From the NCBI GenBank assembly GCA_004297765.1, contig SCTZ01000141.1:1-45275 (forward strand): a stretch of DNA of 45,275 nt. The letters run 5' to 3'. Below are positions 1-45,275 of the stretch, in pieces. The notes beneath the pieces were generated by a model. The model was given only the letters and a program-made list of their open reading frames with translations, was not told the origin of the DNA and made no database searches. The translations under genes and the position numbers were made by a program. How positions within the stretch are numbered: position 1 is the first letter of the stretch; the number at the start of each line of letters is the position of its first letter. Source of the DNA: Chloroflexota bacterium (GTDB taxonomy: Bacteria > Chloroflexota > Dehalococcoidia > FW602-bin16).

Positions 1-1
1 G

Positions 2-487
2 GGTGAGGGCATGTATGCCTTGTTCGCCGTCTGCCTGGATGGGGGAGGCAACGCGATTGCCGTTGGCTCCGATCTCATCAACATCAGCCCGGTCATCTCT
101 AGCATGACGGTCACTCCGCGGCCGTACTACCCACAGGCGGGGAATGCCACTTTAGGCTTCAACTTGTCTCTGGCGAGCAGTGGGTTCACCACGGCGGTGA
201 TTGTCAATGCACAAGGTAGCCAGGTTAAGGCTTTCCCCTGGGCGGTCAGCCCATCCGGGGCGGTCAGCTACAGCTGGGATGGGAAGGACGGTGGCGGGAA
301 CGTGGTGCCGGACGGGCGCTATACCTACATCGTGGCGGCGGTGGATCCGAGCAACATGAGTCAGATGCACGTCGGGGTCGTGCTGTTCGACGTGGGGGCA
401 CCGCAGGGCGCCGGGGCCGCGCAGGCAGAGCCATGGGCTGAGGAGGCGGTGGGGCAACTGCGCAGGATAGGTGGTGGTGCGCCGTGA
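2..487 (+). CDS. C-terminal fragment of a protein ending in a FlgD Ig-like domain
   Basis: The reading frame is open to the left edge of the window, so this is the end of a longer gene. The first internal ATG (position 11) has no convincing ribosome binding site. The C-terminal ~90 residues look like the FlgD Ig-like fold seen at the ends of large secreted bacterial proteins: alternating beta strands, a W-D-G-K-D-G-x-G-N-x-V-P-D-G-x-Y turn and a following Y-x-Y-x-V-x-A strand. That motif usually marks a FlgD Ig-like repeat. The tail after it is Ala/Gly/Glu-rich and has no predicted structure. The role is probably extracellular or a surface module, but the catalytic or anchoring part lies outside the window, so no function is assigned. 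The stop is a TGA at 485-487. Confidence 0.6.
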   Translation, partial: GEGMYALFAVCLDGGGNAIAVGSDLINISPVISSMTVTPRPYYPQAGNATLGFNLSLASSGFTTAVIVNAQGSQVKAFPWAVSPSGAVSYSWDGKDGGGNVVPDGRYTYIVAAVDPSNMSQMHVGVVLFDVGAPQGAGAAQAEPWAEEAVGQLRRIGGGAP

Positions 488-538
488 GTCGGGGTGTTGA
501 CCCGTTGTGCTCAGAGCGAGCCGCCGCCGTCGGAACTG

Positions 539-635
539 CTGATTACGCAGATTAGGGGATTTCGCAGATTGGGATTTCGAGGGAGAAGTTGTCTCGTCTG
601 CGGAATCCTTGAATCAGCGTTAATCTGCGGTTCAG
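539..635. repeat. Imperfect inverted-repeat element (intergenic)
   Basis: The left arm CTGATTACGCAGATTA (539-554) is matched, imperfectly and inverted, by TTAATCTGCGGTTCAG (620-635). Two more internal copies of the CGCAGATT / AATCTGCG-like core lie between them. This is a hairpin-forming, non-coding element that fills the first part of the 488-879 gap between the partial surface gene and the phosphorylase gene. I saw no second copy in the window. Confidence 0.5.
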
Positions 636-732
636 GCTGCAAGGCGTGGGCGCGCCGGGAGTCTCCTTTTCTTGCCGCAAATACATGCGGTCAACTATAA
701 TCAATCGATAGGCCTTTTCCCATTTCATCACT

Positions 733-865
733 GGTGCATCCGGTAAGGCGTTTTCGCTTCCGTAGGGACGTCCTTCCGCAGAAGGACGCCCAGAGCTCCC
801 TGCCCCGTTGGGCGCAATGAATTGCGCCCCTACGAAGCGCACGTGGGCTTGCCGGATCCAGCACC
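733..865. repeat. MITE-like element, copy 1 (terminal inverted repeats)
   Basis: The element starts GGTGCATCCGGTAAG and ends with its imperfect inverse CTTGCCGGATCCAGCACC. Inside are nested hairpins: GGACGTCCTT paired with AAGGACGCC, and GGGCGCAATGAATTGCGCCC. A shorter second copy with the same outer ends and the same CTTCCGTAGGG/CCTACGAAGCGCAC core lies at 30589-30682. The right end stops only three bases before the GGAAGG ribosome binding site of the phosphorylase gene, so the element forms the immediate 5' leader of that gene. No transposase and no clear target duplication were seen. Confidence 0.65.
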
Positions 866-879
866 AATGGAAGGTGCCC

Positions 880-3441
880 GTGCGACCGATCAGAACTTTC
901 ACTGTCAGACCGGCTCTTCCCGCGAAGCTGGAGCCGCTTCGCGAGTTGGCTTACAACCTGCGCTGGAGTTGGGACCATGATACGATTCAACTTTTCCGGC
1001 GTTTAGACTCGGAGCTCTGGGAGAGCTGCAAGCACAATCCGGTGCGGTTGTTGGCGAAGCTACAGCAGGAGCAGTTGAATGCCGCCGCTGAGGATGACGC
1101 TTTTCTGGCTCAATTGGAGCGCGCGTACGGGCGGTTCAAGGACTACTTGGAGACCAGCCGGACGTGGTACCGGAAAACGTACCCGTCTGTGCCGGAGGGA
1201 CGTATCGCCTACTTTTCCGCTGAGTACGGTCTGGCGGAGTGCCTGCCGATCTACTCCGGTGGTTTGGGTATCCTGGCTGGCGATCATCTGAAGTCGTCCA
1301 GCGATCTGGGTGTACCGCTGATAGGGGTCGGTCTGCTCTATCAGGAGGAGTACTTCCACCAGCGTTTGAACAAAGATGGCTGGCAGACTGAAGAGTACAT
1401 CGACAACGATTTCTATACTCTTCCGATCACGCCCGTGCGGGATGCGGCTGGAAACCCCATCACGATCAGTGTTGATTATCCGGGCCGGCAGGTCATTGCT
1501 CAGGTCTGGCGCGTCGACGTGGGGCGGGTTTCCCTATATCTGCTGGATACGAACCTGAACAGCAATCGCCCTGAAGATCGCCTTGTTACGGAGCGTCTCT
1601 ATCGGGGTGATCCCGACGTCCGCATCCGCCAGGAGATTCTGCTGGGGATCGGGGGCATGCGGGCCTTGAATGCGCTGGAGTTGTGCCCAGCCGTCTGTCA
1701 TATGAACGAGGGGCATTCCGCGTTCCTGGGGCTCGAGCGTATTCGCCTTCTTATGCGCTCCAACCAGGTGGGCTTCCCCGAGGCGCGGGAGCTGGCCAAG
1801 TCCGGCACGATCTTCACGACTCATACACCGGTTCCGGCGGGGATCGACCGCTTCGCGCCCGACCTGATGGAGCGGTATTTCTCCAGCTATTACCGGGAGC
1901 TAGGGCTAACGCGTGAGTCGTTCATGGCGCTGGGCCGGCAGAATCCGACCGATGCCGCCGAGCCGTTCTCCATGGCTATCCTGGCCATCCACTTGAGTGG
2001 CTTCCGCAACGGTGTGAGCCGGCTGCACGGGCAGGTATCACGTAAGATGTGGCAGAGCCTCTGGCCGAACGCTCCGCTTGACGAAGTCCCCATTGATTCC
2101 ATCACCAACGGGGTGCACGCGCTGACCTGGATCTCCGGTCACGATATCAAGGGGCTGTATGATATCTACCTTGGTCCGCGCTGGTTGGAGGACCCCACCG
2201 ACCGCAAGGTCTGGGAGGGCGTGATGCGCTTCCCCGACGATGAGTTATGGCGGACCCACGTGCGCCGTCGCGAGCATCTCGTCAGCTTCGCTCGCCGCAA
2301 GCTGCAGGATCAGTTGCGCAGGCAGGGTTCCATGCCTGCCGAGATCGAGCGGGCCGGAGAGGCGCTGGATCCTGAAGCCCTGACTATCGGCTTCGCGCGT
2401 CGCTTCGCGACGTACAAGCGGGCCACGTTGATCTTCCGGCATCCGGAGCGGCTGGCCCGGATTCTGAACAATCCGAAGCAGCCTGTCCAGCTTATTATCG
2501 CCGGCAAGGCCCACCCGGAGGACAACCCGGGCAAGGAGTTGATCCATCAGATCGCGCAGTTTGCCGCCAGACCGGATCTGCAGGGACGTGTGGTCTTCAT
2601 CGAGGATTACGATATGAGCGTGGCGCGTCATCTGGTGCAGGGCGTGGACGTGTGGCTCAACACGCCGCGACGTCCACTCGAGGCCAGTGGCACCAGCGGC
2701 ATGAAGGTCGCGCTGAACGGCGGGCTGAACATGAGCGTTCTGGACGGCTGGTGGGACGAAGCTTACGACGAGAAGCTGGGCTGGGCCATCGGCACGGGCA
2801 AGGAATACGCGGACAACGAGTTTCAGGACGAGCTGGAGGTGAACGCCCTCTACGATCTCCTCGAAAAGAGCGTTGTTCCGCTCTTCTACGATCGGGGCAT
2901 CGATGATGTGCCCAACGGCTGGATCGCCAAGGTGAAGGCCTCGATTCGGACTCTCTGCCCTGTGTTCAATACTAATCGTATGGTCCACGAGTATGCCAAG
3001 CGGTTCTACGTGCCGGCCATCGAGAAGTACGAGAGGCTCGGGGCGAACGGCATGGAGCGCGCTAGAGCACTGGCCGCCTGGAAAGCGAGTATCGAGCAGC
3101 GCTGGTCGGGCATTCGCATCACCCGGGTGAATACCAACGCTCAGGACGGCATGGCGGTCGGATCGCAACTGGAGGTCGAGGCGCAGATCGATCTGTCCGG
3201 ACTGCCCCCCGAAGACGTGGCCGTAGAGATCTACCACGGCCGCATCGATGCCAGCCTCGACATTGCCGCGGGAACGGCCATTCCGATGACTTACCGATCA
3301 TCCGATGGCGGGCCCGCCACTTTCGTGGGCTGCATTCCCTGCGACAGCAGCGGCCAGTACGGCTACACGGTCCGAGTGCTGCCGAAGCATGAGGATCTGG
3401 GACCGGTCTGCGACACCGGGTTGGTGAGGTGGGCGGAGTAG
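880..3441 (+). CDS. glgP: Alpha-glucan (glycogen) phosphorylase, GT35, with DUF3417 N-terminus
   Basis: Cytoplasmic enzyme that phosphorolyses alpha-1,4-glucans to glucose 1-phosphate. I chose the GTG at 880 because GGAAGG sits five bases upstream and the protein then begins V-R-P-I-R-T-F-T-V, the usual start of the family with an N-terminal DUF3417 domain. The longer open frame from 808 only adds residues encoded by the adjacent repeat. The 853-aa length is typical for this short, bacterial/archaeal-type subfamily (about 850 aa). The pyridoxal-phosphate region E-A-S-G-T-S-G-M-K-V-A-L-N-G is present with the lysine at about residue 609, as are the substrate-loop motif F-T-T-H-T-P-V-P-A-G and H-M-N-E-G-H-S-A-F. 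The last ~100 residues form the small C-terminal beta domain found in this subfamily. It is transcribed alone, convergent with the ABC exporter gene. Confidence 0.95.
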   Translation: MRPIRTFTVRPALPAKLEPLRELAYNLRWSWDHDTIQLFRRLDSELWESCKHNPVRLLAKLQQEQLNAAAEDDAFLAQLERAYGRFKDYLETSRTWYRKTYPSVPEGRIAYFSAEYGLAECLPIYSGGLGILAGDHLKSSSDLGVPLIGVGLLYQEEYFHQRLNKDGWQTEEYIDNDFYTLPITPVRDAAGNPITISVDYPGRQVIAQVWRVDVGRVSLYLLDTNLNSNRPEDRLVTERLYRGDPDVRIRQEILLGIGGMRALNALELCPAVCHMNEGHSAFLGLERIRLLMRSNQVGFPEARELAKSGTIFTTHTPVPAGIDRFAPDLMERYFSSYYRELGLTRESFMALGRQNPTDAAEPFSMAILAIHLSGFRNGVSRLHGQVSRKMWQSLWPNAPLDEVPIDSITNGVHALTWISGHDIKGLYDIYLGPRWLEDPTDRKVWEGVMRFPDDELWRTHVRRREHLVSFARRKLQDQLRRQGSMPAEIERAGEALDPEALTIGFARRFATYKRATLIFRHPERLARILNNPKQPVQLIIAGKAHPEDNPGKELIHQIAQFAARPDLQGRVVFIEDYDMSVARHLVQGVDVWLNTPRRPLEASGTSGMKVALNGGLNMSVLDGWWDEAYDEKLGWAIGTGKEYADNEFQDELEVNALYDLLEKSVVPLFYDRGIDDVPNGWIAKVKASIRTLCPVFNTNRMVHEYAKRFYVPAIEKYERLGANGMERARALAAWKASIEQRWSGIRITRVNTNAQDGMAVGSQLEVEAQIDLSGLPPEDVAVEIYHGRIDASLDIAAGTAIPMTYRSSDGGPATFVGCIPCDSSGQYGYTVRVLPKHEDLGPVCDTGLVRWAE

Positions 3442-3539
3442 GCGCTACGCGCTGAGGCGCGGAGTGGGCGAAAAGGGAAAAAGGGGGGATGCGGATGTGC
3501 CTCTCGCCCCTTCTTCTCGCCGGGCATGATAGCAGGCTC

Positions 3540-5612
3540 TTAGCCCTCGCCGGTAGGTGATGGGAAGCTGGGGGCTTCCCCGCTCTCGTCCTCTTCGCCT
3601 TTTCCCCCTGTCGCCTTTTCCTCCACCTCGCGATCGCGATCGGGCCGGAACTGCGTCTGGTACAGTCGCGCGTAGAGGCCGTTCTTCGCTAGCAACTCCT
3701 CGTGGCGTCCACTCTCGACCAGGTACCCGTTCTCCAGCACTAGGATGAGATCCGCGGCCAGGATGGTGCTGAGGCGGTGGGCGATGACGAGGCTGGTTCG
3801 TCCTCGCATGACCTTCTCCAGAGCCGATTGGATCAGAGCCTCGGATTCCGAGTCGAGGCTCGACGTGGCTTCGTCCAGCACCAGAATGCTGGGGTTCTTC
3901 AGAATGACCCGCGCGATGGCCACGCGTTGCTTCTCGCCTCCCGATAGACGATAGCCGCGTTCGCCGACGACCGTTTCGTAGCCCTGGGGCATGCTGAGGA
4001 TGAAGTCGTGAATATGCGCGGCCCGGCAGGCGGACTCGATCTCCTCCTGCGTGGCGTTGGCTTTGGCGTACAGGAGATTGGCCCGAATGGTGTCATGGAA
4101 CAGATAGGTCTCCTGGGTAACCATCCCGATGTGATCGGACAGGGACGACAGCCTGAGATCGCGCAGGTCGTGCTCGTCGATGCGGATGTGGCCGGTGGTT
4201 GGCTCGTATAGTCGGGGCAGCAGATATGTTATTGTCGTCTTGCCCGCGCCGCTCGGTCCCACCAGGGCCAGCAGTTGCCCCGGTTGCACTTCGAAGCTGA
4301 CGTGCCGAAGGGCCCAGCGCGGTGCCGTCGGGATGGCGCAGACGGTCTCGTCCACCACTGTCTCCGCATCGGGGCCAGAGCGTCCGTTGCCGTCGGTCGG
4401 CCGCGGTTGCGAGAGTGGCATGTCCATGTCGCTCCCATGCCGCTGCCAGCGTTCCACCTCGGTCAGGGAAGCCAGCTCCCGATCAGGTGCCACGTCTCCC
4501 TCGCGGTAGCTGAAGGAGACGTCGTCGAAGACCACGTGACCGGAGATGCGCCGGGGCGCGATGGCCTCCGGTCGATCCGCTATCTCCACCGGCAGATCTA
4601 GCACCTCGAAGACCCGCTCGAAACTGACCATGGACGTCGCGAACTCCACCCGTGAGTTCGTGAGTGAGCTGAGCGGACCGTATAGTTGTGTCACGTAGGT
4701 TCCGAAGGCGACTAGCGTGCCGATGGTGAGACCTTCACGCAACACCAGTATTCCGCCGAGCCAGAACACCACGGCCGTGCCGATGGCACCGGCCAGGCTC
4801 AACCCGAGGAAGAACCAGCGCCCGATGATGGCCTGCTGGATACCCGTGTCTCGGACATCCGCCGCCCGGCTGGCGAAGCGCTCTGTCTCGTGCGGCGCTC
4901 GTCCGAAGAGTTTTACAAGTAGCGCCCCGCTGACGTTCAATGTTTCGTTCATCAGCGCGTTCATCTGGGCGTTGTAGATCAACTGCTGGCGTGTGAGTCG
5001 GCGCAGCACGCGCCCCACACGTCGAGAGGGCAAGACGAAAAGGGGCAGGATGGCGACGGCCAGAAGAGTGAGCCTCCACTCCATGGAGAGCATGATGGCC
5101 AGTGTGAAGACCAGGGACATGCCGTTCGACACGATGCTAAGCAGAGTGCTGGTCACAGCCTGCTGGGCGCCCACCACGTCGTTGTTCAGGCGAGACATGA
5201 GCTCACCTGTCTTCGTGTTGGTGAAGAAGCGCAGCGACATGCTCTGCAAGCGCGTGAAGAGCGCTAGCCGCAGATCGAAGATGACCCCTTCGCCGACGCT
5301 GGCGCTCAGGAAGCGCTGCAGGACGCCGATGAGCCCGTTGAGGAGGGGAATGCCGATCATGCCGAGCGCCAGCAGGTTCAAGCGGCCGTAGTCGCGGTTG
5401 GGCAAGGCGTAGTCGATAAGATTCCGATACAGCAGCGGAGGAACCAGCGTCAGCAGGGAGATGGCGATAATCGTTCCCAGCATCAAGGCAATGCGCCCGA
5501 GATAGGGCCGCGCGTAGCCGGCCACGCGTCGCAGCAGTGCGCGGCTAATGGCGGGGTGATCCTGATTCTCATCATAACGTATATATGAATGCCAACCACC
5601 GTGTCCGACCAT
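3540..5612 (-). CDS. ABC exporter half-transporter (permease fused to ATPase), MsbA/MDR type
   Basis: 690-aa fused transporter subunit that would work as a homodimer in the cytoplasmic membrane, exporting a lipid, drug or peptide. The substrate cannot be told from sequence. Residues ~30-320 form the six-helix transmembrane domain. The nucleotide-binding domain has Walker A G-P-S-G-A-G-K-T-T (452-460), a Q-loop glutamine (500), signature L-S-G-G-E (556-560), Walker B I-L-V-L-D-E (576-581) and the switch histidine (612). An unusual hydrophilic insertion of about 60 residues (~371-432) splits the first beta strand of the ATPase domain (F-S-Y-R-E-G) from the A-L-R-H-V-S-F strand before Walker A. 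The C-terminal ~35 residues are charged and low-complexity. It lies 17 bases downstream of queA on the same strand, so the two are probably cotranscribed. A start a few codons further in is possible. Confidence 0.9.
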   Translation of the reverse strand: MVGHGGWHSYIRYDENQDHPAISRALLRRVAGYARPYLGRIALMLGTIIAISLLTLVPPLLYRNLIDYALPNRDYGRLNLLALGMIGIPLLNGLIGVLQRFLSASVGEGVIFDLRLALFTRLQSMSLRFFTNTKTGELMSRLNNDVVGAQQAVTSTLLSIVSNGMSLVFTLAIMLSMEWRLTLLAVAILPLFVLPSRRVGRVLRRLTRQQLIYNAQMNALMNETLNVSGALLVKLFGRAPHETERFASRAADVRDTGIQQAIIGRWFFLGLSLAGAIGTAVVFWLGGILVLREGLTIGTLVAFGTYVTQLYGPLSSLTNSRVEFATSMVSFERVFEVLDLPVEIADRPEAIAPRRISGHVVFDDVSFSYREGDVAPDRELASLTEVERWQRHGSDMDMPLSQPRPTDGNGRSGPDAETVVDETVCAIPTAPRWALRHVSFEVQPGQLLALVGPSGAGKTTITYLLPRLYEPTTGHIRIDEHDLRDLRLSSLSDHIGMVTQETYLFHDTIRANLLYAKANATQEEIESACRAAHIHDFILSMPQGYETVVGERGYRLSGGEKQRVAIARVILKNPSILVLDEATSSLDSESEALIQSALEKVMRGRTSLVIAHRLSTILAADLILVLENGYLVESGRHEELLAKNGLYARLYQTQFRPDRDREVEEKATGGKGEEDESGEAPSFPSPTGEG

Positions 5613-5629
5613 GTGCCTGCAACCCTCAG

Positions 5630-6694
5630 CTACAAGATCAACATCGCGTCACCGAAGCTGTAGAAGCGATAGCCTTCGCGAATGGCCTCGTTGTAGGTCC
5701 TCAGAACCAGGTCCCGGCCGGCGAACGCCGAAACCAGCATCAGCAGAGTGGAGCGCGGCAAATGGAAGTTGGTGACCAGCGCATCCGTTGCCAGAAAGCG
5801 GTGGCCGGGCAGAATATAGAGGTCGGTGGGTCCGATGTGCGGGGCTACTACCGCGTGTTCTCCGCTCGCACGGGCCGCCTGGGCACCCGTTTCGAGGGCT
5901 CGCACCGACGTCGTGCCCACCGCCACGATCCGTCCCCCGGCGCGGCGAGTCGCACCGATCTGGCCAGCGGCCTCCGCGTCGATCTCTACGTATTCAGTGT
6001 GAATCTCGTGCGTGCGCGGGTCCTCTTCGTGCACGGGGCGGAAGGTATCCAGACCGATGTGCAGCGTCACGTAGGTCAGGCCGATGCCTTTGCGTTGTAG
6101 GCGATCCATCAGCGAGGCGGTAAAGTGCAGTCCCGCGGTGGGGGCCGCGGCGCTCCCCTTGATGCGGGCGTAGATGGTCTGATAGCGCTCCCCGTCGCGC
6201 AAGGGCTCATGGATGTAGGGCGGCAGTGGCATATCGCCGGCCCGCTCCAGAAGGCCCTCGTCGTTGAAGCGGATCAGCCTACCGCCGGCTGACGTCCGAT
6301 CGAGCACGTCGCCCACCAGCTCGCGCGCGGCACCCTGATCCAGATCGGGCAACGTCGCCCGCTCGAAGATTACGCGTGTTCCTGGCCGTGCCTTCCGACC
6401 GGGCTTGACCAGAGTCTCCCATAATCCATCGGCCGTCCGCCGGAGCAGCAACACCTCAACACGCCCGGTCGTGCCCTCGCGACGGCCGATCAGGCGGGCT
6501 GGTATAACGCGGCTCTGGTTGCAGACCAGCAAATCCCCGGGACGCAGATACTCTTCCAGGTCCACAAATCGGCGATGCTCCCAGGTGTCGTGGGAACGAT
6601 GCAGCACGAGCATCCGCGAGGCATCTCGGGGTTCGATGGGCGTCTGCGCGATCCGCTCCGGGGGCAGGAGGTAGTCAAAATCGTCGGTTCGCAT
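5630..6694 (-). CDS. queA: S-adenosylmethionine:tRNA ribosyltransferase-isomerase
   Basis: Transfers and isomerises the ribosyl part of SAM onto 7-aminomethyl-7-deazaguanine in tRNA, giving epoxyqueuosine (queuosine pathway). The 354-aa product begins M-R-T-D-D-F-D-Y-L-L-P and ends F-Y-S-F-G-D-A-M-L-I-L, the two most conserved ends of the family. Internal landmarks are C-N-Q-S-R-V-I-P-A-R, G-R-K-A-R-P-G and T-A-G-L-H-F. The start at 6694 follows GGAAG and GTGGAG sequences; the 35 extra codons upstream are unlike any QueA. No other queuosine gene is in the window. It is the first gene of a probable two-gene unit with the ABC exporter. Confidence 0.96.
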   Translation of the reverse strand: MRTDDFDYLLPPERIAQTPIEPRDASRMLVLHRSHDTWEHRRFVDLEEYLRPGDLLVCNQSRVIPARLIGRREGTTGRVEVLLLRRTADGLWETLVKPGRKARPGTRVIFERATLPDLDQGAARELVGDVLDRTSAGGRLIRFNDEGLLERAGDMPLPPYIHEPLRDGERYQTIYARIKGSAAAPTAGLHFTASLMDRLQRKGIGLTYVTLHIGLDTFRPVHEEDPRTHEIHTEYVEIDAEAAGQIGATRRAGGRIVAVGTTSVRALETGAQAARASGEHAVVAPHIGPTDLYILPGHRFLATDALVTNFHLPRSTLLMLVSAFAGRDLVLRTYNEAIREGYRFYSFGDAMLIL

Positions 6695-6802
6695 TATCTC
6701 CACTTCCAACCAGATTATAGTTGGTCCGTTCGGCGACTGCCAGTGGCTGGGAGTGGGGATTGTACCAATCGTCCTTGATTGCATCCTGTTGTCCACCATC
6801 CG

Positions 6803-6925
6803 TCAGCCCGCCCGCCGCTAAAGCGAGCGGGCTGAGTCAACGAAGCCCCTCCGAGGGGCTGGGCGCGGTACTCAGCCCGCCGCAGCGGGCTTTGTTAACT
6901 GAGCCCAGCGGCTTCAGCCCTGGGC
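6803..6925. repeat. Cluster of four GC-rich hairpins (intergenic)
   Basis: Four consecutive perfect or near-perfect hairpins: TCAGCCCGC (6803-6811) with GCGGGCTGA (6827-6835); AGCCCCTC with GAGGGGCT (6844-6860); AGCCCGC with GCGGGCT (6874-6891); GCCCAG with CTGGGC (6903-6908 and 6920-6925). This fills most of the non-coding gap between the divergent queA and rplY genes. The alternating AGCCC / GGGCT design looks like a repetitive extragenic palindromic cluster. No coding potential was seen. Confidence 0.6.
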
Positions 6926-6980
6926 GTTCTGCGGCGTCGAGTCGGCAGATCAGGACATCGGCAAACACAATCGGTATTAG

Positions 6981-7037
6981 GCGTTGGGGGTTGAGGATTG
7001 GGGTGCGGTCCCCAATCCCTAGCCCCTAGCCCCCACG
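6981..7037. repeat. Long imperfect hairpin upstream of rplY
   Basis: The core GATTGGGG (6996-7003) pairs with CCCCAATC across a six-base loop, and GCGT-GGGGG at the left edge pairs with CCCCC-ACGC at the right edge. A TTGACT hexamer begins right after it (7039), and 17 bases later lies a weak TAATGG. This could be the rplY promoter, but the match is poor and I do not list it separately. Confidence 0.5.
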
Positions 7038-7132
7038 CTTGACTTGCGACGGTCTGTCTGCTAATGGTTCATGTATAGGGGCCATCGTATAGGCCGCTCT
7101 GGAGGCGGAAAAACTACCTGGGAGGTTTCCCC

Positions 7133-7774
7133 ATGCAACAACTCGAGCTAGAGGCCACGCCGCGCCGTGTGGTCGGCAAGAAGGTCCGTCATCTGCGGCG
7201 TGCCGGCATCACGCCGCTCAACCTGTATGGGAAGGGTATGTCGTCCGTTCCGCTGCAGGCGCCGACCAAGGGGCTGGAGCAGATTGTGGGGCAGGCCGGC
7301 CATACTCGACTTATCAATCTGACCTACAATGGCAAGAAGGCGCTGGTGCTGGCGCGACAGGCGCAGCGGAATGTCCGAACGCATCATCTGCTGCACGTCG
7401 ATCTATACGCGGTTTCTCTAACGGAGAAGATGCGCATCGGGGTGCCCGTGGCGCTGTTCGGAGAGGCCCCGGCGGTCCAAACCTATGACGCCGTTCTGGT
7501 CCATACCTTAGCCGAGTTGGAGATCGAAGCTCTGGCTACCGATATCCCTCAGACTATCGAGGTCGACCTCTCGCCGCTCAAGGAGATCGACGACGCGATC
7601 CACGTGCGTGACATCGTGGCCCCGCCCGGCGTCGCTATCCTGAGCGATCCCAGCGAGGTCATCGCGAAGGCCGCCGCGCCGACCGTGGTCGAAGAGGAGC
7701 GCGAGGAGGCCGCAGAGGAAGCGGCCGCAGCCGCCGCACCTCCGCCAGCGGTGGAAACGGCCGAGGAAGAATAG
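7133..7774 (+). CDS. rplY: 50S ribosomal protein L25, general stress (Ctc) form
   Basis: Binds 5S rRNA in the large ribosomal subunit. The 213-aa length is that of the two-domain CTC/TL5 form, not the ~95-aa enterobacterial L25. The N-terminal L25 domain covers residues ~1-90 (E-A-T-P-R-R-V-V-G-K-K-V-R-H-L-R-R-A-G-I-T-P), and the TL5 beta domain runs from ~95 to 185. The last ~30 residues are an acidic Glu/Ala/Pro tail, common in this family. The ATG is preceded by GGGAGG at a normal distance. It is a single gene, transcribed away from queA. Confidence 0.95.
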   Translation: MQQLELEATPRRVVGKKVRHLRRAGITPLNLYGKGMSSVPLQAPTKGLEQIVGQAGHTRLINLTYNGKKALVLARQAQRNVRTHHLLHVDLYAVSLTEKMRIGVPVALFGEAPAVQTYDAVLVHTLAELEIEALATDIPQTIEVDLSPLKEIDDAIHVRDIVAPPGVAILSDPSEVIAKAAAPTVVEEEREEAAEEAAAAAAPPPAVETAEEE

Positions 7775-7820
7775 AGAGCTTGGGGGCGGCTGGGAGCGCG
7801 AGGTGTTTCGCTCGCTATCC

Positions 7821-8015
7821 TGCTCCCTCTCCCCGCTGGGAGGGGGCTGGGGTGAGGGCCCTCGTCTGAGTGTAGGAAGCGGCGGGCAAGGGCACGACCC
7901 TCACCCTAACCCTCTCCCTTCGCGAAGGGAGAGGGGATAGGTACGCTCTCCCTCTGGGAGAGGAAACAGGACGCGAGCGAGGGAGGGGATAGGAAATGAG
8001 AGGGAGAGGGTGAGA
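7821..8015. repeat. CCCTCACCC/GGGTGAGGG-type intergenic repeat
   Basis: Alternating blocks of CTCCCTCTCCC, GGGGCTGGGGTGAGGG and ACCCTCACCCTAACCC fold into several overlapping hairpins between the convergent rplY and rlmN genes. Members or fragments of the same family lie at 11953-11987, 14272-14314, 26307-26452 and around 42289-42480. It is non-coding and could double as a bidirectional terminator, but no T-tract was found. Confidence 0.6.
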
Positions 8016-8034
8016 TGCCCCCGAATCCTTGATC

Positions 8035-9117
8035 TCAGCCACCGCTCGTGGTGTGGCGTAGTTGACCGCAGGCTGCTTGCACGCCGCCGCCGCGGCTGGA
8101 GCGGATGGTGACGGGGATGCCGAGACGCTGAAGCTCACGCTCGAAGGCTAGAATCCGGCGCGGAGGCGTGGGCGCATAGGGCGTGCCCTCCACGCGATTC
8201 AGGGCGATCAGATTAACATGACATAACTGGCCATGTAGGAGCCGGGCCAGATCGCGGGCGGCGCCCAGCGAATCGTTAACGTGGTCGATCATGGCGTATT
8301 CATAGGTCACCCGCCGTCCTGTGGCGCGGGCATAGTCTCGGCATGCCTGCAGGAGCTTTTCCAACGGGTAGCGCCGGTTGAGAGGGACGAGGCGGTCTCG
8401 GAGCTCGTTCGAGGCGGCATGCAGGGAGATCGCCAGACCGACCTGAAGCGACTCCGCGGCCAACCGCTGGATGCCGGGCACGACGCCGCTGGTCGATATG
8501 GTGATGTGGCGTGCGCCTAGCCCGAAGCCGGTCCTGGCGTTGAGCAATTCGACGGCTGTCCACGTGGCGTCGAAGTTGAGCAGCGGCTCTCCCATGCCCA
8601 TGAACACGACGTTGGTGATGGGTGCCTCCGCCGCCGACCGATTACCACGCTTCTCGGCCAGCCGGCCGGCGAAGTAGAGCACCTGCTCAACGATCTCGCC
8701 GGCGCTGAGGTTCCGCACGAAGCCGCCCTGTCCCGTGGCGCAGAAAGGGCATCCGATCGGACAGCCGACTTGCGTGGAGACGCAGACGGTGCGGCGCGCT
8801 TTCTGGTCGTCGCCCGGAGCGTAGAGCATCAGAACCGTCTCGATGGTTTGCCCATCGGCGAGCCGCAGCACCACTTTGGTGGTCTCCCCGTCGTCGGCGG
8901 TCTCCTCACGCACCCGGGACACAGAGCGTACCACAAGTCGCTCTTCCAATCGGCTTCGCAGGTCGTGCGAAAGATCGGTCATCTGGCTGAAGGAGGTGGC
9001 ATAGCGTCGATAGATCCAGGTGAGGACCTGATCCGCGCGATACTGTGGCTCTCCCAGCTCGCCCAGGAGATCCGCAAGCTCGCGGCGACTCAGAGTGGTG
9101 ATGGCGGTCAGGCTCAT
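8035..9117 (-). CDS. rlmN: Dual-specificity 23S rRNA/tRNA adenine C2-methyltransferase
   Basis: Radical-SAM enzyme that makes 2-methyladenosine at A2503 of 23S rRNA and at A37 of some tRNAs. The 360-aa product has the iron-sulfur motif C-P-I-G-C-P-F-C with cysteines at 119, 123 and 126, the G-M-G-E-P-L-L-N SAM motif, and the second catalytic cysteine near the end in A-C-G-Q-L (about residue 350). The N-terminal accessory domain (R-A-D-Q-V-L-T-W-I-Y) is complete. The ATG lies one base after the mnmG stop, and its AGAGGAG binding site is inside the end of mnmG, so translation of the two is probably coupled. Confidence 0.97.
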   Translation of the reverse strand: MSLTAITTLSRRELADLLGELGEPQYRADQVLTWIYRRYATSFSQMTDLSHDLRSRLEERLVVRSVSRVREETADDGETTKVVLRLADGQTIETVLMLYAPGDDQKARRTVCVSTQVGCPIGCPFCATGQGGFVRNLSAGEIVEQVLYFAGRLAEKRGNRSAAEAPITNVVFMGMGEPLLNFDATWTAVELLNARTGFGLGARHITISTSGVVPGIQRLAAESLQVGLAISLHAASNELRDRLVPLNRRYPLEKLLQACRDYARATGRRVTYEYAMIDHVNDSLGAARDLARLLHGQLCHVNLIALNRVEGTPYAPTPPRRILAFERELQRLGIPVTIRSSRGGGVQAACGQLRHTTSGG

Positions 9118-9118
9118 G

Positions 9119-11035
9119 CTAGTCTCCTCTAGTGCTCAACCGGGTCTTCGTTCTCTCCAGATGCACCAGCAATACCGCGATATCGGCCGGCGTCACGCCC
9201 GCGACGCGCGAGGCCTGACCGACTGTGGCCGGACGGAAGCGCGACAGCTTCTCAAGGGCCTCGGTGCGCAGTCCGTGAATCGCCTGGTAGATGATATCGC
9301 CCGGTATGGATCGCTCCTCCAGCCGTTGAACGCGGTCGACCTGGGCTCGCTGCTTCTCCAGATATCCGGAGTACTTGGCCTCCACCTCGATCTGCGTGAT
9401 CAGCAGCGCGTCGTCCAGTGTCGGCTCCAGGCCGAGGGAGATCAGATCGCCGTACGAGATTTCCGGCCGCTGGAGGTAGTCGAGCAGAAGCGAGCCGGGA
9501 GTCGGAACAGGAAGGCCCCCGGTACACAAGTTTCCAGAGGCATGCCGCGAGCGCAGGACCTCGAGCCGGGTGGACAGATACGCGGCCCGCTTCTGTACCA
9601 TCTGGTGGCGCTCCTCCTCGATCAAGCCGAGTTGGTGTCCCAGTGCTGTGAGGCGCTGATCGGCGTTGTCCTGGCGCAGCAGGAGCCGGAACTCTGCGCG
9701 GGAGGTGAACATGCGATAGGGCTCTGTCACGTCGCGCGTTACCAGGTCGTCGATCATCACCCCGATATAGGCCTGCTCACGGGCCAGAACCACGCCCTCC
9801 TGCCCGGTCGCCTTCAGGGCCGCGTTGATCCCGGCTACCAGTCCCTGTGCGGCGGCCTCCTCGTAGCCAGAGGTCCCGTTGATCTGCCCCGCGAAGAAGA
9901 GCCCTTCGACGGCTCTGGACTCCAGGGTCGGGCGCGTCTGTCTGGGCGGAACGTAGTCGTACTCCACGGCGTAGCCGAAGCGCATGATCTCCGCGTTGGC
10001 CAGCGCGGGAATCGTGCGCAGCATGGACAACTGTACGTCTTCCGGCAAGCTGGTGTTCGCTCCCTGGACGTAGACTTCGGGCGTTTGCCAGCCCTCCGGC
10101 TCCAGGAAGAGCTGGTGCGAATCCTTGGCCGCGAACTTCACGATCTTGTCTTCGATGGAAGGGCAGTAGCGTGCGCCGACGCCCTGGATCAGCCCCGAGA
10201 AGAGCGGCGCGCGGTCCAGGTTGGACCGGATCACGTCGTGAGTGGCGGCGTTGGTACGCACCAGGTAGCATGGCATCTGGGGGCGCCAGGAGCGCGCGAA
10301 CGGATCGGGATAGCAGCTCTCGGCGGGGCCGTGAGGTGCCCTCTCCAGGCGGCCGTGCCATCCGTCGAAGCTGAAGTATAGCGGCTGGGCGCTGCCTTCC
10401 TGGAGCTCGGTCAGCGTGAAATCGATCGATCGGGCGTCGACTCGGGGTGGTGTTCCGGTCTTAAGTCGCCCGAGCTCGAAGCCCAGCTCGCGCAGGCTCT
10501 GGGAGAGCGCGGTGGCCGGGAACTCCCCGGCGCGGCCGGCCGGATAAGCCACGTCACCGACCACGATACGACCGGCCAGAAAAGTTCCCGTCGTCAGGAC
10601 CACGGTGCGGCCCCGGTAGGTTGTGCCGGTGCGCGTTCGCAGGTCGATCGCGTGGGCATGGGGCGTGACCGCCTCGACCTCGGCCTGCTTCAACTCGAGC
10701 CCGGGCTGGGACTCCAGAATCCGCCGCATGGACAAGCTATACAGGCGCTTATCGGCCTGGGCGCGTGGCGCCTGAACGGCGGGACCTTTGCCTGTGTTCA
10801 GCATGCGAATCTGGATGAACGTGCGGTCGATGTTGCGCCCCATCTCGCCGCCCAGCGCGTCGATCTCTCGCACAAGGTGTCCCTTGGCCGGACCGCCGAT
10901 GGATGGGTTGCATGGCATCAGTGCCACCGAATCCAGGCTCATGGTGAGCAGCAAGGTACGCCGACCCATGCGGGCCGCCGCCAGGGCGGCCTCACAGCCC
11001 GCGTGCCCCGCTCCCACCACGATTACATCGTACAT
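9119..11035 (-). CDS. mnmG: tRNA uridine-34 carboxymethylaminomethyl modification FAD enzyme
   Basis: With MnmE it adds the carboxymethylaminomethyl group to wobble uridine of certain tRNAs, which keeps decoding accurate. The 638-aa product begins with the dinucleotide motif [12 protein letters not shown] and has the family signatures [17 protein letters not shown] and [16 protein letters not shown]. The C-terminal helical domain (~550-638) ends with [10 protein letters not shown]. It is the first gene of the mnmG-rlmN unit. MnmE is not in the window. A long open frame on the opposite strand (9095-10381) is only its shadow. Confidence 0.97.
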
Positions 11036-11161
11036 GCAGTCTTCGCCTCTTCGCTGAAAGATCTCCCCGGTATTCTAGCATCGGGCGCTGTGTGGTGTCG
11101 ATGTGAGCAGGCTTCACTACAACCCAGGCGGTGGATCGAGAGGAGACGAACGCTCCACTCC

Positions 11162-11602
11162 TCATGAGAAACGGCGTTCGACCCCAACCGTCAGTCCAGC
11201 TTTTTGGGCCAGGTCAGCCCACATTCCGAAGTGGCGAACGTTTGTTGTCAACACGACGCCACCTAGTCGCGCCGCCGAAACCAGGATGAGGACATCAGCG
11301 AGGTGGTCTCTTGGCTTCAATTCGCCGTGCAACCGGGTATACCTGGCGATCAGCCGTCCAGCGCGGGCCCAATCGCTCCCCGTCGGAGTCAATACGCGTT
11401 CGACGCGGCTCATCGCCCCGACGATCCGATCCAGGAGCCGCGCATCCTCCCGCGAGCGCGTTCCAGCATACAGCTCGGCAACGACGACGGACGACAACCA
11501 TACTCGGCCGGAGGCCAAGGATTGCTGAAAGGAGGGCCACATGTCCGGATCACGAAAGACTTGAATCAGCACCGACGTATCGGGTATCTGAGCACGCGCC
11601 AC
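11162..11602 (-). CDS. vapC: PIN-domain ribonuclease toxin (VapC type)
   Basis: 146-aa PIN-domain protein, expected to act as an RNase toxin held in check by the antitoxin just upstream. The conserved acidic residues are present: D8 in P-D-T-S-V-L, E43 in V-A-E-L-Y-A-G, and D99/D103 in R-D-H-L-A-D-V-L. T120/N121 follow at the end of the beta strand, and R-H-F is also conserved. It starts with GTG, and the first G is shared with the TAG stop of the antitoxin gene (one-base overlap), which is typical of coupled TA pairs. The target RNA is unknown. Confidence 0.9.
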   Translation of the reverse strand: MARAQIPDTSVLIQVFRDPDMWPSFQQSLASGRVWLSSVVVAELYAGTRSREDARLLDRIVGAMSRVERVLTPTGSDWARAGRLIARYTRLHGELKPRDHLADVLILVSAARLGGVVLTTNVRHFGMWADLAQKAGLTVGVERRFS

Positions 11603-11802
11603 TAATCGTCTGCCTCATCAGGCATTCTACCGAACACGTCATCGATACCGCCGCGTGCGTGCAGCCCATGAATCGCCGCCATGACCTCTTCGGCGGCCAG
11701 CGCAAAATCCACTGCCTCTCGAACCGCCCCGGATTCGCTGGTCCCTCGTCGGCGAGCCAGCTCGCTCACTTTATCGCCATCCACGACCAAGTTCTTGCGC
11801 AT
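11602..11802 (-). CDS. vapB: VapB-type antitoxin
   Basis: 66-aa protein beginning M-R-K-N-L-V-V-D, followed by a helix S-E-L-A-R-R-R-G-T-S-E-S-G-A-V-R-E-A-V. This resembles the short DNA-binding VapB antitoxins (Rv0623-like/transcription-factor type). The acidic C-terminal tail (D-E-A-D-D) would be the toxin-neutralising end. I chose the ATG at 11802, with GGGAAGG just upstream; a GTG four codons earlier is possible. It shares one base with the toxin start. A pair of direct repeats upstream may be its operator. Confidence 0.82.
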   Translation of the reverse strand: MRKNLVVDGDKVSELARRRGTSESGAVREAVDFALAAEEVMAAIHGLHARGGIDDVFGRMPDEADD

Positions 11803-11829
11803 CAACCTTCCCACCTCAGACCTCCGCAG

Positions 11830-11858
11830 TTACACATTTCTCGATAGTATATTACACA
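11830..11858 (-). promoter_or_regulatory. Two direct repeats upstream of vapBC, putative autoregulatory operator
   Basis: TTACACA occurs at 11830-11836 and again at 11852-11858, offset by 22 bp (about two helical turns). Both are followed by related bases (TTTC and ATTC). They lie 28-56 bp upstream of vapB, where autoregulatory sites of TA operons normally sit. That VapB binds here is inference. Confidence 0.35.
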
Positions 11859-12147
11859 ATTCCGGCGCCAGTCGCTACGCTCCGATCTTGCGCATTTCCT
11901 ACTGACCCAGTGTTCTTTCACGTTGATCTGGCTCAGTCTTGGGAGCGTCCTGTTCCCTCTCCCTCTCGAGAGCATTGGGATGAGGGTATGAAAAGATGCC
12001 TCTCGTGTGTAGCGTCCTCGCCTGTCGTGTGATAAGATACTGGATGGCTATTGGTATGGCGCTCCAGTGCAGCCCGGTTTTCGGCACCCATGTCGAAAGG
12101 GGCATTATGCCGGTGCATGAGCCAACTTGATCTGCTTGGGGGTAGAA

Positions 12148-12828
12148 TTGGAGCTGCGACGCTACTGGGACCTGCTGCTGCGCCGTTGGTGGATACCGGT
12201 AGTCCTGGCCGTGGCCACTGCGGCCATGAGCCTTTTCCTGACGACGGGGATCCAGAAGACCTACTCCGCCACTCTAGGCTATGTCGTGATGACGCAGCCG
12301 GGAACGCCGATGTCCGGATTCTTTAACTACGACAGCTATTACAACTGGCTCTCCTCGGAGTATATGGGCGACGATCTAACCGAGCTGGTGAAGACCAGAG
12401 ACTTCGTGAACGCTGTCAAGAAGGAGCTCAACGATAGTACGGTCGACGTAGACAGCCTCATGGGCTCTGTCAAAGCCACGCGGGCCCATCGGCTGGTCTC
12501 GCTCGAGGTCACAACGGGAAGCCAAGACCAGACGGAAAGGCTGGCCGCTGCCATCGGCGCCGCGATACCACCGGCCGTCAGCCGCTATTTTCCCCAGTTC
12601 AACGATGGAAAGCCATTCCTGGAATTGGTCGATCCGCCAGTAGCCAAGCCAAGCATGAATGCGTCCAAGATGGCCCTGGATATCGGTCTGCGGGTCGGGC
12701 TAGCCTTTGTGCTCGGTGTGGCGCTAGTGCTTCTGCTCGATTACCTCGATACGTCGATACGTAGCGCGGAAGAGGCCGAGCTTCTTCTTCGCCTACCGGT
12801 CATGGGTGAGATCCCGGTCGAGAAGTAG
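12148..12828 (+). CDS. Wzz/YveK-type polysaccharide chain-length or export membrane protein
   Basis: 226-aa inner-membrane protein of the polysaccharide co-polymerase (Wzz) family. The N-terminus E-L-R-R-Y-W-D-L-L-L-R-R-W-W leads straight into a transmembrane helix (~residues 12-32). A periplasmic/extracytoplasmic domain of ~135 residues follows, then a second helix (I-G-L-R-V-G-L-A-F-V-L-G-V-A-L-V-L-L-L). After it comes the cytoplasmic tail D-Y-L-D-T-S-I-R-S-A-E-E-A-E, the link that usually precedes a tyrosine-kinase domain. The kinase is absent, so a separate kinase would be needed. I chose TTG 12148 (GGGGG five bases upstream); a TTG at 12127 is in frame. It lies 11 bases before folC, probably cotranscribed. 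No other capsule genes are near. Confidence 0.75.
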   Translation: MELRRYWDLLLRRWWIPVVLAVATAAMSLFLTTGIQKTYSATLGYVVMTQPGTPMSGFFNYDSYYNWLSSEYMGDDLTELVKTRDFVNAVKKELNDSTVDVDSLMGSVKATRAHRLVSLEVTTGSQDQTERLAAAIGAAIPPAVSRYFPQFNDGKPFLELVDPPVAKPSMNASKMALDIGLRVGLAFVLGVALVLLLDYLDTSIRSAEEAELLLRLPVMGEIPVEK

Positions 12829-12839
12829 CAGGGACAGCC

Positions 12840-14225
12840 ATGAATTACCAGCAAGCGCTCGACTTCGTCCTCGGACAGACCGACTACGAACGCGCGGCGC
12901 AGTGGACCACGGCGACTCTGGACCTCTCGCGCATGGAAGCCCTGCTTGCCCTGGTGGGGAATCCGCATCTGGCCTCGCGGTCGATCCAGATCGCCGGTAC
13001 CAAGGGAAAAGGCAGCACGGCGGCCATCGTGGCCTCTATTCTGGAGTCTGCCGGCTACCTGGTGGGGCTTTTCACTTCACCCCATCTGCTCGATCTGCGC
13101 GAGCGGATACGGCTGAACGGCGAGCTTATCTCGCCGGAGGAGCTGACCTCGATCGTCGAGGTCTTGTGCCCGGCCGTAACGACAGTGGCGGCTAAAGAGA
13201 CCTGGTCGCCGCCCACCACCTTCGAAATCCTTACTGCGGTCGCTTTCCTCTTCTTCGCTCGTCAGAACGCGCAGTTCCAGGTGCTGGAGACCGGGCTTGG
13301 CGGTCGCCTCGATTCGACCAACGTGGCTCGCGAGCCAGCCGTGGAAGTCATCACGTCCATCAGCCTGGATCACACCGCGCAGTTGGGTCCGAGCCTGGCG
13401 GATATCGCGCGGGAGAAAGCGGGGATCATCAAGCCGTGCGCGACCGTGGTCACTGTGCCGCAGCCTGCCGAGGTGATGGACGTCATCGAGCGCACCTGCG
13501 AGCAGCAACGGGCTACGCTGATCGAAGTGGGCCGCGACGTGGTGATTGAGGCGGAAGATCCGCCGCCCGGCCTTGATCCTCTGCATGCGCACCAGGCGGG
13601 GATGGGCGCCCCCTGCCAGAGTTTCACTGTGTGCGGCATGTTCGGTCAGTACGACCTGAAGCTACCGTTACTGGGACGCTTCCAGCGTGAGAACGCCGCG
13701 GCCGCGGTGGCGGCGGTCGAGTCCCTCTGCTACTCCCAGATCGCCGTGCCCAAGCACGCCATTGTCGAGGGTGTTCAGCGGGTCGTCTGGCCTGGCCGGC
13801 TGCAACTAATGAGCCGCCAGCCTTATCTGGTGCTGGATGGCGCCCACAATCCGTACTCGGCTGGACAGCTCAGACAAGCTCTGCACGATTGGTTTCGCTT
13901 CGAACGGGCCTTCATCGTGTTGGGCACGTCGGTTGATAAAGACACGCGCGGGATCATCTCCGAGCTAGCTCGGCTGAAGCCAATCATCATCGCGACGAAG
14001 TCCGATCACCCGCGCAGCACCGACCCTGAGGCAGTGGCCGCTTTGGCGGCCGAGCAGAATCTCCCTGCCGAATCGACCACCAGTGTAGCCGATGCCATAG
14101 GGCGGGCTCGTGATTTGTCCCAGCCCGGCGATCTCATCTGTGTGACTGGCTCGCTATTCGTTGTGGGTGAAGCGCTAATCGCCCTCGGAAAGTGCGCCGA
14201 GGAACTGTATCGGCGGATTGTGTAG
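12840..14225 (+). CDS. folC: Folylpolyglutamate synthase / dihydrofolate synthase
   Basis: Mur-ligase-type ATP-dependent enzyme that adds glutamate to dihydropteroate and folates. The 461-aa product has the P-loop I-A-G-T-K-G-K-G-S-T (around residues 50-60), followed by G-L-F-T-S-P-H-L and R-E-R-I. Later come L-E-T-G-L-G-G-R-L-D-S-T-N and I-T-S-I-S-L-D-H, then D-G-A-H-N-P in the C-terminal domain. AGGGA precedes the ATG. Length is slightly above the usual ~430 because of an insert near residues 235-260. Whether both activities are present cannot be told from sequence. Confidence 0.95.
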   Translation: MNYQQALDFVLGQTDYERAAQWTTATLDLSRMEALLALVGNPHLASRSIQIAGTKGKGSTAAIVASILESAGYLVGLFTSPHLLDLRERIRLNGELISPEELTSIVEVLCPAVTTVAAKETWSPPTTFEILTAVAFLFFARQNAQFQVLETGLGGRLDSTNVAREPAVEVITSISLDHTAQLGPSLADIAREKAGIIKPCATVVTVPQPAEVMDVIERTCEQQRATLIEVGRDVVIEAEDPPPGLDPLHAHQAGMGAPCQSFTVCGMFGQYDLKLPLLGRFQRENAAAAVAAVESLCYSQIAVPKHAIVEGVQRVVWPGRLQLMSRQPYLVLDGAHNPYSAGQLRQALHDWFRFERAFIVLGTSVDKDTRGIISELARLKPIIIATKSDHPRSTDPEAVAALAAEQNLPAESTTSVADAIGRARDLSQPGDLICVTGSLFVVGEALIALGKCAEELYRRIV

Positions 14226-14616
14226 TCCAGTAGGTCTGGCGCAACTTTCCGCATGTGCGTCAGGGGCTGAACCCTCACCCTCACCCTCTCCCTTTCGCAA
14301 AAAGAGGGAGAGGGAATGGGTGCGTCCCCACCCCCTGGCATCGCCTCTACGTGCAACCCATCCGAGATCTGTAGCCCTCGTGCAAGACCAAGGCTCTTTC
14401 TCAGGGAACACCCTCGAATCTTCAGCCTGGCGGCACGCCAGTGCCGGCACGAAACCTGCAAGCATGCCTGTCGAATAGCAGCGGATGAGCGCCCCGGGCG
14501 CGGAAGAGAGTTGCCGGGTCCGATCGCATAGGATCAGAGACTTGGTACTCTGGTAGCTGGACGCGTGAGGGTCTACCCCGGGCCGCGGCGGGCATTCGCC
14601 GAAAGGATGTGTGAAG
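14226..14616. other. Non-coding gap folC to HesB-like gene, with a CCCTCACCC repeat
   Basis: At 14272-14314 there is a member of the CCCTCACCC...GAGGGAGAGGG repeat family (CTCTCCC paired with GAGAGGG-type arms). The rest is GC-rich with short inverted repeats, for example GCGCCCCGGGCGC near 14490. No open frame with a family match, promoter or RNA gene was recognised. Confidence 0.5.
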
Positions 14617-14904
14617 ATGATCACGCTTACTGAGTCCGCGGTCGACGCTCTGCGCGAGATCCTGGACACGAGTCAGGCACCCGCCGACCAGGGTATCAGA
14701 CTGGTGATGCAGGGCCCTGGGCAACTGGGGTTGGCGATTGACGGTCCGCACGATGGCGACCAGGTGGTCGAGTCGGAAGGACGCACGGTGTTCCTGGTGG
14801 ACCAATCACTGGCGTCGGCTTTGGATGGCGCGGTGGTTGATTGCCGAGCAATGGACGATGGTTCCAAGCAACTGACAGTGGGCATGGAGGAGAACGCGGC
14901 CTAG
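14617..14904 (+). CDS. HesB/IscA-fold small protein lacking the C-terminal cysteine pair
   Basis: 95-aa protein beginning M-I-T-L-T-E-S-A-V-D-A-L-R-E-I-L, the typical start of the HesB/IscA iron-sulfur carrier family, and it follows the family's beta-strand pattern (G-I-R-L-V-M-Q-G-P-G-Q-L-G-L-A-I). The family normally has one cysteine in the middle and C-G-C-G near the C-terminus. Here there is a single cysteine (V-V-D-C-R) where Asp-Tyr is usual, and the C-terminal pair is missing. It is therefore unlikely to carry a cluster in the normal way. The ATG at 14617 gives the canonical start; a GTG two codons earlier is possible, and AAAGGA lies upstream. It is a single gene ahead of fabF. Confidence 0.65.
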   Translation: MITLTESAVDALREILDTSQAPADQGIRLVMQGPGQLGLAIDGPHDGDQVVESEGRTVFLVDQSLASALDGAVVDCRAMDDGSKQLTVGMEENAA

Positions 14905-14927
14905 TGGCCTGAACCTGCCTCAAGCTT

Positions 14928-14957
14928 TTGCCCCCCCGCTTCGCACCATGCTATAAT
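14928..14957 (+). promoter_or_regulatory. Sigma-70-type promoter of fabF
   Basis: The -35 box TTGCCC (14928-14933) and perfect -10 box TATAAT (14952-14957) are separated by 18 bp. Transcription would start near 14964, giving a ~36-base leader before the fabF start at 15000. Confidence 0.7.
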
Positions 14958-14999
14958 AGGCGCCACCATCTGGCTGCCGGTGCAGCTGAGGAGAGTCCC

Positions 15000-16274
15000 A
15001 TGGCACAGACTGCGGAGCGAAGCGCGGAGAGAAGACGGGTGGTCGTGACTGGGCTGGGAGCCATCACGCCCCTGGGCAATACTGCCGAAGAGTTCTGGAC
15101 CGGGCTGATCGCCGGACGATCGGGGATCGGCCCGATGACTCTATGTGATACCACCGGCTATACCTGTAGGATCGCCGGAGAGGTGAAGGGCTTTGAGTCC
15201 AAGAACTACATCGACTTCAAAGAGGCGCGCCGCATGGCGCGCTTCAGCCAGTTGGCCGTGGCAGCGGCGGGGATGGCCCTCGATCACGCTCGGCTGGACA
15301 GGTCGCGCGAGAATCTGGAGCGTGTAGGGGTGTTGCTTGGCAATGGCAACGGCGGCTTTCCCACGCTCGAGCAGGAGTGCCGCGTCCTGGCGGCCAAGGG
15401 CGGGATGAAGATGAACCCGTTCTTCTTCCCCATGGTTCTGCCCAACATGGCTGCCTGCCAGGTCGCTCTGATGAATGGGCTCAAGGGCTACAACTCCACC
15501 ATCACCACCGCCTGCGCGGCGGGAACGCAGGCTATCGGTGAGGCGGCGGAGGTCATTCGGCGAGGTGGCGCGGATGTGATGGTGACGGGTGGGATAGAGG
15601 CTGGGATCAGCCAGCTCGGTCTGGGAGGTTTCGCCGTCATGCGGGCCCTCTCCACGGCCAACGACGAGCCAGATAAGGCCAGTCGCCCGTTCGACGCCCA
15701 TCGGGACGGCTTTGTGCCGGCGGAAGGGGCAGGCATCCTGGTCCTGGAGGCGCTGGACCATGCTCTGGAGCGCGGCGCGTCCATCTTGGCCGAGGTGCTG
15801 GGGTACGGCGCCTCGTGCGATGCTTTCCACGTGGTGGCCCCGGATGCCGAGGGCGCTGGGGCGGCCCGCGCCATGCAGGCGGCTCTTCAGGATGCGGGTA
15901 TCACAGGGCAGCAGGTCGACTACATCAACGCGCATGGTACATCCACGCCGCTCAACGATGCCGTGGAAACGCTGGCCATCAAGCGCGTCTTCGGGGAAAG
16001 AGCCTACCGGGTTCCCATTAGCTCCACCAAGTCTATGACCGGTCATGCCCTCGGCGCGGCGGGTGGGTTGGAGTCGGTGACCTGCGTAATGACCCTCCTG
16101 CATCAGACCATACACCCCACCATCAACTACGAGCACCCCGACCCCGAGTGTGACCTGGACTACGTGCCCAACGTGGCCCGCACAGCTCGCGTGGATACTA
16201 TCCTCTCCAACAGCTTTGGCTTCGGTGGTCAGAACGCTTGTCTCGTTTTCGGGCGGTATTGGGCGGGAGAGTAA
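15000..16274 (+). CDS. fabF: Beta-ketoacyl-ACP synthase II
   Basis: Condenses malonyl-ACP with growing acyl-ACP in fatty acid elongation (cytoplasm, type II FAS). The 424-aa product has the thiolase-fold catalytic set: C172 in T-A-C-A-A-G-T, H312 in N-A-H-G-T-S-T-P-L-N-D, K344 in S-S-T-K-S-M-T-G-H and H349 in the same motif. N-S-F-G-F-G-G-Q-N is near the end. The start at 15000 follows GAGGAG; upstream in-frame codons lie in the promoter and are not coding. A TATAAT promoter sits immediately upstream. No other fab genes are adjacent. Confidence 0.96.
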   Translation: MAQTAERSAERRRVVVTGLGAITPLGNTAEEFWTGLIAGRSGIGPMTLCDTTGYTCRIAGEVKGFESKNYIDFKEARRMARFSQLAVAAAGMALDHARLDRSRENLERVGVLLGNGNGGFPTLEQECRVLAAKGGMKMNPFFFPMVLPNMAACQVALMNGLKGYNSTITTACAAGTQAIGEAAEVIRRGGADVMVTGGIEAGISQLGLGGFAVMRALSTANDEPDKASRPFDAHRDGFVPAEGAGILVLEALDHALERGASILAEVLGYGASCDAFHVVAPDAEGAGAARAMQAALQDAGITGQQVDYINAHGTSTPLNDAVETLAIKRVFGERAYRVPISSTKSMTGHALGAAGGLESVTCVMTLLHQTIHPTINYEHPDPECDLDYVPNVARTARVDTILSNSFGFGGQNACLVFGRYWAGE

Positions 16275-16283
16275 GGTCTGCCT

Positions 16284-16752
16284 CTAGCTGGCTGGTGGGT
16301 AATCCTCGATCCAGAGCTCAAGGGGAAAACGGCCGCGCAGGGTTCTTCTCAGCTTGCCATCACCGTGGATAAAGCGCAGCCCTGCTGTTTCGGCCAGCGC
16401 CAGATAGAGAGCATCGTAGAACGTGCACTGGTAGCGGATAGCGTACTCGGCACCACGGCGGATGAGGCTCGGGGAGTGGATCGTCCGGATTGGCAGTGAC
16501 AGAAAAGCGTCGACTCACAGTGGCGTCCACTACGTAGGATGGACGCTCACGCACCATATCACTGATGGAGATGTCGATCGGTCCGATTTCCTCCCGAATC
16601 TTGAATATCCTGGCTGCTAGCCTACGACGGCGTTCGATCTCTTCCGCGGAGATGGGCTTCTGCAATTCTGCCAACGCTGCAGCGATTTCTTCCTTGAGCG
16701 TAAGCCGGTCTCGTTCGATCGCCCCGTCCAGTTCGTCCTTGCGCTGCTCCAT
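16284..16752 (-). pseudogene. Decayed toxin-antitoxin locus: antitoxin fused to a deleted, frameshifted PIN toxin
   Basis: The antitoxin part starts at ATG 16752 after a perfect AAGGAGGT and runs M-E-Q-R-K-D-E-L-D-G to E-E-I-G-P-I-D-I-S, a common PIN-partner antitoxin type. In the same frame it continues, with no stop, into S-Y-V-V-D-A-T-V, the first strand of a PIN domain. The middle ~60 residues of the toxin are missing. The toxin end is found one frame over (to the stop at 16284-16286): R-G-A-E-Y-A-I-R-Y-Q-C-T-F-Y-D-A-L-Y-L-A-L-A, then I-H-G-D-G-K-L-R-R. The breakpoint lies near 16511-16526. The full-length frame from 16788 to 16360 thus reads antitoxin, a PIN stump and then out-of-frame residues. 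The antitoxin alone could still be made and bind DNA. Confidence 0.75.
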
Positions 16753-16843
16753 GGGGATACCTCCTTCTGAGGCTCTATTATACCGCAACGAGGGACATGT
16801 TGGGCATCTGACACGGCATTTGTGGAACGCACGGTTGGCGGTC

Positions 16844-17464
16844 CTACGGATGGTTCGAGGTGCCTAGCGAGTCCAGGTGCGCAATGTCGTCGTAGGCGAG
16901 GACGAGGGGAGGACCGACCAGGCGCAGGTGGGTCACCGAGCAGTTGTGTAACCGCACGCGGGCCAGGCTTATTTTGCGGTCCAACAGCCAGGAGAGGTAG
17001 GCCGACAGAACCCCGGCGTGGGTGACGACAGCGATGCGACCGTGATTACATTGGCTGACGAGCCGATCGACAGCGGCGACGGCCCTACGGCACGAAGCAA
17101 GCAACGATTCCGCACCTGGAGGCGAGGAGTCCAGGTCTGTCTCCCATAGCTCCAACAAATGGGGATATCGGACCCGGATCTCCTGCTCCGTGAGCCCATC
17201 GAGCAGACCCAGGTCCAGCTCCTGCAGGTCCTCGACGGGCTGGGGGACCAGTCCCATCGGCTCTCCTACCAGACGGGCCGTGTGGAGAGCCCGTGAGAGG
17301 GGGCTGCAGTAGACCGCCTGGATGGGCTGCAATTGGACGAGCTTGATGCCCGTCAGACGGGCCTGCTCGATGCCGAGCGGGGTCAAGGGATCGTCATGGT
17401 GGCTCGAGAACCGCCTTTCCAGGTTGGCGGCCGATTCGCCATGGCGCACCAGAATCAGTTCCAA
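16844..17464 (-). CDS. Histidine phosphatase superfamily protein (phosphoglycerate mutase-like)
   Basis: 206-aa member of the histidine phosphatase branch 1. The catalytic R-H-G-E sits at residues ~7-10 ([10 protein letters not shown]), a second arginine in [11 protein letters not shown], the acidic E-L-D-L-G motif follows, and the second histidine lies in V-V-T-H-A-G-V. Substrate is unknown: it could be a cofactor-dependent mutase, an alpha-ribazole phosphatase or a broad phosphatase. Its start overlaps the last ten bases of lon on the same strand, so it is translated from the lon message. Confidence 0.88.
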
Positions 17465-19869
17465 ACGCTGCTTCCCATCCCGGCCTTGATCGGTTCTGGC
17501 GCAGGTGCCTCCGCTAGAGCCACCTCGACCACGTCGTCCATCATTTCCACCGGAACGAAGCGCAGAGCGCGCCGCACGTCCCGTGGAACTTCGGCCAGGT
17601 CTTTCTCATTCTTCTTCGGCAAGATGAAAACCGTGATGCCCGCTCGGTGGGCCGCCAGAGCCTTCTCCTTGAGCCCTCCGATGGGCAGCACGCGCCCGCG
17701 CAGAGTGATCTCCCCGGTCATGGCCACTTCCCGGCGGATCGGTCGACGGGTCAGCGTAGAGATCAGTGCGGTCGCCATGGTTATGCCCGCCGACGGACCG
17801 TCCTTAGGAATGGCGCCGGCCGGCACGTGGATATGTATGTCGGTCCGATCGAAGAATCCTCCCGCGACTCCTAGCTGGTCGGCGCGTGAGCGCGTGTAGC
17901 TCAGGGCGGCCTGGGCCGATTCCTTCATGACGTCTCCGAGTTGCCCTGTCAGGCTCAGGTTGCCCTTGCCCTCCATGAAGGTGACCTCGACCGAGATCAA
18001 ATCTCCGCCCGTCTCGGTCCATGCCACACCGGTGGCCACGCCGATCTCGTCCCGTTCCTCCGCGGCGCCCCAATGGTGTTTGGGCGGCCCCAGGTAGCGG
18101 CTCAGGCTTTGCGCGGAGACCTCGCGCGGCGCTTTGTCCTTCTCCACTACAAGACGCGCTACTTTTCGGCAGATGGCGCCAATCTCTCGTTCAAGATTAC
18201 GCACGCCGGCCTCCCGGGTGTACTCACGGATGACGCGACGCAAGGCCGAGCGGGCAAACGCTAGCTGCTCCGCGCGCAGGCCATGCTCGCGCAGTTGCTT
18301 GGGCACCAGGAACAGCTCGGCAATGCGCAGCTTCTCTTCCTCGATGTAGCCGGGCAGCTCGATGACCTCCATGCGATCCCGCAGCGCGGGGGGCACGGGG
18401 TCGAGGATGTTGGCCGTGACCACGAACATCACCTTGGACAGATCGTAGGGCACGTCCAGGTAATGGTCGCTGAAGGCGTAGTTCTGCTCCGGGTCCAATA
18501 CCTCCAGTAGGGCCGAGGAGGGATCTCCGCGGAAGTCGATGCCCAGCTTGTCGATCTCGTCCAGCACGAAGAGCGGGTTGATAGAACCGGCCGTGCGCAT
18601 GGTCTGAATGATGCGGCCCGGCAGCGCCCCGATGTAGGTGCGTCGGTGTCCACGGATCTCAGCTTCGTCCCTCACGCCTCCCAGGCTAACGCGAACGAAC
18701 TTGCGTCCCATGGCCTGCGCAATGGAGCGCCCCAGGCTGGTCTTGCCCACGCCTGGAGGACCGACGAAGCACAGAATGGGACTGCGCATCTCGGCCGCGG
18801 CCAGCTTGCGCACCGCCAGGTATTCAAGGATGCGCTCTTTGACCTTCTGCAGTCCGAAATGATTCTCGTCCAACACGCGGCTCGCGCGCTTGATGTCCAG
18901 GATATCCTCGGTCTGGGCGCTCCAGGGTAGGGTGGTCAGCCAATCCAGGTAGGTGCGCACGACCGAGACTTCGGGCGAGGCCGCCGGGATGACGGCAAGA
19001 CGCTCGACCTCTTCGATGGCCTTCTTCATGGCCGCCTCGGGCATGCCAGAGGATTCGACCTTGTGGCGCAGATCGTTCATCTCGCGGGTTTGCGGATCGA
19101 TCTCGCCCAGCTCCTTCTGGATTGCCTTGAGCTGCTCGCGGAGGAAATACTCGCGCTGGGATTTGTCGACTTCCTGCTGCACCTGTGAGTGGATCTTGGA
19201 CTGCAGCTCCAGGACGTCGACCTCCTTGGCGAGTATGGTGCAGATCAGCTGCAGCCGTTCCATGGGATCGACGGTGTCGAGGATCTCCTGCCGCTGGTCT
19301 AAGGCCAGGGCGAGGTGGGATGTGACAAGGTCGGCTAGCCACCCCGGATCGTTGACGTTGCTCGCAGCCACATAGGCGTCCTCGGGAATGTTCGGCGATA
19401 GCTTGACGCACTTCTCGAACAGAGCCAGTACGGCCCGCACTAGAGGCACGTTCTCTTCCTGAGCGTCGGTTGAGTCGGGTAGAGGCAGTACGGTCGCGAC
19501 CAGATAGGGGTCCTGCTGGGTCAGATCGAGCAGCCGCACCCGGCGTTGACCTTGAACCAGGAAGCTCACCGTGCCATCCGGCATGCGGAAAACTCGTCCG
19601 ATGACGGCCTCCGTGCCCATCTGAAAGAGATCCTGAATCTGCGGCTCGTCCACCCCCGGGTTGCGCTGGGCGACGATGACGACCGTGTGGTTGTGTGTCA
19701 TCGCCTCTTCCACGGCTTTAACCGAGCGGGACCGTCTGACGGCCAGCGGAGTGAGCAGATGGGGAAACACCACTGTATCGCGCACGGGCACAACCGGCAG
19801 GATGGGAAGATCTTCTGGCACTCGTTTTCGTCTTCGCGGCACTTTTCCTGACACCTCGTCTTGGTGCAT
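17455..19869 (-). CDS. lon: ATP-dependent protease Lon (LonA)
   Basis: Cytoplasmic hexameric AAA+ protease for misfolded and regulatory proteins. The 804-aa product has the Lon N-terminal substrate domain (residues ~20-215) and a helical linker. The AAA+ module carries Walker A G-P-P-G-V-G-K-T (370-377) and Walker B L-F-V-L-D-E (433-438). The C-terminal protease domain has the Ser-Lys dyad: S693 in K-D-G-P-S-A-G and K736 in G-G-L-K-E-K-A. A promoter was not confidently recognised; the 194-bp upstream gap holds a long inverted repeat. It is followed with overlap by a histidine phosphatase gene. Confidence 0.98.
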
Positions 19870-19897
19870 CCGCCGGGTTTTCGCGGTGGGCGGACCG

Positions 19898-19977
19898 CTG
19901 TGATCATCCTTACCTGTCCGCGGCCCGACACAAGCTCCGCGAGTAGTCTTCGAGCCGACGATCGGGAAGGATCACAG
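19898..19977 (-). repeat. Inverted repeat in the lon leader region
   Basis: CTGTGATCATCCTT (19898-19911) is matched by the inverse AAGGATCACAG (19967-19977) with a two-base difference. The arms flank ~55 bases. It lies 29-108 bp upstream of lon, so it could fold in the leader or serve as a repressor site. This is inference only. Confidence 0.3.
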
Positions 19978-20063
19978 ATTACACTTATATACCATATCTG
20001 AGCGGGGAAGCCTAGGGCCAAGAGGCGAACGATCGTTGGTCGTCAGCGTAGCTCGACGTTCGA

Positions 20064-21455
20064 TTACGCTCCCCCGGGCAGCTTGATATCCGGTCCGAGT
20101 AGCACTCGAATATCCACGCCCGAACCATCTGCTCCGGTCTGCTGGGTGCGTCCGGCTGGCAGACCTAGCATGTTCGCCACCTGCTCTGCCGAGTGTTTCT
20201 TGGCGCCGTATACGAGGATCTGCGTCGGCGTGGCGCGTGCATCCTCCCCCACCCGAGAGGTGACTTTGGCGATTCCGTGGCTTCTGAGGTAGTCTGCCAC
20301 AGCCTTGCCTGCGCCGGGGCGGGAGGATGGAGCGACGACTTCTACCACGGGCGCTTCTTCTCGTAGGCGCGCGTCAAAAAAGACCTCCGACAGGATAGTA
20401 CCCAGACCTGCTCGTCGGGGCAACAGTATGCTGGCCCCCAGCTCGGTCGTGACGGGTTGAACGCCGTCTCCTTCAATGGAGCGGCTGGTGATCTTATCAC
20501 TGTCGATCTGCGAGGCCAGTCGGGCCAGAGACAACATCTCCCCGACCGAGAGATCAGTGTGCAGGAAGTCCTTTAGCTCCATTAGCAACTGCGGCAGCTT
20601 TGGCAGTGCGTTGATCTGAAGCGCGCGGTCTCGAACGGCCAGCAAAACCTCTCTCTGGCGGCTGATGCGCCCGAAGTCAGAGTCCTGATGCCTGGTGCGG
20701 GCGTACTCCAGAGCGGTTTCCCCGTCCATCCACTGCAGTCCAGCCGGAATGTAGATCCGTTTCACCCCGTAGTTGTCGGTGGGGTACTGATCGTCCCGGA
20801 CGGGCCGTTTGACATCCAACAGGATGCCGTCCAGGGAGTTGACGACCTTTCGAAATCCCTCGAACTCTACGTCCACATAGTAGTGCACGCGGATGCCGAA
20901 GTTGTACTCGATGGTACGACGCAACAGGGCCATGCCGCCGCCGGGATACTTGTTCAGCTCACCGATCGCGTAGGCCGCGTTGATCCGTTCCTCTGTGTCG
21001 CGGCCGTTGGCCAACGGAATGGGTACCCATAAATCGCGCGGAATGCTCAGCATGCCGGCGGTCTTACTGTAGGGATCGATCGTCGCGATGATCATCGAAT
21101 CGGTCCGCCCGGGGGAGCCCTGCTCACCCGGACGGAGATCCATGCCGACCAGGAGGATATTGACCCGCTCCTGGCCGGCCCAATCGGGCGGCGTATCCGT
21201 GGTGCTGACCAGGTTGATGGGGAGATCGAGGGGCAAGTTTGAGGGCAGATTAATGGGCAAACCGATGAACTGGGAGACGTAGCTCTGCGTGAGCGCGTTC
21301 CAGCGCGAGAGAAACACGAGCCCAAAGAGAAGCCCACCCGTCATGTAGAGCAGACCGAGGGCGGCGAGGAGAATCCACAGCCACCAGCGGGAGCTTGTCC
21401 GATCATCCCGAACGCGATACACGTATTTGTACTGGCGATCGTTCTTAGTAGACAC
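20064..21455 (-). CDS. LytR-CpsA-Psr (LCP) family cell-wall ligase with LytR_C domain
   Basis: 463-aa membrane-anchored enzyme expected to transfer glycopolymers from lipid carriers to the cell wall. A short cytoplasmic head is followed by one transmembrane helix (W-W-L-W-I-L-L-A-A-L-G-L-L-Y). The LCP domain contains I-L-L-V-G-M-D-L-R, R-T-D-S-M-I-I-A, S-I-P-R-D-L and, near its end, A-R-T-R-H-Q-D-S-D-F-G-R-I-S-R-Q-R. The C-terminal LytR_C domain (V-V-E-V-V-A-P-S...) is also present. The open frame extends to 21659, but a good promoter at 21499-21527 implies the message starts near 21492, so I use the GTG at 21455. It diverges from the RodZ-like gene. Confidence 0.88.
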   Translation of the reverse strand: MSTKNDRQYKYVYRVRDDRTSSRWWLWILLAALGLLYMTGGLLFGLVFLSRWNALTQSYVSQFIGLPINLPSNLPLDLPINLVSTTDTPPDWAGQERVNILLVGMDLRPGEQGSPGRTDSMIIATIDPYSKTAGMLSIPRDLWVPIPLANGRDTEERINAAYAIGELNKYPGGGMALLRRTIEYNFGIRVHYYVDVEFEGFRKVVNSLDGILLDVKRPVRDDQYPTDNYGVKRIYIPAGLQWMDGETALEYARTRHQDSDFGRISRQREVLLAVRDRALQINALPKLPQLLMELKDFLHTDLSVGEMLSLARLASQIDSDKITSRSIEGDGVQPVTTELGASILLPRRAGLGTILSEVFFDARLREEAPVVEVVAPSSRPGAGKAVADYLRSHGIAKVTSRVGEDARATPTQILVYGAKKHSAEQVANMLGLPAGRTQQTGADGSGVDIRVLLGPDIKLPGGA

Positions 21456-21498
21456 CTCACCGCCCGGAGATGCGGGCGAACCCACCCACACGGACGGG

Positions 21499-21527
21499 AT
21501 TATAGCATACGGCTGGCGGGTTACCAA
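21499..21527 (-). promoter_or_regulatory. Promoter of the LCP gene
   Basis: On the minus strand, the -35 box TTGGTA (21527-21522) and perfect -10 box TATAAT (21504-21499) are separated by 17 bp. Expected transcription start is ~21492, a ~37-base leader before the GTG at 21455. The -35 box is only 14 bp from the -35 box of the divergent promoter. Confidence 0.7.
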
Positions 21528-21541
21528 CAAACGAGGTTTGC

Positions 21542-21571
21542 TTGACAGAGCCGGTGATCGCCGGCTATTAT
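21542..21571 (+). promoter_or_regulatory. Promoter of the rodZ-rimO-pncC-archease-rtcB operon
   Basis: The perfect -35 box TTGACA (21542-21547) and -10 box TATTAT (21566-21571) are separated by 18 bp. Expected start is ~21578, just ahead of the RodZ-like start at 21605. Because the TTG of the -35 box is in frame with the gene, a naive open frame begins inside the promoter. Confidence 0.72.
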
Positions 21572-21604
21572 GACACTCAGGCTTACCGAGGGGTGTCTCG
21601 ACAT

Positions 21605-22546
21605 ATGAAAGAGGCTGGGGAAGCTCTGCGGCGGGCACGTCTGGCGCAGGGACTCTCACTGGACCAGGTCGCTGCTGCGACCAGAATACGGAAGTCGTAT
21701 CTCCAGTCCCTGGAGGATGGGAATCTGGCTGGGCTTCCGCATCCCTTTTACGCCCGGAATTTTGCCCGCGTGTACGCGACGTATGTGGGGCTCGATGCGG
21801 AAGAGATCGCGGCGGTGTTCCCGGGAACCCAGCCCCCGCGGGTCCCGGCCAAGCTCAAGGTCATCCAGCCTTCCTCGGATCCGTGGGGTTTCATTCTGGG
21901 CGCTGTCGCGCTGCTGTCCGTCGTTCTGCTCGGTATCTACGGCTACTCGCGGCTGGCTCCGCTGACGGCTCTGGAATCCGTTCCCCCGCTTCTTTCCGCC
22001 GGCCCGGCACCAACCGAGACACCGACCCTGGCGCCCGCGCCTACCGAGACTGCGACGCGTACGCCAACGCCGTCCTATGTGGGAATCGCGGAGGTGCGCA
22101 TTCTGACCACGGCCCCGAGTTGGCTGTATGTGCTAATAGACAACAAGAACGAGTTCTCGGCAACGCTGGATACCGGCACTACGAAGACGTTTACCGGCAA
22201 AGAGTCCGTCTACATGATCGCCGGTAATGCGGGCGCCGTCGAAGTAACCTATAATGGTCAGCAGATGGGAGCTCTGGGTAAGAAGAGTGAGGTCGCGCGC
22301 ATGATCTGGACACCCAAGGACGGCGCGCAAACCCCAACCCCGGCGCCTCCCACCCGCACTCCCACCGTCACGCCGCGGCCGGCTATCCCGACGCAGACGC
22401 CCGCCCCGACGCGCACGCCTGTCCCGACGGGCACGCCTGTCCCAGCGGTGGCGGAGGAGCATACGAGCACGCCCAGTCCGAATTCGAGTCCCAGCCGATC
22501 GACGGACTCGCCTCCGCCAAGCGCCACGGCTAAGCCAGCGCAGTGA
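21605..22546 (+). CDS. RodZ-like protein (cytoplasmic HTH, single TM helix, DUF4115-like domain)
   Basis: 313-aa protein. The cytoplasmic HTH of the RodZ type spans residues ~1-70 (A-L-R-R-A-R-L-A-Q-G-L-S-L-D-Q-V-A-A-A-T-R-I, then Y-A-R-N-F-A-R-V-Y-A). A transmembrane helix lies near ~95-115 (G-F-I-L-G-A-V-A-L-L-S-V-V-L-L-G-I). A Pro/Thr-rich stalk, an external beta domain (~165-240) and a long Pro/Thr/Ser-rich tail complete it. RodZ links MreB to cell-wall synthesis and shape; HTH plus DUF4115-like proteins are often called RodZ even in bacteria without mreB. The start at 21605 is downstream of the promoter, with GAGGGG upstream; GTG 21593 is an alternative. First gene of a five-gene operon. 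Confidence 0.8.
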   Translation: MKEAGEALRRARLAQGLSLDQVAAATRIRKSYLQSLEDGNLAGLPHPFYARNFARVYATYVGLDAEEIAAVFPGTQPPRVPAKLKVIQPSSDPWGFILGAVALLSVVLLGIYGYSRLAPLTALESVPPLLSAGPAPTETPTLAPAPTETATRTPTPSYVGIAEVRILTTAPSWLYVLIDNKNEFSATLDTGTTKTFTGKESVYMIAGNAGAVEVTYNGQQMGALGKKSEVARMIWTPKDGAQTPTPAPPTRTPTVTPRPAIPTQTPAPTRTPVPTGTPVPAVAEEHTSTPSPNSSPSRSTDSPPPSATAKPAQ

Positions 22547-22609
22547 TCGCCGCTCGGCCGGGCCTGGCCGGGATAAGCGCGTGCGACTGGAAGGAGCCTA
22601 CCCCACGCA

Positions 22610-23917
22610 ATGCGATTCTACATAGAGACGCTAGGCTGTCCTAAGAACGCGGTCGACTCCGAAGTTTTGGAGAGCCTGCTGCAGAGTCACGGACATCAGC
22701 CTGCCTCAGCGTCCCAGGAAGCGGATGTCGTCCTCGTCAACACGTGCGGCTTCATCGACGCCGCCAAAGAGGAATCTATCTCGACTATCCTCGCTTTCGC
22801 CGCACGGAAACGCAACGGACAGCGTCTGATGGCTTTCGGATGTCTGGCAGAGCGCTTCCGGGAGGAGCTCGTCCGTAGCATTCCGGAGCTGGACCAGGTG
22901 CTCGGCGTTGGACAGGGGCAGGAGCTGCTGCGCATTCTCGATCGGCAGGAGGGGGCATGTAAGGAGACGTCGCCCGTCCTGCGCCGCCCACAGCAGTCGG
23001 CCAGCGCCTATCTCAAGATTGCCGACGGCTGCGACGCGCGTTGCGCCTTCTGCTCTATCCCGCTAATCAAGGGACCCGCTCGGAGTCGCGAGCCGGAAGA
23101 AGTAGTGTCTGAAGCCTGCTATCTGGTTGCCCACGGCGTCAAGGAGATCGTCCTGGTGGCCCAGGATCTCACCGCCTACGGGCTGGACCTGGGGCGCCGG
23201 GATGCCCTGGCGGATCTGATCGAGCGTGTGCTGGAGGCAGCGCCCGAGCTGCGCTGGCTGCGTCTGATGTACGCGTATCCGAACAGAGTAACGCCGCGAT
23301 TGATCCAGGTCATGAGTGCTTACCCTCAGGTGTGTCATTACTTGGACCTCCCGTTGCAGCACGCCCATCCGGCGGTGCTCCGGCGCATGAACCGTCCGCA
23401 CGATGCGGCCGGCACGCGCGAAGTAATCATCGCGCTGCGCGAGGCCATGCCGGACATCGCGCTGCGCAGCGGGTTCATCGTAGGGTATCCGGGCGAGTCG
23501 CGCCACGAGTTCCAGACCCTGCTGGATTTTCTGGAGGAGATGGAGCTCGACCGGGTCGGATTCTTTACCTATTCCCGCGAGTCAGGCACCTGCGCCGCTG
23601 GTCTGCCCCAGCAGTTGTCGGCTCGGGTGAAGCGCGCGCGTTTCAGCCGCGCCATGTCGCATCAGGAACGTATCGCTCGGCGGATAAGCGCGCGTCAGGT
23701 GGGGAGGGTATTGGATCTGCTGGTAGAGGGTGATCTACGGACCAGTCCCAACGGCCGCGCGGGCGAGATGAGTCATCCGCTGGTCTGTCGATCCTATCGT
23801 GATGCGCCGGAGGTGGATGGCCTGGTGTTCTGCGCTGGGGAGGCCCATGTCGGCGACATGATCCGGGGACGGGTCGTGGCGGCGATGGATCACGACTTGC
23901 TGGCGGTGCAGGAGTAG
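22610..23917 (+). CDS. rimO: Ribosomal protein S12 methylthiotransferase
   Basis: Radical-SAM methylthiotransferase that adds a methylthio group to Asp of ribosomal protein S12. The 435-aa product begins with the UPF0004 domain: C10 in L-G-C-P-K-N-A-V-D-S-E, C46 in N-T-C-G-F-I, C78 in F-G-C-L-A. These three cysteines bind the auxiliary cluster. The radical-SAM motif C-D-A-R-C-A-F-C follows (141, 145, 148). The TRAM domain forms the last ~65 residues. The P-K-N-x-V-D-S-E and N-T-C-G-F-I forms separate it from MiaB. It follows the RodZ-like gene and ends three bases before pncC. Confidence 0.95.
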   Translation: MRFYIETLGCPKNAVDSEVLESLLQSHGHQPASASQEADVVLVNTCGFIDAAKEESISTILAFAARKRNGQRLMAFGCLAERFREELVRSIPELDQVLGVGQGQELLRILDRQEGACKETSPVLRRPQQSASAYLKIADGCDARCAFCSIPLIKGPARSREPEEVVSEACYLVAHGVKEIVLVAQDLTAYGLDLGRRDALADLIERVLEAAPELRWLRLMYAYPNRVTPRLIQVMSAYPQVCHYLDLPLQHAHPAVLRRMNRPHDAAGTREVIIALREAMPDIALRSGFIVGYPGESRHEFQTLLDFLEEMELDRVGFFTYSRESGTCAAGLPQQLSARVKRARFSRAMSHQERIARRISARQVGRVLDLLVEGDLRTSPNGRAGEMSHPLVCRSYRDAPEVDGLVFCAGEAHVGDMIRGRVVAAMDHDLLAVQE

Positions 23918-23920
23918 CAT

Positions 23921-24391
23921 ATGCTCGAGAAAACAGTTGGCGAGATCCTCGCGCGGCGACGCATGACCCTGGCGGTGGCCGAGAGTTGTACAGGAGGGTT
24001 GCTGGGCTCTCTGGTTACGGATGTGCCCGGCAGTTCGGCCTACTTCGTGGGTGGGGTGGTCTCTTACGCCAACGAGGCGAAGAGACGACTGCTGGGGGTG
24101 CCGGATGAGATGTTGCGGCAGCAGGGGGCAGTCAGCGAGGACGTGGCGCTGGCCATGGCTCGCGGGGCGCGGGAGTTGTTTCAAGTGGACGTGGCTCTCG
24201 CGGTGACAGGCATCGCGGGACCAGCGCCCGAGACGAGCAAGCCGGTGGGCTTGGTCTACGTGGCTCTGGCGGCTTCAGACCTGGAATCCTGCCGGGAGTT
24301 TCGCTGGACGGGCGATCGCATCGCCAACAAGCGGCGCTCGGCCGAAGCGGCGCTGCAACTGCTGCTGGACTATCTGGAGCGGCTGCTGTGA
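23921..24391 (+). CDS. pncC: Nicotinamide-nucleotide amidohydrolase (CinA C-terminal domain)
   Basis: 156-aa stand-alone CinA C-terminal domain that deamidates nicotinamide mononucleotide to nicotinate mononucleotide, recycling NAD. The motifs A-E-S-C-T-G-G-L-L-G, G-S-S-A-Y-F-V-G-G-V-V-S-Y and V-T-G-I-A-G-P form the active site. The N-terminal competence-related half of CinA is absent, which is common. Its TGA overlaps the GTG start of the archease gene by three bases (GTGA), so they are translationally coupled. Confidence 0.93.
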   Translation: MLEKTVGEILARRRMTLAVAESCTGGLLGSLVTDVPGSSAYFVGGVVSYANEAKRRLLGVPDEMLRQQGAVSEDVALAMARGARELFQVDVALAVTGIAGPAPETSKPVGLVYVALAASDLESCREFRWTGDRIANKRRSAEAALQLLLDYLERLL

Positions 24392-24813
24392 ACGAGAAGG
24401 AGCCGCCCTTCAGCATCTTCGACCATACGGCTGATGTGGGGATCGAGGCCCGTGGCGCGACTCTGGAGGAGTGCTTCGCGAACGCTGCCTTGGCCACCTT
24501 CTCGGTGATGACTGACCTATCTTCAGTACAGCCGCTCCTACGTCAGAACGTGACTGTGGACGGAGCGGATCTCGAAGATGTGCTGGTGGGCTGGCTAAAC
24601 GAGTTGCTCTATATCTCGACGGTGGAGCAGGTTCTGTTCAGTCGCTTCGACGTGTCACGGGTCACCCCGACCAGCCTTGAAGCCGTCGCGTTGGGGGAGC
24701 GCATGGATCCGGCGCGCCATCGTCTGCTCACCGAGATCAAGGCCGCGACCTATCATCGGGTCAAGGTGGAGCATAATGACGAGTGGCGCGCGCACGTGAT
24801 CCTGGATCTGTGA
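24388..24813 (+). CDS. Archease (RtcB activator)
   Basis: 141-aa SHS2-domain protein beginning (GTG) M-N-E-K-E-P-P-F-S-I-F-D-H-T-A-D-V-G-I-E-A. The F-D-H-T-A-D-V-G motif, the middle W-L-N-E-L-L-Y-I and the end H-R-V-K-V-E-H identify archease. It helps RtcB to guanylylate and turn over. It is directly followed by rtcB (13-base gap), the known functional partner, which supports the call strongly. Confidence 0.95.
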   Translation: MNEKEPPFSIFDHTADVGIEARGATLEECFANAALATFSVMTDLSSVQPLLRQNVTVDGADLEDVLVGWLNELLYISTVEQVLFSRFDVSRVTPTSLEAVALGERMDPARHRLLTEIKAATYHRVKVEHNDEWRAHVILDL

Positions 24814-24826
24814 GGAGGCATGCCTG

Positions 24827-26287
24827 ATGAGCGATGATTGGAGTGGGCGGCTGAGACGCCTGGACCGCTATCGGTGGGAGATCCCGCAGACCTACAAGGC
24901 CGGCATGCGTGTGCCCGGCATTGTCTTCGCTTCTGATGCCATTATGGAGCAGGTGAAGTCGGATCAGGCCCTGGAGCAGGTGGCCAACGTTGCTTGTCTG
25001 CCCGGCATTGTTCGCGCCTCGCTGGCCATGCCGGACATCCACTGGGGCTATGGCTTCCCAGTCGGGGGAGTGGCGGCCACGGACGCGGACCACGGGGTTG
25101 TGTCGCCGGGCGGGATTGGTTTTGACATAAACTGTGGCGTGCGGTTGCTACGCACTGACCTGGTTGCCCAACAGGTCACCGAGCGTGCCGCGGAATTGGG
25201 CGAGCAGTTGTTCCGTGCCGTGCCTGCCGGTCTGGGCTCCGAGGGGAAGGTTCGGCTCAAGGGCAACGACATCGACAAGGTGCTCAAAGACGGGGCGGGC
25301 TGGGCCGTCAGGGCGGGCTACGGCCTGGCCGCGGACCTGGAGCACGCCGAGAGCAACGGACGGATCGAGACAGCCGATCCTGATAGGGTTAGCGAGAAGG
25401 CCAAGAAGCGCGGTGCCCCGCAACTGGGCAGCCTCGGCTCTGGCAATCATTTCCTCGAGGTCCAGGCTATCGACGAGATTTACGATCCGCAGACCGCGCG
25501 GGTGCTGGGTCTGACGGACGTAGACCAGGTGGTCGTCTTCATTCACACCGGCTCGCGCGGGCTGGGGCATCAAGTTTGCCAGGATTATCTGCGTGTTATG
25601 GCTCAGGTCGTGAAGAGGCTTGGTATCGAGCTGCCCGATCGGCAGTTGGCGTGTGCGCCTATCAGGTCGCCGGAAGGACAGGAGTATCTGGCCGCCATGG
25701 CCGCGGCGGCCAACTTCGCCTGGGCCAACCGGCAGTGCATCACGCATTGGGTGCGGGAGGCCTTCGCCGCAACGTTCAAGAAATCGGAGGCCGAGCTGGG
25801 TATGGCACTTGTCTACGACGTAGCCCACAATATCGCCAAGATGGAGACGTACGTGGTGGATGACATGAAGAAACAGCTATGTGTCCATCGCAAGGGGGCG
25901 ACGCGCGCCTTCCCGCCCGGCGATCTATCTATTCCTGCTAGCTATCGAGCTGTTGGACAGCCGGTGCTCGTTCCTGGGGACATGGGCCGCTACTCGTTCG
26001 TGGCGGTGGGCACCGAGCGCGCTATGCGGGAGAGCTTCGGCTCGGCCTGCCACGGGGCAGGTCGGGTCATGAGCCGCGGGGCCGCCAAGCGCAGCTTGCA
26101 GGGTGTCGACATCGCTCGAGAGCTACGCGAGCGGGGCGTACTGGTGCGCGCTACCGATCGCGCCGGTCTGGCTGAGGAGGCCTCCCAGGCCTACAGAGAC
26201 GTAGCCGACGTGATGGAGGTCGTGGATGGCGCCGGGCTGGCCCGGAAGGTGGCCCGCATGCGACCGTTGGTGGTGGTAAAGGGATAG
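24827..26287 (+). CDS. rtcB: RNA-splicing ligase RtcB (3'-phosphate/5'-OH RNA ligase)
   Basis: GTP- and Mn-dependent ligase joining 3'-phosphate or 2',3'-cyclic phosphate ends to 5'-OH ends; a healing role for cleaved tRNA or rRNA is likely in bacteria. The 486-aa product has the metal-binding G-F-D-I-N-C-G-V-R-L-L, L-G-S-L-G-S-G-N-H-F, H-T-G-S-R-G-L-G-H, Y-D-V-A-H-N and the guanylylated-histidine motif C-H-G-A-G-R-V-M-S-R. Its distance to archease is 13 bases. No RtcA or RtcR is in the window. The last gene of the operon that begins with the RodZ-like gene; a repeat follows at 26307. Confidence 0.97.
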   Translation: MSDDWSGRLRRLDRYRWEIPQTYKAGMRVPGIVFASDAIMEQVKSDQALEQVANVACLPGIVRASLAMPDIHWGYGFPVGGVAATDADHGVVSPGGIGFDINCGVRLLRTDLVAQQVTERAAELGEQLFRAVPAGLGSEGKVRLKGNDIDKVLKDGAGWAVRAGYGLAADLEHAESNGRIETADPDRVSEKAKKRGAPQLGSLGSGNHFLEVQAIDEIYDPQTARVLGLTDVDQVVVFIHTGSRGLGHQVCQDYLRVMAQVVKRLGIELPDRQLACAPIRSPEGQEYLAAMAAAANFAWANRQCITHWVREAFAATFKKSEAELGMALVYDVAHNIAKMETYVVDDMKKQLCVHRKGATRAFPPGDLSIPASYRAVGQPVLVPGDMGRYSFVAVGTERAMRESFGSACHGAGRVMSRGAAKRSLQGVDIARELRERGVLVRATDRAGLAEEASQAYRDVADVMEVVDGAGLARKVARMRPLVVVKG

Positions 26288-26306
26288 CAGCAGAAAGCTC
26301 GGGCGA

Positions 26307-26452
26307 CCCTCACCCTGACCCTCTCCCAGAGGGAGAGGGGACAGGTACCGGCTTTCCCAGGAGGAGAGAGGACAGGCACGCGCGCTCTCTAGCGGGTTGA
26401 GGGAGGGTCGCGCCTGCTCCCTCTCCCCCTGGGATAGGGCTGGGGTGAGGGC
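26307..26452. repeat. CCCTCACCC/GGGTGAGGG inverted-repeat element
   Basis: The left end CCCTCACCCTGACCCTCTCC is roughly inverse to the right end, which runs CTCCCTCTCC...GGGCTGGGGTGAGGG. Internal CTCTCCCAGAGGGAGAG is a perfect hairpin. It lies between rtcB and the small membrane protein gene and is a member of the family also seen at 7821-8015. Confidence 0.55.
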
Positions 26453-26471
26453 GCTTGCCAAGGAGTATGGC

Positions 26472-26756
26472 ATGTCAGAATCCGGAAAACCGATCCCCTG
26501 GGCCGCGATCGTGCTGGTGGGATCCTTTGTTCTGATCATGATTGGCGTGCTTGCCGCGTTGGGAGGTCTGAAGGCCGCCCTCATCGGCCTGGTAGCCGCG
26601 GTCCTCATCTTCTCTCTTATGCTAGGCGTGGTGTGGAGGGCTCGTCTTGTGGGAAGCAGCAAGTCGGTGCCCGTGACGCCGGCCTTGATCGCGGGGCTTT
26701 TCTCTGGCATGATCGTTGTGCTGGTGTTGGCCGTCCTCGTCTTCATCCTCAAATAG
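26472..26756 (+). CDS. Small hydrophobic membrane protein, unknown function
   Basis: 94-aa protein with three hydrophobic stretches: A-A-I-V-L-V-G-S-F-V-L-I-M-I-G-V, A-A-L-I-G-L-V-A-A-V-L-I-F-S-L-M-L-G and a C-terminal I-A-G-L-F-S-G-M-I-V-V-L-V-L-A-V-L-V-F. A short basic loop (R-A-R-L) separates the second and third. It ends with Lys. AAGGAG lies six bases before the ATG. I do not recognise a family. It sits alone between rtcB and the sigma factor gene; the upstream extension of the frame (from 26397) lies in the repeat. Confidence 0.6.
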   Translation: MSESGKPIPWAAIVLVGSFVLIMIGVLAALGGLKAALIGLVAAVLIFSLMLGVVWRARLVGSSKSVPVTPALIAGLFSGMIVVLVLAVLVFILK

Positions 26757-26882
26757 TATTTCAGCCAGAAACCGGATTCACCCGTGTCACAAATCGGTCG
26801 TCCGCGGTGTTGTATATAGTAGAGGCCGGTTTCCAGTGGTGCGTTACCCGGGATCTGGGGGCGAAAGGCTGCATATCGGTCG

Positions 26883-26913
26883 GATCAGTCCGATCGGTCC
26901 GATCGGACTGATC
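26883..26913. promoter_or_regulatory. 31-bp near-perfect palindrome upstream of the ECF sigma gene
   Basis: Perfect 15-base arms GATCAGTCCGATCGG and CCGATCGGACTGATC flank a single central base. It is 109 bp before the sigma factor start and 127 bp after the small membrane protein. It could be a dimer-binding operator, or a hairpin element; a terminator is unlikely since no T-tract follows. The function is unknown. Confidence 0.45.
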
Positions 26914-27021
26914 TGTCTTAACCTGTTGGTGACGCAGCCCTGATGTGCCGCAAGGGCGGGTGTCGGGGGAGAGGATCCGCGCAGAAGTCCCCTGATCTTG
27001 CACTGGGCAGGGAGAGAGCTC

Positions 27022-27561
27022 ATGCACATGGCTAGAGCCGTCGATACGATCGTCGGGGACCGGGAGAAGCGGTTCGAGAGTCTCTTCCACAGCCATTATT
27101 GGAAGGTGGTTCGACAACTGGCTCTCCTGCTGGGCAGCGAGGCGGAGGCGGAGGAGCAGGCCCAGGAGACGTTCCTGCGGCTATATGATAGCTCTTTGCT
27201 GGAACGACCGAATGAGGAGGTTTCTGCCTGGCTGCGGCGGGTGGCGTTGAATCGCGGGTACAACTGCCTGCGCGGCCATCGACGGGAGCTGGAACGTCTG
27301 CAGAGCGAGTCCAGGCTGAGCCGACCACTGGCCCCTGACCGCGACGCGGACCCGGAGGACGAGGCGTTGCGGTCCGAGTCCACTACGCAGGTCCGTTTGG
27401 CGTTGGCAAAGCTGACCGCACGGCAGCAATCCTGTCTATTGCTTCGCTATGAGGGAATGTCCTACAAGAACATCGCGAAGGTGCTCGGGGTGGCGCCGGG
27501 CTCGGTTGGGACTTTGCTGGCCCGGGCAGAGAAGGCTTTTCGTGAGCACTATGAGGGGTAG
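27022..27561 (+). CDS. ECF-type RNA polymerase sigma factor
   Basis: 179-aa sigma-70 family protein with region 2 (F-E-S-L-F-H-S-H-Y-W-K-V-V-R-Q-L-A, A-E-E-Q-A-Q-E-T-F-L-R-L-Y) and region 4 (L-T-A-R-Q-Q-S-C-L-L-L-R-Y-E-G-M-S-Y-K-N-I-A-K-V-L-G-V). Region 3 is absent, as in ECF sigma factors. The N-terminus was placed at ATG 27022 after GGGAGAG; a second ATG is two codons on. The gene for a zinc-finger anti-sigma factor begins four bases after the stop, so this is a signal-responsive pair. The signal and regulon are unknown. Confidence 0.9.
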   Translation: MHMARAVDTIVGDREKRFESLFHSHYWKVVRQLALLLGSEAEAEEQAQETFLRLYDSSLLERPNEEVSAWLRRVALNRGYNCLRGHRRELERLQSESRLSRPLAPDRDADPEDEALRSESTTQVRLALAKLTARQQSCLLLRYEGMSYKNIAKVLGVAPGSVGTLLARAEKAFREHYEG

Positions 27562-27565
27562 CGTT

Positions 27566-28717
27566 ATGAAATGTAGAACGAGCGGCGAGCTACGCGCCTA
27601 TCTGGATCGAGAGCTGGCGCCCGATCAGTTGTCCGCGGTCACGGCCCATCTGGCGGCCTGTGGACGATGCCGGGATGCCCTGGAGGACCTGTCACGCGCG
27701 GCAGGCGTGATGCAGCAGCGACTTCAGCAGATGTACGAGGAGACCGCACTGCCGGCCGGCAGTGACGAGCGCGCGCTGGCGGCCGTGCGCGCACGTGCCG
27801 AGCGCAGGAAGCAGAGCGGTTTGGCGCTTCGGCTGGCCGACCTGCGTTGGTCGCTGGGACAGTCGTTGGCGCCGCATCGGGTGGCAGCCGTGGCCGGAGT
27901 GGCGGTCCTCCTGGTGCTAGCGGTCCTCGTCGGCACGCCGGTAGGGCGAGCGGCCGCCGATTTCGTGTCCCAGTTCCAGACCCAGAAGCTGAAAGTGGTC
28001 ACCGTCGAGCCGACGCAGGTGGCGGGGGTTGGATTCGATCTGGCGCACTTCGGTACAGTGAAGGGGCTTTCCTCCGATGCCATGACGCCTATCTTCGTGA
28101 GCTCCGTGGACGAGGCCAGCAAGAAGGCCGGTTTCCCCGTTCGGCAGCCCAACTCGCTTCCGCCGGGAGTGAAGCAGCCGCCGCAGGTGGCGGTGACGTC
28201 TCCGGTCAACTTCAGCTTCACAATGGACGTTGCCAGAGCGCGTGCCTACCTGGATAGCACGGGGCACATGGACTTCGATCTACCGGCCAAGTTCGATGGC
28301 GCGACCATCACCGTGCACGTCCCGGCTGCGGTACTCTTGCTCTACGGTCCCCTGACCGAGCCTACACCCTTGATCGTGGGTCAGATCCCGGTCGTGACCG
28401 GGGAAGTGACGGGGCGCGTCTCTCTGACCGAGATGCGAGATCTGCTGCTGCGCCTGCCCGGAATCAGCCCCGAGCTAGCCATGCAGCTGAGGGCGATCGA
28501 CGACTGGACCAACACGCTGCCTATTCCACTGCCGAAGAATGGCGGGAAATGGCGCGAGGTCGATCTGCCGGGCGGCAGCAAGGGCATCGTGTTGACTGAA
28601 GCACAGGCCGCGAATACCATGACGGGTGTCCTCTGGCAGAACGACGGACGCATCTACGGAGTCGGCGGTGCCTACTCAGCCGACGATGTGATCAAGATGG
28701 CCACTAGCATGCAGTAA
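27566..28717 (+). CDS. Membrane-bound zinc-finger anti-sigma factor with extracytoplasmic DUF4367-like domain
   Basis: 383-aa partner of the ECF sigma factor. The N-terminal ZAS domain has H28-x3-C32-x2-C35 (A-H-L-A-A-C-G-R-C). A single transmembrane helix (V-A-A-V-A-G-V-A-V-L-L-V-L-A-V-L-V) follows near residue ~115-135. The external part contains a region like DUF4367: E-A-S-K-K-A-G-F-P-V-R-Q-P near the start and W-Q-N-D-G-R-I-Y-G-V-G-G at the end. This suggests it senses an envelope signal. I use ATG 27566 (GAGGGG upstream); the longer frame from 27449 overlaps the sigma gene out of frame. A strong terminator follows. Confidence 0.85.
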   Translation: MKCRTSGELRAYLDRELAPDQLSAVTAHLAACGRCRDALEDLSRAAGVMQQRLQQMYEETALPAGSDERALAAVRARAERRKQSGLALRLADLRWSLGQSLAPHRVAAVAGVAVLLVLAVLVGTPVGRAAADFVSQFQTQKLKVVTVEPTQVAGVGFDLAHFGTVKGLSSDAMTPIFVSSVDEASKKAGFPVRQPNSLPPGVKQPPQVAVTSPVNFSFTMDVARARAYLDSTGHMDFDLPAKFDGATITVHVPAAVLLLYGPLTEPTPLIVGQIPVVTGEVTGRVSLTEMRDLLLRLPGISPELAMQLRAIDDWTNTLPIPLPKNGGKWREVDLPGGSKGIVLTEAQAANTMTGVLWQNDGRIYGVGGAYSADDVIKMATSMQ

Positions 28718-28742
28718 GGGCGGGACGAAGCGGGCATCTTTG

Positions 28743-28776
28743 ACGCCGGCCGCGGGGGTTCGTGGCCGGCGTTTTT
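28743..28776 (+). terminator. Rho-independent terminator of the sigma/anti-sigma operon
   Basis: ACGCCGGCC (28743-28751) pairs with GGCCGGCGT (28764-28772) across a 12-base loop, followed by a run of five T (28772-28776). It is 26 bases past the anti-sigma stop. Confidence 0.9.
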
Positions 28777-28834
28777 GGTTGCAGGCAAACGTACCGGGCC
28801 ATACCCATCGGGCAGCCATTGGGTTGCAGATGTA

Positions 28835-29010
28835 GTGGCGGACCGCCGTGTCCGCCAGGGGGGCGGGGGCAGCGCCGGTCTTTGCAGTAGCTCCGTCCTC
28901 CCAGATGCGGGCGGGATGTCCACCGGCAGATCGGGTGCTGGGAAAGCAGAGCAAATACTGAGGCATAGGTCTGCCCCCCGCCCCCCTGGCGGACACGGCG
29001 GTCCGCCACT
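28835..29010. repeat. 176-bp element with ~37-bp GC-rich terminal inverted repeats
   Basis: The left arm begins AGTGGCGGACCGCCGTGTCC and continues through GCCAGGGGG to GCGGGGGC (ends 28870). The right arm (from ~28974 to 29010) is its inverse, differing by about one extra C in each C-run. Each arm holds its own small hairpin (GGCGGAC...GTCCGCC). A related half-element begins at 45221. It looks like a non-autonomous mobile or palindromic element; no TSD was identified. Confidence 0.6.
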
Positions 29011-29045
29011 GCGGTGTGCCCGCTATCCCCCCATGAGGCGGAACA

Positions 29046-29077
29046 CAAGAAAGGGGGCGGGTATGAAGCCCGCCCCC
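29046..29077 (-). terminator. Rho-independent terminator of the FBP aldolase/phosphatase gene
   Basis: On the minus strand GGGGGCGGG pairs with CCCGCCCCC (plus-strand 29053-29061 and 29069-29077) with a seven-base loop, then TTTCTTGTG. It is about 32 bases past the stop at 29109. Confidence 0.75.
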
Positions 29078-29108
29078 AGTACAACAGTTCGTCTAACGTA
29101 TCTCCGGT

Positions 29109-30224
29109 TTACGCTTTGACAGCTACCGGCTCGTCCAGGGGCGCAAAGCGGCCTTCCAGCTTCTTCATGACGGCTGGCATGGTCGTGTACTCCATCTCGT
29201 TGAGCGGGAGGCGGTGTGGCTCGAACGGCCCGTGGCGGCGGAGAACCTCGGCGATCTGATTGGCCTGGGCCCGCGCCGGGTCGAAGCTGGGATCATCGAA
29301 CATGTCGACGGGACCGACCAGCTTGCCATTGGCGAGCTGGAAGCCAGCGCAGATGACGCGCGGCGGTCCGTCGAAGCGAGACGGGTTGGCCTGCTTGACG
29401 GACGTCGGCATGAGCGGACCGTTGTGCGAGCCACGCATCCAGCCCTCGACGATCATGGGCTGGCTGAAGGGCTCCAGGACCTCGCCGACTGCTGGGAACT
29501 GATTCTGGGCGCGAACGATACAGACCGGATCGTCTTTGCCGACGTACTTGCCCGCGATGAGGCTGAGGCGATCGGTGGACGACACCGCGCCGATCTCGCC
29601 GGTGTCACGGCTGTAGACCGACTTGACCATGAAGCGTGAGGGCGAGCCGATGAATAGGAGCAGGTCGTAGATCTCGGCCGGTGCCTCGAAGGTGATCTTC
29701 TTGTGCTCCAGAACGTCGATGACCTCGAAGCGGAAACCCTGGTGGATGGCTTCCGAGATCACCAATCCCGCCGTATTGAAGGGATCGGCGAACATGCGGT
29801 ACAGTGGCATGTTCCAGGCGCCCGCGGAGGTCTTGTCAGCCATGAAGATGAGGACGGGCTCGGATTTGCGCTCCTCGAACTCCATCTCCGCCACGCCAGG
29901 GCCCATGCCCTTGACGTTGCCGGAGAAGGCATCGGCGAGCAGGTCCTGACCGGCGCCATACAGCTTGAGCTTCTTGGCGACTGCGGTGCAATCAACGAAG
30001 GTATCCCACGCGAGCCTATGCACTTTCTGATCGGCCGTGCCCTGCTGGTGGGTCATGATGAGCTCGAGGTCATCGCCACAGGCGGTCACGTGGTAGTCGA
30101 TCAGCAGGGACTCGCCCTTGGCCCGTTCCAGATTTGCCTGGGCGGTCGCGATCAACTCAGGATGCATGGTTGCGTGTCCAACGTAGCCGCCAATGTCCGC
30201 CTTGATTACGCTCAGTGTAATCAT
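29109..30224 (-). CDS. Bifunctional fructose-1,6-bisphosphate aldolase/phosphatase (archaeal type)
   Basis: 371-aa gluconeogenic enzyme that both condenses triose phosphates to FBP and dephosphorylates it to fructose 6-phosphate. Family features: the N-terminal M-I-T-L-S-V-I-K-A-D-I-G-G-Y-V-G-H, D-D-L-E-L-I-M-T-H, F-M-A-D-K-T-S-A-G-A-W-N and Y227-V-G-K230, which matches the spacing of the active-site Tyr/Schiff-base Lys (Y229/K232) of the archaeal enzymes. This family is usual in Archaea and in some deep-branching and thermophilic bacteria. The ATG follows GGGGGAG. Transcribed alone, terminated at 29046-29077. Confidence 0.92.
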   Translation of the reverse strand: MITLSVIKADIGGYVGHATMHPELIATAQANLERAKGESLLIDYHVTACGDDLELIMTHQQGTADQKVHRLAWDTFVDCTAVAKKLKLYGAGQDLLADAFSGNVKGMGPGVAEMEFEERKSEPVLIFMADKTSAGAWNMPLYRMFADPFNTAGLVISEAIHQGFRFEVIDVLEHKKITFEAPAEIYDLLLFIGSPSRFMVKSVYSRDTGEIGAVSSTDRLSLIAGKYVGKDDPVCIVRAQNQFPAVGEVLEPFSQPMIVEGWMRGSHNGPLMPTSVKQANPSRFDGPPRVICAGFQLANGKLVGPVDMFDDPSFDPARAQANQIAEVLRRHGPFEPHRLPLNEMEYTTMPAVMKKLEGRFAPLDEPVAVKA

Positions 30225-30470
30225 GTCTCCCCCTTTGGATTATGTTGGTACAGGCTTCTCTCCCATAGGCCGTTGTCCAGCCGATGGTGCTGTGGTGGTT
30301 TGCGCGCTGCCCCTGATCAGCGGCAGGCAGGGGTTCCAATGCTTTCCGTGGAATGTGCTTTCCGAATTCAAAAGACTATCGGATTATTGACCGCTACGCA
30401 CCTCCCTCGTAGGCCTGAAACAGGCAAGCATTAATACGGTCTTGCGCCGGCCGTAATCAGGGACATCGCA

Positions 30471-30546
30471 CTAAGAGCCTATCCGAACACCCATGCAAAG
30501 CCCAGACGGAATGCGGACTCGCGGAGGTATTCGGATAGGTTCTAAG
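30471..30546. mobile_element. 66-bp MITE-like element flanked by CTAAG direct repeats
   Basis: Terminal inverted repeats AGCCTATCCGAACACC (30476-30491) and GGTATTCGGATAGGTT (30526-30541) match with two differences. CTAAG lies immediately outside each end (30471-30475 and 30542-30546), which fits a 4-5 bp target duplication. Such ends and a YTAR-like target resemble IS5-family elements, but no transposase is present. Confidence 0.6.
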
Positions 30547-30588
30547 TCAGGAAAAACGACAAGAAAATATACTCAGCCGCGGCGAATC

Positions 30589-30682
30589 GGTGCGTCCGGC
30601 CAGTCGTTTTCGGCTTCGTAGGGGTGTCCTTCCGCACAAGGACGCCCCTACGAAGCGCACATGGACTTGCTGGATATGCACC
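30589..30682. repeat. MITE-like element, copy 2
   Basis: Shares the ends GGTGCgTCCGGc and ...GCACATGGACTTGCTGGATATGCACC with copy 1 (733-865), and the hairpin CTTCGTAGGGGTGTCCTT against AAGGACGCCCCTACGAAG. It lacks the second internal hairpin of copy 1 (94 bp instead of 133 bp). Confidence 0.6.
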
Positions 30683-30943
30683 ACTGATGCCGAGGCCATG
30701 CGACGGTATTCGTGTTAAAGAGGCAACCACCAGAGAAGCAACCCCACGGGATGCGCAAGTAGGACACATGCTCTCAGGCGGCGCCGAATGCCGTGCTATG
30801 CGTGGAGGTGTCCTATGCAGTGGACGAATGCCCTGTAGTCCAAAGCAGCGATCCCGCTCAGTGGCGCCTTTGCGAAGCGAAGGCGCCGTACCTACGGGCT
30901 CTCACCGCCCCTTATGGCATTCTAGCACACATCAGACGTTCTT

Positions 30944-32158
30944 TCAAACGGGGCGTCTTCTCTCTAGAAATCGCTCGAGGCGTACCAAGACTTCCTTGAT
31001 GTTCTTGAGGGAGGTGGCATAGCAGCAGCGCACATGACCATCGCCCGCGGGACCGAAGGCAGTGCCGGGGACGACGGCGACCCTCTCCTCCAGAAGGAGA
31101 CGCTCGGCGAATTCCTCTGAGGATAGACCTGTGGAAGCGACTGAGGGGAAGGCGTAGAATGCGCCCTCGGGTTCAAAGCACGTGAGACCGAGGCGATTGA
31201 AACCGTCCACCATGACGTGGCGACGGCGATCGTACGCCTCCACCATGCGCTGGACCGCTGGCTCTCCGACCCGTAGGGCCTCCAGCGCGGCGTATTGGGC
31301 CACGGTTGGAGCGCACATGATGGTGTACTGATGGACTTTCATCATGCCTTCGAGGATGTCCGGTCGGGCGGCCGCGTAGCCTATTCTCCAGCCGGTCATG
31401 GCGTAGGCTTTGGAGAATCCGCCCAGCAGAATCGTTCGATCGCGCATGCCCGGCAGCGAGGCGAAGCAGGTGTGTTGGTGTCCACCGTAGACCAGGCGAT
31501 CGTAGATCTCATCCGAGATCACCAGGAGGTCGTTCTCCTCGGCCACCAGGGCGATGTCCAGCAGCTCGTCGTGGGTCAGGACGGCACCAGTCGGGTTGCA
31601 TGGGTAGCCCAGGAGAATGGCCTTGGTGCGTGGAGTCACCCGCGCGGCCACCTCGTCTGCCGTGATCTTGAATTTGCCCTGCGGCGTGCTTGGCACGTAT
31701 ACCGGCTCTCCGCCGGCTAGGAGGGTGGTTGGCGCGTAGGAGACGTAGGTGGGATCGGCCATGATGACCTCGTCGCCGGGATCCAGAATAGCCCGCAAGG
31801 CCAGATCCAGCGCCTGGCTCGCGCCGATGGTGATAATCATCTCGCGCTTTGGATCGTACTCGACCTGGTAACGCTCAACGAGATGCTGGGCGAGGGCCTG
31901 CCTCAATTCCAGCAGCCCATAGTTGGATGTATAGGACGTTTCACCGGCCCGGATCGAGCGGACAGCAGCGTTCCGAAAGCCGATCGGCGTGACGAAGTCC
32001 GGCTCTCCCACCCCCAGGGAGATAACGTTCTCCATCGTCGCCAGAATATCGAAAAAGCGGCGGATGCCCGATGCCGGGATGCTGCGCACGCGTGCTGAGA
32101 CTGCGCTGCGCGGTCGCGGTTTGGGCATGCCAGCCGTTGTAGCGATTCTTGATACCAT
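30944..32158 (-). CDS. Class I/II aminotransferase (PatA/aspartate-type)
   Basis: 404-aa PLP enzyme. S-Y-T-S-N-Y-G-L-L-E-L-R, the P-C-N-P-T-G motif, D216 in I-S-D-E-I-Y-D, Schiff-base K250 in G-G-F-S-K-A-Y-A-M-T-G-W-R and the C-terminal arginine region are all present. The sequence resembles the Ib subgroup (aspartate, aromatic or N-acetyl-LL-diaminopimelate aminotransferases). Substrate cannot be told. AGGAGG precedes the ATG at 32158. It follows gatA on the same strand after 114 bp, so cotranscription with the gat genes is possible. Confidence 0.9.
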   Translation of the reverse strand: MVSRIATTAGMPKPRPRSAVSARVRSIPASGIRRFFDILATMENVISLGVGEPDFVTPIGFRNAAVRSIRAGETSYTSNYGLLELRQALAQHLVERYQVEYDPKREMIITIGASQALDLALRAILDPGDEVIMADPTYVSYAPTTLLAGGEPVYVPSTPQGKFKITADEVAARVTPRTKAILLGYPCNPTGAVLTHDELLDIALVAEENDLLVISDEIYDRLVYGGHQHTCFASLPGMRDRTILLGGFSKAYAMTGWRIGYAAARPDILEGMMKVHQYTIMCAPTVAQYAALEALRVGEPAVQRMVEAYDRRRHVMVDGFNRLGLTCFEPEGAFYAFPSVASTGLSSEEFAERLLLEERVAVVPGTAFGPAGDGHVRCCYATSLKNIKEVLVRLERFLERRRPV

Positions 32159-32272
32159 AGCGTCCTCCTAGCTCGCTTCTGGGTCGCCGTCCCGCGCTCT
32201 GTCAACTGAGCAGGATCGACGCCGGGCGCCTTCCATCGTTGGAACCGTTGCCCCAGAGCCCTGTCAACCGCT

Positions 32273-33736
<1,464 letters not shown>

Positions 33737-33744
33737 GGCGTTTA

Positions 33745-34146
33745 CTATGAGTTCCTCAGCAAATAATCGAACGTATCGCGGTGACGGCGCACGACGGGAG
33801 GCAGATAGCGGCGTAGCACAATCTCGAGCTCGACAACGCTCTTCCCGAAGTACCGGGCGATCCGGTCCCAATCAGGAGTAATGCGCAAAATGTGACCGCG
33901 GAACAGCCGGTTTTGCCTCGTCACAGTGGCCAACTCGGGTGCCAGCCCGGGCTCAACCAGGAACCGCAGCAGTCGCGCTGCGTCTGGATCCGAGGGGTGG
34001 ATACGAATCACGCGCGTCCGGGTGCTAACCTTGCGTCTTACCAACAGCGCGAGGAAAACGCCGTTCTGGATCAGCTTGTCCTCATCATTCTTGAGCGCTT
34101 GTCCCGCCAGATAGCGTTCCACGCACTGAACGAGATCATCCGACAT
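33745..34146 (-). CDS. Hypothetical protein inside the gat operon
   Basis: 133-aa basic, soluble protein, not recognised. It begins [15 protein letters not shown] and ends [13 protein letters not shown]. The middle ([19 protein letters not shown]) is alpha/beta in pattern. Its start overlaps the end of a 58-aa gene by 11 bases, and it stops eight bases before gatA. The tight packing says it is translated with gatC and gatA. It could be an auxiliary factor of the amidotransferase, but that is only positional inference. Confidence 0.6.
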
Positions 34147-34312
34147 ACATGCGCCAGCCCTTGCGCCGCTTCTGCAATAGGTCTTTCAACTCGGCAACCA
34201 GCCTCTCCTGCTCTTCCGCAGAGAGATCGGCGGGCTTGCCGACCGCTGCCTGGTCCAGGCGCTCCTGAATGACCTTGATCGCATCCTCGATAGTATTTCG
34301 TCGTAAGCCCAC
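34136..34312 (-). CDS. 58-residue hypothetical protein overlapping the next gene
   Basis: A GTG start (34312) is preceded by GAGGGG with seven bases spacing, encoding M-G-L-R-R-N-T-I-E-D-A-I-K-V-I-Q-E-R-L-D and ending K-G-W-R-M-Y-V-G. It is predicted to be all-helical and charged, with A-E-E-Q-E-R-L-V-A-E-L-K-D-L-L as a likely amphipathic helix. Its TGA (34136-34138) lies inside the next gene (11-base overlap), the pattern of coupled translation. It lies 30 bases after gatC. It is too short for usual length cut-offs. No family was recognised. Confidence 0.6.
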   Translation of the reverse strand: MGLRRNTIEDAIKVIQERLDQAAVGKPADLSAEEQERLVAELKDLLQKRRKGWRMYVG

Positions 34313-34342
34313 GGCCGTTCCCCTCGTCTCACGTGGGGCGAG

Positions 34343-34630
34343 CTACTCGAGCACCGCCTTGACACGGAGGTAGCCATCCTCTTCGCGCGGAGCGTTGGCC
34401 AGGATCACATCTCGCGGGTACGAAGGGGTCACCACGTCATCGCGCATGACATCTTGCAGAGCCACCACGAGAGCCGTGGGAGGAATCGCCTCCGTATCGA
34501 TCTGCTGGATCGTCGCGAAGTGCTCGAGGATCGCGGACAACTGCTCGGCGAATCGCTCGATCTCGTCTTCGCTAATGCCGAGTCGAGCGAGGTGGGCCAC
34601 ATACTGTACCTGTTCGCGGCTCAGCCTCAT
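34343..34630 (-). CDS. gatC: Asp-tRNA(Asn)/Glu-tRNA(Gln) amidotransferase subunit C
   Basis: 95-aa subunit that holds GatA and GatB together. [17 protein letters not shown], then [14 protein letters not shown] and [17 protein letters not shown] are family hallmarks. GGAGG sits five bases before the ATG at 34630; the longer open frame upstream is not GatC-like. It is the first gene of a unit with the two small hypothetical genes and gatA. Confidence 0.95.
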
Positions 34631-34883
34631 GGGGGCCTCCTGTGTCCGAACGAATCCCGCCCGGAACTGCCGAGAGCCCGACCGCGGAACCCTTCTGCTC
34701 GCATTGGAGCGCATAAACTATGCCGCAAGCGGAGCACACCGCCAGCCAACGGCCGGTCGCTCCCTTGCGGCCCATGAACGCGCGATCATTATACCAGCCT
34801 TTGGCAGGGCAAGGCAACTACCGGAGAGCGCAGCTCCATTGGACCGGGCGATAGCATGGTAGAATGAGTGAAGTATGAGACCT

Positions 34884-35483
34884 CTACCTGACGCGCATCC
34901 TGGGCACGAAACCAGGCACGCGGGCCGCGTATGCTTCCCAGGCGGGGCCGAAGCGCGCGGCTAGAGCGCGCTCCTCGGTGCGGGCGCGAATGGGAAGACT
35001 CAGGAAGCTGATTGCGAAGACTAGCATTGCCCAGGTGCGGAAAACTGCCACCAGCCCCCAGGTTGCGATGATTACTCCGAGATACATGGGGTGCCGGACG
35101 AGGACGTATGGCCCGCTTGTCACAAGAGTGTGATTGGCGCGCAGTGGGGCTTCGATGGCCGTGCTGACGCCGAAGTTTCGCCCCAGCGCTATCCTGCCCC
35201 AGACGTACAGGACCCATCCGGCGAGAAAGACCAATCCACCCAGCAGAGAGAGCCATTGGCGGAGTCGAGAGGAAGGCCGCCAGGGCAGCGGTCGCCACCC
35301 GAGTTTGACCAGCGGGACGCACGCAGCTAGCGCGAGCCCGATAATCGCGGGCGAGTACAGGGCGCGCATGACAGGGGTGCGCGGGCGCTGGAAGGTGTGT
35401 ATGGATTGACGAAAGCCGCCCACCGCTATCCAGGCGAAGAGCAGCAGGAGGATCGCGACGATCAGTCGAATTGCTCGCTCCAT
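34884..35483 (-). CDS. Isoprenylcysteine carboxyl methyltransferase (ICMT)-family membrane protein
   Basis: 199-aa integral membrane protein with four to five hydrophobic helices. The conserved core G-P-Y-V-L-V-R-H-P-M-Y-L-G-V-I and the C-terminal E-E-R-A-L-A-A-R-F-G-P-A-W-E-A-Y-A-A-R-V-P-G-F-V-P define the ICMT/PEMT-like methyltransferase fold, which binds SAM. The substrate in bacteria is unknown. Its start lies six bases after the CoA-transferase/GNAT gene, so it is the third gene of the acs unit. Confidence 0.85.
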   Translation of the reverse strand: MERAIRLIVAILLLLFAWIAVGGFRQSIHTFQRPRTPVMRALYSPAIIGLALAACVPLVKLGWRPLPWRPSSRLRQWLSLLGGLVFLAGWVLYVWGRIALGRNFGVSTAIEAPLRANHTLVTSGPYVLVRHPMYLGVIIATWGLVAVFRTWAMLVFAISFLSLPIRARTEERALAARFGPAWEAYAARVPGFVPRMRVR

Positions 35484-35489
35484 AGCCGA

Positions 35490-37364
35490 TTACGAAAACC
35501 TTACCCACAAATCGATCACGCCCGCATTGGACACAGAATGGACCTCGTAGCCTTCCAGGCGAGCTTCGTTTTCCCAGATCCGGCGCATGGCGGCGTTCCC
35601 AACCAGTACGGACGCGCGCAGTCCGGCGATTCCTTGCTGGCGGGCCAGGCGCACCAGCTCGTGGTGCAGATAGGTGCCGATGCCACGTCGCTGGTAGGCG
35701 TCTGCCACGGAGAGGGCCAGCTCGGCCACGTTCTCGTTGATGTTGAGGACCCACTGGGCCGAGGCGACGATGACCTCGTTCTCGTCCTTGCCAACCGTGG
35801 CCACCATGCCGAAGGTCTCATGGTAGTCCACTGAGACCATCTGCTGGGCCAACTCGTGCGGAAACGTGCTGCGGGCCTGGAAGAAGCGCTGGTAGATGCT
35901 GCGCTCCGAGAGATGATACAGGTACTCTTGCATCAGCCGCTCGTCACTGGGCTTCACCGGCCGAACAAAGAGCTCCAGGTCGTTTAGCCTGTACGTATGC
36001 TCGATCTCGACGGGATAGACCGCCTTTTCTGGCAGCACCTGGTCGGCAAAGAGGTACTTCTGCTCCTTGGCCGCCGCCAGCAGCTCCTCGCGAAATTTGG
36101 GATGGGCTATGGAGATCAGGCTCAGCGCCCGCTCTCGCAGGCTTTTGCCCTGGAGGTAGACGACTCCGTACTCCGTGGCCACGTAGTGAACGTCGCCGCG
36201 GGTGGTGACCACGCCCGCACCCTCACTGAGGTGCGGAACGATGCGCGAGACGGCGCCGCTCTCGGCCGTGGAAGGGAGGGCGATGATCGGCTTGCCGCCA
36301 GAGGCCATGGCCGCACCCCGGATGAAGTCGGCCTGCCCGCCGATGCCGCTATAGATCCGGTAGCCCAGTGAGTCCGCGCATACCTGGCCAGTGATGTCTA
36401 CCTCTAGCGCTGTGTTGATGGCGACCATCTTGTCGTTGCGCGCGATATTGAGTGGGGAGGATGTGTAATCCGTCGGGTGGAACTCGAAGATAGGGTTGCC
36501 GTCGATGTAGTCGTACAGCCGGCGCGTTCCGATGCAGAAGGCTGCCACCACCTTGCCCGGATGGAAGCTCTTACGTTTGTTGTTGACTACGCCGGTCTCG
36601 ATCAGATCGATCAGCCCGTCGCTGAACATCTCGGTGTGGATGCCCAGGTCGCGCTTGTCGAAGAGGTAGTGGAGCACCGCGTTGGGGATGGTGCCCACGC
36701 CGATCTGCAGAGTCGATCCGTTCTCTATCAGCCGGGAGATATGGCGCGCGATGGCCTTGGCCACCTCATCGGCCTGCGGTGGAGGGACCTCCAGTAGTTC
36801 TTCTTCCCACTCTACGATGGCGTCGAACTCGGTGACGTGGACGAAGCTGTTGCCCAGTGTGCGCGGCATGCGCGGGTTTACCTGCGCGATCACGAGATCC
36901 GCCGCCGCGACGGCCGCGTGGTGGGCCTCGACCGAGACGCCGAAGGAGCAGTAGCCGAAGCGATCGGGGGGAGAGACCTGGACCAGGGCCACGTCGATGG
37001 GCATGCGGCCGCTGCGTAGTAGGACGGGGATCTGAGAGAGAAAGATCGGCGTGTAATCGGCGGTCCCCTCATATACCGCTTGGCGCACTCCGGCGCCCAC
37101 GAAGAAAGCGTTGTGGCGAAAGTTACGATCGAACTGCCGGGCCGCGTGGGGCGCAGCGCCGACGGTGAGCATGTGGACGATCTCCACGTCCGTTAGCCGA
37201 TGTCCTCCCTTAGCCATCGTGACCAGCGTGTCCAACAGGTGCTGCGGCTCGGCGCAGCCCGAGCCCAGGAAGACGCGGCTGCCGCTGCGTATCTGGGACA
37301 GCGCCGCGCGAGCGGTAATCTTATGGTCCCGGTACCATTTCTCGTGATCCTGTAGTCCCAGCAT
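35490..37364 (-). CDS. Acetyl-CoA hydrolase/transferase fused to a C-terminal GNAT acetyltransferase domain
   Basis: 624-aa two-domain protein. Residues ~10-455 are a class I CoA-transferase of the acetyl-CoA hydrolase/4-hydroxybutyrate CoA-transferase type. They include S-G-C-A-E-P, the glutamate E245 in H-T-E-M-F-S-D-G, and S-G-I-G-G-Q-A-D-F. Residues ~465-624 are a GNAT domain (R-P-V-K-P-S-D-E-R-L-M, and the acetyl-CoA loop Q-R-R-G-I-G-T at 558-564). It is directly downstream of acs (120 bp), suggesting a role in acetate/acetyl-CoA balance. The GNAT part may acetylate Acs (see findings). The substrate of the CoA-transferase domain is not determined. Confidence 0.9.
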   Translation of the reverse strand: MLGLQDHEKWYRDHKITARAALSQIRSGSRVFLGSGCAEPQHLLDTLVTMAKGGHRLTDVEIVHMLTVGAAPHAARQFDRNFRHNAFFVGAGVRQAVYEGTADYTPIFLSQIPVLLRSGRMPIDVALVQVSPPDRFGYCSFGVSVEAHHAAVAAADLVIAQVNPRMPRTLGNSFVHVTEFDAIVEWEEELLEVPPPQADEVAKAIARHISRLIENGSTLQIGVGTIPNAVLHYLFDKRDLGIHTEMFSDGLIDLIETGVVNNKRKSFHPGKVVAAFCIGTRRLYDYIDGNPIFEFHPTDYTSSPLNIARNDKMVAINTALEVDITGQVCADSLGYRIYSGIGGQADFIRGAAMASGGKPIIALPSTAESGAVSRIVPHLSEGAGVVTTRGDVHYVATEYGVVYLQGKSLRERALSLISIAHPKFREELLAAAKEQKYLFADQVLPEKAVYPVEIEHTYRLNDLELFVRPVKPSDERLMQEYLYHLSERSIYQRFFQARSTFPHELAQQMVSVDYHETFGMVATVGKDENEVIVASAQWVLNINENVAELALSVADAYQRRGIGTYLHHELVRLARQQGIAGLRASVLVGNAAMRRIWENEARLEGYEVHSVSNAGVIDLWVRFS

Positions 37365-37379
37365 TTCCGGTAGGGGTTG

Positions 37380-37480
37380 GGGCTCTACCGCGGGGGGAAA
37401 AGGTGAAAAGGGGAAAGGGGGGTACGTTTCTCCCCTTTTGCCCTGTTCAGCTTTTGCCCTTTTTCCCCCCTCAGACCCCG
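37380..37480. repeat. Purine-rich inverted repeat between acs and the CoA-transferase gene
   Basis: GGGGGGAAAAGGTGAAAAGG near the left edge and CCCTTTTTCCCCCC near the right edge are roughly inverse, with internal copies of CCCCTTTTGCCC. A related GGGAAAAAGGGGGG tract is near 3475. Non-coding; may attenuate transcription between the two genes. Confidence 0.45.
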
Positions 37481-37484
37481 CCCC

Positions 37485-39473
37485 CTAGCCCCCTTTCCCA
37501 CGGCCGCGGATGAGGTCGTCCACCACGGATGGGTCGGCCAGCGTGCTGGTATCGCCCAGGTTACCAAGGTCGTTTTCGGCGATCTTGCGCAGGATGCGGC
37601 GCATGATCTTCCCGCTGCGGGTCTTGGGCAGTCCCTCGGCGAACTGAATCACGTCGGGCTTGGCGATCGGACCGATCTCCTTGACCACGTGCGCTAGCAG
37701 CTCCTTCGTCAGGTCCGGCGACTTCTCCGCACCTTCTACCAATGTTACGTAGGCGTAGAGACCTTGCCCCTTGACATCGTGGGGCATGGCCGTCACGGCG
37801 GCCTCAGCCACCTTGGGATGGCTGACCAGCGCGCTCTCCACCTCTGCCGTGCCGATGCGATGGCCCGAGACGTTCACCACGTCGTCGATGCGACCCATCA
37901 GCCAGTAGTCGCCGTCCTCGTCCACGCGGCAGCCGTCGCCCGTGAAATAGAGGTCCGGGAACATGGTGAAGTAGGTATCGACAAAACGATCGTGTGCGCG
38001 ATAGACTGTGCGCATCATGCCCGGCCAGGGTTTCTTGATGCAGAGCTTGCCTCCCTCGTTGACGCCGCATTCAGTGCCATCGTCACGCAAAACGACTGGC
38101 TCGACGCCAAAGAACGGGCGTGAAGCGCTGCCAGGCTTGAGCGTGTGAGCTCCCGGCAGCGGGGTAATCAGTATGCCGCCCGTTTCGGTCTGCCACCACG
38201 TGTCCACGATTGGGCACCGTCCGCGACCGACATGCTCGTGGTACCAGATCCAGGCCTCGGGATTGATGGGCTCTCCCACCGATCCGAGCACACGCAGCGT
38301 CGATAGATCGTACTTGGCCGGCCACTCCTCTCCCAGGCGCATGAGTGTGCGAATGGCGGTGGGCGCGGTATAGAGGATGGTAACCCCATACTTGTCCACG
38401 ATCTGCCAGAAACGGCCTGCGTCGGGGTAGGTGGGCACACCCTCGAAGATCAGGGACGTGGCGCCATTGGCCAGCGGACCATAGACGATGTAGCTGTGTC
38501 CGGTGACCCAGCCGATGTCGGCGGTGCACCAGTAGATGTCCTCCTCGTGGACGTCGAAGATCACGCGGTGTGAGAGGGCCGCGTGGAGCAGGTAACCGCC
38601 CGTGGTGTGGAGGACACCCTTTGGCTTCCCCGTGGAGCCAGAGGTATACAGAACGAACAGCGGATCTTCGGCGTTCATAGCCTCCGGCGCGCACTCAGCG
38701 GAGGCGTCCCTCATCTCATCGTGGTACCAACTGTCGCGCCCTGCCAACATGTGCACTTGCCCGTCGCCGCGCTTGACCACGATCACGCCGCGCACGTCGG
38801 GACAGCCCTCCAGTGCCTGATCTGCGGTGGACTTCAGTGGGATCTGCTTGCCGGAGCGGAAGGAAACGTCGCTGGTGACCAGTAGGCGACAGTCGGAATC
38901 CAGGATGCGGTCGCGCAGCGCCTCGGCGCTGAATCCGCCGAAGACGATGGAGTGCGGTGCGCCGATGCGTGTGCAGGCCAGCATCGCGATGGCCAGCTCA
39001 GGGATCATGGGCATGTAAATGCACACACGGTCGCCTCTCCTAACGCCTTTGCCCTTGAGGACATTGGCGAACTGGCATACCCGGCGCTGCAGCTCGCGGT
39101 ACGTAAGGGTAACCTGGTCCTCGTCTGCCTCACCTTGCCAGATGATTGCCAGCTTGTCGCCACGCGTCTCGATGTGGCGATCGAGACAGTTGTACGAGAC
39201 ATTCAACTGACCATCGGCGAACCAGGAGGTCTCGATGATACGCTCGGCTGTGTTCCACATATGTCTGCGGGTTTGCGTCGGCGCATGAAACCAGTCCAGG
39301 GTGGCGACGGCCTGCTCGATCCAGAAGGCATCCGGATCGTTGATCGAACGATCGTACATCTTCCGGTATTGCTCGAAAGATGCGACATGGGCCTTGGCCG
39401 CCAGATCGGCCGGAGGGGCGAAGCGTCTGTTCTCTGTCATGAGGGAATCGATACTATTCTGCTCCTGGTTCAC
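37485..39473 (-). CDS. acs: Acetyl-CoA synthetase (AMP-forming)
   Basis: Activates acetate to acetyl-CoA through acetyl-AMP. The 662-aa product has the adenylate-forming P-loop [11 protein letters not shown] (276-286), [17 protein letters not shown] and [13 protein letters not shown]. The acetylatable lysine K622 lies in [12 protein letters not shown] use GTG 39473 because a perfect GGAGGT lies six bases ahead of it. It is the first gene of a unit with the CoA-transferase/GNAT fusion and the ICMT-like gene, and diverges from the response regulator. Confidence 0.96.
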
Positions 39474-39670
39474 GCCATCACCTCCAAGTTGATGTGAGTT
39501 GCACGGCACGTGCCAGCCATCGGTCTGACGACTGGCATGCGATTCTGTTCGTTCGCCGACTTTCTTGGTCTACCACTCTGGCGAGAGATTATCCCACAAG
39601 CGCCTTAGCGCATCGGAGTCCACATAGGCTACAATTGAGCTTGTGAGCTCGAAGACGGAGGCGAAGAGCG

Positions 39671-40087
39671 TTGGCATATACAAGCACACGTACAGTTCTG
39701 GTCGTCGACGACGATAGAGACACAATTATCCTTCTCTCGTTCGTGCTGGAGGAAGAAGGCTTCACGGTGTTAACGGCCGAGGATGGCTTATCCGCCTTAC
39801 ACGCCCTGGAGGACGAGCAGCCCGGGCTCATCCTGTTGGACTTGCACATGCCAGGTATGAATGGCTGGGAATTGGCCGGGGAAATCCGCCGACTGTACGG
39901 CCGTCAGTTGCCCATCGTGGTTATGACAGGCGGCGATCTCACGAGTCCCACTCCTGATAGGCCGGCGGATGGGTACCTTCCCAAGCCCTTCGACATCGAC
40001 AACCTGGTTGCCACGGTGCTGCGCTATGGACGCTTCGCTCCGTCGGACGCGGATGGTACGCAGACGCAACCATCCTCGCTAGGATGA
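39671..40087 (+). CDS. Stand-alone response regulator receiver domain
   Basis: 138-aa CheY-like protein with no output domain. Acidic pocket D13-D14, phosphorylatable D57 (I-L-L-D-L-H-M-P-G-M-N-G), T86 (V-V-M-T-G-G) and K105 (L-P-K-P-F) are all in place. TTG at 39671 has GGAGG eight bases ahead; no better start was seen. It is followed by a four-base gap and the predicted selenoprotein, so they are almost certainly cotranscribed. No histidine kinase is nearby. Confidence 0.88.
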   Translation: MAYTSTRTVLVVDDDRDTIILLSFVLEEEGFTVLTAEDGLSALHALEDEQPGLILLDLHMPGMNGWELAGEIRRLYGRQLPIVVMTGGDLTSPTPDRPADGYLPKPFDIDNLVATVLRYGRFAPSDADGTQTQPSSLG

Positions 40088-40091
40088 CGCT

Positions 40092-40481
40092 ATGCCGTCG
40101 GATCGCCCCCTCTTGCTCATCTTCGATGGCTGGTGAGGCTTCTGAACACTAGCTGTCCAGTGGCTTGCTGCTCTGGATGCGCATGGCCGCGTGACGGCCG
40201 TTCCATTTCAGAGGCCCGGACTGCCGGAGTCGGTGGGGCTGAGCCCCGTCCAGTGCGCGCAGGCAGTGTGGGCCGTTGGGTCGGATGGTACCAGCCACCG
40301 AGGGGCCGCGGCCATTCTCGCGGCGCTATCACAGGCCATGGGGGCTCCCAGCCTCATGCTATTGTACACCCTGCCCGGCCTACGCCAGACATTCGATGTA
40401 GCATATGCCCTGATCGCTCGCGCCCGTGGTCGATTGCCTGGCACTATCCCCTACTGCAAAACCCATCGAGATCAATGTTGA
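40092..40481 (+). CDS. Predicted selenoprotein: DCC-family (DUF393) thiol-disulfide oxidoreductase with U-x-x-U active site
   Basis: 129 residues if both in-frame UGA codons (40134-40136 and 40143-40145) are read as selenocysteine. The protein begins M-P-S-D-R-P-L-L-L-I-F-D-G-W-U15-G-F-U18-T-L-A-V. DCC-family proteins have D-x-x-C-x-x-C here, so both UGAs replace catalytic cysteines. The rest is intact and DCC-like: G-R-V-T-A-V-P-F-Q, the D-G-T-S-H-R-G-A-A-A-I middle, I-A-R-A-R-G-R-L-P-G and P-Y-C at the end. Cysteines 55, 122 and 129 remain. AGGA is seven bases ahead of the ATG, which is four bases after the response regulator stop. A SECIS-like hairpin lies at 40152-40180. selD is ~4 kb away. 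A pseudogene is the alternative, but two mutations only at the catalytic cysteines would be a strong coincidence. Confidence 0.85.
40152..40180 (+). promoter_or_regulatory. Candidate bacterial SECIS element of the DCC selenoprotein
   Basis: GC, a bulged U154, then GTCCAG (155-160) pair with CTGGAT and GC (173-180), closing a 12-base loop (161-172) whose second and third bases are G. The loop begins 16 bases after the second UGA and 25 after the first. This fits the published bacterial rule as I recall it (short stem, G among the first loop bases, loop about 16-37 bases from UGA). One hairpin may serve both codons. Confidence 0.6.
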
Positions 40482-40906
40482 TTGGGTGACAGGGACCGCC
40501 TGGATCGCGAGGGCGCGTCTGGATCGCGAAGCGCGCGAAAGCATGCGCGAAAGACGCGAAAAGGCGCCAGCATGCTGTGCAGTCGGTCTGTTCGTCGGGT
40601 AGACTCATCCGTTTGTCCGTTGCCCCAGCCATTGACGCCGCGGCCCGCAGCGATCTCCGGTGGATCGCTATCCGGGGACACGCGTTGGCGCCGTGGCGAT
40701 AGGGAAGGGACATATCAGCCTTATGGTCGCGCTTATGAGCGTAAAAGTCAAGTATGATAGCGAGAGTGCGAGAGCGCGAGAGTGTGGTAGCGACAGTGCA
40801 AGGGTCCGGCTTGGGAAAGCCTGGAATCCTGTTGGGGTTGGACGCTCTTGATTCGCTTGGTATACTGAGTGGCGCTACTACTGAGTGAGAAATGGGAGGC
40901 CGTCCT
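40482..40906. other. Non-coding gap before the GH18 gene, with tandem repeats
   Basis: 425 bp. GCGCGAAAG-like motifs recur near 40535-40565. Three perfect-to-near-perfect 8-bp tandem units GCGAGAGT, GCGAGAGC, GCGAGAGT occupy 40760-40783. The GH18 promoter (40838-40866) is at the right end. No gene or RNA was recognised. Confidence 0.5.
40838..40866 (+). promoter_or_regulatory. Promoter of the GH18 lipoprotein gene
   Basis: The -35 box TTGGAC (40838-40843) and -10 box TATACT (40861-40866) are separated by 17 bp. Expected start ~40873; the ribosome binding site GGGAGG is at 40894-40899. Confidence 0.6.
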
Positions 40907-42295
40907 ATGTTATGTTTCATCGACGGCTGGTCGTCAAGAAGTTGCGCTCTGGTGCGTGCTCTGCGGCAGCGGCGGCCTTGGCTGGTGGGCAGCGTGGTGT
41001 TTTTCTCGGTATGGCTTGCCGCATGCTCGCTCTCTTCGGCGCCGGACCTGGCAGGTAGCCCTGCTGCTGCTCCGACTCTTCAGACGACTCAGGTCACAAC
41101 TGGGGCACCAGTCGATAAGTCCCCTGAGCCGTCTCCCGCATCCGTCGCCACACCCTCCCGCGCCGTGGAGGTTCAAGCTCCCCGGATCACTGGCCGTGCA
41201 GGACGGACGGTCCTTGGCTACTACGTTCCGTATGATGCCAGCTCGTGGGAGTCGCTCGTGGCGCATCACGGGGACCTGGACTACGTGGCGGTCCAGATGG
41301 CTAGCGTGGACGCCTGTGGCAACTTGAGCAGCACGGACGATCAGACTCTGCTGCGGGCGGCGCATGGTTGGGGTGTGCGCGTTCTGCTGTCGCTGTTTGC
41401 CGGGTCCGGCTCTCCGACTCACAGCTTGCTTGCGAGCGAAGGCGCTATCGAGAACCTGGTAAGTCAGGTGACGGAGCACGTGCGGACCCAGGGCTACGAC
41501 GGACTGGACCTGGATCTGGAGGGCGTGCCGGCTGCCGACCGGGCCGCGCAGACACGATTGGTTACGAAACTCGGGGAGTCGCTCCGCCGTGAGAACAAGA
41601 CGTTCAGTATGGCCGTGCCTGCCAAGACGGAGGATACTACCTCTGGCTGGTCGGGTGCCTACGACTACGCTGCGCTCGGTCGTCAGGTGGACCTGATGGT
41701 AGTGATGGCCTATGCTTACACTACGGCTTCATCCCCGCCGGGTTCGACTGCTCCGCTGCCCTGGGTGGAAAAAGTGGCTCGTTTCGTGGCGAGTCAGGTC
41801 TCGCGGGACAAGGCTCTGCTGGGGGTGCCCTTCTACGGGTACGATTGGAACACGACCACGGCAAGCGCCGCACGTGCCCTGCGCTATCCCGAGGCGGCCG
41901 TCGTTGCGCAAAGCAAGGGCAAGTCTATCGTATTGGACAACGCGAGCCAGTCGGCCACGTTTGGGTACTCGACCGCTCCGGGGGATGTCTTGCCCACGGT
42001 TGCGCCCTCCCCCCGCCTGAACCACGAGATCACGCAGCGCCAGGCCCCGGTCTGCCAGACCGCGACGTCCACCCCTTCGACCTCACCTGCCCCTTCTCGT
42101 CCCACGCCAAAGCCGACCATTACCCCCTCCGCCGTTCAGCAGCATGTCGTCTGGCTGGAGGACGCACGGACCCTGTTACCTCGCCTGGACCTCGCCGTCC
42201 GCTATGGTCTGACCGGCGTCGCGGCGTGGCGTCTGGGACAAGAGGACCCTGGCGTCTGGCCAGTTCTGGAGCAGTGGCGGCGACTCTCACCCTAA
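40907..42295 (+). CDS. Glycoside hydrolase family 18 lipoprotein
   Basis: 462-aa predicted lipoprotein: basic N-terminus, hydrophobic stretch (W-L-V-G-S-V-V-F-F-S-V-W) and lipobox L-A-A-C40. The mature protein has a Ser/Thr/Pro-rich spacer, then a GH18 TIM barrel starting T-V-L-G-Y-Y-V-P. The catalytic motif D-G-L-D-L-D-L-E (198-205) has E205 as the acid. A second Pro/Thr-rich segment (~residues 365-400) is inserted inside the barrel before the last strands (A-W-R-L-G-Q-E-D-P). GH18 enzymes cut chitin or peptidoglycan-type glycans. ATG 40907 has GGGAGG upstream; the ATG at 40892 does not. Its TAA stop lies in the left target duplication of a MITE. Confidence 0.88.
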   Translation: MLCFIDGWSSRSCALVRALRQRRPWLVGSVVFFSVWLAACSLSSAPDLAGSPAAAPTLQTTQVTTGAPVDKSPEPSPASVATPSRAVEVQAPRITGRAGRTVLGYYVPYDASSWESLVAHHGDLDYVAVQMASVDACGNLSSTDDQTLLRAAHGWGVRVLLSLFAGSGSPTHSLLASEGAIENLVSQVTEHVRTQGYDGLDLDLEGVPAADRAAQTRLVTKLGESLRRENKTFSMAVPAKTEDTTSGWSGAYDYAALGRQVDLMVVMAYAYTTASSPPGSTAPLPWVEKVARFVASQVSRDKALLGVPFYGYDWNTTTASAARALRYPEAAVVAQSKGKSIVLDNASQSATFGYSTAPGDVLPTVAPSPRLNHEITQRQAPVCQTATSTPSTSPAPSRPTPKPTITPSAVQQHVVWLEDARTLLPRLDLAVRYGLTGVAAWRLGQEDPGVWPVLEQWRRLSP

Positions 42296-42470
42296 CCCCA
42301 ATACCTTTCAAATAAGGCCTGTCCCCCAAGCTATCAAGCGCAAGGCAGGGCAGTTCCGAGCACGAGCGCGCGGCGCACAACCAATGGCCTCGGCCAACCT
42401 GTTCTGGCCACCTGAGTGGTCGCTGCTCGCCCGAAGGTCGATCTTATTTGAAAGGTATTGACCCTAACCC
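42289..42470. mobile_element. 162-bp MITE with perfect 18-bp TIRs and 10-bp target-site duplication
   Basis: CAATACCTTTCAAATAAG (42299-42316) and its exact inverse CTTATTTGAAAGGTATTG (42443-42460) bound a 162-bp element with no open frame. ACCCTAACCC lies directly outside both ends (42289-42298 and 42461-42470), a 10-bp target duplication. It landed in a member of the ACCCTAACCC repeat family. The left copy includes the GH18 stop codon. The 10-bp size fits IS4-like or related transposases, but none is present in the window. Confidence 0.85.
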
Positions 42471-42533
42471 AGAGGGAGAGGGAACAAGTACGCTTCGATG
42501 CTCAGTGAGTCGGAACTGCCCGCCTCCTACATC

Positions 42534-43841
42534 CTATGGCAGGTAGAGGACCTGCTCGGGTTGCAGGGCATCGGGGTTGGGTATGCTGTTGAGGTCCAGT
42601 AATTGCTCGGTCGTGATGTCGAAGCGGACCGCGATCGATGAAAGGGTATCGCCGCTCTGGACCACGTACGGACGGGAAGTGGAGGGCGACGACGGGGCCG
42701 CGGCCCCGGCCGGTGAGTTCCCGACCTGCAGCCGCTGACCAACTGTCAGGAGGTCCGGGCTGCTCAGATCATTCAACTGCACCAACTCTGCGGGCGTCAT
42801 GTTGAGTTTCGCGGCGATGTCCCAGAGGGTTTCTCCCTCCTGGACGGTATACTCCGTCGTCTGATCGGCCGATTGGGCGGGAGCTGATGGCACGGTGGCG
42901 TGCTGTGTTGCATCCGGTGCACGTTGCTTACCAATGCGCAGGAGCTGACCAACCGACAGGAGATCCGGGCTGCCCAGACTGTTCAGTTCTACCAATTCGG
43001 CGGGCGTCAGGTTGTACTTCACCGCGATATCCCAGAGCGTCTCTCACTCCAGGACGGCATGCTCTGTGGCCTGTAGAGCTGGATCGGTTGGTGCGGCTCC
43101 AGAGCGTGTGCTTGGTCCCTCGGGCGGAGTGGAGCGCCGCTCCGCGCCGGGATCCTCCTTCAGGGCCAGCCGTTGACCGATCGAAAGCTGGTCCGGATCG
43201 GTGATGTCGTTGATATGCATCAGATCGGCCAGCGCCACACCGAAGCGTCTGGCGATCCCGAACAGGGTTTCGCCTGCGGCGACCACATGTTCGCCCGCCG
43301 ATTGGGGCTTAGCCGTGGGCAGGGGACTGGCTTGCGGGGCGGGTTGCGGAGTCGGAGTACGGGTAGGGGCCGCAGTTGGGACCGGGGTCGGAGGCGTTTT
43401 AGGGGCCAGGCTGGGCGCGGGTGCGGTAAACGCTGAACCGGCCGGTGAGCTCACAACTTCGTACGACACGCGAATGCGCATCTTCTTCGGGTCTTCCAGG
43501 GCGGCAAACGCAGCGTATGAGAGGTCGAGCGCGTGGGAGAACTTGCCACGATCCCGTACCTGCACGGTGACTGACTTGCCATTGGCGGGATTGGTCACCC
43601 GCAACCATGTGCCAAACGGGTATTGATTGGACGCGGTCGTGGTAGGATCGTTCATGTCGAAGCGCTGACCGTTGGACATCAGGCGCCCATGAAAGGGCAT
43701 GCCGTACCACGTGGCGTAGCCTTCGTCGGCCGTGGCCAGGCGTGGAGGAAGAGCGAGAAGCGTGAGGAGCAGTGGGAGAAACAGTATGCCAACGCGAAGC
43801 GACACCGGCAATGCAACTCGCCGGGAGAGTCGTATGGACAT
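42534..43841 (-). pseudogene. RlpA-like DPBB / LysM cell-wall protein interrupted by one in-frame UGA
   Basis: A secreted wall-associated protein of ~435 residues. It has a signal peptide (V-G-I-L-F-L-P-L-L-L-T-L-L), a RlpA-type double-psi beta-barrel domain (A-T-W-Y-G, then R-D-R-G-K-F), a Pro/Thr-rich linker and LysM1 (V-V-A-A-G-E-T-L-F-G-I-A). LysM2 is cut by TGA at 43044-43046. LysM3 and LysM4 lie beyond and run in the same frame to 42534. LysM2 and LysM3 are recent duplicates. The intact copy has GGA (Gly of E-G-E-T-L) where LysM2 has TGA, a single G-to-T change. Without readthrough it makes a 265-aa protein with one LysM domain. A downstream GTG (43022) could start a fragment. ATG 43841 has GAGAGG five bases ahead. 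Confidence 0.75.
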
Positions 43842-44035
43842 CAATTCCTCTCCTGTCGTGGTCTATCACCAGGGATGGCTTCCCGACGTTAGAACGAGAG
43901 CCTCTTTTGCCGGTCGACAGAATACAGGAGAGGTGGGCTCGTGTCAAGGTTTGCCTGGGGACCCATTGGTCCCGTTTTCCCTCACCGATTTCTCGGCTCA
44001 ATCCAGTTGCGCGATTCTGCTACGCCGTCGTCCAC

Positions 44036-45076
44036 CTATGCGACCACCTCCACCCCAGAGCCGACCACGACCTCGCCTACGACCCAGCAGGGTTGCTCGC
44101 GGTCGCGGCAAAGCTGGATGAACCGATCCACCTTGTCCGGATGTAGTGCAATTAGCAGTCCACCTGACGTCTGGGGATCGAACAGGATCTCGTGTAGCTG
44201 CGTGGGTACCGCGGGGTCAAGACGCAGCCGAGGTTGCACGAACCTCTTGTTGCGCACTGCGCCGCCTGGCACCAGATCGTCGGCCGCGTAGTCCAGCGCT
44301 CCTGGCAGCAGGGGCAGCTCCGATGCCCAGAAGCGGAGCGATACATCGCTGGCCTCCGCCATCTCGCCGGCGTGGCCCAGAAGTCCGAATCCCGTAACGT
44401 CGGTGCAGGCGGAGATCCCTACCTCTTGCGCCAGCTCGCTGGCGACCTTGTTCAAGCGCAGCATGGTGTTCACGGCTACCTCGATGTGCTCCGGGAGTGC
44501 CACACCAGCTTTGAGCGCGGTCGTCACCAGTCCCGAGCCCAACGGCTTGGTCAGTATTAGTCGATCGCCTGGCCTTCCCCCGGCTTTCGTGAGAATCTTG
44601 TCCGGGTGGATGATTCCGGTGACGGCCAAGCCGTATTTCGGCTCGGGGTCGGTGACAGTGTGACCGCCCGCTATCACAGCCCCGGCCTCCGCTACCTTGT
44701 CCGCTCCACCCTGGAAGATGGCTGTGAGACCTTCCAAGGGAAGTCCGGAGGGATAGGCCGCGATATTTAGAGCCATAAGGACTGTGCCACCCATAGCGTA
44801 GACGTCGCTGAGCGAATTGGCGGCGGCAATGGCGCCATACGTGTACGGATCGTCTACCACAGGAGGGAAGAAATCTACTGTGTGGATGATCGCCTGGGTC
44901 GCGTTGATACGATAGATGGCCGCATCATCTCCCGGTCCCAGTCCCACCAGGAGATCGGGATGGCGAAAAGCGGCCAGAGGCCGCAGCACCGCTTGCAGGT
45001 CCGCCGGACCCATTTTTGCCGCTCAGCCGGCGCAGGAGGCAAGCGAGGTTAGACGTATCTTCTCGCGCTGATCCAT
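44036..45076 (-). CDS. selD: Selenide, water dikinase, itself selenocysteine-containing
   Basis: 346-aa enzyme making selenophosphate from selenide and ATP, the selenium donor for Sec-tRNA. The start is ATG 45076 (GAGGAAG upstream). The frame reads T-S-L-A-S-C15-A-G-U18-A-A-K, with an in-frame TGA at 45023-45025. This is the family's active-site position (normally Cys or Sec, followed by a catalytic Lys). Downstream are G-D-D-A-A-I-Y, A-A-N-S-L-S-D-V-Y-A-M-G-G and L-F-D-P-Q-T-S-G-G-L-L. A conventional caller would start at ATG 45013 and lose the active site. A hairpin after the UGA matches a SECIS. Confidence 0.95.
44997..45011 (-). promoter_or_regulatory. Bacterial SECIS element of selD
   Basis: On the minus strand GGGTCC pairs with GGACCT (six pairs, one G-T wobble) around a three-base loop GGC. 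The loop begins 18 bases after the UGA. Short stem, G at the first loop positions and this distance fit bacterial SECIS elements closely. Confidence 0.85.
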
Positions 45077-45152
45077 ATTCTTCCTCGTGGGCACTGGTTC
45101 GACGCGCCACCGCGAGTTCGATGGGAAAGCTGCGCCACGCGCCCGCACACCA

Positions 45153-45181
45153 AGTGTAACATCGGTTACTTCCACCCGCAA
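45153..45181 (-). promoter_or_regulatory. Possible promoter of selD
   Basis: On the minus strand TTGCGG (45181-45176) and TACACT (45158-45153) are separated by 17 bp, with TG two bases before the -10 box (extended -10). Expected start near 45146, ~70 bases before the ATG. Both boxes are imperfect. Confidence 0.35.
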
Positions 45182-45220
45182 TAATAGGTGGTTCATCCAC
45201 CAAGTCCTTTGCGCTTGCGT

Positions 45221-45275
45221 AGTGGCGGACGGCTCTGTCCGCCAGGGGTGGGGGGCGCGCCCTCCCCCACCCCTG
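45221..45275. repeat. Left part of a GC-rich repeat related to 28835-29010
   Basis: AGTGGCGGACGGCTCTGTCCGCCA (start at 45221) resembles the left arm of the 176-bp element, and a palindrome CAGGGGTGGGGG...CCCCCACCCCTG follows at 45243-45275. The window ends inside it. Confidence 0.45.

Follow-up and report, generated by a model that had tools for sequence, protein, structure and literature searches.

The analysed window, a 45,275-nucleotide stretch of contig SCTZ01000141.1 from a Chloroflexota bacterium, carries a gene that is predicted to encode a DCC-family oxidoreductase with selenocysteine (Sec) at both active-site positions, a reading given a probability of about 0.9. The two in-frame UGA codons of this gene fall exactly on the two cysteines of the D-x-x-C-x-x-C motif, and they do so at 39 further loci as well; both active-site residues are therefore predicted to be Sec, and the product is very likely an enzyme that holds two selenium atoms. 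The gene belongs to a widespread family in which all four motif states, with Cys or Sec at either position, are found, and it is predicted to be a new selenoprotein form of a known protein family.

Two UGA codons in a DCC reading frame

Read with TGA as U, the frame that opens at ATG 40092 (Table 1) begins MPSDRPLLLIFDGWUGFUTLAVQW and ends RDQC, with two internal stops, both TGA, and no others. When C is written for U, the product matches the PF04134 profile at 59.6 bits (E 8.5e-16, cut-off 27.8), the match covering residues 9-117 of the product and positions 1-112 of the 113 in the profile. The active-site columns are D-G-W-U-G-F-U, which is the D-x-x-C-x-x-C motif if Sec is counted as the equivalent of Cys. 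The first-pass annotation, made from the letters alone, had placed the two TGA codons on the motif cysteines and described the remainder of the frame as open and DCC-like, and translation and profile alignment bear this out. The gene is the only DCC match found in the assembly, thus no Cys copy was found beside it.

Table 1. Features of the window that bear on the predicted selenoprotein gene.
Feature	Position	Strand	Remarks
Single-domain response regulator (PF00072)	39671..40087	+	ends 4 nt before the DCC start
DCC-family (PF04134) frame, predicted U-x-x-U selenoprotein	40092..40481	+	129 residues; stop TGA 40479-40481
UGA1, codon 15	40134..40136	+	first (N-terminal) Cys column of D-x-x-C-x-x-C
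UGA2, codon 18	40143..40145	+	second Cys column of D-x-x-C-x-x-C
Predicted SECIS-like hairpin	40149..40186	+	loop 40163-40170 (GCUUGCUG); borderline energy
Shorter frame from GTG, 3' of both UGAs	40191..40481	+	96 aa; database protein P0002
selD (AIR-synthase type)	44036..45076	-	in-frame UGA 45023-45025; hairpin loop 17 nt after UGA

The response regulator just upstream is a possible operon partner of the DCC gene. None was present among the 10 adjacent frames scanned at the other loci, and the neighbours in the window belong to none of the neighbour groups common to at least three loci. Such groups are nearly confined to a single soil clade, and the largest of them covers 9 of 35 loci. A conserved redox partner gene was considered and rejected, as none recurs among the neighbour groups. 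In a clade of soil Chloroflexota, related frames lie directly behind the U-x-x-U DCC genes (L048, L059, L066, L083, L088, L097, L117, L138 and L141), and the one in L117 matches TMEM164. Elsewhere in the window, an acetyl-CoA hydrolase/transferase fused to a C-terminal GNAT acetyltransferase domain is encoded on the minus strand (35490-37364).

Recurrence of the motif states and selection on the frame

The read-through protein was searched against 100 genomes of the same class, its own included. A homologue was found in eight, with two in-frame TGA codons in its own genome and three others and none in the remaining four. The three additional U-x-x-U motifs are D-G-W-U-G-F-U (L020), D-G-W-U-G-V-U (L024) and D-G-G-U-G-F-U (L025). 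The nearest Cys form in this set, L019 (D-G-R-C-G-F-C), is 52-54% identical to the window protein, and the Sec form L139 is 55% identical to it. The Cys forms align residue for residue with the Sec forms, and one genus holds both a U-x-x-U gene (L025) and a C-x-x-C gene (L022).

A scan of genome contigs for the pattern F-D-G-x-U-G-[F/V]-U yielded 97 stretches, 30 of which continue as a DCC frame with E<1e-20; with L103, where the DCC frame is ended by the end of the contig (E 9.4e-12), the total is 31. The other 66 serve as a control, having no DCC frame beyond the demanded motif (best E 2.4e-6). Conservation of the motif letters in the 31 loci is no evidence, since the pattern demanded them; the evidence is the DCC frame that lies behind. 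Among the eight U-x-x-U loci that come from outside the pattern scan, all keep D-G before UGA1 and seven have G after it. A search of 400 genomes of the phylum gave a match at E<=1e-12 in 122, from which 20 stretches were translated, adding five U-x-x-U loci (L185, L189, L190, L200 and L201) and bringing the U-x-x-C and C-x-x-U forms to light.

With duplicate loci left out of the counts (L172-L176, L178, L186 and L199), there are 40 U-x-x-U loci, the window included, five U-x-x-C loci (L170, L171, L177, L179 and L208) and eight C-x-x-U loci (L202, L203, L205 and L206, plus L213-L216 from the class of the window), among C-x-x-C relatives from which many further Cys matches, such as the weakly matching L159-L169, were omitted. 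Relatives thus show C-x-x-C, U-x-x-C, C-x-x-U and U-x-x-U at exactly the columns of the two window UGAs, and these columns are the DCC active site, contrary to the refuting case, named in the first-pass annotation, of orthologs in which the region is none. Chance is excluded, because 40 loci have a TGA at each of these two motif positions; from the window alone, random decay had been called unlikely to strike both catalytic cysteines and nothing else. The 30 assigned U-x-x-U loci, which are 30 of the 31 found by pattern, are from Chloroflexota (17), Actinomycetota (5), Dormibacterota (4), Thermomicrobiota (3) and Planctomycetota (1).

The count of TGA codons was rejected as proof of Sec on its own. 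In L150, L151, L153, L154 and L209-L212, both motif positions are Cys and a single TGA lies near the C-terminus, where it is probably the normal stop.

A tree was made of 88 rows (39 U-x-x-U, 36 C-x-x-C, 8 C-x-x-U and 5 U-x-x-C; L103 left out) with the two trait columns removed. Parsimony on this quick tree of few columns requires 15 state changes, and as few were reached in none of 200 shuffles. The well-supported branches force only at least three (U-x-x-U) or at least four (C-x-x-C) changes. On this tree, Sec and Cys were exchanged repeatedly in the DCC family.

Selection was assessed in 57 pairs of Sec forms more than 70% identical; sequences recur between the pairs, which are therefore not independent. 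The window gene has no relative at that level of identity and contributes to no pair. After UGA2, pN is smaller than pS in 56 of the 57 pairs (dN/dS 0.14-0.47), the exception being L214/L215, a pair at 95% identity that differs at few sites. Over the six codons that precede the motif, a stretch left free by the search pattern, pN is again smaller than pS in 50 of the 57. Such a pattern indicates purifying selection on the frame that follows the UGAs. The family therefore has an in-frame UGA, coding conservation on both sides of it and Cys homologues aligned at it, which are the marks of a selenoprotein gene.

The hairpin and the decoding machinery

A bacterial SECIS has been described as a hairpin with a loop of 3-9 nt, a stem of 4-16 bp and G in the first two loop positions, lying 16-37 nt from the UGA and having an energy of -7.5 kcal/mol or lower (PMC13188914). 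The window has a hairpin that complies with these rules, barely, at -7.6 kcal/mol. In one near-optimal fold the start of its loop, GCUUGCUG, is 17 nt downstream of UGA2 and 26 nt downstream of UGA1, and in the best fold these distances are 19 and 28 nt. A hairpin had been claimed at a fitting distance after both UGAs. It exists at that distance; it is weak in the window itself, with z against synonymous recodings of -1.45 under pooled codon usage and -0.22 under gene-weighted usage, and it fails a stricter test for an unbroken stem, having a stem of 3 followed by a bulge. The hairpin of the window is thus a borderline one, and it is the family that carries the case.

The test against the published rules admitted folds up to 3 kcal/mol above the best, with up to two unpaired bases per stem step and no upper limit on the stem. 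This test, the gene-weighted folding and the unbroken-stem test used 78 rows with DNA (26 of them C-x-x-C; L103 left out), and the pooled-usage folding included L103. Counted from UGA2, the rules hold in 38 of 39 U-x-x-U and 8 of 8 C-x-x-U forms, and from UGA1 in 38 of 39 U-x-x-U and 5 of 5 U-x-x-C forms, so that 51 of 52 Sec forms comply in all, compared with 12 of 26 among the C-x-x-C controls. Shifted segments of the Sec forms pass in 13, 28, 30, 30 and 20 of 52 cases; the rules alone are thus permissive, and it is the contrast between Sec and Cys forms that counts.

This contrast is also seen in folding. In the 45 nt from UGA2, the mean z under pooled codon usage is -2.8 for 35 Sec forms and -0.27 for 10 Cys forms. 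Under gene-weighted usage it is -1.15 for U-x-x-U (39), -1.10 for U-x-x-C (5), -1.41 for C-x-x-U (8) and -0.30 for C-x-x-C (26), with a Mann-Whitney p of 0.0014 for Sec against Cys when rows are treated as independent; three other segments give no difference by the same measure (p 0.24-0.85). Elsewhere in the Sec forms, mean z stays between -0.12 and +0.17 across seven segments. The Cys forms reach -0.71 and -0.77 in two segments away from this place (n 9 and 10), and the five U-x-x-C forms reach -0.96 at 234-279 (gene-weighted usage). An unbroken stem of at least four pairs, with the loop at the expected place and a probability above 0.5, is present in 36 of 52 Sec forms and 8 of 26 C-x-x-C forms, and in 3, 9, 11 and 11 of 52 shifted controls. 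RNAalifold found no consensus hairpin at this place on ungapped columns, apparently because the stems differ in register between clades, and per-sequence tests were used for this reason. Compensatory changes are few (2 of 8, 0 of 11 and 4 of 12 pairs in three groups).

In seven of the eight C-x-x-U forms the distance from the sole UGA to the start of the loop is 17 nt, and in the other it is 18 nt. For the U-x-x-C forms it is 27 nt in three of five, which is the place of the loop in related U-x-x-U genes, and otherwise 17 or 33 nt. The place of the hairpin thus tends to be the same whether the first or the second position is Sec. Two separate C-x-x-U groups (L202, L203, L205 and L206; L213-L216) share an almost identical core of the hairpin, CGCUGGGU(N)CAGCG, at 17-18 nt from the UGA.

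The genome has the genes needed for decoding. That selD, with a Sec codon of its own, is present had been noted before and is right: the gene is on the same contig, separated from the DCC gene by 3.6 kb that hold a GH18 gene and the genes of two LysM-domain proteins. The stretch SCAGUAAK is presumably its active site, from which it was named. On other contigs of the assembly, selA (524.3 bits), selB (354.6 bits) and tRNA-Sec (70.4 bits) were found, so that selA, selB, selC and selD all occur in an assembly of 256 contigs with 8.95% estimated contamination. An absence of selA, selB or selC, given in the first-pass annotation as a ground for refutation, is thereby contradicted. Co-occurrence of selA, although expected with Sec forms, was rejected as a discriminator. 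It is present in 4 of 4 Sec-form genomes of the same-class set and in 2 of 4 with a DCC frame free of active-site TGA. In the phylum-search set, for which 59 of the 122 matching genomes were used and those of L208 and L213-L216 left out, the figures are 19 of 21 and 33 of 38, about half of these 38 being classed as Cys-form solely by the absence of a stop inside the DCC frame. The sums are 23 of 25 and 35 of 42. The Sec-form genomes without selA are G477 (95% complete) and G680 (77%).

It might be asked whether both UGAs are read. One could be decoded as Sec and the other suppressed or terminating, so that selenium would switch the gene from a short product to a full one. Decoding of two UGAs is as a rule inefficient, possible starts are found just after UGA2 in one clade, and a single Sec seems to be enough in the U-x-x-C and C-x-x-U relatives. 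However, both UGAs are kept on the same codons in all 40 loci, which is unexpected for a mere stop, and in 38 of 39 the spacing of the hairpin fits both by the published range of 16-37 nt. Such a switch is considered very unlikely.

Fold, database records and relation to known selenoproteins

An AlphaFold2 model with C for U, built on an alignment of 34 rows, has a pLDDT of 94.7. It places a strand at residues 6-10 before the motif, with the first motif position (14) directly before a helix at 15-27 and the second (17) in the first turn of this helix. Structure matches are weak, and those listed are mostly thioredoxin, glutaredoxin and GST; a search by sequence found no relative among solved structures (best E 0.21). 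In the predicted working of the gene, UGA1 and UGA2 would be read in turn by SelB carrying Sec-tRNA, helped by one hairpin just downstream. The protein would have a thioredoxin-like fold, in which the first Sec, where helix 1 begins, would be the attacking selenolate and the second its resolving partner, the enzyme cycling between a diselenide and two selenols; these roles are derived from the established chemistry of the thioredoxin fold. Sec insertion, the sharing of a single SECIS, the chemistry and the substrate are all at the level of prediction.

The database entries have a different appearance. A profile search of proteins gave 895 matches, and among the best 120 (P0005-P0124) the D-x-x-C-x-x-C motif is found in 32 and absent in 88. 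In 85 of these 88 the start lies past the second motif position, and in the other three (P0079, P0084 and P0107) it is one residue before a Cys at that position, as would a U-x-x-C gene called inside its motif. The entry for the window locus, P0002, is likewise cut short. Taken at face value, such entries favour true stops at the UGAs and a functional product that starts after UGA2, a short DCC remnant lacking the active site. This is judged highly improbable. The stretch before the motif evolves as coding sequence, as is evident from its six unconstrained codons, and the D-G before UGA1 is retained at every U-x-x-U locus from outside the pattern scan. An ATG right behind UGA2 (MARW) is common in one soil clade but absent in the window, where the next start is GTG 40191. 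The remnant would also miss strand 1 and the catalytic loop of the model. The 88 entries without the motif among the best 120 may instead be cut-short Sec genes, and the databases seem to hold the U-x-x-U DCC family mostly in this form.

Two further explanations have next to no probability. The locus is known from assembled sequence alone, so a pseudogene or sequencing error might be suspected, but the same two codons recur in 40 loci, synonymous change predominates in all but one of the Sec-form pairs (which do not include the window) and the frame has no other stop. Nor is UGA plausibly read as Trp or Gly under code 4 or 25, as TGA is the stop codon of 5 out of 23 genes examined in the window and of the DCC frame itself, tRNA-Sec, selA and selB are present in the assembly, and the UGAs stand on Cys columns rather than on Trp or Gly.

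Decoding of both UGAs as Sec is thus the preferred reading of the window gene. More broadly, DCC is probably a new and widespread selenoprotein family with every arrangement of Sec, in whose U-x-x-U members one hairpin would drive two insertions 9 nt apart and yield an obligate diselenide/diselenol oxidoreductase. If true, this adds a selenoprotein family with mostly two Sec among the loci found. The lineages concerned are the soil Chloroflexota/Dormibacterota, the Thermomicrobiales, Rubrobacter and Brocadia, where the genes now appear to be annotated as truncated DCC proteins. With four motif states occurring in nature, it is possible to ask what each selenium gives to a thioredoxin-type active site. 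The family also bears on whether one bacterial SECIS serves two UGAs and on the spacing tolerated by SelB: with a hairpin near one place and a sole UGA 17-18 nt before the loop in C-x-x-U forms or 27 nt in three of five U-x-x-C forms, it would be a natural experiment on SECIS spacing.

A DCC selenoprotein is not known to have been described. DCC/PF04134 is absent from Table 1 of a 2026 review (PMC13188914), which has 119 families by the review's own count, and term searches within PMC9312934 and PMC2398784 gave neither DCC nor DUF393. Searches of an open-access library by family name found no DCC selenoprotein, and NCBIfam gave no selenoprotein model for the read-through protein. The names of the listed relatives are those of DCC thiol-disulfide oxidoreductases, none being called a selenoprotein.

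The closest known system is the Cys form of DCC/DUF393 (PF04134, YuxK-like), with which the window gene shares the profile at nearly full length and the D-x-x-[C/U]-x-x-[C/U] motif, and from which it differs in having UGA for both motif cysteines. The U-x-x-U arrangement itself has precedents, since Table 1 of PMC13188914 gives it for a PF00578 Prx-like family, NF041115 and FmdB. Of these, the Prx-like thiol:disulfide oxidoreductase (PF00578) carries its pair of Sec at a spacing of three residues within a redox motif, as does the Prx-like 2 protein of the ocean metagenome (PMC13188914 and PMC2398784). In contrast to these two, the window protein matches PF04134 and no peroxiredoxin model, with no AhpC-TSA domain (PF00578) in a Pfam scan up to E 1. 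The NF041115 metal-binding protein and the FmdB-family putative regulator also have two Sec at this spacing (PMC13188914), but they are of other domains, for which the window protein has no match in the Pfam and NCBIfam scans. The SelD of the same window resembles the DCC gene in having an in-frame UGA with a loop 17 nt downstream, and differs from it in having one Sec and in belonging to a known family.
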